Source: Metasolibacillus sp. (GTDB lineage Bacteria > Bacillota > Bacilli > Bacillales_A > Planococcaceae). From it: a stretch of DNA of 54,216 nucleotides. Under the pieces are notes generated by a model that ran no database searches, had not been told where the DNA came from, and saw nothing but the letters and a program-made list of their open reading frames with translations. Made by a program: the position numbers and the translations under genes. Of this stretch, positions 1 to 54,216 are shown in pieces. The stretch covers positions 1 through 54,216 of the forward strand of contig NZ_JAMBIZ010000025.1 of assembly GCF_025291715.1 (NCBI RefSeq), written 5' to 3'. How positions within the stretch are numbered: position 1 is the first letter of the stretch; each line of letters begins with the position of its first letter.

Positions 1-70
1 TTGAACCGCCGTATACGGATCCGTACGTACGGTGGTGTGAGAGGACGGGAGTTAATCGCTCCCTCCTACT
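1..70 (+). mobile_element. 3' end of a group II intron (domains V and VI)
   Basis: Bases 5-13 pair with 28-36, a two-base CG bulge lies at 26-27, and 14-25 form the self-complementary apical hairpin. This is the domain V fold. A CGC triad sits at 7-9, as in group IIC introns. Domain VI follows at 42-67 (AGGA, GGGAG paired with CTCCC, UCCU). The intron should end at about base 69-70, and the 3' exon starts at CTATTTTT. The maturase ORF would lie upstream of the window. The orientation is plus. The fold is seen; the IIC assignment rests on the triad and is an inference. Confidence 0.85.
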
Positions 71-135
71 CTATTTTTATATAGATGTAGCTTTTTAATA
101 AAGTTTGATTGCAAATGCTGATTTTATACAGAAGG

Positions 136-184
136 AAACCAACTGTTTTGAAACAAAGTTTAATCAAAACAGTTGGTTTTCTAT
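136..184. terminator. Rho-independent terminator hairpin
   Basis: A perfect 15-bp stem (136-150 with 165-179) with a 14-base loop is followed by a short T run. It lies between the intron end and the VanZ gene and could stop transcription from either side. Confidence 0.7.
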
Positions 185-225
185 TTGTCTAGGCGAATAG
201 CAACCATCTTTTTGAAATCCTTCAT

Positions 226-275
226 AAAATCTTAAGTTTTACACTAAAAAAACCTTAAGAACTTCTTGCTACAAT
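226..275 (+). promoter_or_regulatory. Promoter region with an 11-bp direct repeat upstream of the VanZ gene
   Basis: AAAAYCTTAAG occurs at 226-236 and 249-259, 23 bp apart. A TACAAT -10 hexamer lies at 270-275. The second repeat covers the -35 position, and no good -35 hexamer is visible, which suggests an activator-dependent promoter such as one used by a response regulator. The repeats are seen; the regulator is inferred. Confidence 0.4.
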
Positions 276-309
276 GAACAAGTCAAATCATTTAGGAGGT
301 TACGTTATA

Positions 310-1719
310 ATGGATTTAATTAGTATAGTATTCGGTCTTTTACCATATGTAAAATATTCTATTTTTATCATCGCAATTTTGATGATTGGCTACTTTGTAT
401 ATAGAAAATTTTATCAAAGAAAGTATCCAATACGTTTTTCTAAATTTGTTTTCATCACCTTACTTATTTGTTGGTTCATTGTTGTACTTGGAATCACTAC
501 TCTCAGTCGAGGGGCAAGGTATACAGGACAGATTAATTTTGATTTATTCACCAGTTATATAAATGCATGGAATGCTTGGTCGCTGACTGAATTTCAATTA
601 ATCATCTTTAATATGTTAATGTTTGTACCGCTAGGTGTGCTATTACCATTGATTCATCATAAAAACAAATCATTTTGGCGTGTGCTCGTCATATCAATTA
701 TTTTCACGGCTTGTATTGAACTGTCCCAATTGATTACAGGTAAAGGGATTTTTGAATTAGATGACCTTTTGCATAATACCATTGGGAGTTTAGCAGGATA
801 CTTTATTGTGATGGTATTCATTTTATGGAACGAACAACGAAAATTAACATTCATCCCGATTGTGAAAGCTATTTCTATTCCACTAGTTTTTATTGCTTTA
901 TTTGGCGTGGCAAATGGTGTGTATACCGCACAGGAATTTGGAAATCTGCCATTCAAACCTGCACAAAAACAAAATATGGAGCACATCAAAATGGAACTGG
1001 AAACGGAGCTTTCCAATAAATCACTTAACGCATGCGTTTATTACAATAAAGATGTGAATGATGTAAAAAAGGGAAATTTAATTGCTCAATCTATTGCAAA
1101 ACAATTTAATTTGCAACAACAAGGTGGCATGCGGATTGATGGGGATAATCGTATATTTACATTTCAAGACGATGAAGGGAATGCTTATTATTTAACGTAT
1201 TTCATGTCAAATGGCTCTTGGTCTGTATCATTAGATAATATAAATGATGCCCCTTTAAAAGTTGATATTAAACAACAGAAGCAACTTTTAGAAAATTGGT
1301 TAAAAAATGAAGGACTACTCCCTAATAACGCTATCTATCAGCAGCAAGATGAACGTACAATTCGTTGGGATTTAGCTGAACCAGAGAATTTACAATCCAC
1401 ATGTGAAGATTTCTCTAAAGGTCTGGTTATGATTAGTTTTTTTAATCAGCCAGTACCCGACATCTTATTTGATATTAGTGACAATGAAATGGTTGCGAAA
1501 AAGCAATTAATTTCACAACAGCAAGCATATAATGCATTGGTAAACGGAGAGTTTAGCACGTACCAGCCTTTACAAAAAGGTGATACATTAACGATAAAGA
1601 ATGTTCGCTTAACCTATACTTATGATACAAAAGGTTATTATCAGCCTGTATATGTATTTACATGCAATGTAAATGATCAGGACTACCTAATTGAAGTTTT
1701 AATATCAGCTATTCAGTAA
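310..1719 (+). CDS. VanZ-family membrane protein with a large C-terminal extracellular region
   Basis: The 469-residue product starts with hydrophobic helices and carries the VanZ-like domain in about residues 20-185. Diagnostic stretches are NMLMFVPLGVLLPL and ELSQLITGKGIFELDDLLHN. The start is taken at ATG 310 because TTAGGAGG at 292-299 sits nine to ten bases upstream. An in-frame ATG at 274 has no ribosome-binding site and overlaps the promoter. VanZ itself gives low-level teicoplanin resistance, but most family members are uncharacterised. After the VanZ domain and one further helix (about 190-205) come some 260 polar residues with no domain I recognise, probably outside the membrane. 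The gene is monocistronic, with a terminator at 1766. Confidence 0.85.
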   Translation: MDLISIVFGLLPYVKYSIFIIAILMIGYFVYRKFYQRKYPIRFSKFVFITLLICWFIVVLGITTLSRGARYTGQINFDLFTSYINAWNAWSLTEFQLIIFNMLMFVPLGVLLPLIHHKNKSFWRVLVISIIFTACIELSQLITGKGIFELDDLLHNTIGSLAGYFIVMVFILWNEQRKLTFIPIVKAISIPLVFIALFGVANGVYTAQEFGNLPFKPAQKQNMEHIKMELETELSNKSLNACVYYNKDVNDVKKGNLIAQSIAKQFNLQQQGGMRIDGDNRIFTFQDDEGNAYYLTYFMSNGSWSVSLDNINDAPLKVDIKQQKQLLENWLKNEGLLPNNAIYQQQDERTIRWDLAEPENLQSTCEDFSKGLVMISFFNQPVPDILFDISDNEMVAKKQLISQQQAYNALVNGEFSTYQPLQKGDTLTIKNVRLTYTYDTKGYYQPVYVFTCNVNDQDYLIEVLISAIQ

Positions 1720-1765
1720 ATAAGATTGTTTGGTAAGAAAAAGAAGGGCAGTCCAAAAATAAGCA

Positions 1766-1812
1766 AGTCCCATATATTAGATATGACTCGTATATGGGAC
1801 TCTTTTTATTTT
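1766..1812 (+). terminator. Terminator after the VanZ gene
   Basis: An 11-bp perfect stem (1766-1776 with 1791-1801) is followed by CTTTTTATTTTT. It also lies just past the convergent GGDEF-EAL gene. Confidence 0.85.
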
Positions 1813-1832
1813 TAAAAATAGAGTGGCTGCTT

Positions 1833-3536
1833 TCATTTTTGCTTTTGCGCTGCTAGTAATGCTGTTAAATTTTCTACTGTTAACGGTTTACTGAAGTAAT
1901 ATCCTTGCACAGATTGACAATTATGCTTTTTCAATATGTCGAGCTCTTCAGATTGTTCAACACCTTCAGCAACAACATTTAAATTTAAAGCATTTGCTAA
2001 TGAAATAATCGCTGCAACCATCGATTCACCTGAAGGCGTCGTTCGGATGTTTTGAATAAATGTACGATCGATCTTTAAGGCATCGAATGGAAACTGACGC
2101 AAATAGCTTAATGAGGCATAGCCTGTACCAAAGTCATCTAGCGATATGGCAATGCCCATTTTTTTCATCTCTTTTATTTTTTCAATGAGCTCATCCGTGT
2201 AATCCATCATCGACATTTCAGTAATTTCAATTTCTAAATGCTGCGGGTTTGCCTGCGTTTCATCTAATATTGCTTCTAATCTTGGAATAAAGGTTGCTTC
2301 TGCAATATGAATCGGCGAAATATTGACTGCAACGCGTAAATGGCTATTGTAGGCTTCGTTCCATTTTTTTATTTGCGCAGTTGCTTGTTTTAAAACCCAT
2401 TCCCCAATTGCAGATATTAAACCACATCGCTCAGCAAATGGAATAAATTGATCTGGTGGGATAAAGCCTAATTCGTCATCATTCCAACGTATAAGTGCTT
2501 CCATCCCTGTCATTTTATTATCCTGCAAACTATACTTCGGTTGATAATGAAGCTCGAAAGCATCATCTCGAAGCGCTTGGTGTATTTTTGTTTCAAGATG
2601 CAGTAAGCGGTCATCGACACCTTTCATGTTTGCTTCAAAGATAACATAATTATTTCTGCTTTTTTGCTTAGCTGCGTACATCGCAATATCTGCGCAACGC
2701 AACAATTTTGATATTGTATTACCATGGTCAGGGAATATACTAATGCCCATGCTAACGCTAATGTAAAACTCATAATCATAAAAATTAAAGCTCTCTTTGC
2801 AAATATTGATAATGCTTTGTGCGATTGCTTTAATTTGTGAATCATCTTTTAAAAGGTAGACAAACTCATCTCCGTTTAATCGGAAAACCGCATCTTTTTC
2901 TGTAGCAATACTATTTAACCGTTTCGCAAATTCCTGTAGGAACATATCCCCTACTTTGTGGCCAAGGCCATCATTTATATTTTTAAAGCGATTGATATCG
3001 ATGAAAAAAAGTGCAAATTTCGTTTGATTTCTTTCAGCGATTTCTATTTGCCTTTCCAATGTATTTAAAAGGCTACGACGGTTTGGCAAGCCTGTCAAAT
3101 CATCGTGAAAAGCAAAATGCGTATACTTTTTTATATTTTTTTGGGCGGTAATATCTGTGCGTATCGAGATATATTGGTATGGCTTCCCCTTGTCATTTAA
3201 AAACGGAACAATTGTCGTTTGCACCCAATAAAGCGTTCCATCCTTCGCCCTATTACAAACTTCCCCGCTCCATGTGTCCCCTTTGCTAATTGTGCGCCAT
3301 AATTCTTTGAAAAATGCTTTTGGATGATGACCAGAGTTTAAAATGCGATGATCCTGTCCAATTAGTTCTGCACGACTATATTGGGAAATTTGACAAAATC
3401 GATCATTAACATTTGTAATAATTCCACGCCCATCTGTTACAGCTACGATAGCTGATTCATCTAATGCGGCTTTAATATCCTTTAGCTCATCATACGTAAG
3501 CTCCATATTCGTTAAAATATGAGAGTTATTCATCAT
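1833..3536 (-). CDS. PAS-GGDEF-EAL cyclic-di-GMP signalling protein
   Basis: The 567-residue cytosolic protein has a PAS/PAC sensor in about residues 21-130, a GGDEF domain in 140-300 and an EAL domain in 315-560. The GGDEF signature reads NGDEF (221-225), so its first glycine is lost and cyclase activity is doubtful. The EAL half keeps EAL (346-348), the EITEM metal-binding stretch, DDFGTG (467-472) and KID, and is probably an active c-di-GMP phosphodiesterase. No membrane segment is present, so the signal is likely intracellular or diffusible, read by PAS. The start is an ATGATG pair after GGGAGAAAG. A copy of the AATC-bordered structured element lies just upstream, in the likely promoter region. 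Confidence 0.93.
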
Positions 3537-3570
3537 TTAACTTTCTCCCTGTTCATAAATTACTCTTACA

Positions 3571-3714
3571 AATCAATTACATCTTCGTGTAATTGCTGTC
3601 CAGATTTTCGAAAAAATCTGTGACATCCGCCGGAGAATTAACTTGCTTCAGCAAGGGGCTTGAATCCCTTTTGATTGAATTATCTTCTTTTGTAACAGAA
3701 AATCGTGCTGAATC
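3571..3714. repeat. Structured AATC-bordered element, copy 2
   Basis: The element is 3575-3710 (136 nt), with AATC at 3571-3574 and 3711-3714. It contains hairpin 1 (3574-3581 with 3588-3595), hairpin 2 (3601-3608 with 3613-3620, loop CGAA), the core TGACATCCGCCGGAG at 3621-3635, and hairpin 3 (3642-3646 with 3651-3655). The same border, hairpin order and core occur at 43773-43961. The hairpin sequences differ between copies but stay paired. It resembles a small non-autonomous element such as an IS200/IS605-derived palindromic unit, but no family is proven. Confidence 0.75.
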
Positions 3715-3911
3715 GAGTTAAAATTTAGCTAAAATGCACTATCTATAAGTATAATCTATTATCTTTGTTCTATTCAATAGTGATTTTATCATTAGCGCTA
3801 CTTATTAGAATATGACATTCTTCACATTCGTCATATTTATTTAATGAATACATTTTACGGATAATAATATTATGTAAACTATATAATGCGGAATTTTCTG
3901 AAATAAATAGG

Positions 3912-3941
3912 TTGACAGGCAAAGGATTTCTGTACTATATT
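3912..3941 (+). promoter_or_regulatory. Sigma-A-type promoter for the 51-residue gene
   Basis: TTGACA at 3912-3917 is followed, after 18 bases, by TATATT at 3936-3941. It lies 46 bases upstream of the start at 3987. The rest of 3715-3911 is AT-rich and I see nothing in it. Confidence 0.65.
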
Positions 3942-3986
3942 AATATCATGAAATTAAATCTGTTATATTACAAAGGAGTGTTGTTT

Positions 3987-4142
3987 ATGTCGATGTATCG
4001 TGAAGGCTATGAGCATTACTTAGAAAAGTGTGAGCAATTCGGTGTTGAGCCTGTCAATTTTCACTTTTATTTATTGCAATTATCACAAGAGCAGTTAGCA
4101 TCCTTTACAGAACAGGCACGCACAGTGCGAGCGGGTATTTAA
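3987..4142 (+). CDS. Small conserved-looking protein of unknown function (51 aa)
   Basis: The product begins MSMYREGYEHYLEKCEQFG and is probably mostly helical, with an acidic, aromatic-rich first half and a glutamine-rich second half. It has no signal peptide or membrane segment. ATG 3987 is chosen because AAAGGAG lies at 3972-3978 with good spacing; the reading frame extends further upstream but into the promoter. It has its own promoter and terminator, so it is expressed alone. It is reminiscent of short YppF/YqgQ-like Bacilli proteins in size and composition, but I do not recognise the family. Confidence 0.7.
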   Translation: MSMYREGYEHYLEKCEQFGVEPVNFHFYLLQLSQEQLASFTEQARTVRAGI

Positions 4143-4164
4143 TATATGAAGAAAAAACATAAAT

Positions 4165-4206
4165 AACCAAACTTTATGAGTGGTTCATAAAGTTTGGTTT
4201 TTGTCA
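4165..4206. terminator. Bidirectional terminator overlapping the recombinase 3' end
   Basis: A perfect 15-bp stem (4165-4179 with 4185-4199) has T runs on both strands. Its right arm encodes the last residues and stop of the convergent recombinase gene, so coding and termination are superimposed. Confidence 0.85.
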
Positions 4207-5132
4207 TTTAGTGGATTATTTTTCATCACTTCTTGAATTTGCTCGTCCTCAATATGCGTATAAATTTGTGTTGTTGCTACACTGGAATGCCCTAATATAT
4301 GCTGTAGGCTGCGAATATCAGCGCCTGCACGATACATTAATGTGGCGGATGTATGGCGCAGCTTATGCGGTGTGAGCTTTTCCTTATTTAGTGTGGCTGT
4401 ATTCAACTGTTTAACGATTTTCGCAATCGATTGTCTTGCAAAGCGTGTTCCCTTTTGCGATACGAAAAGCGGCTCAGCCCCGTCCCCTTTATAGGTATGG
4501 CGTTTTGGTAAATATGCCTGCAAGGCCTCATAGCAGCTTTCGTTCATAAATACAGTACGCTCCTTATTACCCTTTCCGATAACTGTAATATGACGTCCTT
4601 GAATCGATTGCAAATTTAAGGAACAAAGCTCGGTAACGCGAATACCTAAATTTAAGAAAAACATCATCATGCAATAATCACGTTCGCTATAAGGCTGTGC
4701 TGTTGTTGCTGCAATAAATTGGCGTGTTTCCTGTAAATTTAAATAAACAGGCGTTTTCCTTCCGATTTTCGGTGTTTCTAGCTCATCTGCTGGATTATCC
4801 TCTATTAAACGACGCTTGCCCTTTAAGTATTTGAAAAAGGATTTTAATGTCGCGACTTTACGCGCGCGTGCGGCTGGCGAATTTCCTCGTTGTACCTCGC
4901 AATATTCCATAAATAAATATAAATCCTCGAGCGTAATTTCCTTAATCATTTCGATTGTCACATCGGAAATATTAATTTTTTGTAAGTCTGTTAGCGTAAT
5001 ATCCTGCTCGATTGCCTTTAAAAATCGAAAAAACAGCACTAAATCATATTCGTATTCTTTGCGTGTTCGCTGTGATTTTCCTGTAATCGTTGTTAAATAT
5101 ATTAAAAAATCCTTTAAAATTTTCGGGAGCAC
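4185..5132 (-). CDS. Tyrosine recombinase of the XerC/XerD type
   Basis: The 315-residue protein has an N-terminal SAM-like core-binding domain (about 5-115) and a catalytic domain (about 135-300). All catalytic positions are visible: Arg in LGIRVTELCSL, Lys in GKGNKERTV, HKLRH, LGHSS and the tyrosine in TTQIYTH. It should perform strand exchange at dif-like sites or act as a solitary integrase. GTG at 5132 is preferred because GGGAGGTG lies just upstream; an ATG at 5162 would overlap the preceding MFS gene. A second, degenerate recombinase lies at 14717. Whether this is the housekeeping XerD or an accessory paralogue cannot be decided here. Confidence 0.88.
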   Translation of the reverse strand: MLPKILKDFLIYLTTITGKSQRTRKEYEYDLVLFFRFLKAIEQDITLTDLQKINISDVTIEMIKEITLEDLYLFMEYCEVQRGNSPAARARKVATLKSFFKYLKGKRRLIEDNPADELETPKIGRKTPVYLNLQETRQFIAATTAQPYSERDYCMMMFFLNLGIRVTELCSLNLQSIQGRHITVIGKGNKERTVFMNESCYEALQAYLPKRHTYKGDGAEPLFVSQKGTRFARQSIAKIVKQLNTATLNKEKLTPHKLRHTSATLMYRAGADIRSLQHILGHSSVATTQIYTHIEDEQIQEVMKNNPLNDKNQTL

Positions 5133-5148
5133 AATCTTCACCTCCCTT

Positions 5149-6096
5149 TCAGTATACAGCACTTCGATGCTTGATGTAATAAACCCCGTATAAAAAGGCT
5201 AATCCCCACAGCAAACAAATGCCTAATAATACAAGCATTCGCAATGAAATGATTTGTGTAGCAATACTTAGCAACAGCAAAATAGTGATGGTTGTAAATG
5301 CTTCAAGTAAGCTAAAAATAGCAGTAAATCGACCTAACATCGCTGCTGGTAACGCTTGTTGAATATAGGTCATAAAACCGACACTTACAAAGCTGTTTGC
5401 GAAGGATAAAATAAAAAATCCAAGTGCGGCCATCCACCAATTTTGTGCTAGTCCATAACATAAATAACCGACGCTACAGCATAACACGCCATAAAAGATA
5501 GCGTTTAACGGCTTAACGAGCCATTTCATATTACAAATCGAACCGGCAATAAAGCCGCTACCCGCGATGCTGACTAATAGTCCATATGTGCTTTCTGACA
5601 TTTGCAATGTTCTAGTCACAAATGCTGCCTCTAATGAATCGATAGCTGTTAAGCAAACAATGAAAAGACCGTTCAAAATAAAAATAAAGCTAATCGAAAG
5701 ATGCTTGTGGGCATATAGATAGACGATGCGCCAATCAGCTTGAATCGTTGCAAACGTAACTCGTTGTTGTATGCCTGTCTCGCTTATATGAGGGCATTTT
5801 CCGAGAAGTAATGCAGCAATTATTAATGCGGTACTATTCATGACAATCGCTAAATGGGCTGTACCGATAAAGAAAAACAGGCCCGTAATCATTGGACCTA
5901 ATATAAAGCCGGATGATTGTGCCATGCTTCTCCAGGCGTTAAAGCGTTGTTGCTCATTTTCAGAAATTACTTTCGTTGAATAAACAAAGATGGCATTTGT
6001 ATAAATCGCTGTAAATATTTGAATGAAAAACGTGAGTACATAAATGATTAGCATATTTACAGCTTTAATGATTACATATTGAAACAGTGCGGACAA
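5149..6096 (-). pseudogene. MFS transporter lacking its N-terminal helices
   Basis: About 315 residues align in character with the last eight to nine helices of a 12-helix MFS exporter. The part just after the start, reading TNAIFVYSTKVI and NAWRSMAQSSGFILGP, normally lies near residue 100-150. The frame opens at a stop at 6109-6111. The only start is TTG 6096, with no ribosome-binding site. Upstream there is immediately the terminator of the dinB-like gene. The 5' quarter and promoter therefore seem deleted. The rest of the frame is intact, so the loss may be recent. It ends 16 bases before the recombinase start. Confidence 0.75.
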
Positions 6097-6117
6097 TTCG
6101 TGCTGTTTTTAATTATT

Positions 6118-6155
6118 TAAAAAGTTCCCAAATTGATATTTGGGAACTTTTTTGT
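6118..6155. terminator. Terminator after the DinB-fold gene
   Basis: A 13-bp perfect stem (6120-6132 with 6139-6151) has T runs on both strands and sits at the deletion junction of the truncated MFS gene. Confidence 0.85.
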
Positions 6156-6607
6156 TATATTACTTCTTTTATTTGCGCTATATGATGTAAATCATGTGTC
6201 ATCAGCCCTTTAAAATAACTAAATAAAGTTAGTTGGGATTGATGAATTGTTATTTCAGTTTCCCAAAGCGCATCTGGTATTTCAGTTAATCGTTCAATCA
6301 ATTGAGTTCGACCACACAAAAATGCATCAAGTACGACAGCGGCTTCCTTTTTACGGGTGGATGCTGCAGCTTGTTCATTGAACACAGTCACATCTGGTCC
6401 AGCCGGAAAAGTGCCCCCGCCAACGAAGTATGGTATTCTTTCATGTAATACAAATTCATCCCACGCAATCAAATGACCGATTATCTCTATAATCGACCAC
6501 TCCCCTTCAGTGATAGGTTTCCGTAACACCTCCTCGCTCAACGCACGCAGTGAAGCGACAAATTCCCCGAATTCAAGATGATGTGCAATTATTTTAGTTT
6601 TCTCCAT
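6155..6607 (-). CDS. DinB/YfiT-like putative metalloenzyme
   Basis: The 150-residue protein is a four-helix-bundle DinB-superfamily member. The likely metal-binding histidine triad is seen as GHLIAWD (near 45) and HDLHHIAQ (near 138-142). Family members include thiol S-transferases using bacillithiol, but the substrate here is unknown. ATG 6607 follows TTAGGAGGG. It is monocistronic. Upstream, 6659-6704 holds a 9-bp inverted repeat (ACGAAGTGA/TCACTTCGT) with a 28-base spacer, of unknown role. A second DinB-fold gene lies at 39303. Confidence 0.85.
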   Translation of the reverse strand: MEKTKIIAHHLEFGEFVASLRALSEEVLRKPITEGEWSIIEIIGHLIAWDEFVLHERIPYFVGGGTFPAGPDVTVFNEQAAASTRKKEAAVVLDAFLCGRTQLIERLTEIPDALWETEITIHQSQLTLFSYFKGLMTHDLHHIAQIKEVI

Positions 6608-6766
6608 ACATTCCCTCCTAAAAGAACATTTGTTCCGTATTTGTAAAAACGCATTTTAACGAAGTGAAAATCGGTCTTACGTACAATGATACATCTCACT
6701 TCGTCTGAGAGCCTTTTTAAAGATAGGCAATTTTCATTAAAATATAAGCAATATCTCACCTATTTA

Positions 6767-7186
6767 TCAAGAGGAATTTTCCTCGCTCTCAATTAAAGAG
6801 ACTTTACTTGTCGAGGGGAAATATTGATATTTCCAATAGTTTTTAATTTTATTCCCCTCTAATTCTAATACCTTAACCAAAGTAATGAAGTATTCGGCAG
6901 TAGAAGCCTCTACTTCTGTAAATTCATTATTCTCTGATTTACCAGGACGATATTCTATTTGCGAAAAATAGGTCACTGTTTCATTTTTTTCTTTAATCGT
7001 AATCGTTTCATCAGGATTAAGTTCAGGGAATTCAGGATGCTTCTTCAAAGCAGTTAAAAGCATTTCCTTATCATAGTTATGAAGCGATTCACTTATTTCA
7101 ATATTTGTCCCCTTTGAGCTTTGTGGTAAATTACAGCCTGATAAGATAAGAGTTGCCATTGAAAAAGCAATGATCTTCTTATACAT
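6767..7186 (-). CDS. Putative lipoprotein of unknown function (139 aa)
   Basis: A type II signal peptide is clear: MYKKIIAFSMATLILSGC, with the lipobox LSGC placing the lipidated cysteine at residue 18. The mature 120 residues are acidic and contain no domain I recognise. The start ATG 7186 follows GTAGGAGG. It is expected to be anchored on the outer face of the cytoplasmic membrane. No operon partner is visible. Confidence 0.8.
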   Translation of the reverse strand: MYKKIIAFSMATLILSGCNLPQSSKGTNIEISESLHNYDKEMLLTALKKHPEFPELNPDETITIKEKNETVTYFSQIEYRPGKSENNEFTEVEASTAEYFITLVKVLELEGNKIKNYWKYQYFPSTSKVSLIESEENSS

Positions 7187-7278
7187 GAGTAGCCTCCTAC
7201 TATTTTAAATTTTATAAGATAAATACTATTTTTCCGTGTTAAAATGAAGCGAGTCATGTATTGAAAGGGGCCTTCAAA

Positions 7279-7386
7279 ATGAAAAAACAAACAATCGTCA
7301 TTTCTGCTATGTTATGTATTGCAGCAATACTCGATATTATTTATAAAGGGTTATTTTATAAAATGCTCAAAAAATTTTGCAGGTAA
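7279..7386 (+). CDS. Short hydrophobic peptide (35 aa)
   Basis: ATG 7279 opens a 35-codon frame, MKKQTIVISAMLCIAAILD and onward, with one hydrophobic segment (about residues 5-20) and a basic C-terminus ending KKFCR. AAGGGG lies about nine bases upstream, and a strong terminator begins five bases after the stop. The compact gene-plus-terminator arrangement supports a real small membrane peptide. A toxin-like or regulatory peptide is possible, but nothing identifies it. Confidence 0.5.
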   Translation: MKKQTIVISAMLCIAAILDIIYKGLFYKMLKKFCR

Positions 7387-7390
7387 TTAA

Positions 7391-7440
7391 GAAAAGCCTA
7401 ATTTCCAATAAAAAGAAATTAGGCTTTTCGATTATTTTTT
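7391..7440. terminator. Bidirectional terminator
   Basis: A 14-bp perfect stem (7391-7404 with 7416-7429) has AT-rich flanks. It serves the 35-aa gene and the decayed alkD-like gene. Confidence 0.85.
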
Positions 7441-7473
7441 CGCATTAAACCTTAATAATTTTTTCAAAGACAA

Positions 7474-7899
7474 CTAATTAGTATGTCGTTTATTAACTTC
7501 AATTGTAATAAAATCTGGTAAATAGCTAGGGGTACATCCTTTGGCTACCATTTCATCTTTGTACAGACCCGTTTGCTCACCAAGCTTCATACAACGCGCA
7601 CGATTCTTTTCATCATAAACACCTATCCAGCCTGCGGTGAAATTCATAGCCCATTGAACTTCTGGCTCTTCCTGCGCAATAGTAGCTTCTATTGCAGCTA
7701 GTAAGTTTGCAGTGTTATCAGGTGGTGTTTGTCCAGTCCATCTCAATCGCGCTTGATAATATCAGAAAGTCCGTCTTTGCAGAGCAGAAGGGCTATTTTC
7801 CCACGTCTCTATCAACGCAATTTTTTGTTTGTCTTTAGTGAGCTGATTAGCCATTAACCAATCCATTAAGTTATTTCGTTCATAGAATACTAAATGGTC
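7474..7899 (-). pseudogene. DNA alkylation repair (AlkD-like) gene remnant
   Basis: The reading frame covers the C-terminal 60 percent of an AlkD-like HEAT-repeat DNA glycosylase. Characteristic pieces are ARLRWTGQ, VQWAMNF and VAKGCTPSYLPDF. A TGA at 7762-7764 interrupts it in the stretch RRTF*YYQARLRW, where a tryptophan codon is expected. The first part of the gene is missing: the frame reaches back directly to the SulP stop codon. Both defects indicate a non-functional copy. No start codon with a ribosome-binding site remains. Confidence 0.8.
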
Positions 7900-9630
7900 T
7901 TAATCTGGCAATTCCCATTGCACCACTCCTTTTGTCAATTGTGCACACTCTCGAAAGGCAAAGTGCTGACAGCCAATGCATTTTGTGTTATCTAAATAGC
8001 GTAGTGCGACATCAATTGCCTGACCTGTATGCTCAAAGAAGTACTGTTTGCCAATTTTATCATACAGGCCACTTTTTTTCATGGCTGACTGCAAACGTGG
8101 TGATAGACCAGTCACAAGAATGGTTCCCTTAAACTCCTGAACAATATTATCGAAATAAGCCTCACCTGTTGTATCCATAAATGGCACTTTGCTCATACGT
8201 AAAATTAATATGTTTGGCTTAGGCTCAGCTGTTGACAAAATCGTTTGCTCAAACATTTGTGCTGCACCAAAAAACAGTGGGCCTTCCATTGTATAAATGC
8301 TGATTTGCGGGCAGTCATGCATCGTATTAACGACGTATGGCTGCATCTTTTCATTTTTTCTTGAATGGTCTGGCAACACTTTGAAAATTGTAGGGATATC
8401 AATCATTTGCTTTGTAAATAAAATGAGCGCAAGCACTAGGCCTACTTCCACCGCAATCGTCAAGCTCGTAAACACCGTTAATAAAAAGGTTACGATTAAA
8501 ACGAGCGAATCTGCTGATTTTAATTTTAAAATATGCATAAAATGATGACGCTCACTCATATTCCATGCTACAACCATTAAAATTGGCGCCATGCTTGCAA
8601 GTGGAATGTGCGATGCATATGGTGCGAACAATAATAGGACAAGCAACACAAAAATGCCATGGACGACACCTGATATCGGCGATGTCGCCCCACTCTTAAT
8701 ATTTGTCGCTGTTCGTGCAATCGCCCCTGTTGCAGGAATTCCACCAAACAATGGTGTCACGATATTCGCTAAGCCTTGCCCAACAAGCTCTTTATTGCTG
8801 TTATGCCGCGTTTTTGTCATGCCATCTGCAACGACTGCCGATAACAGTGACTCAATGCCACCAAGCAACGCAATGACAAATGCTGGGCCAATTAAACGTT
8901 CGATGCGTTCCCATGTGATGTCAGGTAGCTGAAACTGTGGCAATGTATTCGGAATCGCTCCATAGGCTGTACCAATTGTTGGTACTTGCCCAGCAAAAAA
9001 GACAATGGCCACAATTGTAGAAATAATGATACCAACCAAAGAACCAGGTATTTTCGGTAAAATTCTCGGCATTATTAAAATAACTGTTAAACAAATGAGG
9101 GCAATCACTACATTATATAAATTAATTGTGGCAAAATGCATAACAAGCTCTCGCATATTTGCAATAAAATTTTCGTGCTTTTCAATTTCTGTTAGCCCTA
9201 AAAAATTGGCGATTTGCCCTGTAAAAATAATGACTGCAATACCTGCTGTAAAGCCAATTGTCACAGGGCGTGGGATAAATTGAATTAAGGAGCCTAATTT
9301 AAAAAAGCCCATTAAGCATAGCAGCAAGCCAGCCATAAGTCCTGCGAGCAATAAATCCTCATAGCCATATGCTAAGACAATGCCTAGTAAAATCGGAACG
9401 AAAGCCCCTGTCGGTCCGCCAATTTGATATTTTGAACCACCAAATAATGAAATGATAATGCCCGCAATAAACGTTGTGTAAATTCCATATTCAGGCTTGA
9501 CTCCCGATGCAATAGCAAAGGACATTGCGAGTGGAATTGCGACAATGCCTACAATTAGTCCAGATAAAAGATCTTTTCGAAAATCCGCTAATGAATATCC
9601 TTTAAACCTTCCCATTTGCAGCTTCTCCAT
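7900..9630 (-). CDS. SulP-family anion transporter with STAS domain
   Basis: The 576-residue protein has about 10-12 membrane segments (20-400) with the SulP-type motifs IPLAMSFAIASGV, YGIYTTF and GGPTGAF, and a C-terminal STAS domain (about 435-550). It ends in a cysteine-containing tail (KCIGCQHFAFREC). SulP proteins move sulfate, bicarbonate or other anions. The tail cysteines and the ArsR partner may hint at metal or oxyanion linkage, but that is inference. ATG 9630 is preferred over TTG 9636 for spacing from AAGAAGGG. It follows the ArsR gene by 24 bases in the same operon. Confidence 0.93.
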   Translation of the reverse strand: MEKLQMGRFKGYSLADFRKDLLSGLIVGIVAIPLAMSFAIASGVKPEYGIYTTFIAGIIISLFGGSKYQIGGPTGAFVPILLGIVLAYGYEDLLLAGLMAGLLLCLMGFFKLGSLIQFIPRPVTIGFTAGIAVIIFTGQIANFLGLTEIEKHENFIANMRELVMHFATINLYNVVIALICLTVILIMPRILPKIPGSLVGIIISTIVAIVFFAGQVPTIGTAYGAIPNTLPQFQLPDITWERIERLIGPAFVIALLGGIESLLSAVVADGMTKTRHNSNKELVGQGLANIVTPLFGGIPATGAIARTATNIKSGATSPISGVVHGIFVLLVLLLFAPYASHIPLASMAPILMVVAWNMSERHHFMHILKLKSADSLVLIVTFLLTVFTSLTIAVEVGLVLALILFTKQMIDIPTIFKVLPDHSRKNEKMQPYVVNTMHDCPQISIYTMEGPLFFGAAQMFEQTILSTAEPKPNILILRMSKVPFMDTTGEAYFDNIVQEFKGTILVTGLSPRLQSAMKKSGLYDKIGKQYFFEHTGQAIDVALRYLDNTKCIGCQHFAFRECAQLTKGVVQWELPD

Positions 9631-9654
9631 GCTCAAACCCTTCTTTTCTATTTA

Positions 9655-9981
9655 TTATTCCTCATCTAATTCCTCTAGCATCGTAATTGTATCGATAAGG
9701 TGGTTATTAAAAATTTTCCTTGCAACAACGAGCAAATCTAAAATCATCGGGTCTCTCAAAGAATATAAAACTCGTTTGCCATCCTTCACGCCAACTACAA
9801 TATTTTTAGCCCGCAAAACACTTAGCTGCTGCGAAATCGCAGAGCCTTCTTTTTGGAGTGCATCTTGAATTTCCTGTACACTCTTTTCACCTTCTGCAAG
9901 TAGCTCAAGGATATGTATACGTAAAGGGTGTGATAATGCTTTAAAAAAATCGGCTTTAAATTGCTGGAGCTCTCCTCCCAT
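9655..9981 (-). CDS. ArsR-family repressor
   Basis: The 108-residue winged-helix protein has the ArsR core at about 8-80, including ALSHPLRIHILELLA and the recognition helix around AISQQLSVLRAKNIV. The classic metal site ELCVCDL is absent, and I see no cysteine, so the inducer is probably not arsenite bound at that site. ATG 9981 follows AAAGGAGAGG. It is the first gene of an operon with the SulP transporter. The palindrome immediately upstream is the likely operator, giving autoregulation. Confidence 0.9.
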   Translation of the reverse strand: MGGELQQFKADFFKALSHPLRIHILELLAEGEKSVQEIQDALQKEGSAISQQLSVLRAKNIVVGVKDGKRVLYSLRDPMILDLLVVARKIFNNHLIDTITMLEELDEE

Positions 9982-9996
9982 CAAACCTCTCCTTTC

Positions 9997-10034
9997 TATA
10001 TATACATATTCAAAACTTTGAATATGTATATATA
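9997..10034. promoter_or_regulatory. 38-bp perfect palindrome, probable ArsR operator
   Basis: Bases 9997-10014 are the exact reverse complement of 10017-10034, with AC between them. The inner part, ATATTCAAA-N2-TTTGAATAT, matches the usual ArsR/SmtB operator style. It lies 16 bases upstream of the ArsR start. Confidence 0.85.
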
Positions 10035-10070
10035 ATACGCCTGATTTTTTTAATTTTCAATATAGAAAAG

Positions 10071-10110
10071 AGAGCGCCCGAAAAGTCATTTCGGGACGCT
10101 CCCTTTTTAA
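10071..10110 (-). terminator. Terminator of the MFS gene
   Basis: A GC-rich hairpin (GAGCG and CCGAAA pairing with TTTCGG and CGCTC, with one bulge) is followed on the minus strand by TCTTTTCT. Confidence 0.8.
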
Positions 10111-10118
10111 TCAAAAAT

Positions 10119-11261
10119 TTATTTCTTCTTATTTAAATACAATGCTAAAACAAGTGCAGGTATCGTACATACAACCATTCCTAAAAAGGCGAAGCGCGGC
10201 TCGATTTCGTATAAATAACCACCGAGCAATGTTAAAACCGCAGTGCTCCAGCTCATCGCAAAAGCATTGTACATGCCTTGTGCATTTGGAATTTGTTCCT
10301 TCGGCAAGTGCTGTGTGAAAAACAGCACGACAGCAAAATGCGCTAAAGCAAATGATACAGCATGTAATGTTTGCGATAAAATAAAGACAGGAATTGTTGG
10401 TATAAGTGCAACCATTAGCCAACGCACCGTTGAGCCAATTGCGGCAATGGTTAGCAATGCGGCTGGTTTCCATTGTCCAAAAAAGCGATCTGATTGAGCG
10501 AAAAATAATATTTCTACAAAAACACCGATATTAATAATCAAACCAATATAATATTTTGGTACATGGAGCTCCTGCAAATAAATATAGCCGTAACTATAAT
10601 AAGAAGCATGTGCGCCTTGTAATAAAATTGCAATAAGCAAGACAATTAAAAAATTGGGTGTTTTGAACAATTGCTTCATTGAAAGATTGCCAGCTTTTGC
10701 TCGTAGCGGCTTCTCTAATAAAATCGCTGGTGCTTGTCGCATATTTAATGCAAACAATAAAATCAATCCACCAAGCAATAGCCAAGCAATTGTACTATCA
10801 CCGAATTTTCCCGTTATGACACTGACGATGAGCACCATCACGACAAAGCCTACAGATCCATAAGAACGGCTTTTTCCATAATGCAATTGTCCATGTTGAA
10901 CAAGTATTCCTGCCATGCTATCGATTGCTGGCATCAATGCAGGAAAGCAAAAGCTGAACAATAGCGTAACCATGAATAAGCTAATAAAGGAGCTTGCAGG
11001 AATAAAAAATAATACGGTGATGATGGATGCTGCTGCTAATATATCTACTACACGCTTGCTGCTCCATTTGCTTGAAATATACGGAAAGGCAAACATAGTT
11101 GAAATCCCTCTTGCTACTAATCCAAAGCTCATAATAAGGCTTGCCTCTGCAACTGTTAAGCCCTTTGCTTCTATTAAAAATCCTGTCCAATATGGTAAAA
11201 AGATGCCCCATGTCATATAAAACGTAAAGAAATTTTGTGACATCCAGCGTTGATTATTCAT
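10119..11261 (-). CDS. MFS transporter of the HcaT/LacY-like group
   Basis: The 380-residue protein has about 12 hydrophobic segments. Its N-terminal region, FFTFYMTWGIFLPYWTGFL, and the GLVARGISTMFAFPY stretch fit the MFS_1-like family containing HcaT and YwbF. The substrate is unknown. The start is ATG 11261, after GGAGGG at 11270-11275; an upstream ATG at 11276 overlaps that ribosome-binding site. It is divergent from a Crp/Fnr-type regulator and shares an 80-base intergenic region with it, so it is a likely regulatory target. Confidence 0.88.
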   Translation of the reverse strand: MNNQRWMSQNFFTFYMTWGIFLPYWTGFLIEAKGLTVAEASLIMSFGLVARGISTMFAFPYISSKWSSKRVVDILAAASIITVLFFIPASSFISLFMVTLLFSFCFPALMPAIDSMAGILVQHGQLHYGKSRSYGSVGFVVMVLIVSVITGKFGDSTIAWLLLGGLILLFALNMRQAPAILLEKPLRAKAGNLSMKQLFKTPNFLIVLLIAILLQGAHASYYSYGYIYLQELHVPKYYIGLIINIGVFVEILFFAQSDRFFGQWKPAALLTIAAIGSTVRWLMVALIPTIPVFILSQTLHAVSFALAHFAVVLFFTQHLPKEQIPNAQGMYNAFAMSWSTAVLTLLGGYLYEIEPRFAFLGMVVCTIPALVLALYLNKKK

Positions 11262-11311
11262 TGTATATCCCTCCATCTGTCTTGCATCATAGCATGCTTT
11301 CTTTTAAAATA

Positions 11312-11329
11312 ATGTGAGATATCTCATAT
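11312..11329. promoter_or_regulatory. Crp/Fnr-type binding site
   Basis: ATGTGAGATATCTCATAT is an almost perfect palindrome fitting TGTGA-N6-TCACA with one mismatch. It sits between the divergent MFS and Crp/Fnr genes, 15 bases from the regulator start, so autoregulation is likely. Confidence 0.65.
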
Positions 11330-11343
11330 TTAGGTGGTTTACG

Positions 11344-12012
11344 ATGCAAATTTTACAAAATGAAGAGAAAAAATATTATATTGAGCAATTTCCAATTCAT
11401 CATTTATTTTCATTCGATATTACAAATTTAGTGGAAGTACATCGCTTTGAACGTGGAAATTGGATTATTAAGGAGGGGCATTTTCCACAGTATTTATATT
11501 TTCTTGTAGAGGGAAAAGCAAAAATTTACATGACACAAGAAAATGGAAAGGTCGCATTAATTAGCTTTGCACAGCCAAATGCCTTTATTGGTGAGCTAGA
11601 GCTACTTGATGAAAATTATTATTCCAAAGGTGTTCAAACGATGAATTCTACTATTTGCTTAGCACTGCCAATAAGCAAATGTAAAAAAGAGCTGCTATCA
11701 GATGTTGTATTTTTACGCTATTTATCGACGTTTTTAGGAAATAAAACATCAGAAATGACCGCTAAGTTTTCGAAAAGCCTTGCCTATCCGCTCGAAAATC
11801 GCCTTGCAGAATTTATCGTACTGCTAGCAGATAACGGCATTTATAAAGAAAAGCATACGGAGGTATGTGATTATTTAGGTGTTTCCTATCGCCATTTATT
11901 ACATGTGCTATCGCAGCTTTGTGCACAAGGCTTGCTAGAAAAATGCGGCCGCAGCTATAAAATTATCGATATGGACGAATTAAAAAAGCGAGCGATAACA
12001 GCCTCTGTCTAG
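11344..12012 (+). CDS. Crp/Fnr-family transcriptional regulator (YeiL-like)
   Basis: The 222-residue protein has a cyclic-nucleotide-binding-type beta-barrel (about 20-135, with FVEGKAKIY-like and FIGELELL pieces) and a C-terminal HTH (about 165-210: VCDYLGVSYRHLLHVLSQL). No N-terminal cysteine cluster for an Fe-S centre is visible. ATG 11344 follows AGGTGG. Architecture and length resemble the YeiL subgroup. The stop codon lies inside a hairpin (11990-11999 with 12016-12025) that may act as a weak terminator. Confidence 0.88.
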   Translation: MQILQNEEKKYYIEQFPIHHLFSFDITNLVEVHRFERGNWIIKEGHFPQYLYFLVEGKAKIYMTQENGKVALISFAQPNAFIGELELLDENYYSKGVQTMNSTICLALPISKCKKELLSDVVFLRYLSTFLGNKTSEMTAKFSKSLAYPLENRLAEFIVLLADNGIYKEKHTEVCDYLGVSYRHLLHVLSQLCAQGLLEKCGRSYKIIDMDELKKRAITASV

Positions 12013-12038
12013 GTCGTTATCGCTCACTCTATTGAATA

Positions 12039-12530
12039 TTACGCTCTTTTTTTCAAATAAAAAATATCTCGATCATGCTCAGCGATTTTTTGAGCAAAGT
12101 ACTCTAAATCATCCTTGGTCGCTACTTGCTCAAAGCGCATCATCGTTTCAGCATGATATTCAGTCAATCGGCCTGTTTGCTCATAAACAATATGCAGCTT
12201 CGCCTCGATACCATCTAAGCGATCATTTGTTTTTTGCTGTTCAGCCTTCAGATTTTGCACATCCGCTTTTACTTCTTGCATCTCAATCTTTAAGCTTTGC
12301 ACATCTGCTTTCACTTCTTGCATTTCAGTCTTTAAGCTTTGCACATCCGCTTTTACTTCTTGCATTTCAGTCTTTAAGCTTTGCACATCCGCTTTTACTT
12401 CTTGCATTTCAGTCTTTAAGCTTCGTACATCTGTTTTTACTTCTCGCATTTCAGTCTTTAAGTCTTGTATGCTACCTTCCATACCTGTTACTTTGTGTAC
12501 GAGTAATTCTAATAGTTGGCGATCTGTCAT
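12039..12530 (-). CDS. Coiled-coil repeat protein (163 aa)
   Basis: The middle of the protein is five consecutive 14-residue units of the form LKTEMQEVKADVQS (about 24-93), predicted to form a continuous coiled coil. A polar helical tail follows, containing HAETMMRFEQVATKDDLEYF. There is no signal peptide or membrane segment. It may act as a cytosolic oligomerisation or tether protein, but the function is unknown. ATG 12530 follows AAGGAG. The opposite strand is also open across the array, purely because of the repeat. Confidence 0.78.
   Translation of the reverse strand: MTDRQLLELLVHKVTGMEGSIQDLKTEMREVKTDVRSLKTEMQEVKADVQSLKTEMQEVKADVQSLKTEMQEVKADVQSLKIEMQEVKADVQNLKAEQQKTNDRLDGIEAKLHIVYEQTGRLTEYHAETMMRFEQVATKDDLEYFAQKIAEHDRDIFYLKKRA
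12252..12461. repeat. Five tandem 42-bp repeats inside the coiled-coil gene
   Basis: Five in-frame 42-bp units encode 14-residue (two-heptad) blocks. The middle copies are nearly identical at the DNA level, so unit number is likely to vary by slippage or recombination. Confidence 0.85.
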
Positions 12531-12600
12531 TTAGTTACTCCTTCCCTCGGTTCTTTGTACTTAAATTATAGCATATGCTCAAGTGATTTTCATTAAGCCT

Positions 12601-12912
12601 TTACATCAATTTCAAACCAATTGTTGCACCTAAAATCATCGTAATAAAGACAATACGTCGCCAATCCTTTGATTCACCAAATGCGATCATGCCAAGGATA
12701 GCGCCACCAGCAGCACCGATTCCTGTCCAAATCGCATAGGCTGTTCCCATCGGTAATGTTTTCATGGCAATTGCTAGCAAGCCGAAGCTCGCCGAAAAGG
12801 CAATAATCATATAAACAAAGGAAGCAATATCGCGTTTTTGATACATGCGTCCCATCATAAAAACACCTAACATTTCACACAATCCTGCTAAAATTAATAC
12901 AATCCATGCCAT
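12601..12912 (-). CDS. ykkD: SMR-family exporter subunit (YkkD-like, guanidinium export)
   Basis: The 103-residue protein has four membrane helices and the conserved membrane glutamate of SMR transporters (Glu13 in AGLCEMLGVF). The motif GTAYAIWTGIGA is typical. Its ATG overlaps the stop of the preceding SMR gene (TAATG), as expected for paired SMR subunits that work as a heterodimer. The guanidine-I riboswitch upstream of the pair identifies guanidinium as the likely exported substrate. The subunit order matches ykkC-ykkD of Bacillus subtilis. Confidence 0.88.
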   Translation of the reverse strand: MAWIVLILAGLCEMLGVFMMGRMYQKRDIASFVYMIIAFSASFGLLAIAMKTLPMGTAYAIWTGIGAAGGAILGMIAFGESKDWRRIVFITMILGATIGLKLM

Positions 12913-13244
12913 TATGCCTGCTCCTCCTTTTCACCAGATACGAGTTTTAAGCCGATAACTCCAGCTAATAAAATAGCGATTAGCACCAATTTCCCTACAT
13001 GCACAGGCTCACCAAAAATGATCATATCCGCTATAACCGTCCCCGCTGTACCTAATCCAACAAACACTGCATACACAGTGCCAACAGGCAGCTTGCTTCC
13101 TGCATGAATCATTAAATAAAAGCTCACAATAATACATACAATCGTTAACCCCCATTCAAGAGGTGTCGTAGCATGCTTTAAGCCAATAACCCAACCTACC
13201 TCAAAAACTGCTGCAATAATTACTTGAAGCCATGTTAAATTCAT
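12912..13244 (-). CDS. ykkC: SMR-family exporter subunit (YkkC-like, guanidinium export)
   Basis: The 110-residue protein has four membrane segments, the SMR glutamate (AAVFEVGWVIGLKHA) and the GTVYAVFVGLGTAG motif. ATG 13244 follows AAGGAGG. Longer upstream starts would run through the riboswitch and are rejected. It is the first gene of a two-gene operon behind the guanidine-I riboswitch. Together the pair should form an antiporter exchanging guanidinium for protons. Confidence 0.9.
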   Translation of the reverse strand: MNLTWLQVIIAAVFEVGWVIGLKHATTPLEWGLTIVCIIVSFYLMIHAGSKLPVGTVYAVFVGLGTAGTVIADMIIFGEPVHVGKLVLIAILLAGVIGLKLVSGEKEEQA

Positions 13245-13261
13245 CGTAAATTCCTCCTTAA

Positions 13262-13392
13262 AAATGACAAAAAGCCAGAGAGAATGATTGCATTCTCCCA
13301 GGCTTTTATCCTTCCGTGTAACACACATATGCTGTGTGCGCCTTCTCTCGGACCAGACTAGCAAAAGCATCTGCTACGGAACCCTAGAAAGC
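13262..13392 (-). promoter_or_regulatory. Guanidine-I (ykkC) riboswitch with terminator
   Basis: On the minus strand, CTAGGGTTCCG is followed by GGTCCGAGAGAAGG, ACACGGAAGGATAAAAGCC and TGGGAGA, the hallmark conserved blocks of the ykkC aptamer. The 3' block also forms one arm of an intrinsic terminator (13291-13305 with 13272-13286, then a T run to 13262). Guanidine binding should sequester that arm and allow read-through, an ON switch for the SMR pair. Confidence 0.93.
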
Positions 13393-13402
13393 TTGATAAT
13401 TT

Positions 13403-13431
13403 ATTATTTCACAGCACCGCAAATTTTGCAA
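13403..13431 (-). promoter_or_regulatory. Promoter of the riboswitch operon
   Basis: On the minus strand TTGCAA (13431-13426), 17 bases, then AATAAT (13408-13403). It lies 10-15 bases upstream of the aptamer and abuts the 3' end of the upstream gene. Confidence 0.5.
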
Positions 13432-13434
13432 GCT

Positions 13435-13827
13435 CTAGACAAAAATATGAATTGTATCTCCGTTACGTTCAATTTTCCAGTTTGATGAAACAAGTGCTGC
13501 AATTTCCTTTTCTGTCTCTACATTCGCTGGTACATTATAAGCACCAAACTCCTGTAATTCGTACTGACTCTCATCAATACCGAAGCGCATACGTAAAATA
13601 TTTTTCAAGCCATTAATTGTTAAAAATTTCACTTGATAGCTTGTTGTATAAGCTTCTTTGAAAAGCGCTTTATCTGTATCATACAGCTGCTGTAATAGTG
13701 AGAAATCAGATTGCATCTCTTCAAATAATGATAAATCTTTGTTTTCAAATTGTGCTGCTACTTGTTCATAGCTGTAATTTGGTCGTAATGATTCAATTAA
13801 ATATGCTTCCATTAATGAGATAGCCAT
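13435..13827 (-). CDS. Conserved-type protein of unknown function (130 aa)
   Basis: The start is ATG 13827, behind AAAAGGGGAATAACTAAA; it begins immediately after the stop of the adenylyltransferase gene, so the two are transcribed and probably translated together. The product has mixed helices and strands, with no signal peptide, membrane segment or motif I recognise (MAISLMEAYLIESLRPNYSY at the N-terminus). Close coupling to the aminoglycoside-modifying gene suggests a shared regulon, but no function follows from that. Confidence 0.7.
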   Translation of the reverse strand: MAISLMEAYLIESLRPNYSYEQVAAQFENKDLSLFEEMQSDFSLLQQLYDTDKALFKEAYTTSYQVKFLTINGLKNILRMRFGIDESQYELQEFGAYNVPANVETEKEIAALVSSNWKIERNGDTIHIFV

Positions 13828-13828
13828 T

Positions 13829-14686
13829 TTAGTTATTCCCCTTTTTATATGTATTGTCAATCCAGGCTGTAATGTTTTTATCATAGCTTGGATACGCATA
13901 GCCAAGCTTTTCGGCTACTTCGTGAGAAATATCGCGGAACATGTCACAGCATAGCTCAAAAGCAAGCCATGTTTGTTCAATTCCAGCTGTTGTGTAGGTA
14001 CGAAGTAATTTTTCATAGACTTCGGGCGCTAGATGCTGCTGAATAAATTTATAATTTTTCCCAACACTAAATGTAAAGCCTTGGCGAATACCGATGTCCC
14101 ATGACATCATGCGCAGCAGCTCTTGTCTTATGTTGTTATGCAAGTGATCTATTGCAAATAAAAACTCATTGCGGCGCAAGCCTTTTGCCACATATGTCGC
14201 AACGCTCCAAAATTCATTGCAGCAATCATCAAAGCTGCGTGCAGACGGTTTTTGAATCCAGTATTTTTCGTCTGTCGCAATAACCTCCTGCGAGATTCGC
14301 TTGTCCTTATCCAGTAGCACCTCCACTAACCCATCTGAGCTTTGAAAATAATTTTTGAGCTCTGTTAATGGGATTAAGCTTAAATCGATTTTAATTCCAT
14401 CTGCAAAATATAAAATATAGGTAAACCAATTTTCAAAATCTGGAGGGAAAAGCTCCATGTCTTCGGGCTTTTGGACAAAAACAAGCTCACCAAAGTGCTG
14501 TAACCAATCATCATTTTCTAAGTAGCTATCCATGCTTGTGACAAAAAAGCTAATATCGTAATCTTGATAATGATCTTGTGGAATATTGCGATTCGTGCGT
14601 GAGCCCTCTAGCACCGAAATACGAATGCGTTCATCCTGTGATGCGAAATCTGAAAAAAGCTGAAACATTTCTACCTCTGATCGCAT
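13829..14686 (-). CDS. Aminoglycoside 6-adenylyltransferase (ANT(6)/AadK family)
   Basis: The 285-residue protein has the usual ANT(6) length. The nucleotidyltransferase motif is present as LEGSRTN (27-33) followed by QDYDISFFV, where the aspartate pair binds metal. The partner acid is in GIKIDLSLI. The enzyme transfers AMP to the 6-hydroxyl of streptomycin. The gene resembles chromosomal AadK rather than plasmid copies, as no mobile sequence adjoins it. ATG 14686 follows AAGGAGG. It forms an operon with the 130-aa gene. Confidence 0.92.
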   Translation of the reverse strand: MRSEVEMFQLFSDFASQDERIRISVLEGSRTNRNIPQDHYQDYDISFFVTSMDSYLENDDWLQHFGELVFVQKPEDMELFPPDFENWFTYILYFADGIKIDLSLIPLTELKNYFQSSDGLVEVLLDKDKRISQEVIATDEKYWIQKPSARSFDDCCNEFWSVATYVAKGLRRNEFLFAIDHLHNNIRQELLRMMSWDIGIRQGFTFSVGKNYKFIQQHLAPEVYEKLLRTYTTAGIEQTWLAFELCCDMFRDISHEVAEKLGYAYPSYDKNITAWIDNTYKKGNN

Positions 14687-14716
14687 TGTACCGCCTCCTT
14701 TTTTAATTATAGCATT

Positions 14717-15592
14717 TTACTCGGGTTTTTCCATCCGTGTTGCTCGTTCTTGCAGCACACCTTTTCTTGCATAGCCGTATTTTTCATATAAATCCTCCAA
14801 TTCTTGTTGCTCCTTTTTCATATCCTGTTGAATCGCTGTATAGCGCATATTTGTCGTTGTAACGGCAAAGCCTACTTGCTGTGAGACGTAGGCAAATAAA
14901 CGCTCTATTGTTTTTACAGTAATTGGATCACCCTGTTTATTGCCCAAGCCGAGCCAAATATAATCTACTTCCTGTGCAATCGCAAAGCGCTCGCTCGTTT
15001 CTTCTTTATAAAATTGTAGTACATCCAATAATGCTTGTGGCAACGGTAAATCGCGATAGCTACGCTTACTTAATATACGAACAAAGCCTTCATGGATATG
15101 TGACCATTTCATGCGCACAACCTCACTCGATTTAATGCCAAGTGTTGCAATAACACGCATAATCGTATAATTGCGCAATGCCATCCAACGAATTTCGTCC
15201 TCCTCTGCCGTTTCATAGGAAATAAGCCACACATGTAATGCTTTACGCATTTGGAATGGAGATAACGTTTGCAGCACCTTTTTTTCAAAGGGAATTGGGC
15301 TGAATAAATCATCAGCAAGTGTAGGAATCACATCGCGCGCTTGTAAAAAATGAACGAAGCTTTTTAAGCTCGCAAGCTTGCGATTGACACTTTGTAATGA
15401 GCTGTAATGCTCCAGCAACCATTGTCTATATGCTTGTACAACCTCTACTGTTAATATTTCATATTGCTGTTCTTTCATAAAATTTACGAACTGTGCACTA
15501 TCTAAGCTATATTGCTTCACTGTATAATTAGATTTTGACTGACTAACCAAAGCTGCTTGAAAACGTTTAACGTAAATCGAATAATCTGTCAT
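14717..15592 (-). CDS. Tyrosine-recombinase-like protein with degenerate active site
   Basis: The 291-residue protein has the two-domain layout of Xer-type recombinases: a core-binding part (5-100) and a catalytic-like part (120-280). The active site is mostly lost. The first arginine position reads LGIKSSEVVRM (Lys for Arg), the HxLRH box reads TTNMRYTA, and the LGH and tyrosine boxes are not recognisable (YEKYGYARKGV). It probably binds DNA without cleaving it. The frame is intact and well translated (ATG 15592 after AAGGAG), so it seems to be kept. It is monocistronic. Confidence 0.75.
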   Translation of the reverse strand: MTDYSIYVKRFQAALVSQSKSNYTVKQYSLDSAQFVNFMKEQQYEILTVEVVQAYRQWLLEHYSSLQSVNRKLASLKSFVHFLQARDVIPTLADDLFSPIPFEKKVLQTLSPFQMRKALHVWLISYETAEEDEIRWMALRNYTIMRVIATLGIKSSEVVRMKWSHIHEGFVRILSKRSYRDLPLPQALLDVLQFYKEETSERFAIAQEVDYIWLGLGNKQGDPITVKTIERLFAYVSQQVGFAVTTTNMRYTAIQQDMKKEQQELEDLYEKYGYARKGVLQERATRMEKPE

Positions 15593-15712
15593 GCTCAGCA
15601 CTCCTTATTAATTTGGCGTGAAGGTACTTTTTTTATTAAAGATTTGGTGCGTGTGCTATCTTATTTTTACTAAATAAAGTGTCGTATAATATGCTATTTA
15701 TATTCAACGAAA

Positions 15713-15734
15713 AATAAGAATGTTTGTTCTTATT
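15713..15734. promoter_or_regulatory. 22-bp palindrome in the divergent promoter region
   Basis: AATAAGAA and TTCTTATT flank TGTTTG exactly. The core GAATGTTTGTTC is one base from the Bacillus LexA pattern GAAC-N4-GTTC. A TATAAT at 15695-15700 is nearby. It could control either the recombinase-like gene or the crotonase gene. Confidence 0.4.
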
Positions 15735-15817
15735 ATAGCGAAACAGTCATTTTTATTCAACTCGGTGCACTTTTGTGGCATACTTGCAGTAATTCAAAAG
15801 AAAATGGAGGGCTTTTT

Positions 15818-16612
15818 GTGCAAATACAAACAGTACGCTTACATGAGGAAGACGCAAAATTGATTTATCAAGAAACAGCTAGCCTTGCGATTATTACTAT
15901 CCATCGGCCACAAGCTAAAAATGCATTAACAGCAAATATGTGGCGTGAGCTCGCCTCCCTTACCTTACAAGCTTTGCAAAATCCGAAAAATAAAGTGCTT
16001 ATTTTGCGTGGAGCTGGTGAAAATTTTTCAGCAGGCTCAGATATTAAAGAATTTCATACGATGTCGCTGGAGCAGGCAGAGCAAGCCTTTGTTGAAATGG
16101 AGCGTACTATTTCGACAATTGAAAGCTTACCACTTCCTGTTATTGGGGTCATTAATGGACCTGCAATGGGTGCAGGCTTAGAGCTTGCACTTGCTTGCGA
16201 CATTCGCATTGGCTCAGATAAAGCGAAAATGGGCATTCCCGTTGGAAAATTAGGCATTATGCTAAACAATCGTTTTGCTAAGCGTCTTGTAAATCTTGTT
16301 GGTCCTTCTGCAACAAAGGATTTCGTTTTCACAGGACGCACCTATAAAGCAGAAGAAGCCTTTCAAGCAGGTATGTTAAATTACTTAGTCGCTGAAAAGG
16401 ATGTAACAAAATTTATGATTCGCTTAGGAAAGCTTGTAGCAGGCATGTCTCCTGACTCCTTACAGGCGGTCAAAGCAGCGGTACAACAATGCACAGAATC
16501 AACCCCTGCTTTATGGCAAGGTACTACTCCGTTTGTTTCGCCCAATGACTTTGCTGAAGGCGTGCGTGCATTTGTTGAAAAGCGCCAGCCGAATTTTACA
16601 CGCAGCAACTAA
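15818..16612 (+). CDS. Enoyl-CoA hydratase/isomerase (crotonase) family protein
   Basis: The 264-residue protein has the crotonase oxyanion-hole segments ENFSAGSDIKEF and GPAMGAGLELALACD. The first catalytic glutamate position is kept (in LELAL). The second falls in MGIPVGKLGI and has no glutamate, so classic water addition is doubtful; an isomerase or another CoA-thioester reaction is as likely. GTG 15818 is the start, after TGGAGGG; upstream ATG 15773 has no ribosome-binding site. It is convergent with the P-loop gene, three bases apart. Confidence 0.85.
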   Translation: MQIQTVRLHEEDAKLIYQETASLAIITIHRPQAKNALTANMWRELASLTLQALQNPKNKVLILRGAGENFSAGSDIKEFHTMSLEQAEQAFVEMERTISTIESLPLPVIGVINGPAMGAGLELALACDIRIGSDKAKMGIPVGKLGIMLNNRFAKRLVNLVGPSATKDFVFTGRTYKAEEAFQAGMLNYLVAEKDVTKFMIRLGKLVAGMSPDSLQAVKAAVQQCTESTPALWQGTTPFVSPNDFAEGVRAFVEKRQPNFTRSN

Positions 16613-16615
16613 GGC

Positions 16616-17422
16616 TTATATTAGTTTCAGCCCTTTAATCGTAAAATGAATATACTCAGGCTCCAGCTCAAAGGTTTGTACAAATGCTGTTGCGATTTCC
16701 TGCTGTAAGCCTTGCAGCTCTTCTATTATATTTGTATGAATCGAGGCCTTTAAAATGATATTGACAGTAATTTTAGGCATCGTAGCCACATTAAATGCTA
16801 GCTTTTCTACCTGTGCGATAATAGGGCTCTTACTCATTACATGCAATAACACATCTCGATATACTTGCTTATGAATGGTGATTGTTTCATAGTGAAAGTC
16901 AGGCTGAACGATTGTCGTTTCTCCGACTTTCACTCGATTGTTGACAAAAATCGCCCGTCCCTTTCGTACTAAGCGCTTGAAAAAATTTTGCTCTACTTGC
17001 TCATATGGAATTGGCATCACATGCTGTCCCTTTGTTTGTCGAATAAAGCGAGCAATTTGAATTTCGCGTGGAGAACGAATATGCTGTACTTGATAAAATT
17101 GAGTAATTGGTCCAAGCTCTAGCTGCTCCGCAATTTTTTTCGTCATTTTATCTGATGTCCCAATAATTAAGATGGACGAAGGCTGCACCTTTTGAATAGC
17201 TGCTTGGACTTCCTGACGATGTGCTGGATCTTCAAAAATGGCACGACGCACAGCTGTTAATGTGTTTTTTTCAAATTTAGCACTAATGCCAGCCTGTTTT
17301 TTGCCATGAAGGATGAATAAACCGTCATCAATAATTCCTTCGATTCCTTTATCATAAGCAAATTGCAGCGCAGAGGTACTTTTTCCTGTACCACTTGGCC
17401 CACTTAATGAATATACTTTCAT
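16616..17422 (-). CDS. P-loop NTPase fused to an Asp23/Gls24-like domain
   Basis: The 268-residue protein opens with a Walker A motif, GPSGTGKST (8-16), in a small ATPase domain running to about 170. The C-terminal 85 residues (ITIHKQVYRDVLLHVMSKSP and PKITVNIILKASIHTN) resemble the Asp23 family, which clusters on membranes through partner proteins. I know no function for this combination. ATG 17422 follows a GGGGAGAG stretch. It stands alone, convergent with the crotonase gene. The Asp23 likeness is by pattern only and needs a profile search. Confidence 0.7.
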   Translation of the reverse strand: MKVYSLSGPSGTGKSTSALQFAYDKGIEGIIDDGLFILHGKKQAGISAKFEKNTLTAVRRAIFEDPAHRQEVQAAIQKVQPSSILIIGTSDKMTKKIAEQLELGPITQFYQVQHIRSPREIQIARFIRQTKGQHVMPIPYEQVEQNFFKRLVRKGRAIFVNNRVKVGETTIVQPDFHYETITIHKQVYRDVLLHVMSKSPIIAQVEKLAFNVATMPKITVNIILKASIHTNIIEELQGLQQEIATAFVQTFELEPEYIHFTIKGLKLI

Positions 17423-17621
17423 CTTTCTCTCCCCTTTTCTTATAGTTAATATACACTTTTTTTGAGCGAGAAAAAACTAGTACTTATCTGCCATCTATCT
17501 AGCATGAAAGTTGTATATTGACAAGATAAGTGGAAAATAAAAGGGAAACAGTTTATGATAAATAATGTAGCTTCCGTCCAGAGCAAATGATCAAATCAAA
17601 TATGAGAGAGGTAATAACAGA

Positions 17622-18239
17622 ATGAAAAAAACAAATTTATTCATTAGCGCAACGATTGCCATCGCAGCTGTAAGCGTAGCTACACCATCGTCAACAATGG
17701 CTGCTAGTCAAACATTTAGCGATGTTTCACCTAAACATAATTACTATACAATTATTCAAGAAATGGCGAAGAAAGAAGTCATTACAGGCTATCTAGATGG
17801 CACATTTAAACCAAATGAATTAATGACACGCAAGCATGCGGCCGCTTTAATTAGTCGCGCCTTCCCTACGCTTCCAACCGAATATGAAGGCATTTCTTTA
17901 ACGGATGTTAGCAAGGATAACCCATATTACAAAGATATTCGCCGTGTACTGGAAGCAGATATTATTCAGCATGCTGATAATTTTGATTTTCGACCGAACG
18001 ATATTATTACAAGAGGAGAAATGGCACGTGCTTTAGCAATCGCCTATAAGCTTTCTAGCAGCGAGCAAAAAAGTCCACTCATTGATGTATCGCCTAAAGT
18101 CGCACCATTTGTCGATGCACTCTATATAAACAATATTACAACCGGCTATGAGGATAAAACATTCCGAGAGGATAAAGGGTTGACACGCGCTCACTTTGCC
18201 GTATTTATGTATCGTGCAATGGAAGTAAATAAAGATTAA
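17622..18239 (+). CDS. Secreted protein made only of three SLH domains
   Basis: The 205-residue protein has a signal peptide (1-28, ending TMAAS) and three S-layer homology motifs (about 31-75, 92-140 and 150-200). Recognisable pieces are YLDGTFKPNELMTRKHAAALI, shortened at the edges here, FRPNDIITRGEMARAL and GLTRAHFAVFMYRAM. SLH domains bind pyruvylated secondary cell-wall polysaccharide. No effector domain follows, so it would coat or compete for wall sites. GAGAGAGG precedes ATG 17622. A TTGACA at 17518 has no matching -10 at standard spacing. Confidence 0.88.
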   Translation: MKKTNLFISATIAIAAVSVATPSSTMAASQTFSDVSPKHNYYTIIQEMAKKEVITGYLDGTFKPNELMTRKHAAALISRAFPTLPTEYEGISLTDVSKDNPYYKDIRRVLEADIIQHADNFDFRPNDIITRGEMARALAIAYKLSSSEQKSPLIDVSPKVAPFVDALYINNITTGYEDKTFREDKGLTRAHFAVFMYRAMEVNKD

Positions 18240-18246
18240 TTTATGC

Positions 18247-18280
18247 CAAGCTGTTATCTTTAATGATGACAGCTTTTTTC
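18247..18280 (+). terminator. Terminator of the SLH gene
   Basis: AAGCTGT pairs with ACAGCTT and TTTTTTC follows. The segment 18281-18450 up to the aminotransferase holds no other gene that I can see. Confidence 0.7.
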
Positions 18281-18463
18281 ATGTCCTATTGCGCAATACT
18301 AATGTGTTCTTAGCTTCGAGTATTAGTGCTGAGTCGAGAATTCTCAGATTGTTCTGTATACAATAGCAATAACTTTAATATTTTTTTCTGAATTATTAAA
18401 ATACATTTACTATATGTTATGTTACAATAAAGTGTACTTTTTAACAGATTAGGAGTGTTCTTT

Positions 18464-19624
18464 TTGATTATCGAAGCATCATCAAAAATGTCGCTTTTTA
18501 CAGAGGCGATTTTTGGAAAACTAAAAGCATTTGCTTTACAGCAACAACAAAACGGACAAGAAATTATCGATTTAAGCTTAGGAAGCCCTGATATTCCACC
18601 TGCTCCTATGCTACTTGAAAATATGGCCAAGCTTACGGCTAACCCACAATCTTATGGCTATACGTTGACAGGTGTTAAAGCTTTTAACGACGCTGTCTGC
18701 CGCTACTACGCAAGAGTCAATGATGTGCTGCTTGACCCCGAAACGGAAGTGCTACAAACAATGGGCTCACAGGAAGGCCTAGTGCATCTACCAATCGCTT
18801 TTTGCAACCCTGGTGACATTATTTTAACGACAAATCCTGCCTATGTTGCTTACGATGCAGGTATCCATTTAGCTGGTGCAACTCCCTACTATATGCCACT
18901 CACAAAAGAAAATGGTTATTTACCAGACCTAGCAAGCGTTCCAGCAGAAATTGCGGAAAAAGCAAAGCTGCTTCTTTTAAATTTACCTGGTAACCCTGTG
19001 CCCGCAATGCCCTCTAAACAGTATTTCGAGGAGGTTGTAGCATTCGCTAAAAAATACAATATTATCGTCTTACATGACGCTGCCTATTCTGAATTTTACT
19101 TCACAGGCGATGCACCAATGAGCTTTTTAGCAACACCTGGGGCCAAGGATGTAGGCTTGGAAATCAATTCTTTATCGAAAAGCTTTAGCTTAGCAGGTGC
19201 TCGCATCGCCTATATTGTTGGTAATGCTGAAATGATTCGCATTGTTAAGCAATTAAAGTCGAATTTAGACTTCGGTATTTTCGAGCCTGTTCAATTAACG
19301 GCCGCGCTTGCTTTAGACAATGCAGAGGAAATTACAGCAAGCTTACGTACAACTTTTGCAGAACGTCATCAAATATTAATGAACGGACTACAACAAATCG
19401 GCTGGGAGGTGGCTCCTTCCAATGGTGGTATGTTCGTTTGGGCTAAATATCCATATGCAATGACAAGTGTAGACTTTGCATTTAAAGCAATTGAGCAGGC
19501 TGGTGTTGTGATGGTGCCAGGCACTGTCTTTGGTACAGCTGGCGAAGGCTACGTGCGTCTAGCTCTTGTTCAAAATTCAGCGCTACTTGCACGTGCTGTA
19601 GAGAAGCTACAGACAATTAAATAA
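18464..19624 (+). CDS. Class I/II PLP-dependent aminotransferase
   Basis: The 386-residue fold-type-I enzyme has the PLP lysine in SLSKSFSLAGAR and the cofactor aspartate and tyrosine in LHDAAYSEF. The substrate-anchor region reads NLPGNPVPA rather than the usual NPTGA, and an arginine is present late in the protein. It resembles the branch holding LL-diaminopimelate and alanine aminotransferases; the substrate is not decidable. TTG 18464 fits AGGAG at 18451-18455 with eight bases between. GTG 18455 overlaps that site. Confidence 0.87.
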   Translation: MIIEASSKMSLFTEAIFGKLKAFALQQQQNGQEIIDLSLGSPDIPPAPMLLENMAKLTANPQSYGYTLTGVKAFNDAVCRYYARVNDVLLDPETEVLQTMGSQEGLVHLPIAFCNPGDIILTTNPAYVAYDAGIHLAGATPYYMPLTKENGYLPDLASVPAEIAEKAKLLLLNLPGNPVPAMPSKQYFEEVVAFAKKYNIIVLHDAAYSEFYFTGDAPMSFLATPGAKDVGLEINSLSKSFSLAGARIAYIVGNAEMIRIVKQLKSNLDFGIFEPVQLTAALALDNAEEITASLRTTFAERHQILMNGLQQIGWEVAPSNGGMFVWAKYPYAMTSVDFAFKAIEQAGVVMVPGTVFGTAGEGYVRLALVQNSALLARAVEKLQTIK

Positions 19625-19631
19625 AGATAAA

Positions 19632-19668
19632 ATAGGACTGCTGACACGTATAGTCAGCAGTCCTGCTA
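19632..19668. terminator. Hairpin between convergent genes
   Basis: A perfect 12-bp stem (19634-19645 with 19653-19664) lies between the aminotransferase and the convergent lipoprotein gene. T runs are short. Confidence 0.65.
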
Positions 19669-20061
19669 TATTTTCTTATCCTCTTGTAATCGTTCTTTAT
19701 CCTCTAAGCGAAAAATACCCGGTATCCAATTTGGCAAAATGCCATGACCACCAATGATTTCCCCATTACATTCATAAATAACTGCCTTAAGTCGCTCGCG
19801 CTCTGTGTCACGTTCCTTTAACAAATAAAGAAATTGTGTTACTTCCTCCCCTTCATATTCTCGGAAAAAGAAGAGCGCATTCGCTTCATAATTAACAAGT
19901 AATTCCTCAGGCATTTTCAGCACAAAGGTTTCTTTTGCTAGAAGCTTTTTCGCATGCCAGCCGTATTCGCTTAAATACTTATTATGCTGTTCATTTTCTT
20001 GTGCACTACAGGCCACTAGTAACAAAATGAGCGAAATAAAATATATCCCTTTACTCCTCAT
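19666..20061 (-). CDS. Putative lipoprotein (131 aa)
   Basis: A lipoprotein signal peptide ends in LLVACS, with the lipidated cysteine at 18. The mature part contains KYLSEYGW and ECNGEIIGGHGILPNW, which recalls small DUF4830-like Bacilli lipoproteins, though this is a weak impression. Its ATG lies inside the end of the AI-2E family gene (11-base overlap), so the two are translationally coupled. Location is the outer face of the membrane. Confidence 0.75.
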   Translation of the reverse strand: MRSKGIYFISLILLLVACSAQENEQHNKYLSEYGWHAKKLLAKETFVLKMPEELLVNYEANALFFFREYEGEEVTQFLYLLKERDTERERLKAVIYECNGEIIGGHGILPNWIPGIFRLEDKERLQEDKKI

Positions 20062-21277
20062 ACATATGCTCGTCCTCTAGCTGAAAGCGATTATAGCGCT
20101 GCTTAAACACACGGTAAATATGTGTCACTAACACTTTAATGAGCGCATATGTTGGGAGCCCTAAAATAACACCTGGTACGCCAAACAACGAGCCAGCTGT
20201 TAATAAAACAAAAATGATTGTAATCGGATGGATGCTTAATGATTTGCCCATAATTTGTGGCGAAATAAACTTCCCTTCGATTAATTGCACAATTGTCCAA
20301 ACGGCTGCTAGCTTTAAAATCATATAAGGTGAATCGGACACAATTGCAATAATCGCTGCTGGTGTAATCGCAATAACGGGACCTAAATATGGTACAACGC
20401 TTGTTACCATCGCCAATACACCGAGCAGCAATGCATAATCTAAGCCGATAACGAGAAAGCCGATTGTCACCATTGCGCCGATACAGATGGACACTAAAAT
20501 TTGCCCTTGAATATATGAGCTAATTTGCTTGTCCATGTCGTGTAGCACATCTCCTACAAATTTACGCATGCTTGGTGGCGTATTACGCAAAATAAACTTC
20601 GGCATTTTCTCGCCCTCATACAGCAAATAAAACAAAATAAACGGGACGATGACTAACGACAGCACTAAGCCTGTTAGTGCGGAAACAAAGCCCGTAATAC
20701 CCGTCGCTACGCTTGTCGCAAAGCCTGTTGCAAAATCCTTTACTTGTGTGACAATATCCTCTGTTAAGTTGGTAATCATTTTATCGTATTCAAGATTAAT
20801 CATTGAAAAATAGTCACTTAAACGCGAATTGTTTAGCCATGACACAATATTTTCAACAAATGCCATGAAATAAGCTGGAAACTCATTCATTAAATTTGTA
20901 AACTGATCGCGTAAAAATGGATAGATAAGGACAATCGTTAGCGTTAAGGCACCGATTGCGACAAGATAAATAATTAAAATCGCCCATATTTTTGAAATCT
21001 TCCATCTCATTAATAAACGCAAAAATGGTCGTGTTAAATAATATAAAATAACGCCAAGCACCCCTGGTAAAATAACGACCTCAAACAATACGCGTAGCGG
21101 CTGGAAAATAAACGCAATTTTATCGTAAATAAAAATGACACAGCCAACAATTAACAGAATGAGCAGGAAGAATAATAAATTTTTCCCACCTAAAAACCGA
21201 ATAAAACGTGTTGAAAAGAAATTTGATGTTTCCTGCGGTAGTTGCTTATTTTGTGTTCTTGCTTTGCTCTCTTCCAA
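20051..21277 (-). CDS. AI-2E family transporter (PerM/YueF-like)
   Basis: The 408-residue protein has about eight membrane helices in the AI-2E family order: two N-terminal pairs, a central soluble stretch (about 120-190) and a C-terminal block containing VVPYLGPVIAITPA and a late LIEGKFISPQIMG stretch. Members export small molecules or exchange ions; the substrate here is unknown. TTG 21277 is preferred since AGAGGTGG lies just before it, though TTG 21301 is possible. The order on the minus strand is LCP ligase, this gene, then the lipoprotein. Confidence 0.88.
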   Translation of the reverse strand: MEESKARTQNKQLPQETSNFFSTRFIRFLGGKNLLFFLLILLIVGCVIFIYDKIAFIFQPLRVLFEVVILPGVLGVILYYLTRPFLRLLMRWKISKIWAILIIYLVAIGALTLTIVLIYPFLRDQFTNLMNEFPAYFMAFVENIVSWLNNSRLSDYFSMINLEYDKMITNLTEDIVTQVKDFATGFATSVATGITGFVSALTGLVLSLVIVPFILFYLLYEGEKMPKFILRNTPPSMRKFVGDVLHDMDKQISSYIQGQILVSICIGAMVTIGFLVIGLDYALLLGVLAMVTSVVPYLGPVIAITPAAIIAIVSDSPYMILKLAAVWTIVQLIEGKFISPQIMGKSLSIHPITIIFVLLTAGSLFGVPGVILGLPTYALIKVLVTHIYRVFKQRYNRFQLEDEHMYEE

Positions 21278-21348
21278 AAAACCACCTCTGCCAATTGTCA
21301 AATTTTCTGTAAAGCTATTGTGCTGTCATTTTATCATGAATTATCAGT

Positions 21349-22287
21349 TTATTTCATCTGTAAAAACTCATGTAACAACGCTTTATTTTGTTCTTTATCA
21401 ATTTCTAACACAGAGCCTGCATGCTGATAGGCATTAAATGTATATGTCCCTTCAGCAGGAAGCGTCATTTTTTCAATATCTACACCGCCACCTGTAGCAA
21501 CAGATAGTGCCATTTTCAGCTCCTCAGCAGACGTTAAATCTGTCGTGATATAGCCTTGTGCAGCACCGACAAATTTCGGCAAATTTTTGGCATTACCTAT
21601 TGAAAATAGCTCATTTTTTAATGCATCCATTACCTTTTGCTGACGAGCCACACGCCCAAAATCACCTTCTGCATCTTGGCGGAAACGCGCATAGCCAAGC
21701 AATTCCTTGCCGTTTAACTGCTGTGTCCCTTGCTTTAATGACACCCCAATAAATGCTGACATATCCTTTTCAACATCCACTGTAATCCCATCTGGTGCTA
21801 ACACATCAATCATTGCCTCAAAGCTTTTAAAATCAATCATCGCATAATGGTGAATTGGTACATCAAACATCGTATTTAATGTTTCCTTTAATAGCTGCAC
21901 ACCACCTAAATAATAAGCTGTGTTTAGCTTGTACGATTGATAGCCTGGAATATCTGCATAAATATCGCGCATAAACGACACGAGCTTCATATCGTTCGTA
22001 TCTCGGTTCCACGATAATAGCATCATCGTATCTGTGCGTGATTTCTCCTCCCCTCGGCTATCGACACCTAAAATTAAAAAGTTTTCAATTTCCCCATTTT
22101 TCGCATCTGCCGCAAAATCCTGTGCTGGTGGCTTTGTTTCGCTTGCTAGCTTTAGCCCACTGCGATATTGCTGGATACTATAAGCAGCCCCTGCTAATAA
22201 AATAGCGAGGAGGGCAAGAAAAATAAGTCTCCCCTTTCGAAATTTTTTCCGTTGATGACGTGTTTGTCGTTGTTCGTGCTGTTCCAT
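21349..22287 (-). CDS. LytR-CpsA-Psr family cell-wall glycopolymer ligase
   Basis: The 312-residue protein has a short basic cytoplasmic tail, one membrane helix (20-38) and an extracellular LCP domain (65-310). Key features are LILGVDSRG with the arginine/aspartate pair SRTDTMML, SFMRDIYADIPGY, KLNTAYYLGG and GYARFRQDAEGDFGR. Such enzymes attach teichoic acid or other anionic glycopolymers from lipid carriers to peptidoglycan (TagTUV role). ATG 22287 follows AAAGGAG. Confidence 0.92.
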   Translation of the reverse strand: MEQHEQRQTRHQRKKFRKGRLIFLALLAILLAGAAYSIQQYRSGLKLASETKPPAQDFAADAKNGEIENFLILGVDSRGEEKSRTDTMMLLSWNRDTNDMKLVSFMRDIYADIPGYQSYKLNTAYYLGGVQLLKETLNTMFDVPIHHYAMIDFKSFEAMIDVLAPDGITVDVEKDMSAFIGVSLKQGTQQLNGKELLGYARFRQDAEGDFGRVARQQKVMDALKNELFSIGNAKNLPKFVGAAQGYITTDLTSAEELKMALSVATGGGVDIEKMTLPAEGTYTFNAYQHAGSVLEIDKEQNKALLHEFLQMK

Positions 22288-22395
22288 AAAATTCTCCTTT
22301 TACCGATTGTATCAGTACGATTATACTATTTTTCCCACATATTATATATGTAATTATTATTTTAGACGATTGTTGTGGAAGAAAGTTCAAATATG

Positions 22396-22425
22396 TTGTC
22401 GTTCGTTTTTGCCACATGATACAAT
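22396..22425 (+). promoter_or_regulatory. Probable msrA promoter
   Basis: TTGTCG at 22396-22401, 18 bases, then TACAAT at 22420-22425, about 28 bases upstream of the msrA start. Confidence 0.5.
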
Positions 22426-22452
22426 ACAGGCTAATGACAAGGAGGAATGACA

Positions 22453-22971
22453 ATGGAAAAAGCAACATTTGCAGGTGGCTGTTTTTGGTGCATGGTAAAG
22501 CCATTTGACCAATGGGACGGCATACATAAAGTAACAAGCGGTTATATGGGTGGTCATGTAGAGAACCCAACATATGAAGATGTCAAAGGTGGCAAATCAG
22601 GACATTTAGAGGTCGTACAAATTGAATTTGACCCTAGCATTTTTAGCTATGAGCAGCTACTTGAGATTTACTGGATGCAAATCGACCCAACAGATGCAGG
22701 TGGTCAATTCCACGATCGTGGCGAATCGTATACAACGGCGATTTTTACGCATAGCAAGGAACAGCAGCTTATCGCTGAAAAATCAAAGCAGGCACTTGCA
22801 GCAAGTGGTCGCTTTAAAAAACCAATTGTGACGGTTATTCGAGATGCGGAAACTTTTTACGTCGCAGAAGATTATCATCAGGATTATTACAAAAAAGAGA
22901 CTGCGCATTATAAGGAAGACCGTGCCAAATCAGGGCGCGATGAATTTATCGATACACATTGGCAAAAGTAA
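22453..22971 (+). CDS. msrA: Peptide-methionine (S)-S-oxide reductase MsrA
   Basis: The 172-residue enzyme has the catalytic GCFWC motif near the N-terminus, the GYMGG and [11 protein letters not shown] stretches, and the [14 protein letters not shown] region typical of MsrA. It reduces the S form of methionine sulfoxide using thioredoxin. ATG 22453 is spaced seven bases from AAGGAGG; ATG 22447 is too close to it. No MsrB partner is adjacent. A hairpin without a clear T run (22985-23017) follows. Confidence 0.95.
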
Positions 22972-23072
22972 AGGAAAGCTGTAATCAGTGGAGATTTAGC
23001 ACTTCCCCACTGATTGCTAGGTTTTGCGGTATAACAACTGTCCGTTCATATAGTACAAAGGAGTGAATAAAT

Positions 23073-23780
23073 CTGAGTAGCGCAACACGTGCTGCGCTAA
23101 AATTTGCGTTTCCTCAAACGATTCCAATTTTAGCGGGCTTTTTATTTTTAGGCATCGCCTACGGAATTTTTATGAATTCCTTAGGCTTTCATGCGATTTA
23201 CCCAATTTTAATGAGCCTCTTTATTTTTGCAGGCTCGATGGAATTTGTTGCAGCCAACCTGCTGCTTATTTCCTTTAATCCATTGAGCGCATTCTTTCTG
23301 ACGCTCATGGTTAATGCAAGGCATTTATTTTACGGTATCTCAATGCTTGATCAATATGGAAGAGCTGGTCATAAGAAATGGTATTTAATTTACGGTATGT
23401 GTGATGAATCCTTTGCCATCAATAGTACATTAAATATTCCGAATCATCTGGATAAAGGAAAAGTCATGCTATTTGTAACATTACTTAACCAAATTTATTG
23501 GGTGGCTGGGGCAACGATTGGTGGCGTTTTCGGCTCATTCATCACCTTCAATACAGAGGGCTTGGAATTTGTCATGACAGCACTTTTTGTTGTGATTTTC
23601 CTTGAAAACTGGCTAACTACTAAGCAGCATCATAGCGCTCTAATCGGTCTTGCATTATCGGCACTTTCACTCGCCATTTTCGGCGGTGAACGCTTTATCA
23701 TTCCTGCGATGCTAGCAATTTTAGGTGTTTTAACGCTTCTTCGTCCATCATTACAAAAGGAAAAGAGGACTGCCCTATGA
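23073..23780 (+). CDS. azlC: AzlC-family branched-chain amino acid exporter subunit
   Basis: The 235-residue membrane protein has AzlC features such as [13 protein letters not shown] and [13 protein letters not shown], and pairs with AzlD to export branched-chain amino acids or their analogues. The frame opens at a stop at 23064-23066. AAAGGAG at 23057-23063 points, with nine bases, to CTG 23073 as start. The first ATG (23172) would cut off a conserved helix, so a rare CTG start is proposed. The stop overlaps the azlD start (ATGA). Confidence 0.85.
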
Positions 23781-24103
23781 CAATTGCACAGCAAATTATT
23801 ACAGTCGGTGTGGTGGTGCTTGGTACGATGTTGACGCGTTTTTTACCGTTTTTCATTTTTCCAGCCAATAAGCCAACACCTGCTTATATTCAATATATCG
23901 GAAAAGTATTACCTGCTGCCGTTATTGGTATGCTTGTTATTTATTGCTTTAAGGATGTGCGCTTTTTATCAGGACATCACGGATTACCTGAAATTTTAGG
24001 GGTACTCGTTGTCGTCTGCTTGCATCTTTGGAAACGCAATATGCTGCTATCCATTGCCGCAGGTACTTGTTTTTATATGATGCTTGTGCAGCTTGTCTTT
24101 TAG
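23777..24103 (+). CDS. azlD: AzlD-family exporter subunit
   Basis: The 108-residue protein has four hydrophobic segments and the typical [13 protein letters not shown] start region and [19 protein letters not shown] stretch. It overlaps azlC by four bases, a standard arrangement for the two-subunit exporter. It is followed after eleven bases by a lipoprotein gene probably in the same operon. Confidence 0.92.
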
Positions 24104-24114
24104 GAGGACATGTC

Positions 24115-24609
24115 TTGAAAAAATGGCTTGTACTTGTTGTTGCCCTCATCTTACTAGTTGGCTGTCAGAAAAAGACGGAGAACGTTCTCCCAGAAGAAAT
24201 GCCTGCCGATTTTAATTTTAAAGTGCAATTTGGCATAAACAAACGAAATAGCATCAATACGTACGACAATACAGTAACTAAGGATTTAATTGTAGATGGC
24301 ACAGCTTCTACTGCCCTGCAATTAACAGAAGATGACATGCGCGCTATTTATGAAGAAATGAAGGAGATCCATATCGGTACGCCAAAAAAGCTGATTCCTC
24401 AATCCACTTGTAAGCAAATACCTTATAGTGAGGACGAATGGCATATTACCATAGATGGACAAACATTTGATTATAGTGTTTCACAACAGTTTTGCGAGCT
24501 GACAAAGGATGGCAAGAAGCTTTTAGCTTTGCGTGAACAAATATGGAGCATCGTGCGCGAAAAACCAGCCTATCAGGAATTACCAGAGGCTCGCGGCGGG
24601 TATCAATAA
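24115..24609 (+). CDS. Putative lipoprotein downstream of azlCD (164 aa)
   Basis: TTG 24115 is the start, since TAGGAGG at 24101-24107 is seven bases upstream; longer starts lie inside azlD. The signal peptide ends in LLVGC (cysteine near 17). The mature part has two cysteines (STCKQIP and QQFCELT) that could form a disulfide, and no domain I recognise. It is probably the third gene of the azlCD operon. Confidence 0.8.
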   Translation: MKKWLVLVVALILLVGCQKKTENVLPEEMPADFNFKVQFGINKRNSINTYDNTVTKDLIVDGTASTALQLTEDDMRAIYEEMKEIHIGTPKKLIPQSTCKQIPYSEDEWHITIDGQTFDYSVSQQFCELTKDGKKLLALREQIWSIVREKPAYQELPEARGGYQ

Positions 24610-24658
24610 CGGCTTGTTGCCCTAAAATACTCGTAGCCAAATTTATCAAGCGATATGA

Positions 24659-24868
24659 AAGGAATATGTTTATGCAAAAGGTATTCGCTCGCGTAGTAAT
24701 CAAAAAGAGGAAGAAAAAAATCTATTAACTACTGTGACAACAGAAGTGATTGCAGATTTTCCTGTCATTACTGTATGTGAGGAGCAATTTATTCATCATC
24801 CATCACCTATCAACTTTACAAATGATATGTACTATGATTGGCCGTATGCAAGAACCGATATTGTCTAA
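24659..24868 (+). pseudogene. Orphan 3' gene remnant of unknown family
   Basis: A 69-codon frame without a usable start ends at TAA 24866-24868. It includes TVCEEQFIHHPSPINF and MYYDWPYARTDIV, which read like real protein. It begins right after a TGA at 24656-24658. It probably is the tail of a lost gene. The rest of 24610-24937 contains only the terminator at 24875. Confidence 0.4.
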
Positions 24869-24869
24869 A

Positions 24870-24921
24870 TGAACAATAGCCTTCAAAATAGTTATTCTAC
24901 TATTTTGAAGGCTATTTTATT
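24870..24921. terminator. Strong bidirectional terminator
   Basis: A perfect 17-bp stem (24875-24891 with 24900-24916) is flanked by AT-rich runs. It may originally have belonged to the lyase gene, now 1.8 kb away. Confidence 0.88.
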
Positions 24922-24941
24922 AGTTTACATAATAATATTAT
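24920..24941. repeat. 22-bp direct repeat, left copy (flanks recQ)
   Basis: This sequence, TTAGTTTACATAATAATATT plus AT, is identical to 26732-26753. The left copy covers the recQ stop codon; the right copy covers the last codons and stop of the lyase gene. Confidence 0.85.
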
Positions 24942-26722
24942 ACGTTAGCTGTTTCGAATGTCACAATCGCTTCAATGAACTGTGCTCCATACTTTTCAAG
25001 CTTGCTTTCTCCTACACCGCTAATCGCTAAAAATTCTGCGGCATTTTGCGGGCGCTTAGCACACATATCATGCAATGTTTTATCAGAGAAAACAACGAAT
25101 GGTGGCACGCCCTCTTGTTTAGCAATCGCCATACGGACAGCACGCAGCTCCTCGAATAACGGATCTTTATCGTGCACGACTTGCTGTACAACAGCTTGTC
25201 TACGATAAACACGTACATTGCCTAGCAGTACCTCTTTTCCGCGCTCTGCCACAAAGATTGTTGGAAACTGCCCATTGCTTACCGCAATTAGCTGCTCTGC
25301 GATTAAAAACTCAATAAAGTTAGCAATATCCTTTGCTGACATCGCCTTTAAAATGCCGTATGTCGGCAATTTATCAAAACGAAACTCTGTGACCTTTTTA
25401 TTGCGTGAGCCTGCCAGCACTTGAGCGGTAATCGTTTTACCGAATTTTTGCCCCATACGCACGATACAAGACAGCACCTTTTGTGCATCCTCTGTGACAT
25501 CCTCTTTCGGTCTTGCATCTGCACAATTGCTGCATTGTCCACATCCCTCCGCATTTTCCTCGCCAAAATAGCTAATGATATATTGCTGTAAGCAGTTTTC
25601 TGTATGACAGTAATCAACCATTTGCTGCAGCTTCGTCAGCTCCAATGGAATGCGTGTGCGATCCTGTGCTTGGTCAATTAAAAAACGCTGTGTTTGCTCA
25701 TCGCTAGAGGCATACAACAAAATACATTCACTTGGCAAGCCATCTCGTCCTGCCCTACCTGCCTCCTGATAGTAGCTCTCCATATTGCGTGGCATTTGAT
25801 AGTGCAGCACGAAGCGCACGTTCGTTTTATTAATGCCCATGCCAAATGCATTCGTTGCAACCATTACTTGTGCTTCATCCTGTAAAAAACGATTTTGCTC
25901 ATCTGCGCGCGACACTTCATCCATGCCACCATGGTATTTGGCAACACGCACGCCCATTTTGCTAATTTGTTCATATAAAGAATCAACCGCTTTACGTGTT
26001 GCTGCATAAATAATGCCCGCTTCAGATTGGCTATTTTTCAAGAATTGCTTTACATAGGCATCCTTGCTAATACCCGACTGTACTGAAAAGCGCAAATTGC
26101 TACGTGCAAAGCCTGTAATAAAGGTATGCTCCTCTTGAATGGCGAGTATCGAGCGAATATCATCACAAACGGTTGGCGTTGCTGTTGCCGTTAATGCTAC
26201 AACGGTTGGACGCTCCGCCCAGAGCTGTAGCACATTTTGGATATTGCGATAGCTTGGTCGAAAATCATGTCCCCATTGCGAAATACAATGTGCCTCATCA
26301 ATGGCAATTAAAGGTACTTTAATCGTCGCCAAGGTTTGACAAAAATAATCATTATCTAAGCGCTCTGGTGCAATATATAGCATTTTAATGCGACCGTTGC
26401 GCACATCGCGCAGCACGTCCTGCACTTCCTCCATCGATTGTGAGCTATTTAAAAAGGCTGCTGGCACACCACTTGCGACAAGCATATCTACTTGATCTTT
26501 CATCAGTGAAATGAGCGGCGATATAACAAGCGTCGTTCCCTCTAAAGAGAGAGCCGGAATTTGATAGCATAGTGATTTTCCACCACCTGTTGGCATAACA
26601 ACTAATGTATCAATACCATCCAGCACTTGAGCGATGGCTTGCTCTTGCCCTTCTCGAAATGATTCATAGCCAAAATACGTTTGTAAATGTTTTTTGGCTG
26701 CTTGCATTTTCAAAACGTTCAA
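24938..26722 (-). CDS. recQ: ATP-dependent DNA helicase RecQ
   Basis: The 594-residue enzyme has all RecQ modules: Walker A in TGGGKS, IDEAHCISQWGHDFRPSY, the second RecA-like lobe with QEAGRAGRDG, a zinc-binding cluster (NCLQQYI, CGQCSNC), a winged helix and a C-terminal HRDC domain (about 515-590). It unwinds DNA 3' to 5' in repair and fork restart. The start is TTG 26722 or TTG 26713, both near AAGGGGG. It sits 14 bases behind the lyase gene and between two 22-bp direct repeats. Confidence 0.96.
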   Translation of the reverse strand: MNVLKMQAAKKHLQTYFGYESFREGQEQAIAQVLDGIDTLVVMPTGGGKSLCYQIPALSLEGTTLVISPLISLMKDQVDMLVASGVPAAFLNSSQSMEEVQDVLRDVRNGRIKMLYIAPERLDNDYFCQTLATIKVPLIAIDEAHCISQWGHDFRPSYRNIQNVLQLWAERPTVVALTATATPTVCDDIRSILAIQEEHTFITGFARSNLRFSVQSGISKDAYVKQFLKNSQSEAGIIYAATRKAVDSLYEQISKMGVRVAKYHGGMDEVSRADEQNRFLQDEAQVMVATNAFGMGINKTNVRFVLHYQMPRNMESYYQEAGRAGRDGLPSECILLYASSDEQTQRFLIDQAQDRTRIPLELTKLQQMVDYCHTENCLQQYIISYFGEENAEGCGQCSNCADARPKEDVTEDAQKVLSCIVRMGQKFGKTITAQVLAGSRNKKVTEFRFDKLPTYGILKAMSAKDIANFIEFLIAEQLIAVSNGQFPTIFVAERGKEVLLGNVRVYRRQAVVQQVVHDKDPLFEELRAVRMAIAKQEGVPPFVVFSDKTLHDMCAKRPQNAAEFLAISGVGESKLEKYGAQFIEAIVTFETANV

Positions 26723-26731
26723 TTCCCCCTT

Positions 26732-26753
26732 TTAGTTTACATAATAATATTAT
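26732..26753. repeat. 22-bp direct repeat, right copy
   Basis: It is identical to 24920-24941. It contains the 3' end (Asn-Ile-Ile-Met-stop) of the lyase gene and lies just upstream of recQ. Confidence 0.85.
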
Positions 26754-27591
26754 GAGCGAAATTGCTCGCTAATTGTAATTTTTCCTCATCAATGCCTGTA
26801 GCAATATCCATTTTATGCATCAGCTCAACTAGCTTATTTGTTGAAATATTACCTGTTGCCCCAGGTGAAAATGGACAACCCCCTAGTCCGCCAACCGAGC
26901 TGTCGAAGGCAGTAATGCCCGCCTGTAGCGCAGCAATCGTATTGGCATAAGCAAAGCCATTCGTATCATGGAAATGCGCAATAAATTTCAAGCTTGGAAA
27001 ATCCTCACGCAATTTTGCAAAGCGCTCATAAACCATTCTCGGCGTCGCCTGTCCATTCGTATCCCCAATCGAAATTTCATCCACTCCATGCTCTGCAAAA
27101 TGGCGAACGACACGTGTGACCTGCTCATAGGAAATAGCTCCTTCATATGGGCAGCTAAAGCACATTGACACATAGCCACGCACAAATAAATTGTGCTGCT
27201 TTGCTACTTGGAACATGTCTGCACATTCCTGCAAAGAATCCTCAATTGAGCGACGAATATTACGTTCATTGAATGTTTCACTTGCGCCAACAAACACTGC
27301 GATTTGCTGCACCCCAGCAGCTAATGCAAGCTGCAATGCCTTCATATTCGGTGTCAATACAAGAAAATCAATGCCTAAGCTTTTCGAGAATGCCACAATT
27401 TCCTGCGCATCCGCCATTTGTGGGACAGCTTTCGGATGCACAAATGAAGCTGTTTCAATGCGCTTCACACCCGTTTTCACCAACTGCTCAATCAATTGCT
27501 TTTTTTGTGCTGTTGGTACAAATTTAGCTTCGTTTTGCAAACCATCCCTCGGTCCAACCTCTGTAATCTCAATCATCTTTGGAAAATACAT
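26737..27591 (-). CDS. Hydroxymethylglutaryl-CoA lyase-like enzyme
   Basis: The 284-residue TIM-barrel enzyme has the lyase motifs EVGPRDGLQNE, HFHDTNG and the active-site cysteine region GGLGGCPFSPGATGN. HMG-CoA lyase cleaves HMG-CoA to acetoacetate and acetyl-CoA, in leucine breakdown. Relatives such as YngG end in a longer GKPLPSR-type tail; this copy stops at NFAHNIIM, about 15 residues short, exactly inside the 22-bp repeat. The core is complete, so activity is still likely. ATG 27591 follows GGTGGGAG. Confidence 0.88.
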   Translation of the reverse strand: MYFPKMIEITEVGPRDGLQNEAKFVPTAQKKQLIEQLVKTGVKRIETASFVHPKAVPQMADAQEIVAFSKSLGIDFLVLTPNMKALQLALAAGVQQIAVFVGASETFNERNIRRSIEDSLQECADMFQVAKQHNLFVRGYVSMCFSCPYEGAISYEQVTRVVRHFAEHGVDEISIGDTNGQATPRMVYERFAKLREDFPSLKFIAHFHDTNGFAYANTIAALQAGITAFDSSVGGLGGCPFSPGATGNISTNKLVELMHKMDIATGIDEEKLQLASNFAHNIIM

Positions 27592-27660
27592 CTATCTCCC
27601 ACCCCTTATTCGCATATACTATTACCTTACCTGAAAAACTGTAAAGACGTCAAAGTAAAT

Positions 27661-28827
27661 TCATGCATTTTTCCCTGCACGACGAATCGCTAAAACAGCA
27701 CAAAATAATGCACAAATTAATATAACAAACATGACTTTCGTATAAAAATGACTTTGTAGCATGTCATAAACAAAGCCAATCAATAATGGCATAATCGCAC
27801 TCATCATAAAGCCACCTGACATGACCATGGAGCTCCAAGCGTTCGCTTCCTGGTTATTGCGTGCTTCATTTAATGGTAATGTTAAGGCAAGTGGGAATAA
27901 GCCACCTAATGTCACCCCTAATAGCATGGCCCCCACCCAAATAGCGACAGTCGCATTCATAAATAAGCAGGCAGCGCCTACTCCGCCGACTGTTAACAGC
28001 ACAAATAACCACATCATTGGATTCGGATACTTTGCCAGCACGCTTGGCAATAATGCGTTGGTTGTCAACTGTACAAGTGACATTACCGTTAACACCGTTC
28101 CTGCTGTTACGATAGAAAATCCTTGTGCCATCGCTACAGGCGCTAACCAAGTCGTTAATGAAAAGAACAGCGATGCTTGTAGACCAAAGAATAGCAAGAG
28201 CAGCCATGCTTTTTTCGTTCTCCAAGGATTGCGCACCTCTGGTGACAATTGCGCAAAAAGTGTCACCCCTTCCTCACGCTTCAATGCGACAAGCCAAATA
28301 ATAATCGCTGCTATGGCAAGTGCACTCCACACACCTAAGGCGATTGTCCATTGACCGAAATACTCATAAAAAATAGCTGTAAAGCCCGCACTTAAAGCCG
28401 CACCTGTGCCCATCGCTAAAGAATAAATGCTGACAACGGTTCCGACGTTATGTGGAAAATACATTTTAATAAAGGTATTCAGCATGGGGCTAATAATGGC
28501 AATCGCAAAGCCTACTAGCAAGCTCGTTATAAGCAGCATGCTATAATTCGTGACAAACATCCGAGCAAATGTAGCAACACCAATCAGGGCAATCAGTAGC
28601 ACAATGGAGGATCGATAGTCAAAGCGGCGCTGCATCGGTACAGCAAGCGGCGCAAACAGCCCCATACAAAAAACAGGAATCGCTGTTAACAAGCTGACCT
28701 GTGTTCCTGAAATATGTAAATCTGCACGAATCGTATTTAAGACAGGACCAATTGATGTAATCGCTGGTCGTAAATTAAGCGATACAATAAAAATGGCAAT
28801 GATGAGCAATAGCTTTTTATGTTTCAT
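27661..28827 (-). CDS. MFS transporter of the CynX/NimT family
   Basis: The 388-residue protein has 12 predicted helices and the family start SLNLRPAITSIGPVL, plus GLFPLALTLP in the second half. CynX/NimT proteins handle cyanate, 2-nitroimidazole or related small compounds; the actual substrate is unknown. ATG 28827 follows GAGGAA. It is probably monocistronic, ahead of the lyase gene on the same strand by about 70 bases. Confidence 0.9.
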   Translation of the reverse strand: MKHKKLLLIIAIFIVSLNLRPAITSIGPVLNTIRADLHISGTQVSLLTAIPVFCMGLFAPLAVPMQRRFDYRSSIVLLIALIGVATFARMFVTNYSMLLITSLLVGFAIAIISPMLNTFIKMYFPHNVGTVVSIYSLAMGTGAALSAGFTAIFYEYFGQWTIALGVWSALAIAAIIIWLVALKREEGVTLFAQLSPEVRNPWRTKKAWLLLLFFGLQASLFFSLTTWLAPVAMAQGFSIVTAGTVLTVMSLVQLTTNALLPSVLAKYPNPMMWLFVLLTVGGVGAACLFMNATVAIWVGAMLLGVTLGGLFPLALTLPLNEARNNQEANAWSSMVMSGGFMMSAIMPLLIGFVYDMLQSHFYTKVMFVILICALFCAVLAIRRAGKNA

Positions 28828-28959
28828 TCAAAATTCCTCATTTCTTTGGTAACTTCCTTTAGTAAGTTAAGCACAAATTTTTCACAATTTCTATATCGTA
28901 TTTCTTCATTTCCTTTATGGAGAAGTTACGCTATAATAGAAAGTATTGTGTACAAATAA

Positions 28960-30606
<1,647 letters not shown>

Positions 30607-30612
30607 TCCACC

Positions 30613-30655
30613 TAAAAAAGAGGCTTCTCATTGTCAGAGAAGCCTCTTTTTCCTG
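30613..30655. terminator. Bidirectional terminator
   Basis: A 14-bp stem (30616-30629 with 30637-30650) with T runs separates the ABC-F gene from the convergent oxidoreductase gene. Confidence 0.88.
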
Positions 30656-30683
30656 AAGATAATCAAACCAAACCTGTCTATAC

Positions 30684-31322
30684 TTACTGTGCTTCGCCAA
30701 CAACTGTAAAACGCTCATTGATATGCTGAGGATTTTCAATTTCATCCACTACCGCAATCGCATAATCTGCATAGCTAATATAGCTCTCGCCTTTCGAATT
30801 AACCAAAAGGTGGTCTTTTCCAGATTGGTATGCACCCGTTCTCTTTCCTTCTGCATCAAACATGGCAGATGGGCTAATAAATGTCCATGTAATAGTAGCC
30901 GTTTCCTGCAACTCTTGTAAATTGCGTCCTTGCCCTTTCGCAGTCGGGGTAAATATATCTGGAAAGTCAGGTGTTTCCATGACCATAAGCGTTTTGTTTT
31001 CATCTACGTAAAGGCTTCCTGCCCCACCTACAATAATTGCTCTTGTATCAGTTCCTTTTAGTGCCTCAATTAGAGCATGCCCTGCATCAACATGCGCCTG
31101 CTCCTCACCAAGGGGCGCACCGAATGCATTCACAACTACTTCAAATTCTTTCACATCATCAGATGTCAAATCAAAAATAGTTTTTTCCATTACCACAATA
31201 TTTTTATCATCAATTTTTGAAGCATCTCTTACAATAGCCGTTACTTCATGTCCACGACTAACAGCCTCTTTCAAAATAAGACGTCCAGCTTTACCGCTTG
31301 CGCCAATGATTGCAATTTTCAT
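30684..31322 (-). CDS. NAD(P)-binding atypical short-chain reductase (YwnB-like)
   Basis: The 212-residue protein has a Rossmann fold starting IIGASGKAGRLIL, with GGAGSLYVDE and a late WTFISPSAMF stretch, as in the YwnB/NmrA-like group. Length matches YwnB. It is divergent from an Rrf2-family gene, the same pairing as ywnB-ywnA in Bacillus subtilis. The substrate is unknown; roles in quinone or electrophile stress are plausible. ATG 31322 follows TTAGGAGG. Confidence 0.88.
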   Translation of the reverse strand: MKIAIIGASGKAGRLILKEAVSRGHEVTAIVRDASKIDDKNIVVMEKTIFDLTSDDVKEFEVVVNAFGAPLGEEQAHVDAGHALIEALKGTDTRAIIVGGAGSLYVDENKTLMVMETPDFPDIFTPTAKGQGRNLQELQETATITWTFISPSAMFDAEGKRTGAYQSGKDHLLVNSKGESYISYADYAIAVVDEIENPQHINERFTVVGEAQ

Positions 31323-31347
31323 GTTAAGATCCTCCTAAGAATAAAAT

Positions 31348-31461
31348 AACTTGTAACCATACAAGTTACCTGTAATCATATTAATTACATTTAAGGCATA
31401 TGTCAATACTTTTTTTATTGCTACTACAATTGAATTATACTTGTAATAAAATGAATTACAG
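31348..31461. promoter_or_regulatory. Operator-like repeats between the reductase and the Rrf2 gene
   Basis: AACTTGTA-ACCA-TACAAGTT (31348-31367) is a perfect palindrome. ACCTGTAAT nearby at 31367-31376 recurs as its reverse complement ATTACAGGT close to the regulator gene. These repeated ACTTGTAA/CTGTAAT units fit multiple binding sites for the divergently encoded Rrf2 repressor. Confidence 0.55.
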
Positions 31462-31502
31462 GTGTATTATTATGTTACATGTATACATGAAAGGTGATTA
31501 AA

Positions 31503-31934
31503 ATGTCAATTAGTAGTCGATTTTCTGTAGGTATTCATATATTAGCTCTTATTGAAATAAATAAAAGTGGGATAAGTACGTCAGAGTTTTTAGCTGGAAG
31601 TGTCAATACAAACCCTGCTGTCATCAGAAAAATTATGGGGATGCTTAAAACTGCGGGCTTAGTAAATGTTCGACCTGGTGTTGCAGGAGCTGAGCTCGCG
31701 AAAGAATTATCTGAAATTACATTGTTTGATGTTTATAAGGCTGTAAATGTTGTACAGGAGAAAGAATTATTTACTGTACATGATAGTCCAAATCCTGAAT
31801 GCCTCGTCGGTAGGAACATCCAAAATACTATTGAACCATTATTCGCATCAGCTCAATTGGCGATGGAAAAGGTTTTAAAAAGTCTTACTTTAGAGGATGT
31901 TGTAAAGGATATTGCCACGAAAGAAAATATCTAA
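31503..31934 (+). CDS. Rrf2-family transcriptional regulator (YwnA-like)
   Basis: The 143-residue winged-helix protein shows the Rrf2 pattern SSRFSVGIHILALIEI and NPAVIRKIMGMLKTAGLV. Only one cysteine (PECLVG) is present, so no Fe-S cluster like that of IscR is expected. A single reactive cysteine could sense electrophiles, which is inference. ATG 31503 follows AAAGGTG. It likely represses itself and the divergent reductase. Confidence 0.88.
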   Translation: MSISSRFSVGIHILALIEINKSGISTSEFLAGSVNTNPAVIRKIMGMLKTAGLVNVRPGVAGAELAKELSEITLFDVYKAVNVVQEKELFTVHDSPNPECLVGRNIQNTIEPLFASAQLAMEKVLKSLTLEDVVKDIATKENI

Positions 31935-31953
31935 TCTGTTACAAGAGAAACTT

Positions 31954-32000
31954 CATACCAGTTGCCCTAAAACCTGTGGCAACTGGTATGCTCTCTTTAA
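31954..32000 (+). terminator. Terminator of the Rrf2 gene
   Basis: A 13-bp stem (31954-31966 with 31978-31990) is followed by CTCTCTTTAAT. Confidence 0.75.
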
Positions 32001-32017
32001 TACGCTCTGCTCACAAA

Positions 32018-32050
32018 TAAAAAAACCACTCAATTAAGAGTGGTTTTCTT
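32018..32050 (-). terminator. Terminator of the first csp gene
   Basis: A 10-bp stem (32022-32031 with 32038-32047) is followed on the minus strand by a long T run. Confidence 0.85.
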
Positions 32051-32056
32051 CGTAAA

Positions 32057-32257
32057 TTATAGTTTTACGATGTTAGCAGCTTGAGGTCCGCGTTGGCCTT
32101 CTTCTACTGTGAATTCAACTTTTTGGCCTTCTTCAAGTGATTTGAAACCTTCACCTTGGATAGCTGAGAAGTGAGCGAATACGTCTTGACCGCCTTCTAC
32201 TTCGATGAATCCGAAACCTTTTTCTGCGTTAAACCATTTTACTGTACCTTGTGTCAT
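32057..32257 (-). CDS. csp: Cold-shock protein (66 aa)
   Basis: A single CSD fold with RNP1 KGFGFIEV and RNP2 DVFAHFSAI binds single-stranded nucleic acid and acts as an RNA chaperone. ATG 32257 follows GGAGGTCATT; the longer frame is not needed. The gene has a long leader of about 140 bases that contains a terminator-type hairpin. A near-identical paralogue lies at 38509 with the same leader design. Confidence 0.96.
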
Positions 32258-32306
32258 TTGAATGACCTCCATTAATTGTATTAAATAAAATCTTATTACT
32301 CGAATC

Positions 32307-32372
32307 GAAAAAAAATCACATATTACAAAAAGTATCTATCAAAACACGATTACTCTTTGTAATATGTGATTT
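32307..32372 (-). promoter_or_regulatory. Leader terminator hairpin of csp 1
   Basis: On the minus strand a 22-bp stem (32351-32372 with 32313-32334, one G-U pair) is followed by eight T. It lies between promoter and start codon and should stop transcription unless overridden. The arm TCACATATTACAAAGAGT is shared with the second csp leader. Confidence 0.82.
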
Positions 32373-32406
32373 CATGTCTTCTTTTACAGTTGATTTTATT
32401 AACTTA

Positions 32407-32435
32407 ATCTTAAAACAATATCCACCATTTGTCAA
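32407..32435 (-). promoter_or_regulatory. Promoter of csp 1
   Basis: TTGACA (32435-32430), 17 bases, TAAGAT (32412-32407) on the minus strand. Transcription would start near 32400. Confidence 0.72.
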
Positions 32436-32524
32436 GCACAAAACGAATATAATTTATTATTAGCAGGTTTATGCTCAAAGAAAAAGTGGTAAAGTGTTAA
32501 AAACCCCAAAAGGAAGTGGTAAAA

Positions 32525-33127
32525 ATGCGTTACTTCTTTTTGTTTTGCACCATGCTATTTTTAGCGAGCTGTAGCAATGAAACACAGCCAATTGAAAGCC
32601 CACCTACCGAAAAGCAAACAAATGAATTGCAGCTCTTTTTTAAAGAAGATGGCTCTACCGCATTTTTTGAAGGTGAAGGCAATGAATTTGCTAGCTATAC
32701 GGAGCAAACATTTTGGCTTAGCTCTGATTACGTCCATGTCCGCATTGATAATGGCGGTGCTACTATTAATAAAGTGTATCGAATTACAGGTACAGCAATC
32801 GAATTAATATTTCAGGAGGTGGAGGATGTCGCTCAGTTCGATGAGGCTGCACTCGACACATACCAAGTGATTTCAACGCTCCTAAAAGCCCCAATTGATA
32901 TTGGACAGTCTGAGGATAATTGGACAATTACCGACACCTCTGCACCAATAGACACACCTTATCGCACCTTTGACGATGCGATTGTCATTGTGAAAGAAGT
33001 TGAAAATATAACTGAAACAAACTATTATGTGCGCGGCTATGGATTAGTGAAAAGTGTTACGGAAATGGTGGATGGTGATGAGGCATTTGTTGTTTCTTCT
33101 ACGTTGAAAGAGCTTGAGGTTGAATAA
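32525..33127 (+). CDS. Putative lipoprotein (200 aa)
   Basis: The signal peptide ends in LFLASCS, giving a lipidated cysteine near 17. The mature region begins with a linker rich in proline, glutamate and threonine, then a beta-rich domain with repeated aromatic residues and no motif I recognise. ATG 32525 follows AGGAAGTGG. A terminator hairpin (33141-33149 with 33159-33167) follows. The stretch 33170-33380 shows no gene. Confidence 0.78.
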   Translation: MRYFFLFCTMLFLASCSNETQPIESPPTEKQTNELQLFFKEDGSTAFFEGEGNEFASYTEQTFWLSSDYVHVRIDNGGATINKVYRITGTAIELIFQEVEDVAQFDEAALDTYQVISTLLKAPIDIGQSEDNWTITDTSAPIDTPYRTFDDAIVIVKEVENITETNYYVRGYGLVKSVTEMVDGDEAFVVSSTLKELEVE

Positions 33128-33140
33128 TAAATTGTTTAAG

Positions 33141-33172
33141 AGAGCTGACGAGCAGAAGGTCAGCTCTTTCTC
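33141..33172 (+). terminator. Terminator of the lipoprotein gene
   Basis: A 9-bp stem AGAGCTGAC/GTCAGCTCT is followed by TTCTC. Confidence 0.65.
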
Positions 33173-33388
33173 ATTGCTATTTGCATATTTGCTGTTTTTT
33201 CTCGTATGATATTTTGAAAATGCTGGATGAATCATAATTATTCTACAATCATTAACACTAATTGAATCCAAAGTAGCGAGGTTATCCAGCTATATTACCT
33301 CACAGTATTTTCAATATACACTATAAGAAATTGTTATTTTTACAGATAACTGTATAATAATCATGACTATATAAAAAGGAGCATCTAT

Positions 33389-33604
33389 TTGAAAAATACA
33401 AAGCTCAGAATCATTTGGATGATTCCAAATATATTTTGTTACCTCATGTTACTAGGCTTTGCAACCTTTGTCTTTATAAACGCAGAAGGATTAATGGCCA
33501 TTGATAGGCTTACAATATGGGTCATTGCATTATTCGCGTTATTATTTGTTTCGTTATTTGGAAGTTATCGAATTTGGACTTGGATCAAGGAAGGCAAAAT
33601 GTAA
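33389..33604 (+). CDS. Small two-helix membrane protein (71 aa)
   Basis: TTG 33389 follows AAAGGAGC. Two hydrophobic segments (about 8-30 and 42-62) with a short charged loop suggest a small integral membrane protein; the C-terminus ends in a basic WIKEGKM. It precedes the TmrB-like gene by 27 bases and is probably in the same transcript. The family is not recognised. Confidence 0.65.
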   Translation: MKNTKLRIIWMIPNIFCYLMLLGFATFVFINAEGLMAIDRLTIWVIALFALLFVSLFGSYRIWTWIKEGKM

Positions 33605-33631
33605 TCTATTTATTTTAAAGGAGCTTAGAAA

Positions 33632-34159
33632 ATGATTATTATGATTAATGGCGCATTTGGTGTAGGAAAAACAACCATTGCCACAAGGCTACAAAATGAA
33701 ATTGACAACAGCATGCTTTATGACCCGGAGGAAGTTGGCTATTTGCTGCGCAATGTGGTGCCTCTCGATATTAAGAAAATGGAATCCCCTACCGGTGATT
33801 TTCAAGATTTAGCATTATGGAAAGAGCTAACGGTTGAGATGGCACAGCATTTGATGAAAAATTATCAGCGTCATCTTATTGTGCCGATGACCATTCGCAA
33901 ATTTGACTATTTTCAATTTATTTATGACGGCTTCAAACAAATTGATGAAGCTACCTACCATTTTTGCTTATCCGCAAGTAAAGAGACCATTTACGAAAGG
34001 CTTAGACTGCGTGGTGAGGAGGAGGGCAACTGGTGCTTCCAGCAAACGGACAAATGCTTGAAGGCCTATCATACATATGATTTCAGTGAATATATCGATA
34101 CTGAAAATATGATGGTAGAGACCATTGTACATACGATTAAAGAAAAATTGGTCTTGTAG
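33632..34159 (+). CDS. tmrB: TmrB-like P-loop protein (tunicamycin-resistance family)
   Basis: The 175-residue protein has Walker A GAFGVGKTT and the TmrB features YDPEEVGYLLRNVVP, LIVPMTI, and SASKETIYERLRLRGEEE with WCFQQTDKC. TmrB of Bacillus subtilis is a membrane-associated ATP-binding protein that gives tunicamycin resistance. The similarity runs along the whole length, though this protein is about 20 residues shorter, with a shorter C-terminus. It follows the small membrane gene. Confidence 0.85.
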   Translation: MIIMINGAFGVGKTTIATRLQNEIDNSMLYDPEEVGYLLRNVVPLDIKKMESPTGDFQDLALWKELTVEMAQHLMKNYQRHLIVPMTIRKFDYFQFIYDGFKQIDEATYHFCLSASKETIYERLRLRGEEEGNWCFQQTDKCLKAYHTYDFSEYIDTENMMVETIVHTIKEKLVL

Positions 34160-34285
34160 TGAAAGCCTTTTGCTTTTGCCATGCATGTGCAAAATGCTAT
34201 TGTATCAATTTCAATCGGCTTCAATAAGTGCTTTTACACGTTTTGCCTAGCTAATTATTTTGACGTTTTTAGGAGGAGTTTCCCT

Positions 34286-34441
34286 TTGCATATTGGCTTA
34301 ATTATTATTTTAATATTAGTGTTTTGTATTGTTCTATATATCATTATTGAAAAAGCGGTTAGTAGAGGGATTGATATTTCTGAAACGAATGAATTGCTGC
34401 GAAAAATTTCAAAGCAATTGGAGGAGCAAAATAAAAAATAG
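34286..34441 (+). CDS. Small single-helix membrane protein (51 aa)
   Basis: TTG 34286 is preceded by AGGAGGAG at 34271-34278 with good spacing. One N-terminal helix (2-21) is followed by a charged helical tail, SETNELLRKISKQLEEQNKK, likely a short coiled coil in the cytoplasm. Upstream in-frame ATG 34181 lacks a ribosome-binding site. The function is unknown. Confidence 0.65.
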   Translation: MHIGLIIILILVFCIVLYIIIEKAVSRGIDISETNELLRKISKQLEEQNKK

Positions 34442-34560
34442 TGGTGCAAAAGAAGGAGCCATGTTCAAAAACAAAAGCCTTCCTTCACCTCACTACTTTG
34501 CTCTTGATTTACTATATAAAAAGCAAAAGACTGCTGCTAGCCTTTTGCTTTTTTGCCTAG

Positions 34561-34749
34561 TTACCAAACAAACCCTACTGGCCAAGTGGCAACTTTATAG
34601 AGACCTGCTAGGTTATGGCGCTCCGCCATTTTTTCTAACAGGTCGACTGTTTGCTGATAGGTATCGTTATTGATTGCCTCAAATGGCTCGTCAATTTGGA
34701 TATAGCCAGACGTCAGCTCAGCTAAATGAAAGGCGTACTGAAAAATGGA
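34561..34749 (-). pseudogene. 3' remnant of an unknown gene
   Basis: A frame of about 62 codons ends at TAA 34561-34563 and reads AELTSGYIQIDEPFEAIN and LAGLYKVATWPVGFVW, which looks like the C-terminus of a real protein. Upstream it meets a stop at 34750-34752 with no start. A hairpin AAAGCAAAAG/CTTTTGCTTT (about 34520-34555) follows as terminator. A plus-strand hydrophobic frame (34767-34955, 62 codons, two helices, weak start) abuts it and may be another fragment. Confidence 0.45.
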
Positions 34750-34877
34750 TTAGCTTAGGGTTAATAATGATGCTTTCAGATATGCCTATTTTATTTGTGC
34801 TGTCCTTTTTTATCGTTGGGCATCTACATAACGACGCAGTTGCTGGAAGTATGGCAGCAATTATTTATAGTTTCATT

Positions 34878-36374
34878 TTATTTTGGAATAGGGTGATTTT
34901 GCTTATTAAAGGGTTTCTCACTAAGCATGCTTTCACTGACCCAGCATTTCGTTAAGTTTGGATAGCCATAAATTACTTCATCGCTTCTTTTAAAATTGCT
35001 AGGATAATATATTTCACGAAAAGAGGTATACAGGGGCGTATGCCATGTGTTATCTAAACACATGGATAACGGGTGCCCTGTGTCCTGTTCTAAAATAAAG
35101 GATGCTCCAGGATATTCTCCTATAAGTAATACATCCATTTGTTCAAATAAATTAGCAATGACACTATCATCCATTTTCCGCTTGAATACTTCCACTTCTA
35201 CCTCTTGCTTTTCAAAAAACGCTTGTAAAGCCTCCACAAATTTAGGTTTATTGACAATATAGCCAATCCGTAATTTTTCTATGTTAATAGGTTGTAAGTT
35301 TGGCACATTTTCATGCGCGTATGAAATTTTTAATGGATCTACTTGTTCGATTTGTTGTGCGAATTGCTTTAATATACCGAGAATAAAAAGGCGCGCTTCT
35401 TGTCTTTGCCAATTTCGAGAATGGGGATTTAAGTATGCAGAGACAATGCCACCTAGCTCTACGTGGCGTTGATATTGCTGCTGCATTGACCATTCTAGCT
35501 TTCTTTTTAATGTTGAGGGAATCGTTACAAATTGAATATTGGCAATTAGAGCTTGTGCAAGATGATACTGCGTATTTGCAGTTAATTGCACTACGCCTTT
35601 CATATTTTGAAGCGTTTTATAGGCGCCTGTTCCAATGTTTTTTGCAAAAGGATGCTGTAAGCTAAAGTCCAATTGAGAAAAAAGTGTGAGCAGCTCCTCT
35701 TCCTTGCCATTATAAATCACTTCAAAAGTTGTGCTTGTTCGCTTTTTAATATGTATGACTTTGCGATAAAAATAGCTGTATTTCTCCAGCTCAAATGTTG
35801 CTGTAAACGATTGAATAATCTCCTCTACCTTCACTTTCTCACTATTGTGCCAATAAATAAAGGGACGAACATAAAAAATAAAACAATCTTCAACTTGCTC
35901 CCAATGATGAACTATATCTCCTTGAAATTTATCTTGCTGCTGCGTTACAAGACGACTATAAATATGTGATAGCACCCAGCCGCTTTCCGTATCTATATAG
36001 TGATGTGGATGAAGATTGAGGCTTTTGCTATAAATAGGTATTGTCAGCATCGGGTCCATTGAGTGCGTATTTAGTAGTAGCTGCTCTGTTAATAGTGTCG
36101 CTACTTTTTGCTGAAATCCATCTGAGAAGTAGGTCATCTGAATAGCTGCCAGCATGTTGAAATCTTTTTGCTCAAATGCTTGCTTCAATAAAATCAGAAG
36201 CTGGTGTTCTACATCCTTTTGCCAGTGAATTGTTGATAGATGCCCTCTCCCTTTTCCTGCATAGTAACAAATCCAGCCCTCCTCCTCCCATTTTTTCAAT
36301 TTACGTACTACTTGCTTTGGACTTAGCTGTATTTTGTGGCTTAAATCATCAATAGATAGCTGATCATTGCGCAA
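34878..36374 (-). pseudogene. SgrR-family regulator lacking its N-terminus
   Basis: The 498-residue frame has the SgrR layout: an N-terminal DNA-binding domain (here starting at DQLSIDDLSHKIQLSPKQVV) and a solute-binding-protein-like region (about 110-490) containing LLIGEYPGASFI. Normal members are longer at the N-terminus. The only start is TTG 36374, without a ribosome-binding site; the frame opens seven codons before at a TGA. The missing part lies at the junction with an equally truncated divergent MFS gene. It may still be expressed, but its normal promoter is gone. Confidence 0.7.
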
Positions 36375-36909
36375 TGACCATAGTAATATGATGATTGGTC
36401 AATTAACTTATCATACAACAGTCGGGTTTTTAGCAGCTTATACGTATGAGATTTTACAGTCTACAGCACCGGTTTATGGATTGCTTGAAATAACATTATC
36501 CATCAGTGGCGTGTTAGCAGGGCTGCTCGGCGCAAAATATATGAAACAGTTTAAGCAATTTTCTCCAATCATTCTCATGGTAGGGTTAATGCTTTGTCTG
36601 CTTTTATTGGCATTGGCGCCAAACATTGTTTTTGTCGTAATTGGCTGTGCTGGGATTGGCTATAGTACAACGTGGCTACGGACAACCTTCCAAGCAATTC
36701 AGCAACTAGCTACCGTCCACAAATATCACGGTAGAGCGGCGAGCATTCGCATGTTTTTTAATCAAGGTAGTGTTGTTTGCTTAACACCGCTTTTCGGTAT
36801 ACTCGCTGAGCGTTATTCCATTCATTTAGTCTTTTTCATATTAGCAAGTATCGGCGCTGTTGGCTTGTTTCTTTGTACGATGCGGCAAATACGTGAGCAA
36901 TTTAATTAA
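36367..36909 (+). pseudogene. C-terminal half of an MFS transporter
   Basis: Some 175 residues cover six helices of the second MFS half (FLAAYTYEILQSTAPVYGLL onward). The first half and start are missing; TTG 36367 overlaps the truncated sgrR start head to head. In related genomes SgrR-type regulators are often divergent from an MFS gene, so one deletion probably removed the shared promoter region and both 5' ends. The junction contains the palindrome TCATTGCGCAATGA (36363-36376). Confidence 0.75.
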
Positions 36910-36913
36910 GGTT

Positions 36914-37615
36914 TTACTTTCTAAAAATCCCTACAATGAACCCGTCCAAACCAAATATCGTGCTTGGCTGTTGGATGGCTTTCATTGGGCGAATTTCAAT
37001 TGCTTGAAAATCATTAAAAATTACTTGCAGCTTTTCCTGCGTATAGCTGAGTCCACCTTGCAAGCTCCTTTGCTGATAAACTTCCCAATCTGACATTGTC
37101 GAGCCGCCATATGCACCATGTTCAGCAAAGCAATTAACCGCAAAATAACCGCCCTTTTTCAACGCTTTTTGCACAATCTCAACATATTGCACACGGCGAT
37201 GTGGAGCAATATGGTGCAGGCAGCCTGCATCATAAATAACATCATAGTGGTTTTCCTTAAGGGGTAATTCAAACAAATTCGCCTGCTCGAATTGAATGTG
37301 GGCTTGTGCCTCTATAGCTCGCTCCTTTGCCCATTGCAAGGCAACACTGGATAAATCCACTGCACGCACATCAAAGCCTTGCTTTGCTAAGTAAAGAGCA
37401 TTTCGTCCAGCTCCACAGCCTAGCTCTAATACTTTTCCCTTGTGCAATATGCCTTGCTCCACATATTGTACTAAATTTTCATCCGGTGCATTGACGAAAA
37501 ACGGCACTTCCTTTTCTCGATTTGTATAAAAGTCATTCCAAAATGTAGTTGGCTCTCGCAGCATGTCATCAAGCATTGTCATCACATCGTCCATTGTTGT
37601 TATAAGCTTTGTCAT
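36914..37615 (-). CDS. Class I SAM-dependent methyltransferase
   Basis: The 233-residue enzyme has motif I VLELGCGAGRNALYLAKQG and the following AVDLSSVAL, plus YDVIYDAGCLHHI. The N-terminal PTTFWNDFYTNREKEVPFF and the general pattern resemble TehB/thiopurine-type small-molecule methyltransferases. The substrate is unknown. ATG 37615 or TTG 37618 follows AAGGGG. The intergenic stretch 37640-37910 contains no gene I can support. Confidence 0.85.
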   Translation of the reverse strand: MTKLITTMDDVMTMLDDMLREPTTFWNDFYTNREKEVPFFVNAPDENLVQYVEQGILHKGKVLELGCGAGRNALYLAKQGFDVRAVDLSSVALQWAKERAIEAQAHIQFEQANLFELPLKENHYDVIYDAGCLHHIAPHRRVQYVEIVQKALKKGGYFAVNCFAEHGAYGGSTMSDWEVYQQRSLQGGLSYTQEKLQVIFNDFQAIEIRPMKAIQQPSTIFGLDGFIVGIFRK

Positions 37616-37911
37616 CAACAGTTCATCCCCTTCTATCATTTAAGTATAGAGAAAGGGGCTTTAGGCTATGTTACAGCACGATTAAAATGGATTTAAATAT
37701 GAAAAAAATGATGGTGGTAAAGTATTATAATTAGCCTGTTTTTGGTTGTTAACAGCGCATTATACATAGAACAAATACGAAGTTGACCTGCTATACTCAT
37801 TTTTTAAAAAGCGCATAGAAGTGATTGTCAGTATGCTAGTGATGTGCAGTACTGTTACAACAGATGTTCAATGTTACAAATATTACAAATCGATGACAGC
37901 ATTTCTGCATA

Positions 37912-37938
37912 AAAAAGAGCATACAAATTGTACGCTCT
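37912..37938 (-). terminator. Terminator of the SRPBCC gene
   Basis: AGAGC-TACA pairs with TGTA-GCTCT with one G-T pair, then TTTTTT on the minus strand. Confidence 0.75.
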
Positions 37939-37940
37939 AG

Positions 37941-38420
37941 CTAGACATTTAGTAATTTCGTATATGCTTCGTAAAACTCTTTCCAATCCTCTGTCGGAAA
38001 TTCCTGTTCACGCTCTCCTCGCAAAACCCCTGCGAATAGCTGCAAGCATATATGCCAGCCAGCTAAATCCTTTGCGTTATGTGCAGTTAACTGCCAAATG
38101 CTTTCTGTTAAAGTTAGCATCGTTCCAGTTTCGCCAGGCTGTAGCTCGAAGCGCACATGGTCTTTGCCCCAATTGAAGGCGAATGTCTTAAATTCCTCAT
38201 AATCAGTAATTTTCATTTCAATAAAAGCGTCTGTGTCATCTAACATATGAAAATGCATTTTACCATTTTTACGTGCGTCTACGATTTCTAAATTACGCAT
38301 CCACTGCTGTAAATAATGATTTTCCGTTAGCACCGCCCATACTTGCTGCACACTGCTGGGAAATGAACGTGTGAATTGAGCGATGGTCGCATTTGGTTGC
38401 TGTGAAATAGTAGCTAGCAT
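37941..38420 (-). CDS. SRPBCC (AHSA1-like) domain protein
   Basis: The 159-residue protein has the helix-grip fold signature: FTRSFPSSVQQVWAVLTEN near the N-terminus and a WQLTAHNAKDLAGWHICL stretch near the end. Such proteins bind hydrophobic ligands; the substrate is unknown. ATG 38420 follows AAGGAGG. It is monocistronic, behind the terminator of the second csp gene. Confidence 0.85.
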   Translation of the reverse strand: MLATISQQPNATIAQFTRSFPSSVQQVWAVLTENHYLQQWMRNLEIVDARKNGKMHFHMLDDTDAFIEMKITDYEEFKTFAFNWGKDHVRFELQPGETGTMLTLTESIWQLTAHNAKDLAGWHICLQLFAGVLRGEREQEFPTEDWKEFYEAYTKLLNV

Positions 38421-38445
38421 TGTTTTGCCTCCTTCATATTCGATG

Positions 38446-38482
38446 TAAAAAAGCACTTCCCATTACAGGAAGTGCTTTTGAT
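38446..38482 (-). terminator. Terminator of the second csp gene
   Basis: A 12-bp stem (38449-38460 with 38468-38479) is followed by T on the minus strand. Confidence 0.85.
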
Positions 38483-38508
38483 TAACGATTTACATTTAAT
38501 TCTAAGAA

Positions 38509-38709
38509 TTAAAGTTTAGTTACGTTAGCAGCTTGTGGTCCGCGGTTGCCATCTACAACTTCGAATTCCACTTTTTGACCTTCGTCAAGAGTTTTGAAAC
38601 CTTCGCCTTGGATTGCAGAGAAGTGTACGAATACGTCGTTTTCGCCTTCTACCTCGATGAATCCGAAGCCTTTTTCTGAGTTAAACCATTTTACTGTACC
38701 TTGTTTCAT
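38509..38709 (-). CDS. csp: Cold-shock protein (66 aa), paralogue
   Basis: The CSD has RNP1 KGFGFIEV and RNP2 DVFVHFSAI and closely matches the product of 32057-32257. ATG 38709 follows GGAGGTTTTCTC. It has its own strong promoter, a leader of about 150 bases with a terminator-type hairpin, and its own terminator. Confidence 0.96.
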
Positions 38710-38760
38710 TTGAGAAAACCTCCAAAAAATAAAGTGAACAATATGGAATTGTTTACCGAA

Positions 38761-38825
38761 ATAAAAATTCACATATTACAAAGAGTACCGTCATTTACAC
38801 CGATCACTCTTTGTAATATGTGAAT
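38761..38825 (-). promoter_or_regulatory. Leader terminator hairpin of csp 2
   Basis: On the minus strand a perfect 20-bp stem (38806-38825 with 38767-38786), 19-base loop, is followed by TTTTTAT. The arm TCACATATTACAAAGAGT is the same as in the first csp leader while the loops differ, which points to selection on the stem sequence. Confidence 0.82.
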
Positions 38826-38862
38826 CCATTGTATCCGGTCAAGCAATTTTATTGTTATCCTT

Positions 38863-38890
38863 AGTATACCATCATTTTACACTATGTCAA
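38863..38890 (-). promoter_or_regulatory. Promoter of csp 2
   Basis: TTGACA (38890-38885), 16 bases, TATACT (38868-38863) on the minus strand. Transcription would start near 38857. Confidence 0.78.
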
Positions 38891-38951
38891 TTTATTTTCT
38901 TAAATTTTTTTAAAATTTTCGTTTATTTCTGTTAATTGCAAAAAGCCTTTA

Positions 38952-39230
38952 TTATTCTGGCTTTACCTTGATTAATCCGTGATAAATTTGCGCATCCTCA
39001 TCGCATGCCTCACAATATTCGCATTCATTTTCTGTCCAAAAGGCAAAATATGCCTCTTGCTTTTTGGCTTCTTTTTCATATTGCGCACGAAACTGCTGCA
39101 GCATTTGTTGAAAAGCACTCTCTAGTGCCTCTTCTGTCTCGTAAAAGTATGTCTCCTGAATGGTTTCTTCCCAGCCTTCAAATTGCCACCATGGCTCATA
39201 ATCAGCCTTCATATAAATAATTTTGTACAG
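38952..39230 (-). CDS. DUF1033-family small acidic protein
   Basis: The 92-residue protein begins YKIIYMKADYEPWWQFEGWE, the typical DUF1033 opening, and is rich in aromatic and acidic residues, with an ENECEYCEACDEDAQ stretch that could bind metal. The function is unknown. Family members start at the residue before YKI. Here that codon is CTG (39230), placed well after AAAGGGTG, so CTG is the likely start. ATG 39251 or ATG 39212 are alternatives. Confidence 0.75.
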   Translation of the reverse strand: MYKIIYMKADYEPWWQFEGWEETIQETYFYETEEALESAFQQMLQQFRAQYEKEAKKQEAYFAFWTENECEYCEACDEDAQIYHGLIKVKPE

Positions 39231-39302
39231 AATAGACACCCTTTCATGCATTTACATAACTGTTATTTTAATTGTATTGCAAAAGGATGTCTAATGAAAA
39301 GG

Positions 39303-39773
39303 TCACTGCGCCTTTATAATCTTTAACATTTGTCGGATCGCTCCAAGGTGATAGGCTGAATGCGCTAAAGAAGGTATCACCACATTGGACAGAACTTCGT
39401 TTTCTTCAATTGCATCAATCGCCTGTAAAAGTACTTGATATTCATTGTGCAAATCTTTTTGTATTTGAGCCCATTGTTCTTCGTCTACTGCTTGAATCTC
39501 CCAGCTTTTCTCCCATTCCATTTTTGGCTGCTTACCAGTATTTAATATGCCATTCGTTCCCCACATATGGTAACGAATATGATCTGTATGTGCCGCTAAT
39601 GTTGTGCCATGGATGAGCAATGAAGCTTCGTCGAAAGTGCTTTCCTCTAATACACCAAAGATGCCCGAATTCGGCTCAGGGTTAGTGAACCAGCTGCCTT
39701 TCACTGGAATTGGTGGACCTTCAAATGTTTCCTTTATCATTGCTTTCACTGAATTTCTTAATGTTTCGTCCAT
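39303..39773 (-). CDS. DinB-like four-helix protein
   Basis: The 156-residue protein shows the DinB-like pattern: AAHTDHIRYHMWG near the middle and SLAHSAYHLGAIRQML at the end, supplying histidines for a metal site. The enzyme activity is unknown. ATG 39773 follows TTGGAGG. It is divergent from the CGNR-domain gene, and the two share a 118-base promoter region. Confidence 0.75.
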   Translation of the reverse strand: MDETLRNSVKAMIKETFEGPPIPVKGSWFTNPEPNSGIFGVLEESTFDEASLLIHGTTLAAHTDHIRYHMWGTNGILNTGKQPKMEWEKSWEIQAVDEEQWAQIQKDLHNEYQVLLQAIDAIEENEVLSNVVIPSLAHSAYHLGAIRQMLKIIKAQ

Positions 39774-39891
39774 GTTTTTTCCTCCAATCATTTTATAACC
39801 TTCTAAAAATATTTAGGTGGTTATATCATAAAATTTTTGATTCTAACTGTCAATCCCTTTTATAATAGTTATGATAAGGAGGGCATTAAAG

Positions 39892-40515
39892 ATGTCTAAA
39901 ATAAATACCAATGCTGTCACTTTTATTGGTGAACGCTTATGTTTAAATTTTACCAACACCGCTAGCTGGCATAATAGAGAGCAGCCAATTGAACAGCTCG
40001 TCAATTACGAAACGCTTGTTTATTGGAGCAGGCAGATGGAAATTATCACAGCTACTCAAGAAAAGCATTTACTTGAGCAGGCCGAAATTTCACCAATTGA
40101 GGCTGAAAAAACGCTTGCACATGCGATAGAACTGCGAGAAGCGATGTTCCGCTTATTCAAAGCAATAGCTACGAATCAGCAGGTCAAGCCTTCAGATTTA
40201 GCTGTTTTAAATAACTATGTCAATCAGGCATACAGCTTAGTTGAAATTGTCCCAAAGGATAGCGGATATGCTTTCACATTTCAAAAGGGGCAGCAGAAAA
40301 TGGATTGTATGCTGTGGCCCATTGTCCAGTCAGCGGTTGACCTTTTACTTTCAGAGGATCTAAGCAGAGTGAAACTATGTGAAGGAGAGCCCTGTGGTGT
40401 ATTATTTTGCGATGTTAGCCGAAATAAAAGTAGACGTTGGTGCTCAATGGAGGATTGTGGCAACAGAGCAAAGGCTCAACGTCATTACAACAAGAAAAAA
40501 ATCCAGAAAACATAG
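39892..40515 (+). CDS. ABATE/CGNR zinc-finger putative transcriptional regulator
   Basis: The 207-residue protein has an N-terminal ABATE-type helical domain starting FIGERLCLNFTNTASW and a C-terminal CGNR zinc finger: CEGEPCGVLFCDVSRNKSRR, then WCSMEDCGNRAKAQRHY. Such proteins are thought to be ligand-sensing DNA-binding regulators. ATG 39892 follows AAGGAGGG. It probably controls the divergent DinB-like gene. Confidence 0.88.
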   Translation: MSKINTNAVTFIGERLCLNFTNTASWHNREQPIEQLVNYETLVYWSRQMEIITATQEKHLLEQAEISPIEAEKTLAHAIELREAMFRLFKAIATNQQVKPSDLAVLNNYVNQAYSLVEIVPKDSGYAFTFQKGQQKMDCMLWPIVQSAVDLLLSEDLSRVKLCEGEPCGVLFCDVSRNKSRRWCSMEDCGNRAKAQRHYNKKKIQKT

Positions 40516-40560
40516 CAAAATGGCTCTAGTTATCGAGTGAATAACTAGAGCCATTTTTCA
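40515..40560. terminator. Bidirectional terminator
   Basis: A 17-bp stem (40517-40533 with 40541-40557) with T runs lies between the CGNR gene and the broken SDR gene. Confidence 0.85.
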
Positions 40561-41364
40561 AGCTGTTAAAGCAGCAACAATTTGCGCGTTTGTGATATAT
40601 AAATCACTTGGTAGACGATTTGGTTGCTCTGTTTTTAAGCCAAAGTAATAGGTGCTTTCTGCATTCTCATATGGCACAGGCTCCAGTGTCGCTTGTTCAG
40701 GTAACAGTTGCTCATAGAAGGCACTGTCCGTCAGCATATCTGTTGCACCTAAGTGGATGATGCCCGTTAGGTCATTTTCCATAATATAGTGCAATTGTTT
40801 CGCAAGCTGTGTGTCTAATAGGAAGCTCCATTGCAAATTACTGTAAGGCTTAATTGGTTTGTTTGCTGCAATGTCCCCCTGTAGCTTGCGCAAGCGTGGA
40901 CAATCCTTGCCCTATATTCCTGGGATACGCACGATGCAACAGCGCTCTTGTAAGCTTTCTTGCAGCATCTTTTCACAGGCAATTTTAAACTTGCCATAAT
41001 CTGATTTTGAAATTGGTGTATCACTTTCTATATGATGTCTCGTCAAATCGCCATCAAAAACATTGGTAGTGGATATAAAATAAAGCGGTGTAGCGCTATG
41101 CTGCAAGAATTCAGCCAATGCTTTATGCAGCGCAAGCTGTTTCCTATAATCTCCCTGCAAGCCTGACACAACAATATCTGGCTGGACGCTTTGGAGAATA
41201 TGCAACAATGTCTCTAGTTCTAAATCCAAGTAAAATTGCTTGTGCTCTGGCAAATTCACCGAGGAGGAAAAATATGTACCATAGACATCAAAATCATGGC
41301 GACATTGCTCCACTAAAGCTCTCCCTACAAGCCCGCTTGCCCCTAAAATTAATAGCTTTTTCAT
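40558..41364 (-). pseudogene. RmlD-like NAD(P)-dependent reductase with an in-frame stop
   Basis: The gene starts MKKLLILGASGLVGRALVE and resembles dTDP-4-dehydrorhamnose reductase-like SDRs (YFISTTNVFDGD, KSDYGKFKIACE). After VRIPGI the frame meets TAG at 40912-40914 and then continues in the same frame as GKDCPRLRKLQGD to the end. One base change (TGG to TAG) would account for it, giving a full protein of 268 residues. It overlaps the upstream HAD gene by four bases. Confidence 0.8.
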
Positions 41365-42002
41365 GCCAAGCCCCCTATCAATTTTTTAAATTGTGTAACA
41401 TCCTTTACAATATGATGTGGCTCTGCCGTAAATGCTTGCGTTTGATAATCTGGTAGCCAGTGCACCCCAACTGTTGTTACATTTGCCTGTAAGCCTGCCA
41501 CAATATCTGCCTCACTGTCACCTACAAATATGGCTTCTGTTGAATCAACCGCTAATAAAGCTAATGCCTTGAATAAGCCCTCTGGTGCAGGCTTTGGCTC
41601 GACCACATCATCCCCTGTAATCATGACAGCAAATAGGCCGTCCATCTGTAACGCCTGTAAGGAAATATCTAAGCTTCTTCTTGCCTTTCCTGTGAAAATA
41701 CCTAGCTTCATTCCTGATTTTTCCAAATTCTGCAAGAGCGCTGCAATTTCATCATTTGGCTGGACAAACTGCGCATGACTCTCTGCGTACTTTTCATAAT
41801 ACAGTTCAATCGCAGCTTCTTTATTTGGATGCTGCAAATTCGCTTGAATAATACCTGTTTCAGAAGGTCCAAACATTTGGACAATTTCCTGTGCAGTTAG
41901 CTCCTTCCCATCGAATTGTTGAAAAACGCTTTGAAAGGCGTAAAAGCAAATCGGCAGGGTATTGGCTAATGTTCCATCAAAATCGAAGATAATTGCTTTC
42001 AT
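41361..42002 (-). CDS. HAD-superfamily phosphatase
   Basis: The 213-residue protein has HAD motif I FDFDGTLANT, motif II in GIFTGK, the motif III lysine in EPKPAPEG and motif IV GDSEAD, with a helical cap: a phosphoglycolate-phosphatase-like enzyme. The substrate is unknown. ATG 42002 follows AGGGGG. It is the second gene of a Nudix-HAD-SDR operon on the minus strand. Confidence 0.92.
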   Translation of the reverse strand: MKAIIFDFDGTLANTLPICFYAFQSVFQQFDGKELTAQEIVQMFGPSETGIIQANLQHPNKEAAIELYYEKYAESHAQFVQPNDEIAALLQNLEKSGMKLGIFTGKARRSLDISLQALQMDGLFAVMITGDDVVEPKPAPEGLFKALALLAVDSTEAIFVGDSEADIVAGLQANVTTVGVHWLPDYQTQAFTAEPHHIVKDVTQFKKLIGGLA

Positions 42003-42018
42003 TTTTATTCCCCCTATT

Positions 42019-42642
42019 TTAGTCGAAATATGCCTCTTTATTTGGATTGAGCTGATATTCAAACATTAATTTGATTTGCTCTAATGTATTTCTTCTACTC
42101 GATAGGCTTAAATCCTCTATTTGCTGGAAATTAAAAAAGGCAACATCCTCTGTTTCCAAGCCTGTGCTGATTTCGCCACTTAGAACTTCGCATTGGATAA
42201 ATATTTTATAAATATAGGAAAACTCTGGCGCAAAATTATGCTTATATTTGTCCATAACAGCTAATATTTTTACTGGCTCTACCATCACACCAGCCTCTTC
42301 CCTTACTTCTTTTACTGCCACCTCACCTGGAGTTAAGCCAATATCCGCCCAGCCCCCAGGTAATGCCCAGCAATTATCGCTTTTTTCTTTTACTAATAAC
42401 AATTGGTTTTGGTCATTGAATACGACTGCACGGATATCTGTTTTTGGTGTGGCATAGCCCTCTTCAGCAGAGAAAATCATATTAATTTCTTCATGCTTAA
42501 GCGTTGTTAATTGTGCGATTAATTTTTTCGTGATTGTCTCTAATTCTATGTAGCGTTCTTCATCATACGGGTCTTTTGTGTAGGCTAATCCTGTTTGGGT
42601 AATACCTCTCATTTGATTCAATAGTTTGATAATTTCCTTCAT
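42019..42642 (-). CDS. Nudix hydrolase with an N-terminal helical domain
   Basis: The 207-residue protein has a helical N-terminal part (1-60) and a Nudix domain (68-200). The Nudix box is complete (GWADIGLTPGEVAVKEV then REEAGV). The layout fits the YjhB-type ADP-ribose pyrophosphatase-like group. ATG 42642 follows AAGGGGG. It is first in a likely operon and divergent from the racemase gene. Confidence 0.9.
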   Translation of the reverse strand: MKEIIKLLNQMRGITQTGLAYTKDPYDEERYIELETITKKLIAQLTTLKHEEINMIFSAEEGYATPKTDIRAVVFNDQNQLLLVKEKSDNCWALPGGWADIGLTPGEVAVKEVREEAGVMVEPVKILAVMDKYKHNFAPEFSYIYKIFIQCEVLSGEISTGLETEDVAFFNFQQIEDLSLSSRRNTLEQIKLMFEYQLNPNKEAYFD

Positions 42643-42724
42643 AGCCAATCCCCCTTTTCTTTTAGGACGTGTACTTTCCGTTCCTAGTTTCGATTATAAT
42701 AAGTTTACTAAAGGAGGAGATGGC

Positions 42725-43414
42725 ATGAAAGCAATCGGGTTAATTGGAGGTATGAGCTGGGAATCGTCAGCGCAATATTATCGCCTTATCAATGAGGAAG
42801 TAAAGCGCCAATTAGGGGGCTTGCATTCTGCGAAATGCTTATTGTATAGCGTAGACTTTCAGGAAATTGAGCATTACCAAGCAGCAGGGGCATCGGACAA
42901 AGCAGGTGATACTTTAGCGAATGCGGCGTTATCCTTGCAAAATGGAGGTGCAGATTTCATCGTCATTTGTACAAATACAATGCATAAAGTCATCGACCAA
43001 ATCGAAGAAAAAATTAACATCCCGATTGTGCATATTGCGGATGCCACAGCCAAGCAAATTCAACAGGCAAAGCTCAAGACGGTCGGTTTATTAGGTACAA
43101 AATATACAATGGAGGAAGACTTCTATAAAGAGCGCATTGAAGCAAATGGTATTCATGTATTGATTCCATCTGCACAAGAGCGGGAGCGCATTCATCAAAT
43201 TATTTTTGAGGAGCTATGCTTAGGTATTATTGAACCTGCGTCTCTTGCATTTTATCAAGAGACTATCTGTAACCTAATCGCAGCAGGTGCTGAGGGCATT
43301 ATATTAGGCTGTACCGAAATTGGTTTATTAGTCAAAGAGGGCGATGCAGATATTCCTTTATTTGATACGACCTTGATTCATGCATTAGCAGCAGTGAATC
43401 GAGCATTGCAATAA
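42725..43414 (+). CDS. Aspartate/glutamate racemase-family protein
   Basis: The 229-residue protein has the two catalytic cysteines of the family in VICTNTMHK (near 83) and LGCTEIGLL (near 197), and the opening GLIGGMSWESSAQYY. Homologues such as YgeA racemise several amino acids. The substrate is not known. ATG 42725 follows AAAGGAGGAGA. A short hairpin at 43422-43440 follows. Confidence 0.92.
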   Translation: MKAIGLIGGMSWESSAQYYRLINEEVKRQLGGLHSAKCLLYSVDFQEIEHYQAAGASDKAGDTLANAALSLQNGGADFIVICTNTMHKVIDQIEEKINIPIVHIADATAKQIQQAKLKTVGLLGTKYTMEEDFYKERIEANGIHVLIPSAQERERIHQIIFEELCLGIIEPASLAFYQETICNLIAAGAEGIILGCTEIGLLVKEGDADIPLFDTTLIHALAAVNRALQ

Positions 43415-43419
43415 ACTGG

Positions 43420-43442
43420 ATGGGCGTGTGACACGCCCATTG
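43420..43442. terminator. Hairpin between convergent genes
   Basis: TGGGCGTG-TGA-CACGCCCA is a strong 8-bp stem without a long T run. Confidence 0.5.
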
Positions 43443-43443
43443 C

Positions 43444-44030
43444 TCAAGCATGTATGCCAGTAGAGTTCATTAATACAACCCTCCAACCATCAGGGTCTTC
43501 AAATGTGATACCTAATGCATGCCAATACGGATTTTCTGGCACAACAGACTGATAGCCCATGATATGCAATCTATTGGTTATTTCCTGTATTGTCTCAAGG
43601 CTAGGAATATAGAATACTAGTAAATTATCTTTAGTTGGAGCTGGGCATGGACTACCATTGATATGTTGAGTAAACTCTAAATGGTAATCAAATTCAGGTA
43701 AGCCAATCATCACCCCATCATATCCTGCATGTCCTTCAAAAGAGCCGATTTTTCTTAACCCTAGCCCTTCACAATCAATTACGCCTTGGCGTAATTGCGT
43801 CGGGATTTTGCATTGTGCAAGCACAATGGACTCCTTTCAAAATCCCTGACATCCGCCGGAGGCTTTATTAGGATTCAGTGCGTGTTTGGTCACCCACTGA
43901 ATGTAGAGTAATCTATATATTCATCGCACCACCTATAGAGGGGGGCGTTTTCTACTGAATCATGATAAAAGCGCACTACTTCGTTAAGCTGGTTTGTAGG
44001 ACGCGCTATTCTTACTTGAGCTATTTGCAT
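43444..44030 (-). pseudogene. VOC-family (glyoxalase-like) gene split by a 185-bp insertion
   Basis: The 5' part (44030-43959) encodes 24 residues including RPTNQLNEVVRFYHD, behind AAAGGGGA. The 3' part (43773-43444) continues with CEGLGLRKIGSFEGHAGY to GITFEDPDGWRVVLMN. Deleting 43777-43961 joins them in frame as FYHDCEGLGL, giving a 133-residue VOC protein of normal length. The present 3' frame could be translated from GTG 43824 behind AAAGGAG, but that product would have element-encoded residues (CKIPTQLRQGVID) in place of the first beta strand and is probably non-functional. Confidence 0.85.
43773..43961. mobile_element. Structured AATC-bordered element, copy 1 (inside the VOC gene)
   Basis: The element is 43777-43957 (181 nt), between AATC at 43773-43776 and 43958-43961. 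It contains hairpin 1 (43776-43785 with 43788-43797, perfect), hairpin 2 (43802-43810 with 43838-43846) enclosing a further perfect hairpin (43811-43818 with 43821-43828), the core TGACATCCGCCGGAG (43847-43861) and hairpin 3 (43873-43880 with 43895-43902). No protein is encoded. Borders and order match the copy at 3571-3714. Confidence 0.82.
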
Positions 44031-44109
44031 AAACTAATCCCCTTTGGTTATATTACCATAAAAGAAAAATATGGAATTATAAAATTATTATTGATACACT
44101 AGAAATCGA

Positions 44110-44128
44110 GATAATTTTCAAAATTATC
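44110..44128. promoter_or_regulatory. 19-bp palindrome upstream of a methyltransferase gene
   Basis: GATAATTTT-C-AAAATTATC is a perfect inverted repeat, 28 bases before a short leader frame. A TTGATA at about 44090 may be the -35. It fits a repressor operator. Confidence 0.5.
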
Positions 44129-44155
44129 AAAACTACTAGTGAAGGAGTGCTTACG

Positions 44156-44221
44156 ATGACAACACCATTCAACATTCGTTTAAATAAATATACTTATAAC
44201 AGGAGGATTCTTTTATGTTAG
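44156..44221 (+). CDS. 21-codon leader peptide overlapping the methyltransferase start
   Basis: ATG 44156 has its own AAGGAG site and encodes MTTPFNIRLNKYTYNRRILL plus Cys. Its stop (44219-44221) lies seven bases into the methyltransferase gene, whose ribosome-binding site AGGAGG is inside the leader frame. Translation of the leader would therefore pass over that site and couple the two. Confidence 0.45.
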   Translation: MTTPFNIRLNKYTYNRRILLC

Positions 44222-44838
44222 ACAAATTAGGCTTTGACCATTGGGCAGATTATTACGAAAAAACGGTATCGGAGGCGGAAGCAAGCAATCGCTATCCTTT
44301 TGCGGGCTATGATAGTTTGCTCGCTATGATTTGTGAGCGCATCGCACCTAATCATACGATTTTAGATGCAGGTGTCGGTACAGGAACACTTGCGAAAAAG
44401 CTGTATGATGTAGGTAATCCCGTTACTGCCTTTGATTTCTCGCCTAAAATGGTTGCTGCTGCAAAGGAAAAAATGCCAAATGCCCATATTTTTGAATGGG
44501 ATTTAGCAAAAGGTATGCCATCAGCACAGCTTGATTCACAATTTGATGCAATCATATGTACATATGTGTTGCATCATTTTACAACTCAAGAAAAAGTAAC
44601 GCTTATTGAGCAAATGTGCGAGTATTTAACAGCGTCAGGCTGTTTATATATTGGCGACATCTCTTTTATGACAGCGGAGCATCTTGAAACATGCAAGCAG
44701 GCGCATCTGAACAGCTGGGATCACGATGAATTTTATTTTGTCGAACAGACAATTTATCCAATGTTAATGGAGAAATACAATGTTCAATATGAGCAAATCT
44801 CTCATTGCGGTGGACTATACATTGTGTCACTGAAATAA
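44215..44838 (+). CDS. Class I SAM-dependent methyltransferase
   Basis: The 207-residue enzyme has motif I ILDAGVGTGTLAKKLY, acidic loop FDFSPKM and the post-I motif DAIICTYVLHHF. It resembles YrrT-like small-molecule methyltransferases. The substrate is unknown. ATG 44215 follows ACAGGAGG. A 21-base tandem array and a terminator follow the stop. Confidence 0.88.
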   Translation: MLDKLGFDHWADYYEKTVSEAEASNRYPFAGYDSLLAMICERIAPNHTILDAGVGTGTLAKKLYDVGNPVTAFDFSPKMVAAAKEKMPNAHIFEWDLAKGMPSAQLDSQFDAIICTYVLHHFTTQEKVTLIEQMCEYLTASGCLYIGDISFMTAEHLETCKQAHLNSWDHDEFYFVEQTIYPMLMEKYNVQYEQISHCGGLYIVSLK

Positions 44839-44922
44839 TTCGTTGAGCGAATTTGAGCATTGGATGAGCGAATTTCTCTGTTCGTTGAGCGAATTTAGCC
44901 ATTGGATGAGCGAATCACAAAC
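44839..44922. repeat. Four tandem 21-bp repeats in a 3' untranslated region
   Basis: Four units start at 44839, 44860, 44881 and 44902, each TT(C/G)(G/G)(T/A)TGAGCGAATTT followed by five variable bases; the last unit degenerates after GCGAAT. The array starts at the methyltransferase stop and ends just before the terminator. Confidence 0.88.
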
Positions 44923-44960
44923 TAGCCCTGAAAATTTTCGATTTTCAGGGCTTTTTTCTA
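44922..44960. terminator. Bidirectional terminator
   Basis: AGCCCTGAAAAT (from 44924) pairs with ATTTTCAGGGCT and is followed by TTTTTT. Confidence 0.85.
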
Positions 44961-44988
44961 ATAATATGAGCCTTGTCTGCGATGGTCA

Positions 44989-45306
44989 CTACCGCCAAAA
45001 ATGAATACAATAAGCAAGCCTATTATAAGAAGTCCTGCCATTTTTTGCAGTAAATAAAAAATGAAAATAAGAGAAAATAGCGAAGGTAGGCCTTATCCAA
45101 ACAAATGCCATAATAGCAAGACCAAGCAAAGACATTAAATTTAGCAGGATAGTTGCATATTCTGCATTTTGCAGCAAGCCTAGCACACCATCGAGCGACA
45201 CTACCTCCAGCTTTTGATAATTGGCAATTGTCACAATGCCTACAACAATAAACAAAGCAGTCAACAAAGTTTTTACTGGTTGAATACGCAATGTTTTCAT
45301 CATCAT
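44989..45306 (-). CDS. Small membrane protein, probably frameshifted near its 3' end
   Basis: The frame as it stands gives 105 residues with two to three hydrophobic helices. After about residue 78 it becomes polar (YFHFLFTAKNGRTSYNRL). Switching frame by one base near 45070 gives instead a hydrophobic helix and a short tail (GLLIIGLLIVFIFGGSDH), ending at 44958. That fits a membrane protein better, so a one-base indel is likely. It is the third gene of an operon of unknown role and lies nine bases after the 241-aa gene. Confidence 0.6.
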   Translation of the reverse strand: MMMKTLRIQPVKTLLTALFIVVGIVTIANYQKLEVVSLDGVLGLLQNAEYATILLNLMSLLGLAIMAFVWIRPTFAIFSYFHFLFTAKNGRTSYNRLAYCIHFWR

Positions 45307-45315
45307 ATATCCCTC

Positions 45316-46041
45316 CTATTCTAGCAATTCCTCCGTAACGCTTATAATATAATGAAACTGATTTGTGCCAAAGCCTGTTGCGTAACCATGCTGGTCAGCT
45401 TCGTGAGGCACTGCTTCTTTATAAACATATTTTGCATAAAATTGAGGTGGTTCCTGATAAGTAAATGTGTTAAACCAAGATGGCTGCGCTTCAAATTGAT
45501 ACTGATTTAGCTGATGAAGCGTTTCACTAAATGCTTGCGACATTGGCTGTACGCCATAATGTTGATTAAGATGAAGCGTTTCCTTCAATTGAATTTGTGG
45601 AACGTAGTGCTGATGACCATTGCTGACAAAAGCGTTGCGCTTCCTCAATAAATAGATGTCCACGCTGTCAATCGCATCCTTTGGGAAATGCCAAACGAAT
45701 ACAATGGAACGAGGATCGTTCGCATCCAGCTGCCAGCCATGCATAAATGTACTACTCCCAATGCGAACATAGTCGATTTGCCACTTTCCCTTCCTCCATT
45801 GATACAAAAGAGAAGCTTGTTGGCCATCTTCAGCTAAGATGGGGACAAAATAATGGCTGTCATCAACTCGGATAATATCTTCAACCGATTGAACTGTGAT
45901 AGTAGGCTCAAATTGTTTGAGCTGCTGGATGATTTCGGTTTGTTGCACAAAGGCCTGTGGCTTGGAAAGATAAAATCTGTAGGCAGCAAAGCTGATGATT
46001 AATAAAAGTAGTACCATTAATGCAACACGTTTTTTAGTCAT
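45316..46041 (-). CDS. Membrane-anchored extracellular protein (241 aa), unknown
   Basis: An N-terminal anchor (about 6-25, KKRVALMVLLLLIISFAAYR) is followed by about 215 extracellular residues rich in histidine, glutamine and aromatics. No known domain is recognised. ATG 46041 follows GGGGGGAAG and overlaps the preceding gene by eight bases. The order and overlap suggest a complex with the other two operon products. Confidence 0.75.
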   Translation of the reverse strand: MTKKRVALMVLLLLIISFAAYRFYLSKPQAFVQQTEIIQQLKQFEPTITVQSVEDIIRVDDSHYFVPILAEDGQQASLLYQWRKGKWQIDYVRIGSSTFMHGWQLDANDPRSIVFVWHFPKDAIDSVDIYLLRKRNAFVSNGHQHYVPQIQLKETLHLNQHYGVQPMSQAFSETLHQLNQYQFEAQPSWFNTFTYQEPPQFYAKYVYKEAVPHEADQHGYATGFGTNQFHYIISVTEELLE

Positions 46042-46744
46042 CTGTCTTCCCCCCGCCAATCATTGAATCTTTCAAATAAAAGTAAAACTGCTTCCCTTTA
46101 TTTATCACAAGCAAACCTTTGCCATTTGCCTCTACAAAAATAGTAGGCTGTATGCCACTGCCCTGTTTAGCTTGTGTGTCGAGAAGTAGGTAAGGGAATT
46201 TTTCTTGTACTGGTGTCGTTTGCTCAAATACAATTTCATTGTACCAATCAAACACATCATAGGACTCACTAGGAACTGCTATGATCCCCTCAAAGCTTTG
46301 TGGTAAATGAAGCTTTGGCGATGCTTGTGCAGATGGATGAACCGCTAGCAATTGTGCATCCTTTACATCAGCTAAGTAGGTTGATAGTTCATCTGTTGGA
46401 TAAAAGAAGCTGCTAAGCAAATGGTTCAGCAAAAATGATAGTACAAATAAATAATTCGCAAAAAAGCCAAGCCATGCAAATTTTCGATACGTTGCCCAGC
46501 TCCCACGATGACGTAAAATGGCCAATAACACCCACAACCCTAAAGGCAATACCGCGATTTGGACTGGCTCATCGAAAAGCGTCCACGTCAGGGATAGGGA
46601 AGATAAACCAACGAACACTGCAATAGCGGATTTCCAAATTTTGGGTTTATGCTCCTGCTTTTTATAAATTTTAATCATAGCTGCGATAATCACTAGCCAG
46701 CAAATGATTGTGAGCAACCATTCTATAATGCTTATATTCCACAA
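46034..46744 (-). CDS. Membrane protein (236 aa), unknown
   Basis: Four hydrophobic segments occupy the first 120 residues, followed by an extracellular C-terminal domain of about 110 residues. The start is TTG 46744, with a weak GGGG site. It is the first gene of a three-gene operon with 45316 and 44989. No family is recognised. Confidence 0.72.
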   Translation of the reverse strand: MWNISIIEWLLTIICWLVIIAAMIKIYKKQEHKPKIWKSAIAVFVGLSSLSLTWTLFDEPVQIAVLPLGLWVLLAILRHRGSWATYRKFAWLGFFANYLFVLSFLLNHLLSSFFYPTDELSTYLADVKDAQLLAVHPSAQASPKLHLPQSFEGIIAVPSESYDVFDWYNEIVFEQTTPVQEKFPYLLLDTQAKQGSGIQPTIFVEANGKGLLVINKGKQFYFYLKDSMIGGGKTDD

Positions 46745-46804
46745 AAGTAATACCCCATTTCATAGTAAAACTAACCTAATTATACCAGATTTTATTTATT
46801 TAAA

Positions 46805-46842
46805 AATGGCTATTGAAAGCTTCTTTTCAATAGCCACATTTT
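46805..46842 (-). terminator. Terminator of the Nudix gene
   Basis: A 12-bp stem (46807-46818 with 46825-46836), then TTTTTA on the minus strand. Confidence 0.8.
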
Positions 46843-46845
46843 TAT

Positions 46846-47391
46846 TTATTTGCCTAACTGTCTTCTCGCTAAATAATAGGCGTTCACAGTAAATAATTGG
46901 GTGTTGATTTGACTGTTTTGTACTAGTTGCTCGAATTCATCAAAATTCAATAAAACAATTTCGATTTCTTCCGTATTATCTAGTTGCTGGTCGCTTGCTT
47001 GATATGCATCAACAATTAAAAATGTAGCTATTTTATTCGTTTGCGTGGCAGGATTAACAAAAAATTCCCCTAGCTTCACAGGCTGTATATCTGATGTATA
47101 GCCTGTCTCCTCGCGCACTTCGCGTAAAATGCCCTGTTCGAAGGTTTCTCCGTGTTCCATTTTCCCTGCGGGTACTTCCACAAAAAAATCATCTGCTGCA
47201 TAGCGATATTGCTTTACGAGGACGATTTGCTGCTCCTTTGTTATGACAACAGCATTGACCCAGTCCGCATATTCATTAACATAATAGTCTTGAATGACAA
47301 AGCCATTCGGTAACTCACACCGATCCTTTCGCAAATGACCAAAGTTTGATTGATACACATACTCAGAGCTTTGCGTAATCCATTTTTTCAC
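46846..47391 (-). CDS. Nudix hydrolase, ADP-ribose pyrophosphatase type
   Basis: The 181-residue protein has a complete Nudix box (GKMEHGETFEQGILREV then REETGY) preceded by VLVKQYRYAADDFFVEVPAG, typical of ADP-ribose pyrophosphatases, and a trailing EEIEIVLL. It should hydrolyse ADP-ribose or a related nucleotide sugar. It is monocistronic, with its own terminator. Confidence 0.92.
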   Translation of the reverse strand: MKKWITQSSEYVYQSNFGHLRKDRCELPNGFVIQDYYVNEYADWVNAVVITKEQQIVLVKQYRYAADDFFVEVPAGKMEHGETFEQGILREVREETGYTSDIQPVKLGEFFVNPATQTNKIATFLIVDAYQASDQQLDNTEEIEIVLLNFDEFEQLVQNSQINTQLFTVNAYYLARRQLGK

Positions 47392-47447
47392 AGACTTCTC
47401 CTCTTTCTATCAGACAATTTTCATTTATCATACTATATTTCCATATA

Positions 47448-48872
47448 TTAATAAATCGGTCGAGTAAACGCTGGTTGCCAAATACTCTTTGCATTTTTGC
47501 GCATGGTAATAGTCGTTTCCTCCCCTGTCATAGGAGAAAAGAATGTAATAATGCCTGTGTCCTCAGATTGCGCTGTAAATGTACCTGCTTCTAAGCCAGC
47601 AAATGCCCTTGCACTGCGTAAACGCTCTATTTCCTTTGTAAAATAAGCTTCGCGGACAAGCTGTGCCTGTTCAATATACTTTCTGATTTCCTTTGTTTCG
47701 CGATTGTCCACCGTTGTAAATAAAGCTTTATACATGGCGAAATCTTGCTGCATCTCTGCTACGACATAAATTTTGGCAATGCTTATTGGGTCAATATTGC
47801 GGAATAGCTCTAAGTTATGACTTGCTTTGAAGTCATCATATAACGCTTTTTCCTCTAAGCTTAATTCAAATGTTGGCTCAACCTTTGGCACACCGATGAC
47901 TTTGCCTGCAAGCTGTTGCTCAGAAATCGTGGTAATTGTATGACCATTTTCATTATGGTAGACAATCAATTCATCTTGCTTTGCCTGCAATGTTTGATTT
48001 GCAAAGCCTAGCGTATCGTTCCCATACGTATGGAAAAAATAACTATTTTTCATTGGATTATCTAGCATTTCTAAGTCAATTTTTTGATGTAAATTATGCA
48101 TTGGAAAGGCTTTATCATTTACAAGCACTTTGCCCTGCTCCATTGTGACCTTATCTCCTGCCACCCCTAAAACGGTCGATGCGATAAGCCCATCATTGCT
48201 ATAATAAGCAATATAGTCACCATGCTGAATTGGCGCTTTCTCATCAATAATGAGTGTGCTGTTAAACATCCATGCATCACCTAAAAGGTGGCTATATTGC
48301 ACATCTATCCTTTGCCCATCTTGTAAAATCGGCAGCAAACCTTCTTTTTCCTTCATCATAAAATTTACCTTGCTAGCCCCACCATTTTTCGAAATTACCG
48401 AAAAATGATATTCTCCAAGAGCAACCGTAGTCAAATCATCAATAATATAGGATTTCATCTCGTTTGGTGCTAATGTACCTGCATACCACACATCATTATT
48501 GGGCTTATAAATTTTCCATGTGAAGATGTTTTCCCCCGTGTTCTCTACTGTAAAAACTATTTTTTGATTGACTGCTTGAATGTCAAAATAACTGTGCAGT
48601 TCTCCGTTGACTAATGGGGCATTGTGAAATTGTGCAAATATGACTACTGGCTTTTGATCTACAACAGCTAGAGTCTTATTGTCGGCGATTCGCTCGACAT
48701 TCGGCTTATATAAAATAAAGGCTAAAAATACTGTGATAATTGCAACAGCGATATAAATAGGCGCTAGTTTTAATTTATCGCGCGGCTTTTGCACAATACG
48801 TTCCTTTATTTCCTTTGTAAAAGGGGCTTGGCGTTGAAGGTTTTCATGCAATTGTTGTTTAAATGGATTCAT
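47448..48872 (-). CDS. Anti-sigma-like membrane protein with signal-peptidase-like domain
   Basis: The 474-residue protein has a short cytoplasmic N-terminus (1-34), one membrane helix (about 36-56) and a large extracellular part. Residues about 195-250 (GDYIAYYSNDGLIASTVLGV, then GDKVTMEQGKVLVNDKAF) resemble the S26 signal-peptidase core, where GD, a VIGLPGD turn and LYING-like strands occur. The catalytic Ser and Lys positions are not kept. ATG 48872 lies inside the end of the ECF sigma gene, so it is probably its anti-sigma factor. The domain match is by eye. Confidence 0.7.
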   Translation of the reverse strand: MNPFKQQLHENLQRQAPFTKEIKERIVQKPRDKLKLAPIYIAVAIITVFLAFILYKPNVERIADNKTLAVVDQKPVVIFAQFHNAPLVNGELHSYFDIQAVNQKIVFTVENTGENIFTWKIYKPNNDVWYAGTLAPNEMKSYIIDDLTTVALGEYHFSVISKNGGASKVNFMMKEKEGLLPILQDGQRIDVQYSHLLGDAWMFNSTLIIDEKAPIQHGDYIAYYSNDGLIASTVLGVAGDKVTMEQGKVLVNDKAFPMHNLHQKIDLEMLDNPMKNSYFFHTYGNDTLGFANQTLQAKQDELIVYHNENGHTITTISEQQLAGKVIGVPKVEPTFELSLEEKALYDDFKASHNLELFRNIDPISIAKIYVVAEMQQDFAMYKALFTTVDNRETKEIRKYIEQAQLVREAYFTKEIERLRSARAFAGLEAGTFTAQSEDTGIITFFSPMTGEETTITMRKNAKSIWQPAFTRPIY

Positions 48873-49380
48873 AGTGCATCCTCCTTAAATATTGATAAAT
48901 TTCCTCTAATTGTGGGTCATTTTTTAAAATTTCACGTGCACGACGCAATTTTGTACGCACTGTATTTTCAGATTCATTTAATATTTGAGCGATTTCCTTT
49001 ACTTCAAATTCCTCATAATAATGCAAAATAATGATTTCGCGATAATGCAACGGTAATTGCAGCACTTTATCTAGCAATGTTGCATAGGATTCTTGCTTCA
49101 TATATGTATCTTCAATCGATGGCTCCTTTTTCTCTTTTTTTAATAGCAATGAATGCAGCAATTTTTTACGCTTCATTTTTCTTAGCTCGTCATAGCAACG
49201 ATGAATGGCAATTTTCGTTAAATAAGTTTTTAATGAGGACTCTCCACGAAATTTTTCATGCTGTCGCATATAGGTCAATAGCACGTCCTGGGTAATTTCC
49301 TCTGCCAATTGCTTGTCTTTGACGTATAAATAGCTCATATGGTATAAATATTCGCCATATTGCTCAACGATTTGCTCCAT
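48859..49380 (-). CDS. ECF-type RNA polymerase sigma factor
   Basis: The 173-residue protein has sigma region 2 (10-75, with DKQLAEEITQDVLLTYMR) and region 4 (about 105-160, with LPLHYREIIILHYYEEFEVK and a VRTKLRRAREILK recognition helix). It is about the usual ECF size. ATG 49380 follows AAGGAGGTG. It overlaps the anti-sigma-like gene by 14 bases. The likely autoregulated promoter lies at 49409-49435. Confidence 0.93.
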   Translation of the reverse strand: MEQIVEQYGEYLYHMSYLYVKDKQLAEEITQDVLLTYMRQHEKFRGESSLKTYLTKIAIHRCYDELRKMKRKKLLHSLLLKKEKKEPSIEDTYMKQESYATLLDKVLQLPLHYREIIILHYYEEFEVKEIAQILNESENTVRTKLRRAREILKNDPQLEEIYQYLRRMHYESI

Positions 49381-49408
49381 ACATCACACCTCCTTCTTTA
49401 CTTGCTTA

Positions 49409-49435
49409 GACGTTTGTTAGCTGTAAAATTGTTCA
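49409..49435 (-). promoter_or_regulatory. ECF-type promoter upstream of the sigma gene
   Basis: On the minus strand TGAACA (49435-49430), 17 bases, CGTC (49412-49409). This matches the TGAAC-N16/17-CGTC pattern of Bacillus ECF sigma factors and lies 28 bases before the start codon, so autoregulation is likely. Confidence 0.6.
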
Positions 49436-49457
49436 AACTTCATCTAAATGTCAAAAA

Positions 49458-49492
49458 AGAAAGTCACCTGTGTCGATGCAACAGGTGACTGG
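49458..49492 (-). terminator. Terminator of the 69-aa gene
   Basis: AGTCACCTGT pairs with ACAGGTGACT; the minus strand continues TTCTTTTTT. Confidence 0.8.
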
Positions 49493-49530
49493 ATATGCTA
49501 TAAAAATGGGACTAGAAGATTTATCAGCTT

Positions 49531-49740
49531 CTACTGTTTTTCACATGAGATCATTTGGTTTGTCGCTGTTTTTGTAATCGTCAATGTATTGTTTTTTGTC
49601 CAGCTTTGAAAACATTCTTCGATTAACCGTTGATTTGTCTTATGTATATTCGCCAAATCAATCAATTGCAATGCTGTATAGCCTATGATTAGTGCACTTG
49701 CCAGTATCGTGATTGCTACTTTGAATTTCGTCTCCTTCAT
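49531..49740 (-). CDS. Small single-helix membrane protein (69 aa)
   Basis: One hydrophobic segment (about 8-28, VAITILASALIIGYTALQL) is followed by a polar C-terminal part with two cysteines (EECFQSW and ISCEKQ), perhaps exposed outside. ATG 49740 follows AAGGGG. It has its own terminator. The family is not recognised. Confidence 0.62.
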   Translation of the reverse strand: MKETKFKVAITILASALIIGYTALQLIDLANIHKTNQRLIEECFQSWTKNNTLTITKTATNQMISCEKQ

Positions 49741-49815
49741 CAATATGCCCCTTTTCCTAAGCTAGATATTTACATTACATTGTAAATTATCACCAGATGA
49801 AATACAATCTTAAAT

Positions 49816-49860
49816 AAAAAGGGGCCGACCAGAAAATGAACTTTCTGGTCGGCTCCGCTT
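49816..49860 (-). terminator. Second terminator downstream of the 3-hydroxyacyl-CoA dehydrogenase gene
   Basis: A 12-bp perfect stem (49824-49835 with 49842-49853); the minus strand continues CCCCTTTTTATTT. Confidence 0.78.
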
Positions 49861-49879
49861 TTTTACATAGTCAATTTTT

Positions 49880-49970
49880 GATTAACATTGTGCTCCTACG
49901 GTGGTCACAATAGAGCTTTTCTGCGACGAGTAACCGCAGGAGCAAATTGTCACCATCCTCGTCGCAAAGG
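49880..49970. repeat. Complex intergenic palindromic unit
   Basis: GCTCCTACGGT (49892-49902) pairs with ACCGCAGGAGC (49933-49943, one mismatch), and TGCGACGAG (49922-49930) pairs with CTCGTCGCA (49958-49966). The two pairings interlock. The sequence is GC-rich for this genome and codes for nothing, so it looks like a REP-type dispersed element. Confidence 0.5.
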
Positions 49971-50004
49971 GGGCGTCCCAAAATGACTTTTCGGACGCCT
50001 CCTT
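49968..50004 (-). terminator. Terminator of the dehydrogenase gene
   Basis: GGAGGCGTCC pairs with GGGACGCCCCC (with G-T pairs) around AAAAGTCATTTT; a CTTT tail follows on the minus strand. Confidence 0.7.
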
Positions 50005-50013
50005 TCATCCATA

Positions 50014-50904
50014 TTATTTTAAGAAATCTGGTTGTTGGTAGGCTGGGTTTGGATATTTGTAGAAGCCCTCCCCTGTTGCCACGCCTAGTTTACCTTGATC
50101 GATTAATTCTGTTTTTAATTTTTCAGCGATTAATTTTGACACTTCATCGCCTTGTTCAGCTTTTGCTTTCGTTAAGTTATAAGGTGTTGTCATGCCAATA
50201 ATATCTAAGAAAGCGAATGGTCCAACTGGCGCACCTGTTGAAATCATCCAGTTTTTATCGATTGCATGTGGATCAGCTACTTCGTTTGCCCATAAATACT
50301 GAGCCGCATTTAAAAATGGCACTAATAGCGTATTTAAAATGTAGCCTGGTTGTTCTTTATGAAGGCGGAATGTGACCATATCGATTGTTTTCGCAAAGTC
50401 TTCTACTAAGTCTGCATATTTCGCATCTGTACCCGCATGTCCCATTACTTCCGCGATATTGTTTTTCCAAATTTCATTGGCAAAGTGCAATGCTAAAAAC
50501 TTCTCAGGACGACCTGTGTATTCAGCAAATTGGCTTGGTAGCATTGTCGATGAGTTGGAAGCAAAAACCGTTTTTTCTGGTGCTACTTTGCTTAATTGCG
50601 TATAGAAGTTTACTTTAATTTCAACAACTTCAGGTACTGCCTCGATGATTAAATCCGCTTCTTTCACTGCCTCCGCTAAATCTGTGCTATAAGAAAGGCT
50701 AGCAAATGCTTTGTCAGCACGCGCTTGATCGTTAAAATATTCCCCGTAAACAGCTGTTAATTTTTCAAAACGCTCTTTAGCTGCTGCTAATGCTTGGTCG
50801 TTAATATCGTATACTGTGACATCATAACCAAAAAATGCTGTTTGAAATGCGATTTGGCTACCTAATACACCAGAGCCCGCAATTGTAATATGTTTGAATG
50901 ACAT
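50014..50904 (-). CDS. 3-hydroxyacyl-CoA dehydrogenase (3-hydroxybutyryl-CoA type)
   Basis: The 296-residue enzyme has the NAD-binding start ITIAGSGVLGSQIAFQTA, the ASNSSTMLPS stretch, the catalytic histidine region LALHFANEIWKNN and a C-terminal helical domain with KEQPGYILNTLLVPFLNAAQ. It oxidises 3-hydroxyacyl-CoA in fatty-acid or butyrate metabolism. The usual FNP after the histidine is FAN here. ATG 50904 follows AAGGAG. Confidence 0.92.
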   Translation of the reverse strand: MSFKHITIAGSGVLGSQIAFQTAFFGYDVTVYDINDQALAAAKERFEKLTAVYGEYFNDQARADKAFASLSYSTDLAEAVKEADLIIEAVPEVVEIKVNFYTQLSKVAPEKTVFASNSSTMLPSQFAEYTGRPEKFLALHFANEIWKNNIAEVMGHAGTDAKYADLVEDFAKTIDMVTFRLHKEQPGYILNTLLVPFLNAAQYLWANEVADPHAIDKNWMISTGAPVGPFAFLDIIGMTTPYNLTKAKAEQGDEVSKLIAEKLKTELIDQGKLGVATGEGFYKYPNPAYQQPDFLK

Positions 50905-51241
50905 ATAAAACATCTCCTTGTAGTTGAATTAATCTTATTGTACATCTTCTTACACGTAAATTTAACCTATAACAATAGGTTTTTCCTCAATAAATAGACA
51001 TACATTTGTAGGTTTAATTACATCTTGCTACCCAACATAAATTTAGTATGCACTTCCGATTTTTATATCATACGCATTGCCTTTGTTCCCTATTTTACAG
51101 TTGTCTATAAATACTACCATTGTTAAAAAAGTTTTCATTATTCTGTCTATTATTCCCTTCTTCTCTATGATAAAATAGTCGTGATGTGTTTTTTACAAAA
51201 GGGGCTTTTCTCATATAAAAATGGCAACGGGAGTGATTTTT
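50905..51241. other. Intergenic region between divergent genes
   Basis: This AT-rich 337-base stretch has a small hairpin (AACCTA/TAGGTT at about 50968-50984, followed by TTTT) and a TAAAAT at about 51171 that may be a -10 for the chemoreceptor gene. I see no coding frame, repeat or RNA gene in it. Confidence 0.5.
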
Positions 51242-52957
51242 TTGTTTACGGTATTCAAACGAAAAGAAAATGTTCAGGATTTTTTTACAAGAGGTACGGA
51301 TTTACAAGTGACTGGACGTTTCTATGATATTCTTGCTTTCAATCATTTTTCACAGCAGGACCAACAAAATTTATTAAAAATTTCACAACATATTCAAGAT
51401 GCTACCCCATCGTTAGAGCAATTTTTAGTGCGACATTTAGATGAAATTGCGCCACCGACTGGACATTCGGTATCTAGCCAACAAATTGCTGCGTATTTAC
51501 AGCGCTTTTTTAATGCCGAGCGGGATAATGACTATGTCAATCAGCTTATTAAATTTTTTAATATGCTACGTGAGCAGCGCTTTGAAATAGGCAAATTAGT
51601 TGTTGTTTGGAACCAATTATCATTTTATATACTGTCACATGTATTACATAAGCAATCTGCTGGAAATGAATTTTTTAAAACGATGGCAGCGGCGATTAAT
51701 ATTGAATTGCAGCTTTTAACAGAGGTTTGTGCTGAGCGTTTTATGGAGGATGTTATTACAGAGGTGGCTACATTAACAGATGCACATGCGCGCATTATGC
51801 ATATGAAGGATTTAGTAATAAGCTTAAATAATCAAACGGAGGAAATTGCCTCCTCTTCTGCTGGGATAGAGGAGCTGACATCTTCCATTGCTGAGGTTGC
51901 CCGCACTTCTACGCGCATTGCCGAAAAGACAAGCGAATCTGTTACTTATGCAGCAAAAGGTCAGCAGGCTATTGAGCATGCCTTACAGGAAATTTTCACG
52001 ACAGAAGAAACATTTACGACAATTGTTGATGGCTTTACTAACTTGCAAAAATATGTGGATGATATCGAGCAAGTTGTCATTTTAATTAATCAAATTGCGG
52101 ACCAAACGAATTTATTAGCGCTGAATGCATCGATTGAGGCAGCACGTGCAGGCGAGCATGGCAAAGGCTTTGCAGTCGTTGCACAGGAAGTGCGCAAGCT
52201 AGCTGAGGGAACGGTATCTGCTTTAGGGGAAGTCTCTCATAATGTCCATGCATTGAAATCATATTCAAATTCCGTTTCACAATCGATTAAAGAAACGACG
52301 CTGACGATTAAAGAAGCAACTACTGAGGCGAAACAATCATTGCCACTTTTAGCCTCCATTGTAGAAGCAATTGAAGGCATTGATGCGGATGTGACAAATA
52401 CTGCCGCTATTTCACAGCAACAGGCAGCAGCACTTGATGATATGTCTGCCCGCATTGCAGATATTGCAAGCATTCAAGAGGATGTTCAAAACTTTAGTGA
52501 TGTTACATCACAGGATATTCATTATTTAGGAAAGGAAATTAATCGTTTCCGTTCAGAGCTAACAAGCAATTATAATGTGACATTATCCAGTATTTCATTA
52601 TTACAATTATCGAAAGCCGACCATATTTTATGGAAATGGCGTGTTTATAATATGTTCTTAGGCTTAGAATATTTACAGCCAAGCGATGTGTCCTCACATA
52701 AAGAATGCCGTCTTGGCAAATGGTATGCAGATGAGCAAACACAGCGTCGTTTAGGCTCACATCAATCATTTATCGAGCTAGATTACTACCATGAGCAAGT
52801 TCATCTATTTGCGAAAAAGGCTGTAGAGGCGTACAATAATGGTAATATCCAAATTGCGGATGACTGCTTACAAGAAATTAATCAAGCGTCAGAGAAAGTG
52901 CTGCATTATATTAATGATTTAATTGCAATACTTTCGAAGGAAAGACAATCTATTTAA
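51242..52957 (+). CDS. Soluble chemoreceptor: globin-like sensor, MCP signalling domain and CZB domain
   Basis: The 571-residue protein has no membrane helix. Residues about 25-170 resemble the protoglobin sensor of HemAT. An MCP signalling region follows, with its tip [20 protein letters not shown] (about 280-300) and [16 protein letters not shown]. The last 110 residues form a CZB zinc-binding domain: [22 protein letters not shown] and [13 protein letters not shown]. The F-helix region ([18 protein letters not shown]) has no histidine where HemAT binds haem. TTG 51242 follows GGGAGTG; ATG 51221 has no site. Confidence 0.85.
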
Positions 52958-52974
52958 AGGAGTGTCGATTCACG

Positions 52975-53253
52975 ATGAAACGTGCACGTGTGATATTTTC
53001 TGGAGATGCTACTGGAACGGGACATCGCTTTTTTGTTAAACAAAAAGCACTTGAGCTTGGCTTAAAAGGTTATTGCGTATTAAATGAACAAAATAATATC
53101 GAAGCCGAGATTGAAGGCACTACTCCCGCTGTAGATGAATTTATTCAATTTGTTCAACAAGGTGTGAGCCTACAAGCGCAATCAAACCGTTTTACATTGG
53201 AAGTTTTTGATGACTTAAAAGGCTATAAAACGATGAAAACAGATATTATATAA
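52975..53253 (+). CDS. Acylphosphatase-like protein
   Basis: The 92-residue protein has the acylphosphatase fold pattern: the phosphate loop with catalytic arginine as GDATGTGHRFFVKQKALELG, and GYCVLNEQNN supplying the asparagine. The loop differs from the usual QGVGFR, so activity may be altered. ATG 52975 follows AAAGGAG. It lies 17 bases after the chemoreceptor gene and is probably cotranscribed, perhaps acting on acetyl-phosphate-like pools. Confidence 0.85.
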   Translation: MKRARVIFSGDATGTGHRFFVKQKALELGLKGYCVLNEQNNIEAEIEGTTPAVDEFIQFVQQGVSLQAQSNRFTLEVFDDLKGYKTMKTDII

Positions 53254-53261
53254 GCTTCGGT

Positions 53262-53304
53262 TTGTAGACAAAGTCAGCAAAGGCTTTGTCTACATTTATT
53301 TTCA
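53262..53304 (+). terminator. Terminator of the chemoreceptor operon
   Basis: An 11-bp perfect stem (53263-53273 with 53284-53294) is followed by TTTATTTTC. Confidence 0.8.
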
Positions 53305-53382
53305 TCCTTTTCAACGTTAAAATTTGAAGGTGGATGAAACTTTTTGTCGGCTAGCTCGTATTTAAGTAGTAACAATCTATTA

Positions 53383-53494
53383 AGGAGCATTCCTGTTAAA
53401 AGGATTTTCAGGGACTTGAAATCCAAAAAGCCCTCTAGTATGATGCATGAGTGTCAACGGTCATTGACCCAATACATCTACGAGAGGACTACTT
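53383..53494 (+). mobile_element. Left end of the IS110-family element (candidate bridge-RNA region)
   Basis: This is a non-coding stretch immediately upstream of the transposase with paired segments such as GTCAACGG/TCATTGAC around 53453-53468. In IS110-group elements the bridge RNA is encoded here. The exact left boundary is not visible, as IS110 elements lack clear terminal repeats. Confidence 0.4.
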
Positions 53495-54216
53495 ATGAAT
53501 TCTAATACGAACCATAAAATTAATCAAGTAACGGAAAATACACTCGTCATCGGCATTGATATCGCCAAACACAAACACTTCGCTTGTGCTATCGATGATC
53601 GAGGTCGGGTGCTCCAAAAATCATTTTCAATCGCCCAATCACATATTGGATTTGAAGCCTTTTATGAGCGGCTGCTTGCGTTAAAAGCTGCTCATGAAAA
53701 ACAGGAGATTCTCGTTGGTTTTGAGCCAACAGGACATTATTGGATGAACCTAGCGGCGTTTTTAACGAACTACGGCATCCCGTTTGTGATGGTCAATCCA
53801 ATGCACGTCAATCGTTCCAAGGAATTAGACGACAACCTACAAACAAAGAATGACCAAAAAGACGCACTTGTCATCGCCCGTCTCATGCGGGATGGTCGCT
53901 TCAATTATCCACGTATTTTGGATGGAGTGGAAGCAGAATTACGCAACGGCGCAACAGTACGTTCAAAGATTCAGGAAGATTTAAATGCCCTACAAAACCG
54001 CATAATTCGTTGGCTAGATCGCTTTTTCCCTGAATTTACACAAGTCTTCAAAAGCTTCGGGAAAATGGCCTATGCGGTGCTTGAAAAAACACCTTTACCA
54101 ACTGATATTGTAGGCAAACAACCAGAAGAATTATTATTTTTATATCGCCAAGTAGACGGTATGCAAAGTCCGCAGCTACCAAAGGCCAGACAATTAGTCG
54201 AGATTGCGCAGTCATC
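53495..54216 (+). CDS. IS110-family transposase (DEDD type), truncated by the window end
   Basis: ATG 53495 after GAGAGGAC opens a frame that runs off the window (240 codons seen). The N-terminal catalytic domain shows the acidic residues in IGIDIAKHKHFA, VGFEPTGHYW and KNDQKDALVIARLM. IS110 enzymes are RuvC-like DEDD recombinases guided by a bridge RNA. The C-terminal serine domain is not in the window. The frame is intact so far. Confidence 0.92.
   Translation, partial: MNSNTNHKINQVTENTLVIGIDIAKHKHFACAIDDRGRVLQKSFSIAQSHIGFEAFYERLLALKAAHEKQEILVGFEPTGHYWMNLAAFLTNYGIPFVMVNPMHVNRSKELDDNLQTKNDQKDALVIARLMRDGRFNYPRILDGVEAELRNGATVRSKIQEDLNALQNRIIRWLDRFFPEFTQVFKSFGKMAYAVLEKTPLPTDIVGKQPEELLFLYRQVDGMQSPQLPKARQLVEIAQS

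Follow-up and report, generated by a model that had tools for sequence, protein, structure and literature searches.

A gene-free, hairpin-rich insertion element with an IS605-type left end interrupts a VOC gene in Metasolibacillus and recurs in Planococcaceae genomes

The VOC gene (YycE-like; PF22658, PF22659) on the minus strand at 43444-44030 of a 54,216-nt stretch of Metasolibacillus sp. DNA (contig NZ_JAMBIZ010000025.1; the whole stretch is called the window below) is split by non-coding, hairpin-rich DNA. Judged by comparison with uninterrupted relatives, this DNA is a copy of a real, widespread and gene-free element that has cut the first 22 codons off the gene and that has probably been moving recently. 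It is likely a non-autonomous, PATE-like element derived from an IS605-type transposon, which moves as single-stranded DNA. According to the proposed mechanism, a TnpA supplied in trans would cut the folded strand at TTAT/ and TTGAT/ (a slash marks a cleavage site or joint) and would join the flanks after cutting the element out, whereas the excised element would form a circle and re-insert where guide and target pair. The features are listed in Table 1.

Table 1 Features of the element and of the interrupted gene (positions in the window)
Feature	Position	Strand	Basis
VOC gene, 3' part, 109 codons and stop	43444-43773	-	PF22658, PF22659
Whole element	43774-43964	-	Active reading 5'-CATGATTCAG...AATTGAT-3'; uninterrupted orthologues in two genomes of the genus
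Terminal palindrome CAATTACGCCTTGGCGTAATTG, right-end hairpin, 2 nt from 3' joint	43776-43797	.	Pairing in 42 copies
Long hairpin GTC(GGGATTTT...AAAATCCC)GAC, apical hairpin at 43811-43828	43799-43850	.	Covariation, 42 copies
Conserved core ACATCCGCCGGAGGC	43849-43863	.	Nearly invariant in 42 copies
Internal arm: target repeat (43864-43868, TTTAT on plus strand) and spacer pairing	43864-43879	-	Tetramer statistics
Alternative inner hairpin ATTCAGTGCGTG...CACCCACTGAAT, shares internal arm	43873-43902	.	Sequence and fold
Left-end IS605-type hairpin, CCCACCTCTATAGGTGG-like, imperfect in the window	43929-43945	-	Matches left ends beside tnpA/tnpB
IS605-type guide motif AGAAAA (consensus AGAAG[A/T]), 5' of left hairpin	43948-43953	-	Guide-target complement
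First 11 nt of element: target-guide spacer and 5' stem arm with internal arm; holds right-hand AATC	43954-43964	-	
Host target TTTAT (ATAAA on plus strand), retained 5' of element	43965-43969	-	Empty sites L180, L179
VOC gene, 5' part, 22 codons	43965-44030	-	Homologues

A first-pass annotation of the window, made from the sequence alone, had recognised a non-coding, hairpin-rich insert in this gene, and the uninterrupted relatives bear this out for the minus strand. The search for empty VOC sites which it proposed covered four other genomes of the genus: the gene is uninterrupted in two of these, a third, of the same species (G018), has the same insert, and the fourth gave no match. The two uninterrupted genes read TTTCTAT/TGTGAAGGG (L179) and TTTTAT/TGTGAGGG (L180), and the minus strand of the window has TTTTAT/CATGATTCAG...AATTGAT/TGTGAAGGG at the same joints. 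The borders annotated at 43777-43957 (181 bases) have to be corrected to the 191 bp given in Table 1, with a 2-nt ambiguity, as AT stands at both joints and 43776-43966 is equally possible. Of the two gene parts that had been proposed, the one of 109 codons stands, whereas that of 24 codons is reduced to 22 by the empty-site comparison. The 133-codon gene with the reading FYHDCEGLGL, expected upon removal of the element, gives way to RFY/CEGLGL and 22 + 109 codons at the empty site; the residues HD are element sequence. The two AATC tetramers taken as a flanking pair are no target duplication, since the right-hand one (43958-43961) lies within ACTGAATCATG, a stem of the element whose 11 positions pair in 9 cases with the internal arm (43869-43879); AATC duplication was rejected on this ground. 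A GTG within the element opens a frame of 126 residues (43444-43824, minus strand) that runs into the VOC remainder, and a shortened VOC protein could still be made from it.

Filled and empty states were found between two strains at four sites (L185/L212, L193/L325, L202/L327 and L005/L210), and at all four the sequence before the joint already ended in TAT. Another species of the genus is empty at L193 (G036), as are G036 and G065 at L202, where G052 has other sequence; insertion is thus likelier than excision at these two sites. The strains differ beside the joint by one base at L193, by two T at L202 and by two bases at L005, where the flank is CTAT in the empty strain and TTAT in the filled one. 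Four gene sites fit the same insertion rule as these strain-level sites, namely the VOC gene, a NUDIX gene and two stop-codon sites. The NUDIX gene, confirmed by Pfam for the interrupted gene, carries a copy at CTAA/TTGAAG, and three uninterrupted relatives have exactly the coding length that is expected if the insert is C...TTGAT. At the stop-codon sites, two copies with TTAA in the arm stand directly 3' of a stop codon TAA, and all uninterrupted relatives compared (2 of 2 and 3 of 3) have the same stop codon; the gene names sdhC-like and atpA-like come from tails of 49 residues, for which Pfam returned no family. Where targets end in AA, AT is found at the palindrome end in 37 of 39 copies, which together with the NUDIX and stop-codon sites implies that there is no duplication and that the element is C...TTGAT. 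These site comparisons establish insertion 3' of TTAT- or TTAA-like tetramers, without target duplication and with TTGAT as element end. Head-to-tail joints of the type TTGAT/CATGATTC, in which the element is followed by a truncated second left end, occur at L003 and L008 of the own genome; at L008 this is a tandem arrangement, and the other strain has the truncated left end only. Empty-site comparisons at L040, L102, L164, L176, L184, L189, L198 and L011 gave no clear answer, L206, L024, L029 and L030 are shared sites or lie near them, and a search of G018 for places orthologous to L007, L025 and L027 found none.

The element is present in many copies, with 44 matches in the own genome and 43 in the same-species genome G018. 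The BLASTN-type check in Planococcaceae genomes that had been suggested gave matches in 72 of 151 genomes and 11 of 19 genera, at most a few candidates per genome being scored; uniqueness in the genome, named as an argument against mobility, is contradicted by the 44 matches. Copy number, distribution, empty sites and strain-level presence or absence all support the annotated non-autonomous mobile element. A motif scan of named genomes yielded at least 117 stretches, and among the 80 listed ones Sporosarcina, Lysinibacillus, Solibacillus, Psychrobacillus, Metasolibacillus, Bacillus ndiopicus and one record named Arthrobacter are represented. The latter, Arthrobacter beigongshangensis REN13, holds many copies (L067, L080, L081, L087, L089, L090, L113, L133, L134); its name is actinobacterial, and the record is possibly a mislabelled Planococcaceae assembly. 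In G032, 250 element candidates were obtained at first look, and in G138 (C2, 3.93-4.03 Mb) seven copies, all in one orientation, are clustered in about 100 kb. Plasmid and phage collections gave no element match. Six motifs of 16-20 nt were found in none of the openly available papers searched, and text searches of these gave no description of this repeat among the matches listed. Rfam has no family above gathering score at the site (best weak match, E 4.3); elsewhere in the window it matched a guanidine-I riboswitch and two cspA thermoregulators (13293-13398; 32018-32334; 38447-38787) and, at the window edge, a group II intron (4-74).

Against 200 dinucleotide shuffles, the region 43773-43961 has the most stable fold, both as DNA (plus strand, z -6.3) and as RNA (z -3.8 and -4.6), in agreement with the hairpin-rich nature noticed at first pass. 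The terminal palindrome noticed there is present and conserved as well (99.5% of cells paired in 42 copies). In an alignment of 42 of the 47 full-length copies (five with inner units were left out by eye), four helices are paired in 98.9% of 1,291 cells, the structure having been predicted from the same alignment that was used to score it and the left-end stem, out of register there, being absent. Covariation amounts to 82 cells changed on both sides, compared to 21.0 in shuffles and 0-14 in slid controls, and wobble pairs occupy 11 of the 1,291 cells; on this predicted structure, the pattern makes perfect hairpins in single-stranded DNA more probable than RNA. The spacer stem has at least 13 of 17 complementary positions in 110 of 130 copies, with the partner picked by best match. 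The length has a median of about 190 bp and ranges from about 110 to 315 bp (133 copies). There are no terminal inverted repeats, the ends being CATGATTCAG and AATTGAT, and hairpins lie near both. The apical loop of the long hairpin is the seat of other small units in other copies: one with a GGTCA..CGTTG core is found in the long hairpin of 22 of 133 copies (16 forward and 7 reverse occurrences), and at two loci this unit, of about 70 bp and with GTTAACC/GGTTAAC arms, occurs in only one strain inside the same copy (L015/L004 versus L182; L016/L012 versus L186). Further nested units carry CTAGCTCCGGGCGCC... (L060, L082), AATCGAACAGCGAAGGG... (L074, L151, L165), and CTTCGCTTTCAG or CTTCACTTTCAG (L092, L096).

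At the left end of the element, the active strand has, in this order, the target TTTA[T/A], a spacer of about 11 nt, AGAAG[A/T]C, a hairpin and GATGAATG. When 42 left ends were used as queries against 70 partly overlapping Y1/TnpB loci, which comprise part of the IS605 elements of the family, IS605-type left ends were matched at 10 distinct places (E < 0.01), and shuffled queries matched none. The best match (86% over 58 nt, E 2e-12) lies upstream of tnpA in G025 and G006. Five of the ten places are upstream of tnpA, four upstream of tnpB, and one (L216/L439) is at the far end of a tnpA-tnpB element. The genomes with a place directly upstream of tnpA (G006, G025, G027, G059) all lack an element match in the 151-genome survey, as does G009, where the far end of a tnpA element is matched; the places in element-bearing genomes (G065, G073, G139) adjoin tnpB. 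Five long plus-strand queries (E <= 0.01) gave only short matches in L216 and one module match in L225, and the notion that no IS605-type relative exists was overturned by re-inspection of L216 and by the search with 42 left ends. The aligned left ends establish homology with those of IS605-type transposons, which makes derivation from such a transposon likelier and makes a RAYT, a MITE or an otherwise unknown enzyme less likely. Among 48 copies in which an AGAA[GA]N motif can be read, 39 have a guide base complementary to the final base of the target (guide A opposite target T in 20, guide T opposite target A in 19; the other nine misfit), with a Fisher p of 4e-8 for the 43 A/T cases. The motif is absent from the searched stretch in 85 of 133 copies, many of which are short copies without hairpin. 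Two full relatives follow the same guide rule, L446 with TTTAA and AGAAGT and L456 with TTTAT and AGAAGA. For the right-end AATTACGCC palindrome no IS605-type counterpart was detected in the 70 loci, the sole match (L456) being a separate copy of the element itself. In G073, the tnpB element L456 with the same left-end type lies about 1 kb from a gene-free copy.

Orientation with respect to replication was examined in three genomes. The leading strand is G-rich, and according to GC skew, taken from 20 stretches per genome, the origin of G018 lies near 1.05 Mb; in G032 and G138 it lies near coordinate 1. The active strand is on the lagging-strand template in 32 of 39, 28 of 40 and 35 of 41 copies of these genomes (Fisher p 7e-5, 0.012 and 3e-6; pooled 95 of 120, p 8e-11). 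For these counts, at most 40 candidates per genome were scored, several matches to a single copy were combined manually (43 to 39, 43 to 40 and 47 to 41), and clustered neighbours are not independent. Among copies flanked by divergent, convergent or head-on frames, 30 of 42 keep this orientation (p 0.008), gene direction being judged from open frames of at least 90 codons. IS605 elements of Halanaerobium show no strand preference (10 of 22; PMC7290912), which argues against generality of the fork bias.

Domain searches for Y1 (PF01797) and TnpB (PF07282) proteins covered the own genome and 151 genomes of the family. The own genome encodes one Y1 protein, beside the leucyl-tRNA synthetase gene leuS (confirmed by Pfam), for which the best NCBIfam model is REP-associated, with a score below cut-off; the searches of this genome gave no match to an IS605-type TnpA, to the TnpB domain or to Y2 proteins (PF04986, found in 6 of 151 genomes, none the own). 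Presence of the element is not linked to that of Y1 (50 of 72 genomes with versus 47 of 79 without element, p 0.24) or of TnpB (29 of 72 versus 26 of 79). There are 22 element-bearing genomes without a Y1 match, including G032, and 16 with neither Y1 nor TnpB. Among the loci examined, there was no copy with a palindrome-core distance above 330 nt and no gene inside the element, and at the places examined, every tnpA with a matching left end belonged to a genome that lacks an element match. The transposing enzyme may since have disappeared, may be gained and lost from time to time, or may be a different one. The PATEs of Haloquadratum walsbyi also show strain-specific insertions even though intact TnpA is nearly absent (PMC3119063).

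Other modes of mobility or function can be envisaged. A MITE that is moved as double-stranded DNA by a DDE transposase and duplicates two target bases (AT) would explain the AT on both sides at TTAT sites, where duplication and its absence are indistinguishable, but AT is kept at the other end in those 37 of 39 copies with AA-ending targets, on which AT duplication was rejected, and the NUDIX and stop-codon sites fit only without duplication. With an IS605-type left end and a fork bias besides, and with neither the terminal inverted repeats nor the target duplication of a DDE-transposon MITE, this explanation is very unlikely. It is also very unlikely that the element acts as RNA, either as an omega-RNA-type guide or as an intron that restores the VOC message. 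The conserved structure and a left end shared with tnpB elements could be explained in this way, but the omega-RNA is located at the right end of tnpB elements, and it is there that the element differs from them. Furthermore, wobble pairs are few, and the omega-RNA-type unit suggested at first pass finds no TnpB match in the own genome, no association with TnpB in the 151 genomes and no Rfam family over threshold; likewise, for the self-splicing role considered there we found no evidence, no group I or II intron of Rfam scoring above its gathering score at the site. Unlikely, too, is a REP-type element that depends for its movement on the REP-associated Y1 protein encoded beside leuS. This is the sole Y1 protein found in the own genome, and CGTC, reported as a tag of REPs (PMC3733652), stands after the palindrome, but no Y1 match occurs in 22 of 72 element-bearing genomes, no element ends were found around the Y1 gene, and the left end is of IS605 type.

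Another question is how the internal arm came to resemble the target. The arm, which was located without use of target positions, pairs with the spacer and continues with a tetramer identical to the target in 89 of 133 copies, whereas 5,000 shuffles gave 34.3 on average and 48 at most. The 133 copies were chosen for a recognisable core and for an arm in which 9 or more of 11 positions match, and 12 of them are from G018 and partly repeat own-genome sites. With one row per arm/flank sequence, the agreement is 85 of 128. By copying target and spacer into a stem, the arm may present the cleavage site or add specificity. Alternatively, the match could arise once the element is in place, if replication corrects the near-palindrome, with the IS605-type guide alone responsible for targeting; we give this somewhat less than an even chance. 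The change from CTAT (empty) to TTAT (filled) at L005 indicates that part of the agreement may indeed arise after insertion, and the T tract that is two bases shorter at L202 and the wobble in 11 of 1,291 cells of the other stems point the same way. On the other hand, pre-existing flanks already ended in TAT (VOC, L185, L193, L202, L005) or, at the two stop-codon sites, in TAA, in line with the arm, and of the 32 copies whose tetramer is neither TTAT nor TTAA, 14 match in full, e.g. CTAT, TCAT, TTCT and TGTA. The more far-reaching proposal, that these are gene-free IS605 derivatives with two coupled, co-varying guides that were naturally re-targeted many times (TTAT, TTAA, TCAT, TCAA, TTCT, TGTA, etc.), with a right end of their own and a trans-acting enzyme that is absent from many hosts, is tentative and, taken as a whole, rather doubtful.

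Derivation from an IS605-type transposon can be compared with the rules for IS608 and PATEs (PMC5934647, PMC6006769, PMC3119063). The element resembles PATEs in being too short for a transposase, in its near-terminal palindromes without terminal inverted repeats, in the lack of target duplication and in the IS605-related left palindrome, but not in its right palindrome, which has no IS605-type relation in the 70 loci that represent part of the family's IS605 elements. It shares with IS200/IS605 elements a guide 5' of the left hairpin that is complementary to the target and the lagging-strand template orientation, but encodes no Y1 TnpA. The assignment to the IS200/IS605 or PATE kind, already suggested at first pass, therefore stands for left end, guide-target link, absence of duplication and fork bias; it fails for the right end, without IS605 match, and for the transposase, none of this kind being found in the own genome. 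Three traits are unusual: the presence of a second arm, a right end that is separate, and the range of targets found in nature.

Should this assignment hold, roughly half of the family genomes sampled contain an insertion element that lacks a transposase and is targeted by a guide. Its natural variants would then record re-targeting such as has been achieved in IS608 by engineering (PMC5934647). The copies would then form a large natural data set for single-strand transposition and raise the question which enzyme moves the element. In Lysinibacillus-, Solibacillus- and Sporosarcina-like genomes, they would also account for many intergenic regions rich in hairpins and for some disrupted genes.

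By description only, the element can be likened to BOX elements of pneumococcus and bcr1 of Bacillus cereus, which are small, structured, interspersed repeats of Firmicutes. The closest known systems are IS605-type transposons of the same family (L446/L242 in G025 and L449 in G006, with tnpA and tnpB; L456 in G073, with tnpB only), which share the target TTTAA or TTTAT, the spacer, AGAAG[A/T]C, a CTATA-type or extended-loop hairpin and GATGAATG, but which carry genes and, in L446 and L456, have GTAGTTCA-like right ends instead of the AATTACGCC palindrome and TTGAT. With REP/RAYT systems (PMC3733652, PMC8266576), it shares a perfect palindrome beside CGTC and many chromosomal copies, and it differs by its size of about 190 bp, two fixed joints and no observed dependence on a Y1 gene. 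The PATEs of Haloquadratum walsbyi (PMC3119063) are likewise gene-free, with near-terminal palindromes and neither terminal inverted repeats nor duplication, show strain-specific insertions and have other small mobile repeats nested inside; in comparison, the present element belongs to a bacterial family, possesses an extra arm repeating target and spacer, and has a right end without known IS605 relative. Compared to IS608 (PMC5934647), there are no tnpA and tnpB, several natural targets are used within one family and an extra arm is present, whereas insertion 3' of a tetramer that is kept in the left flank, the use of the lagging-strand template, and a guide 5' of the hairpin that pairs with the target, in the same position and with the same logic, are common to both.
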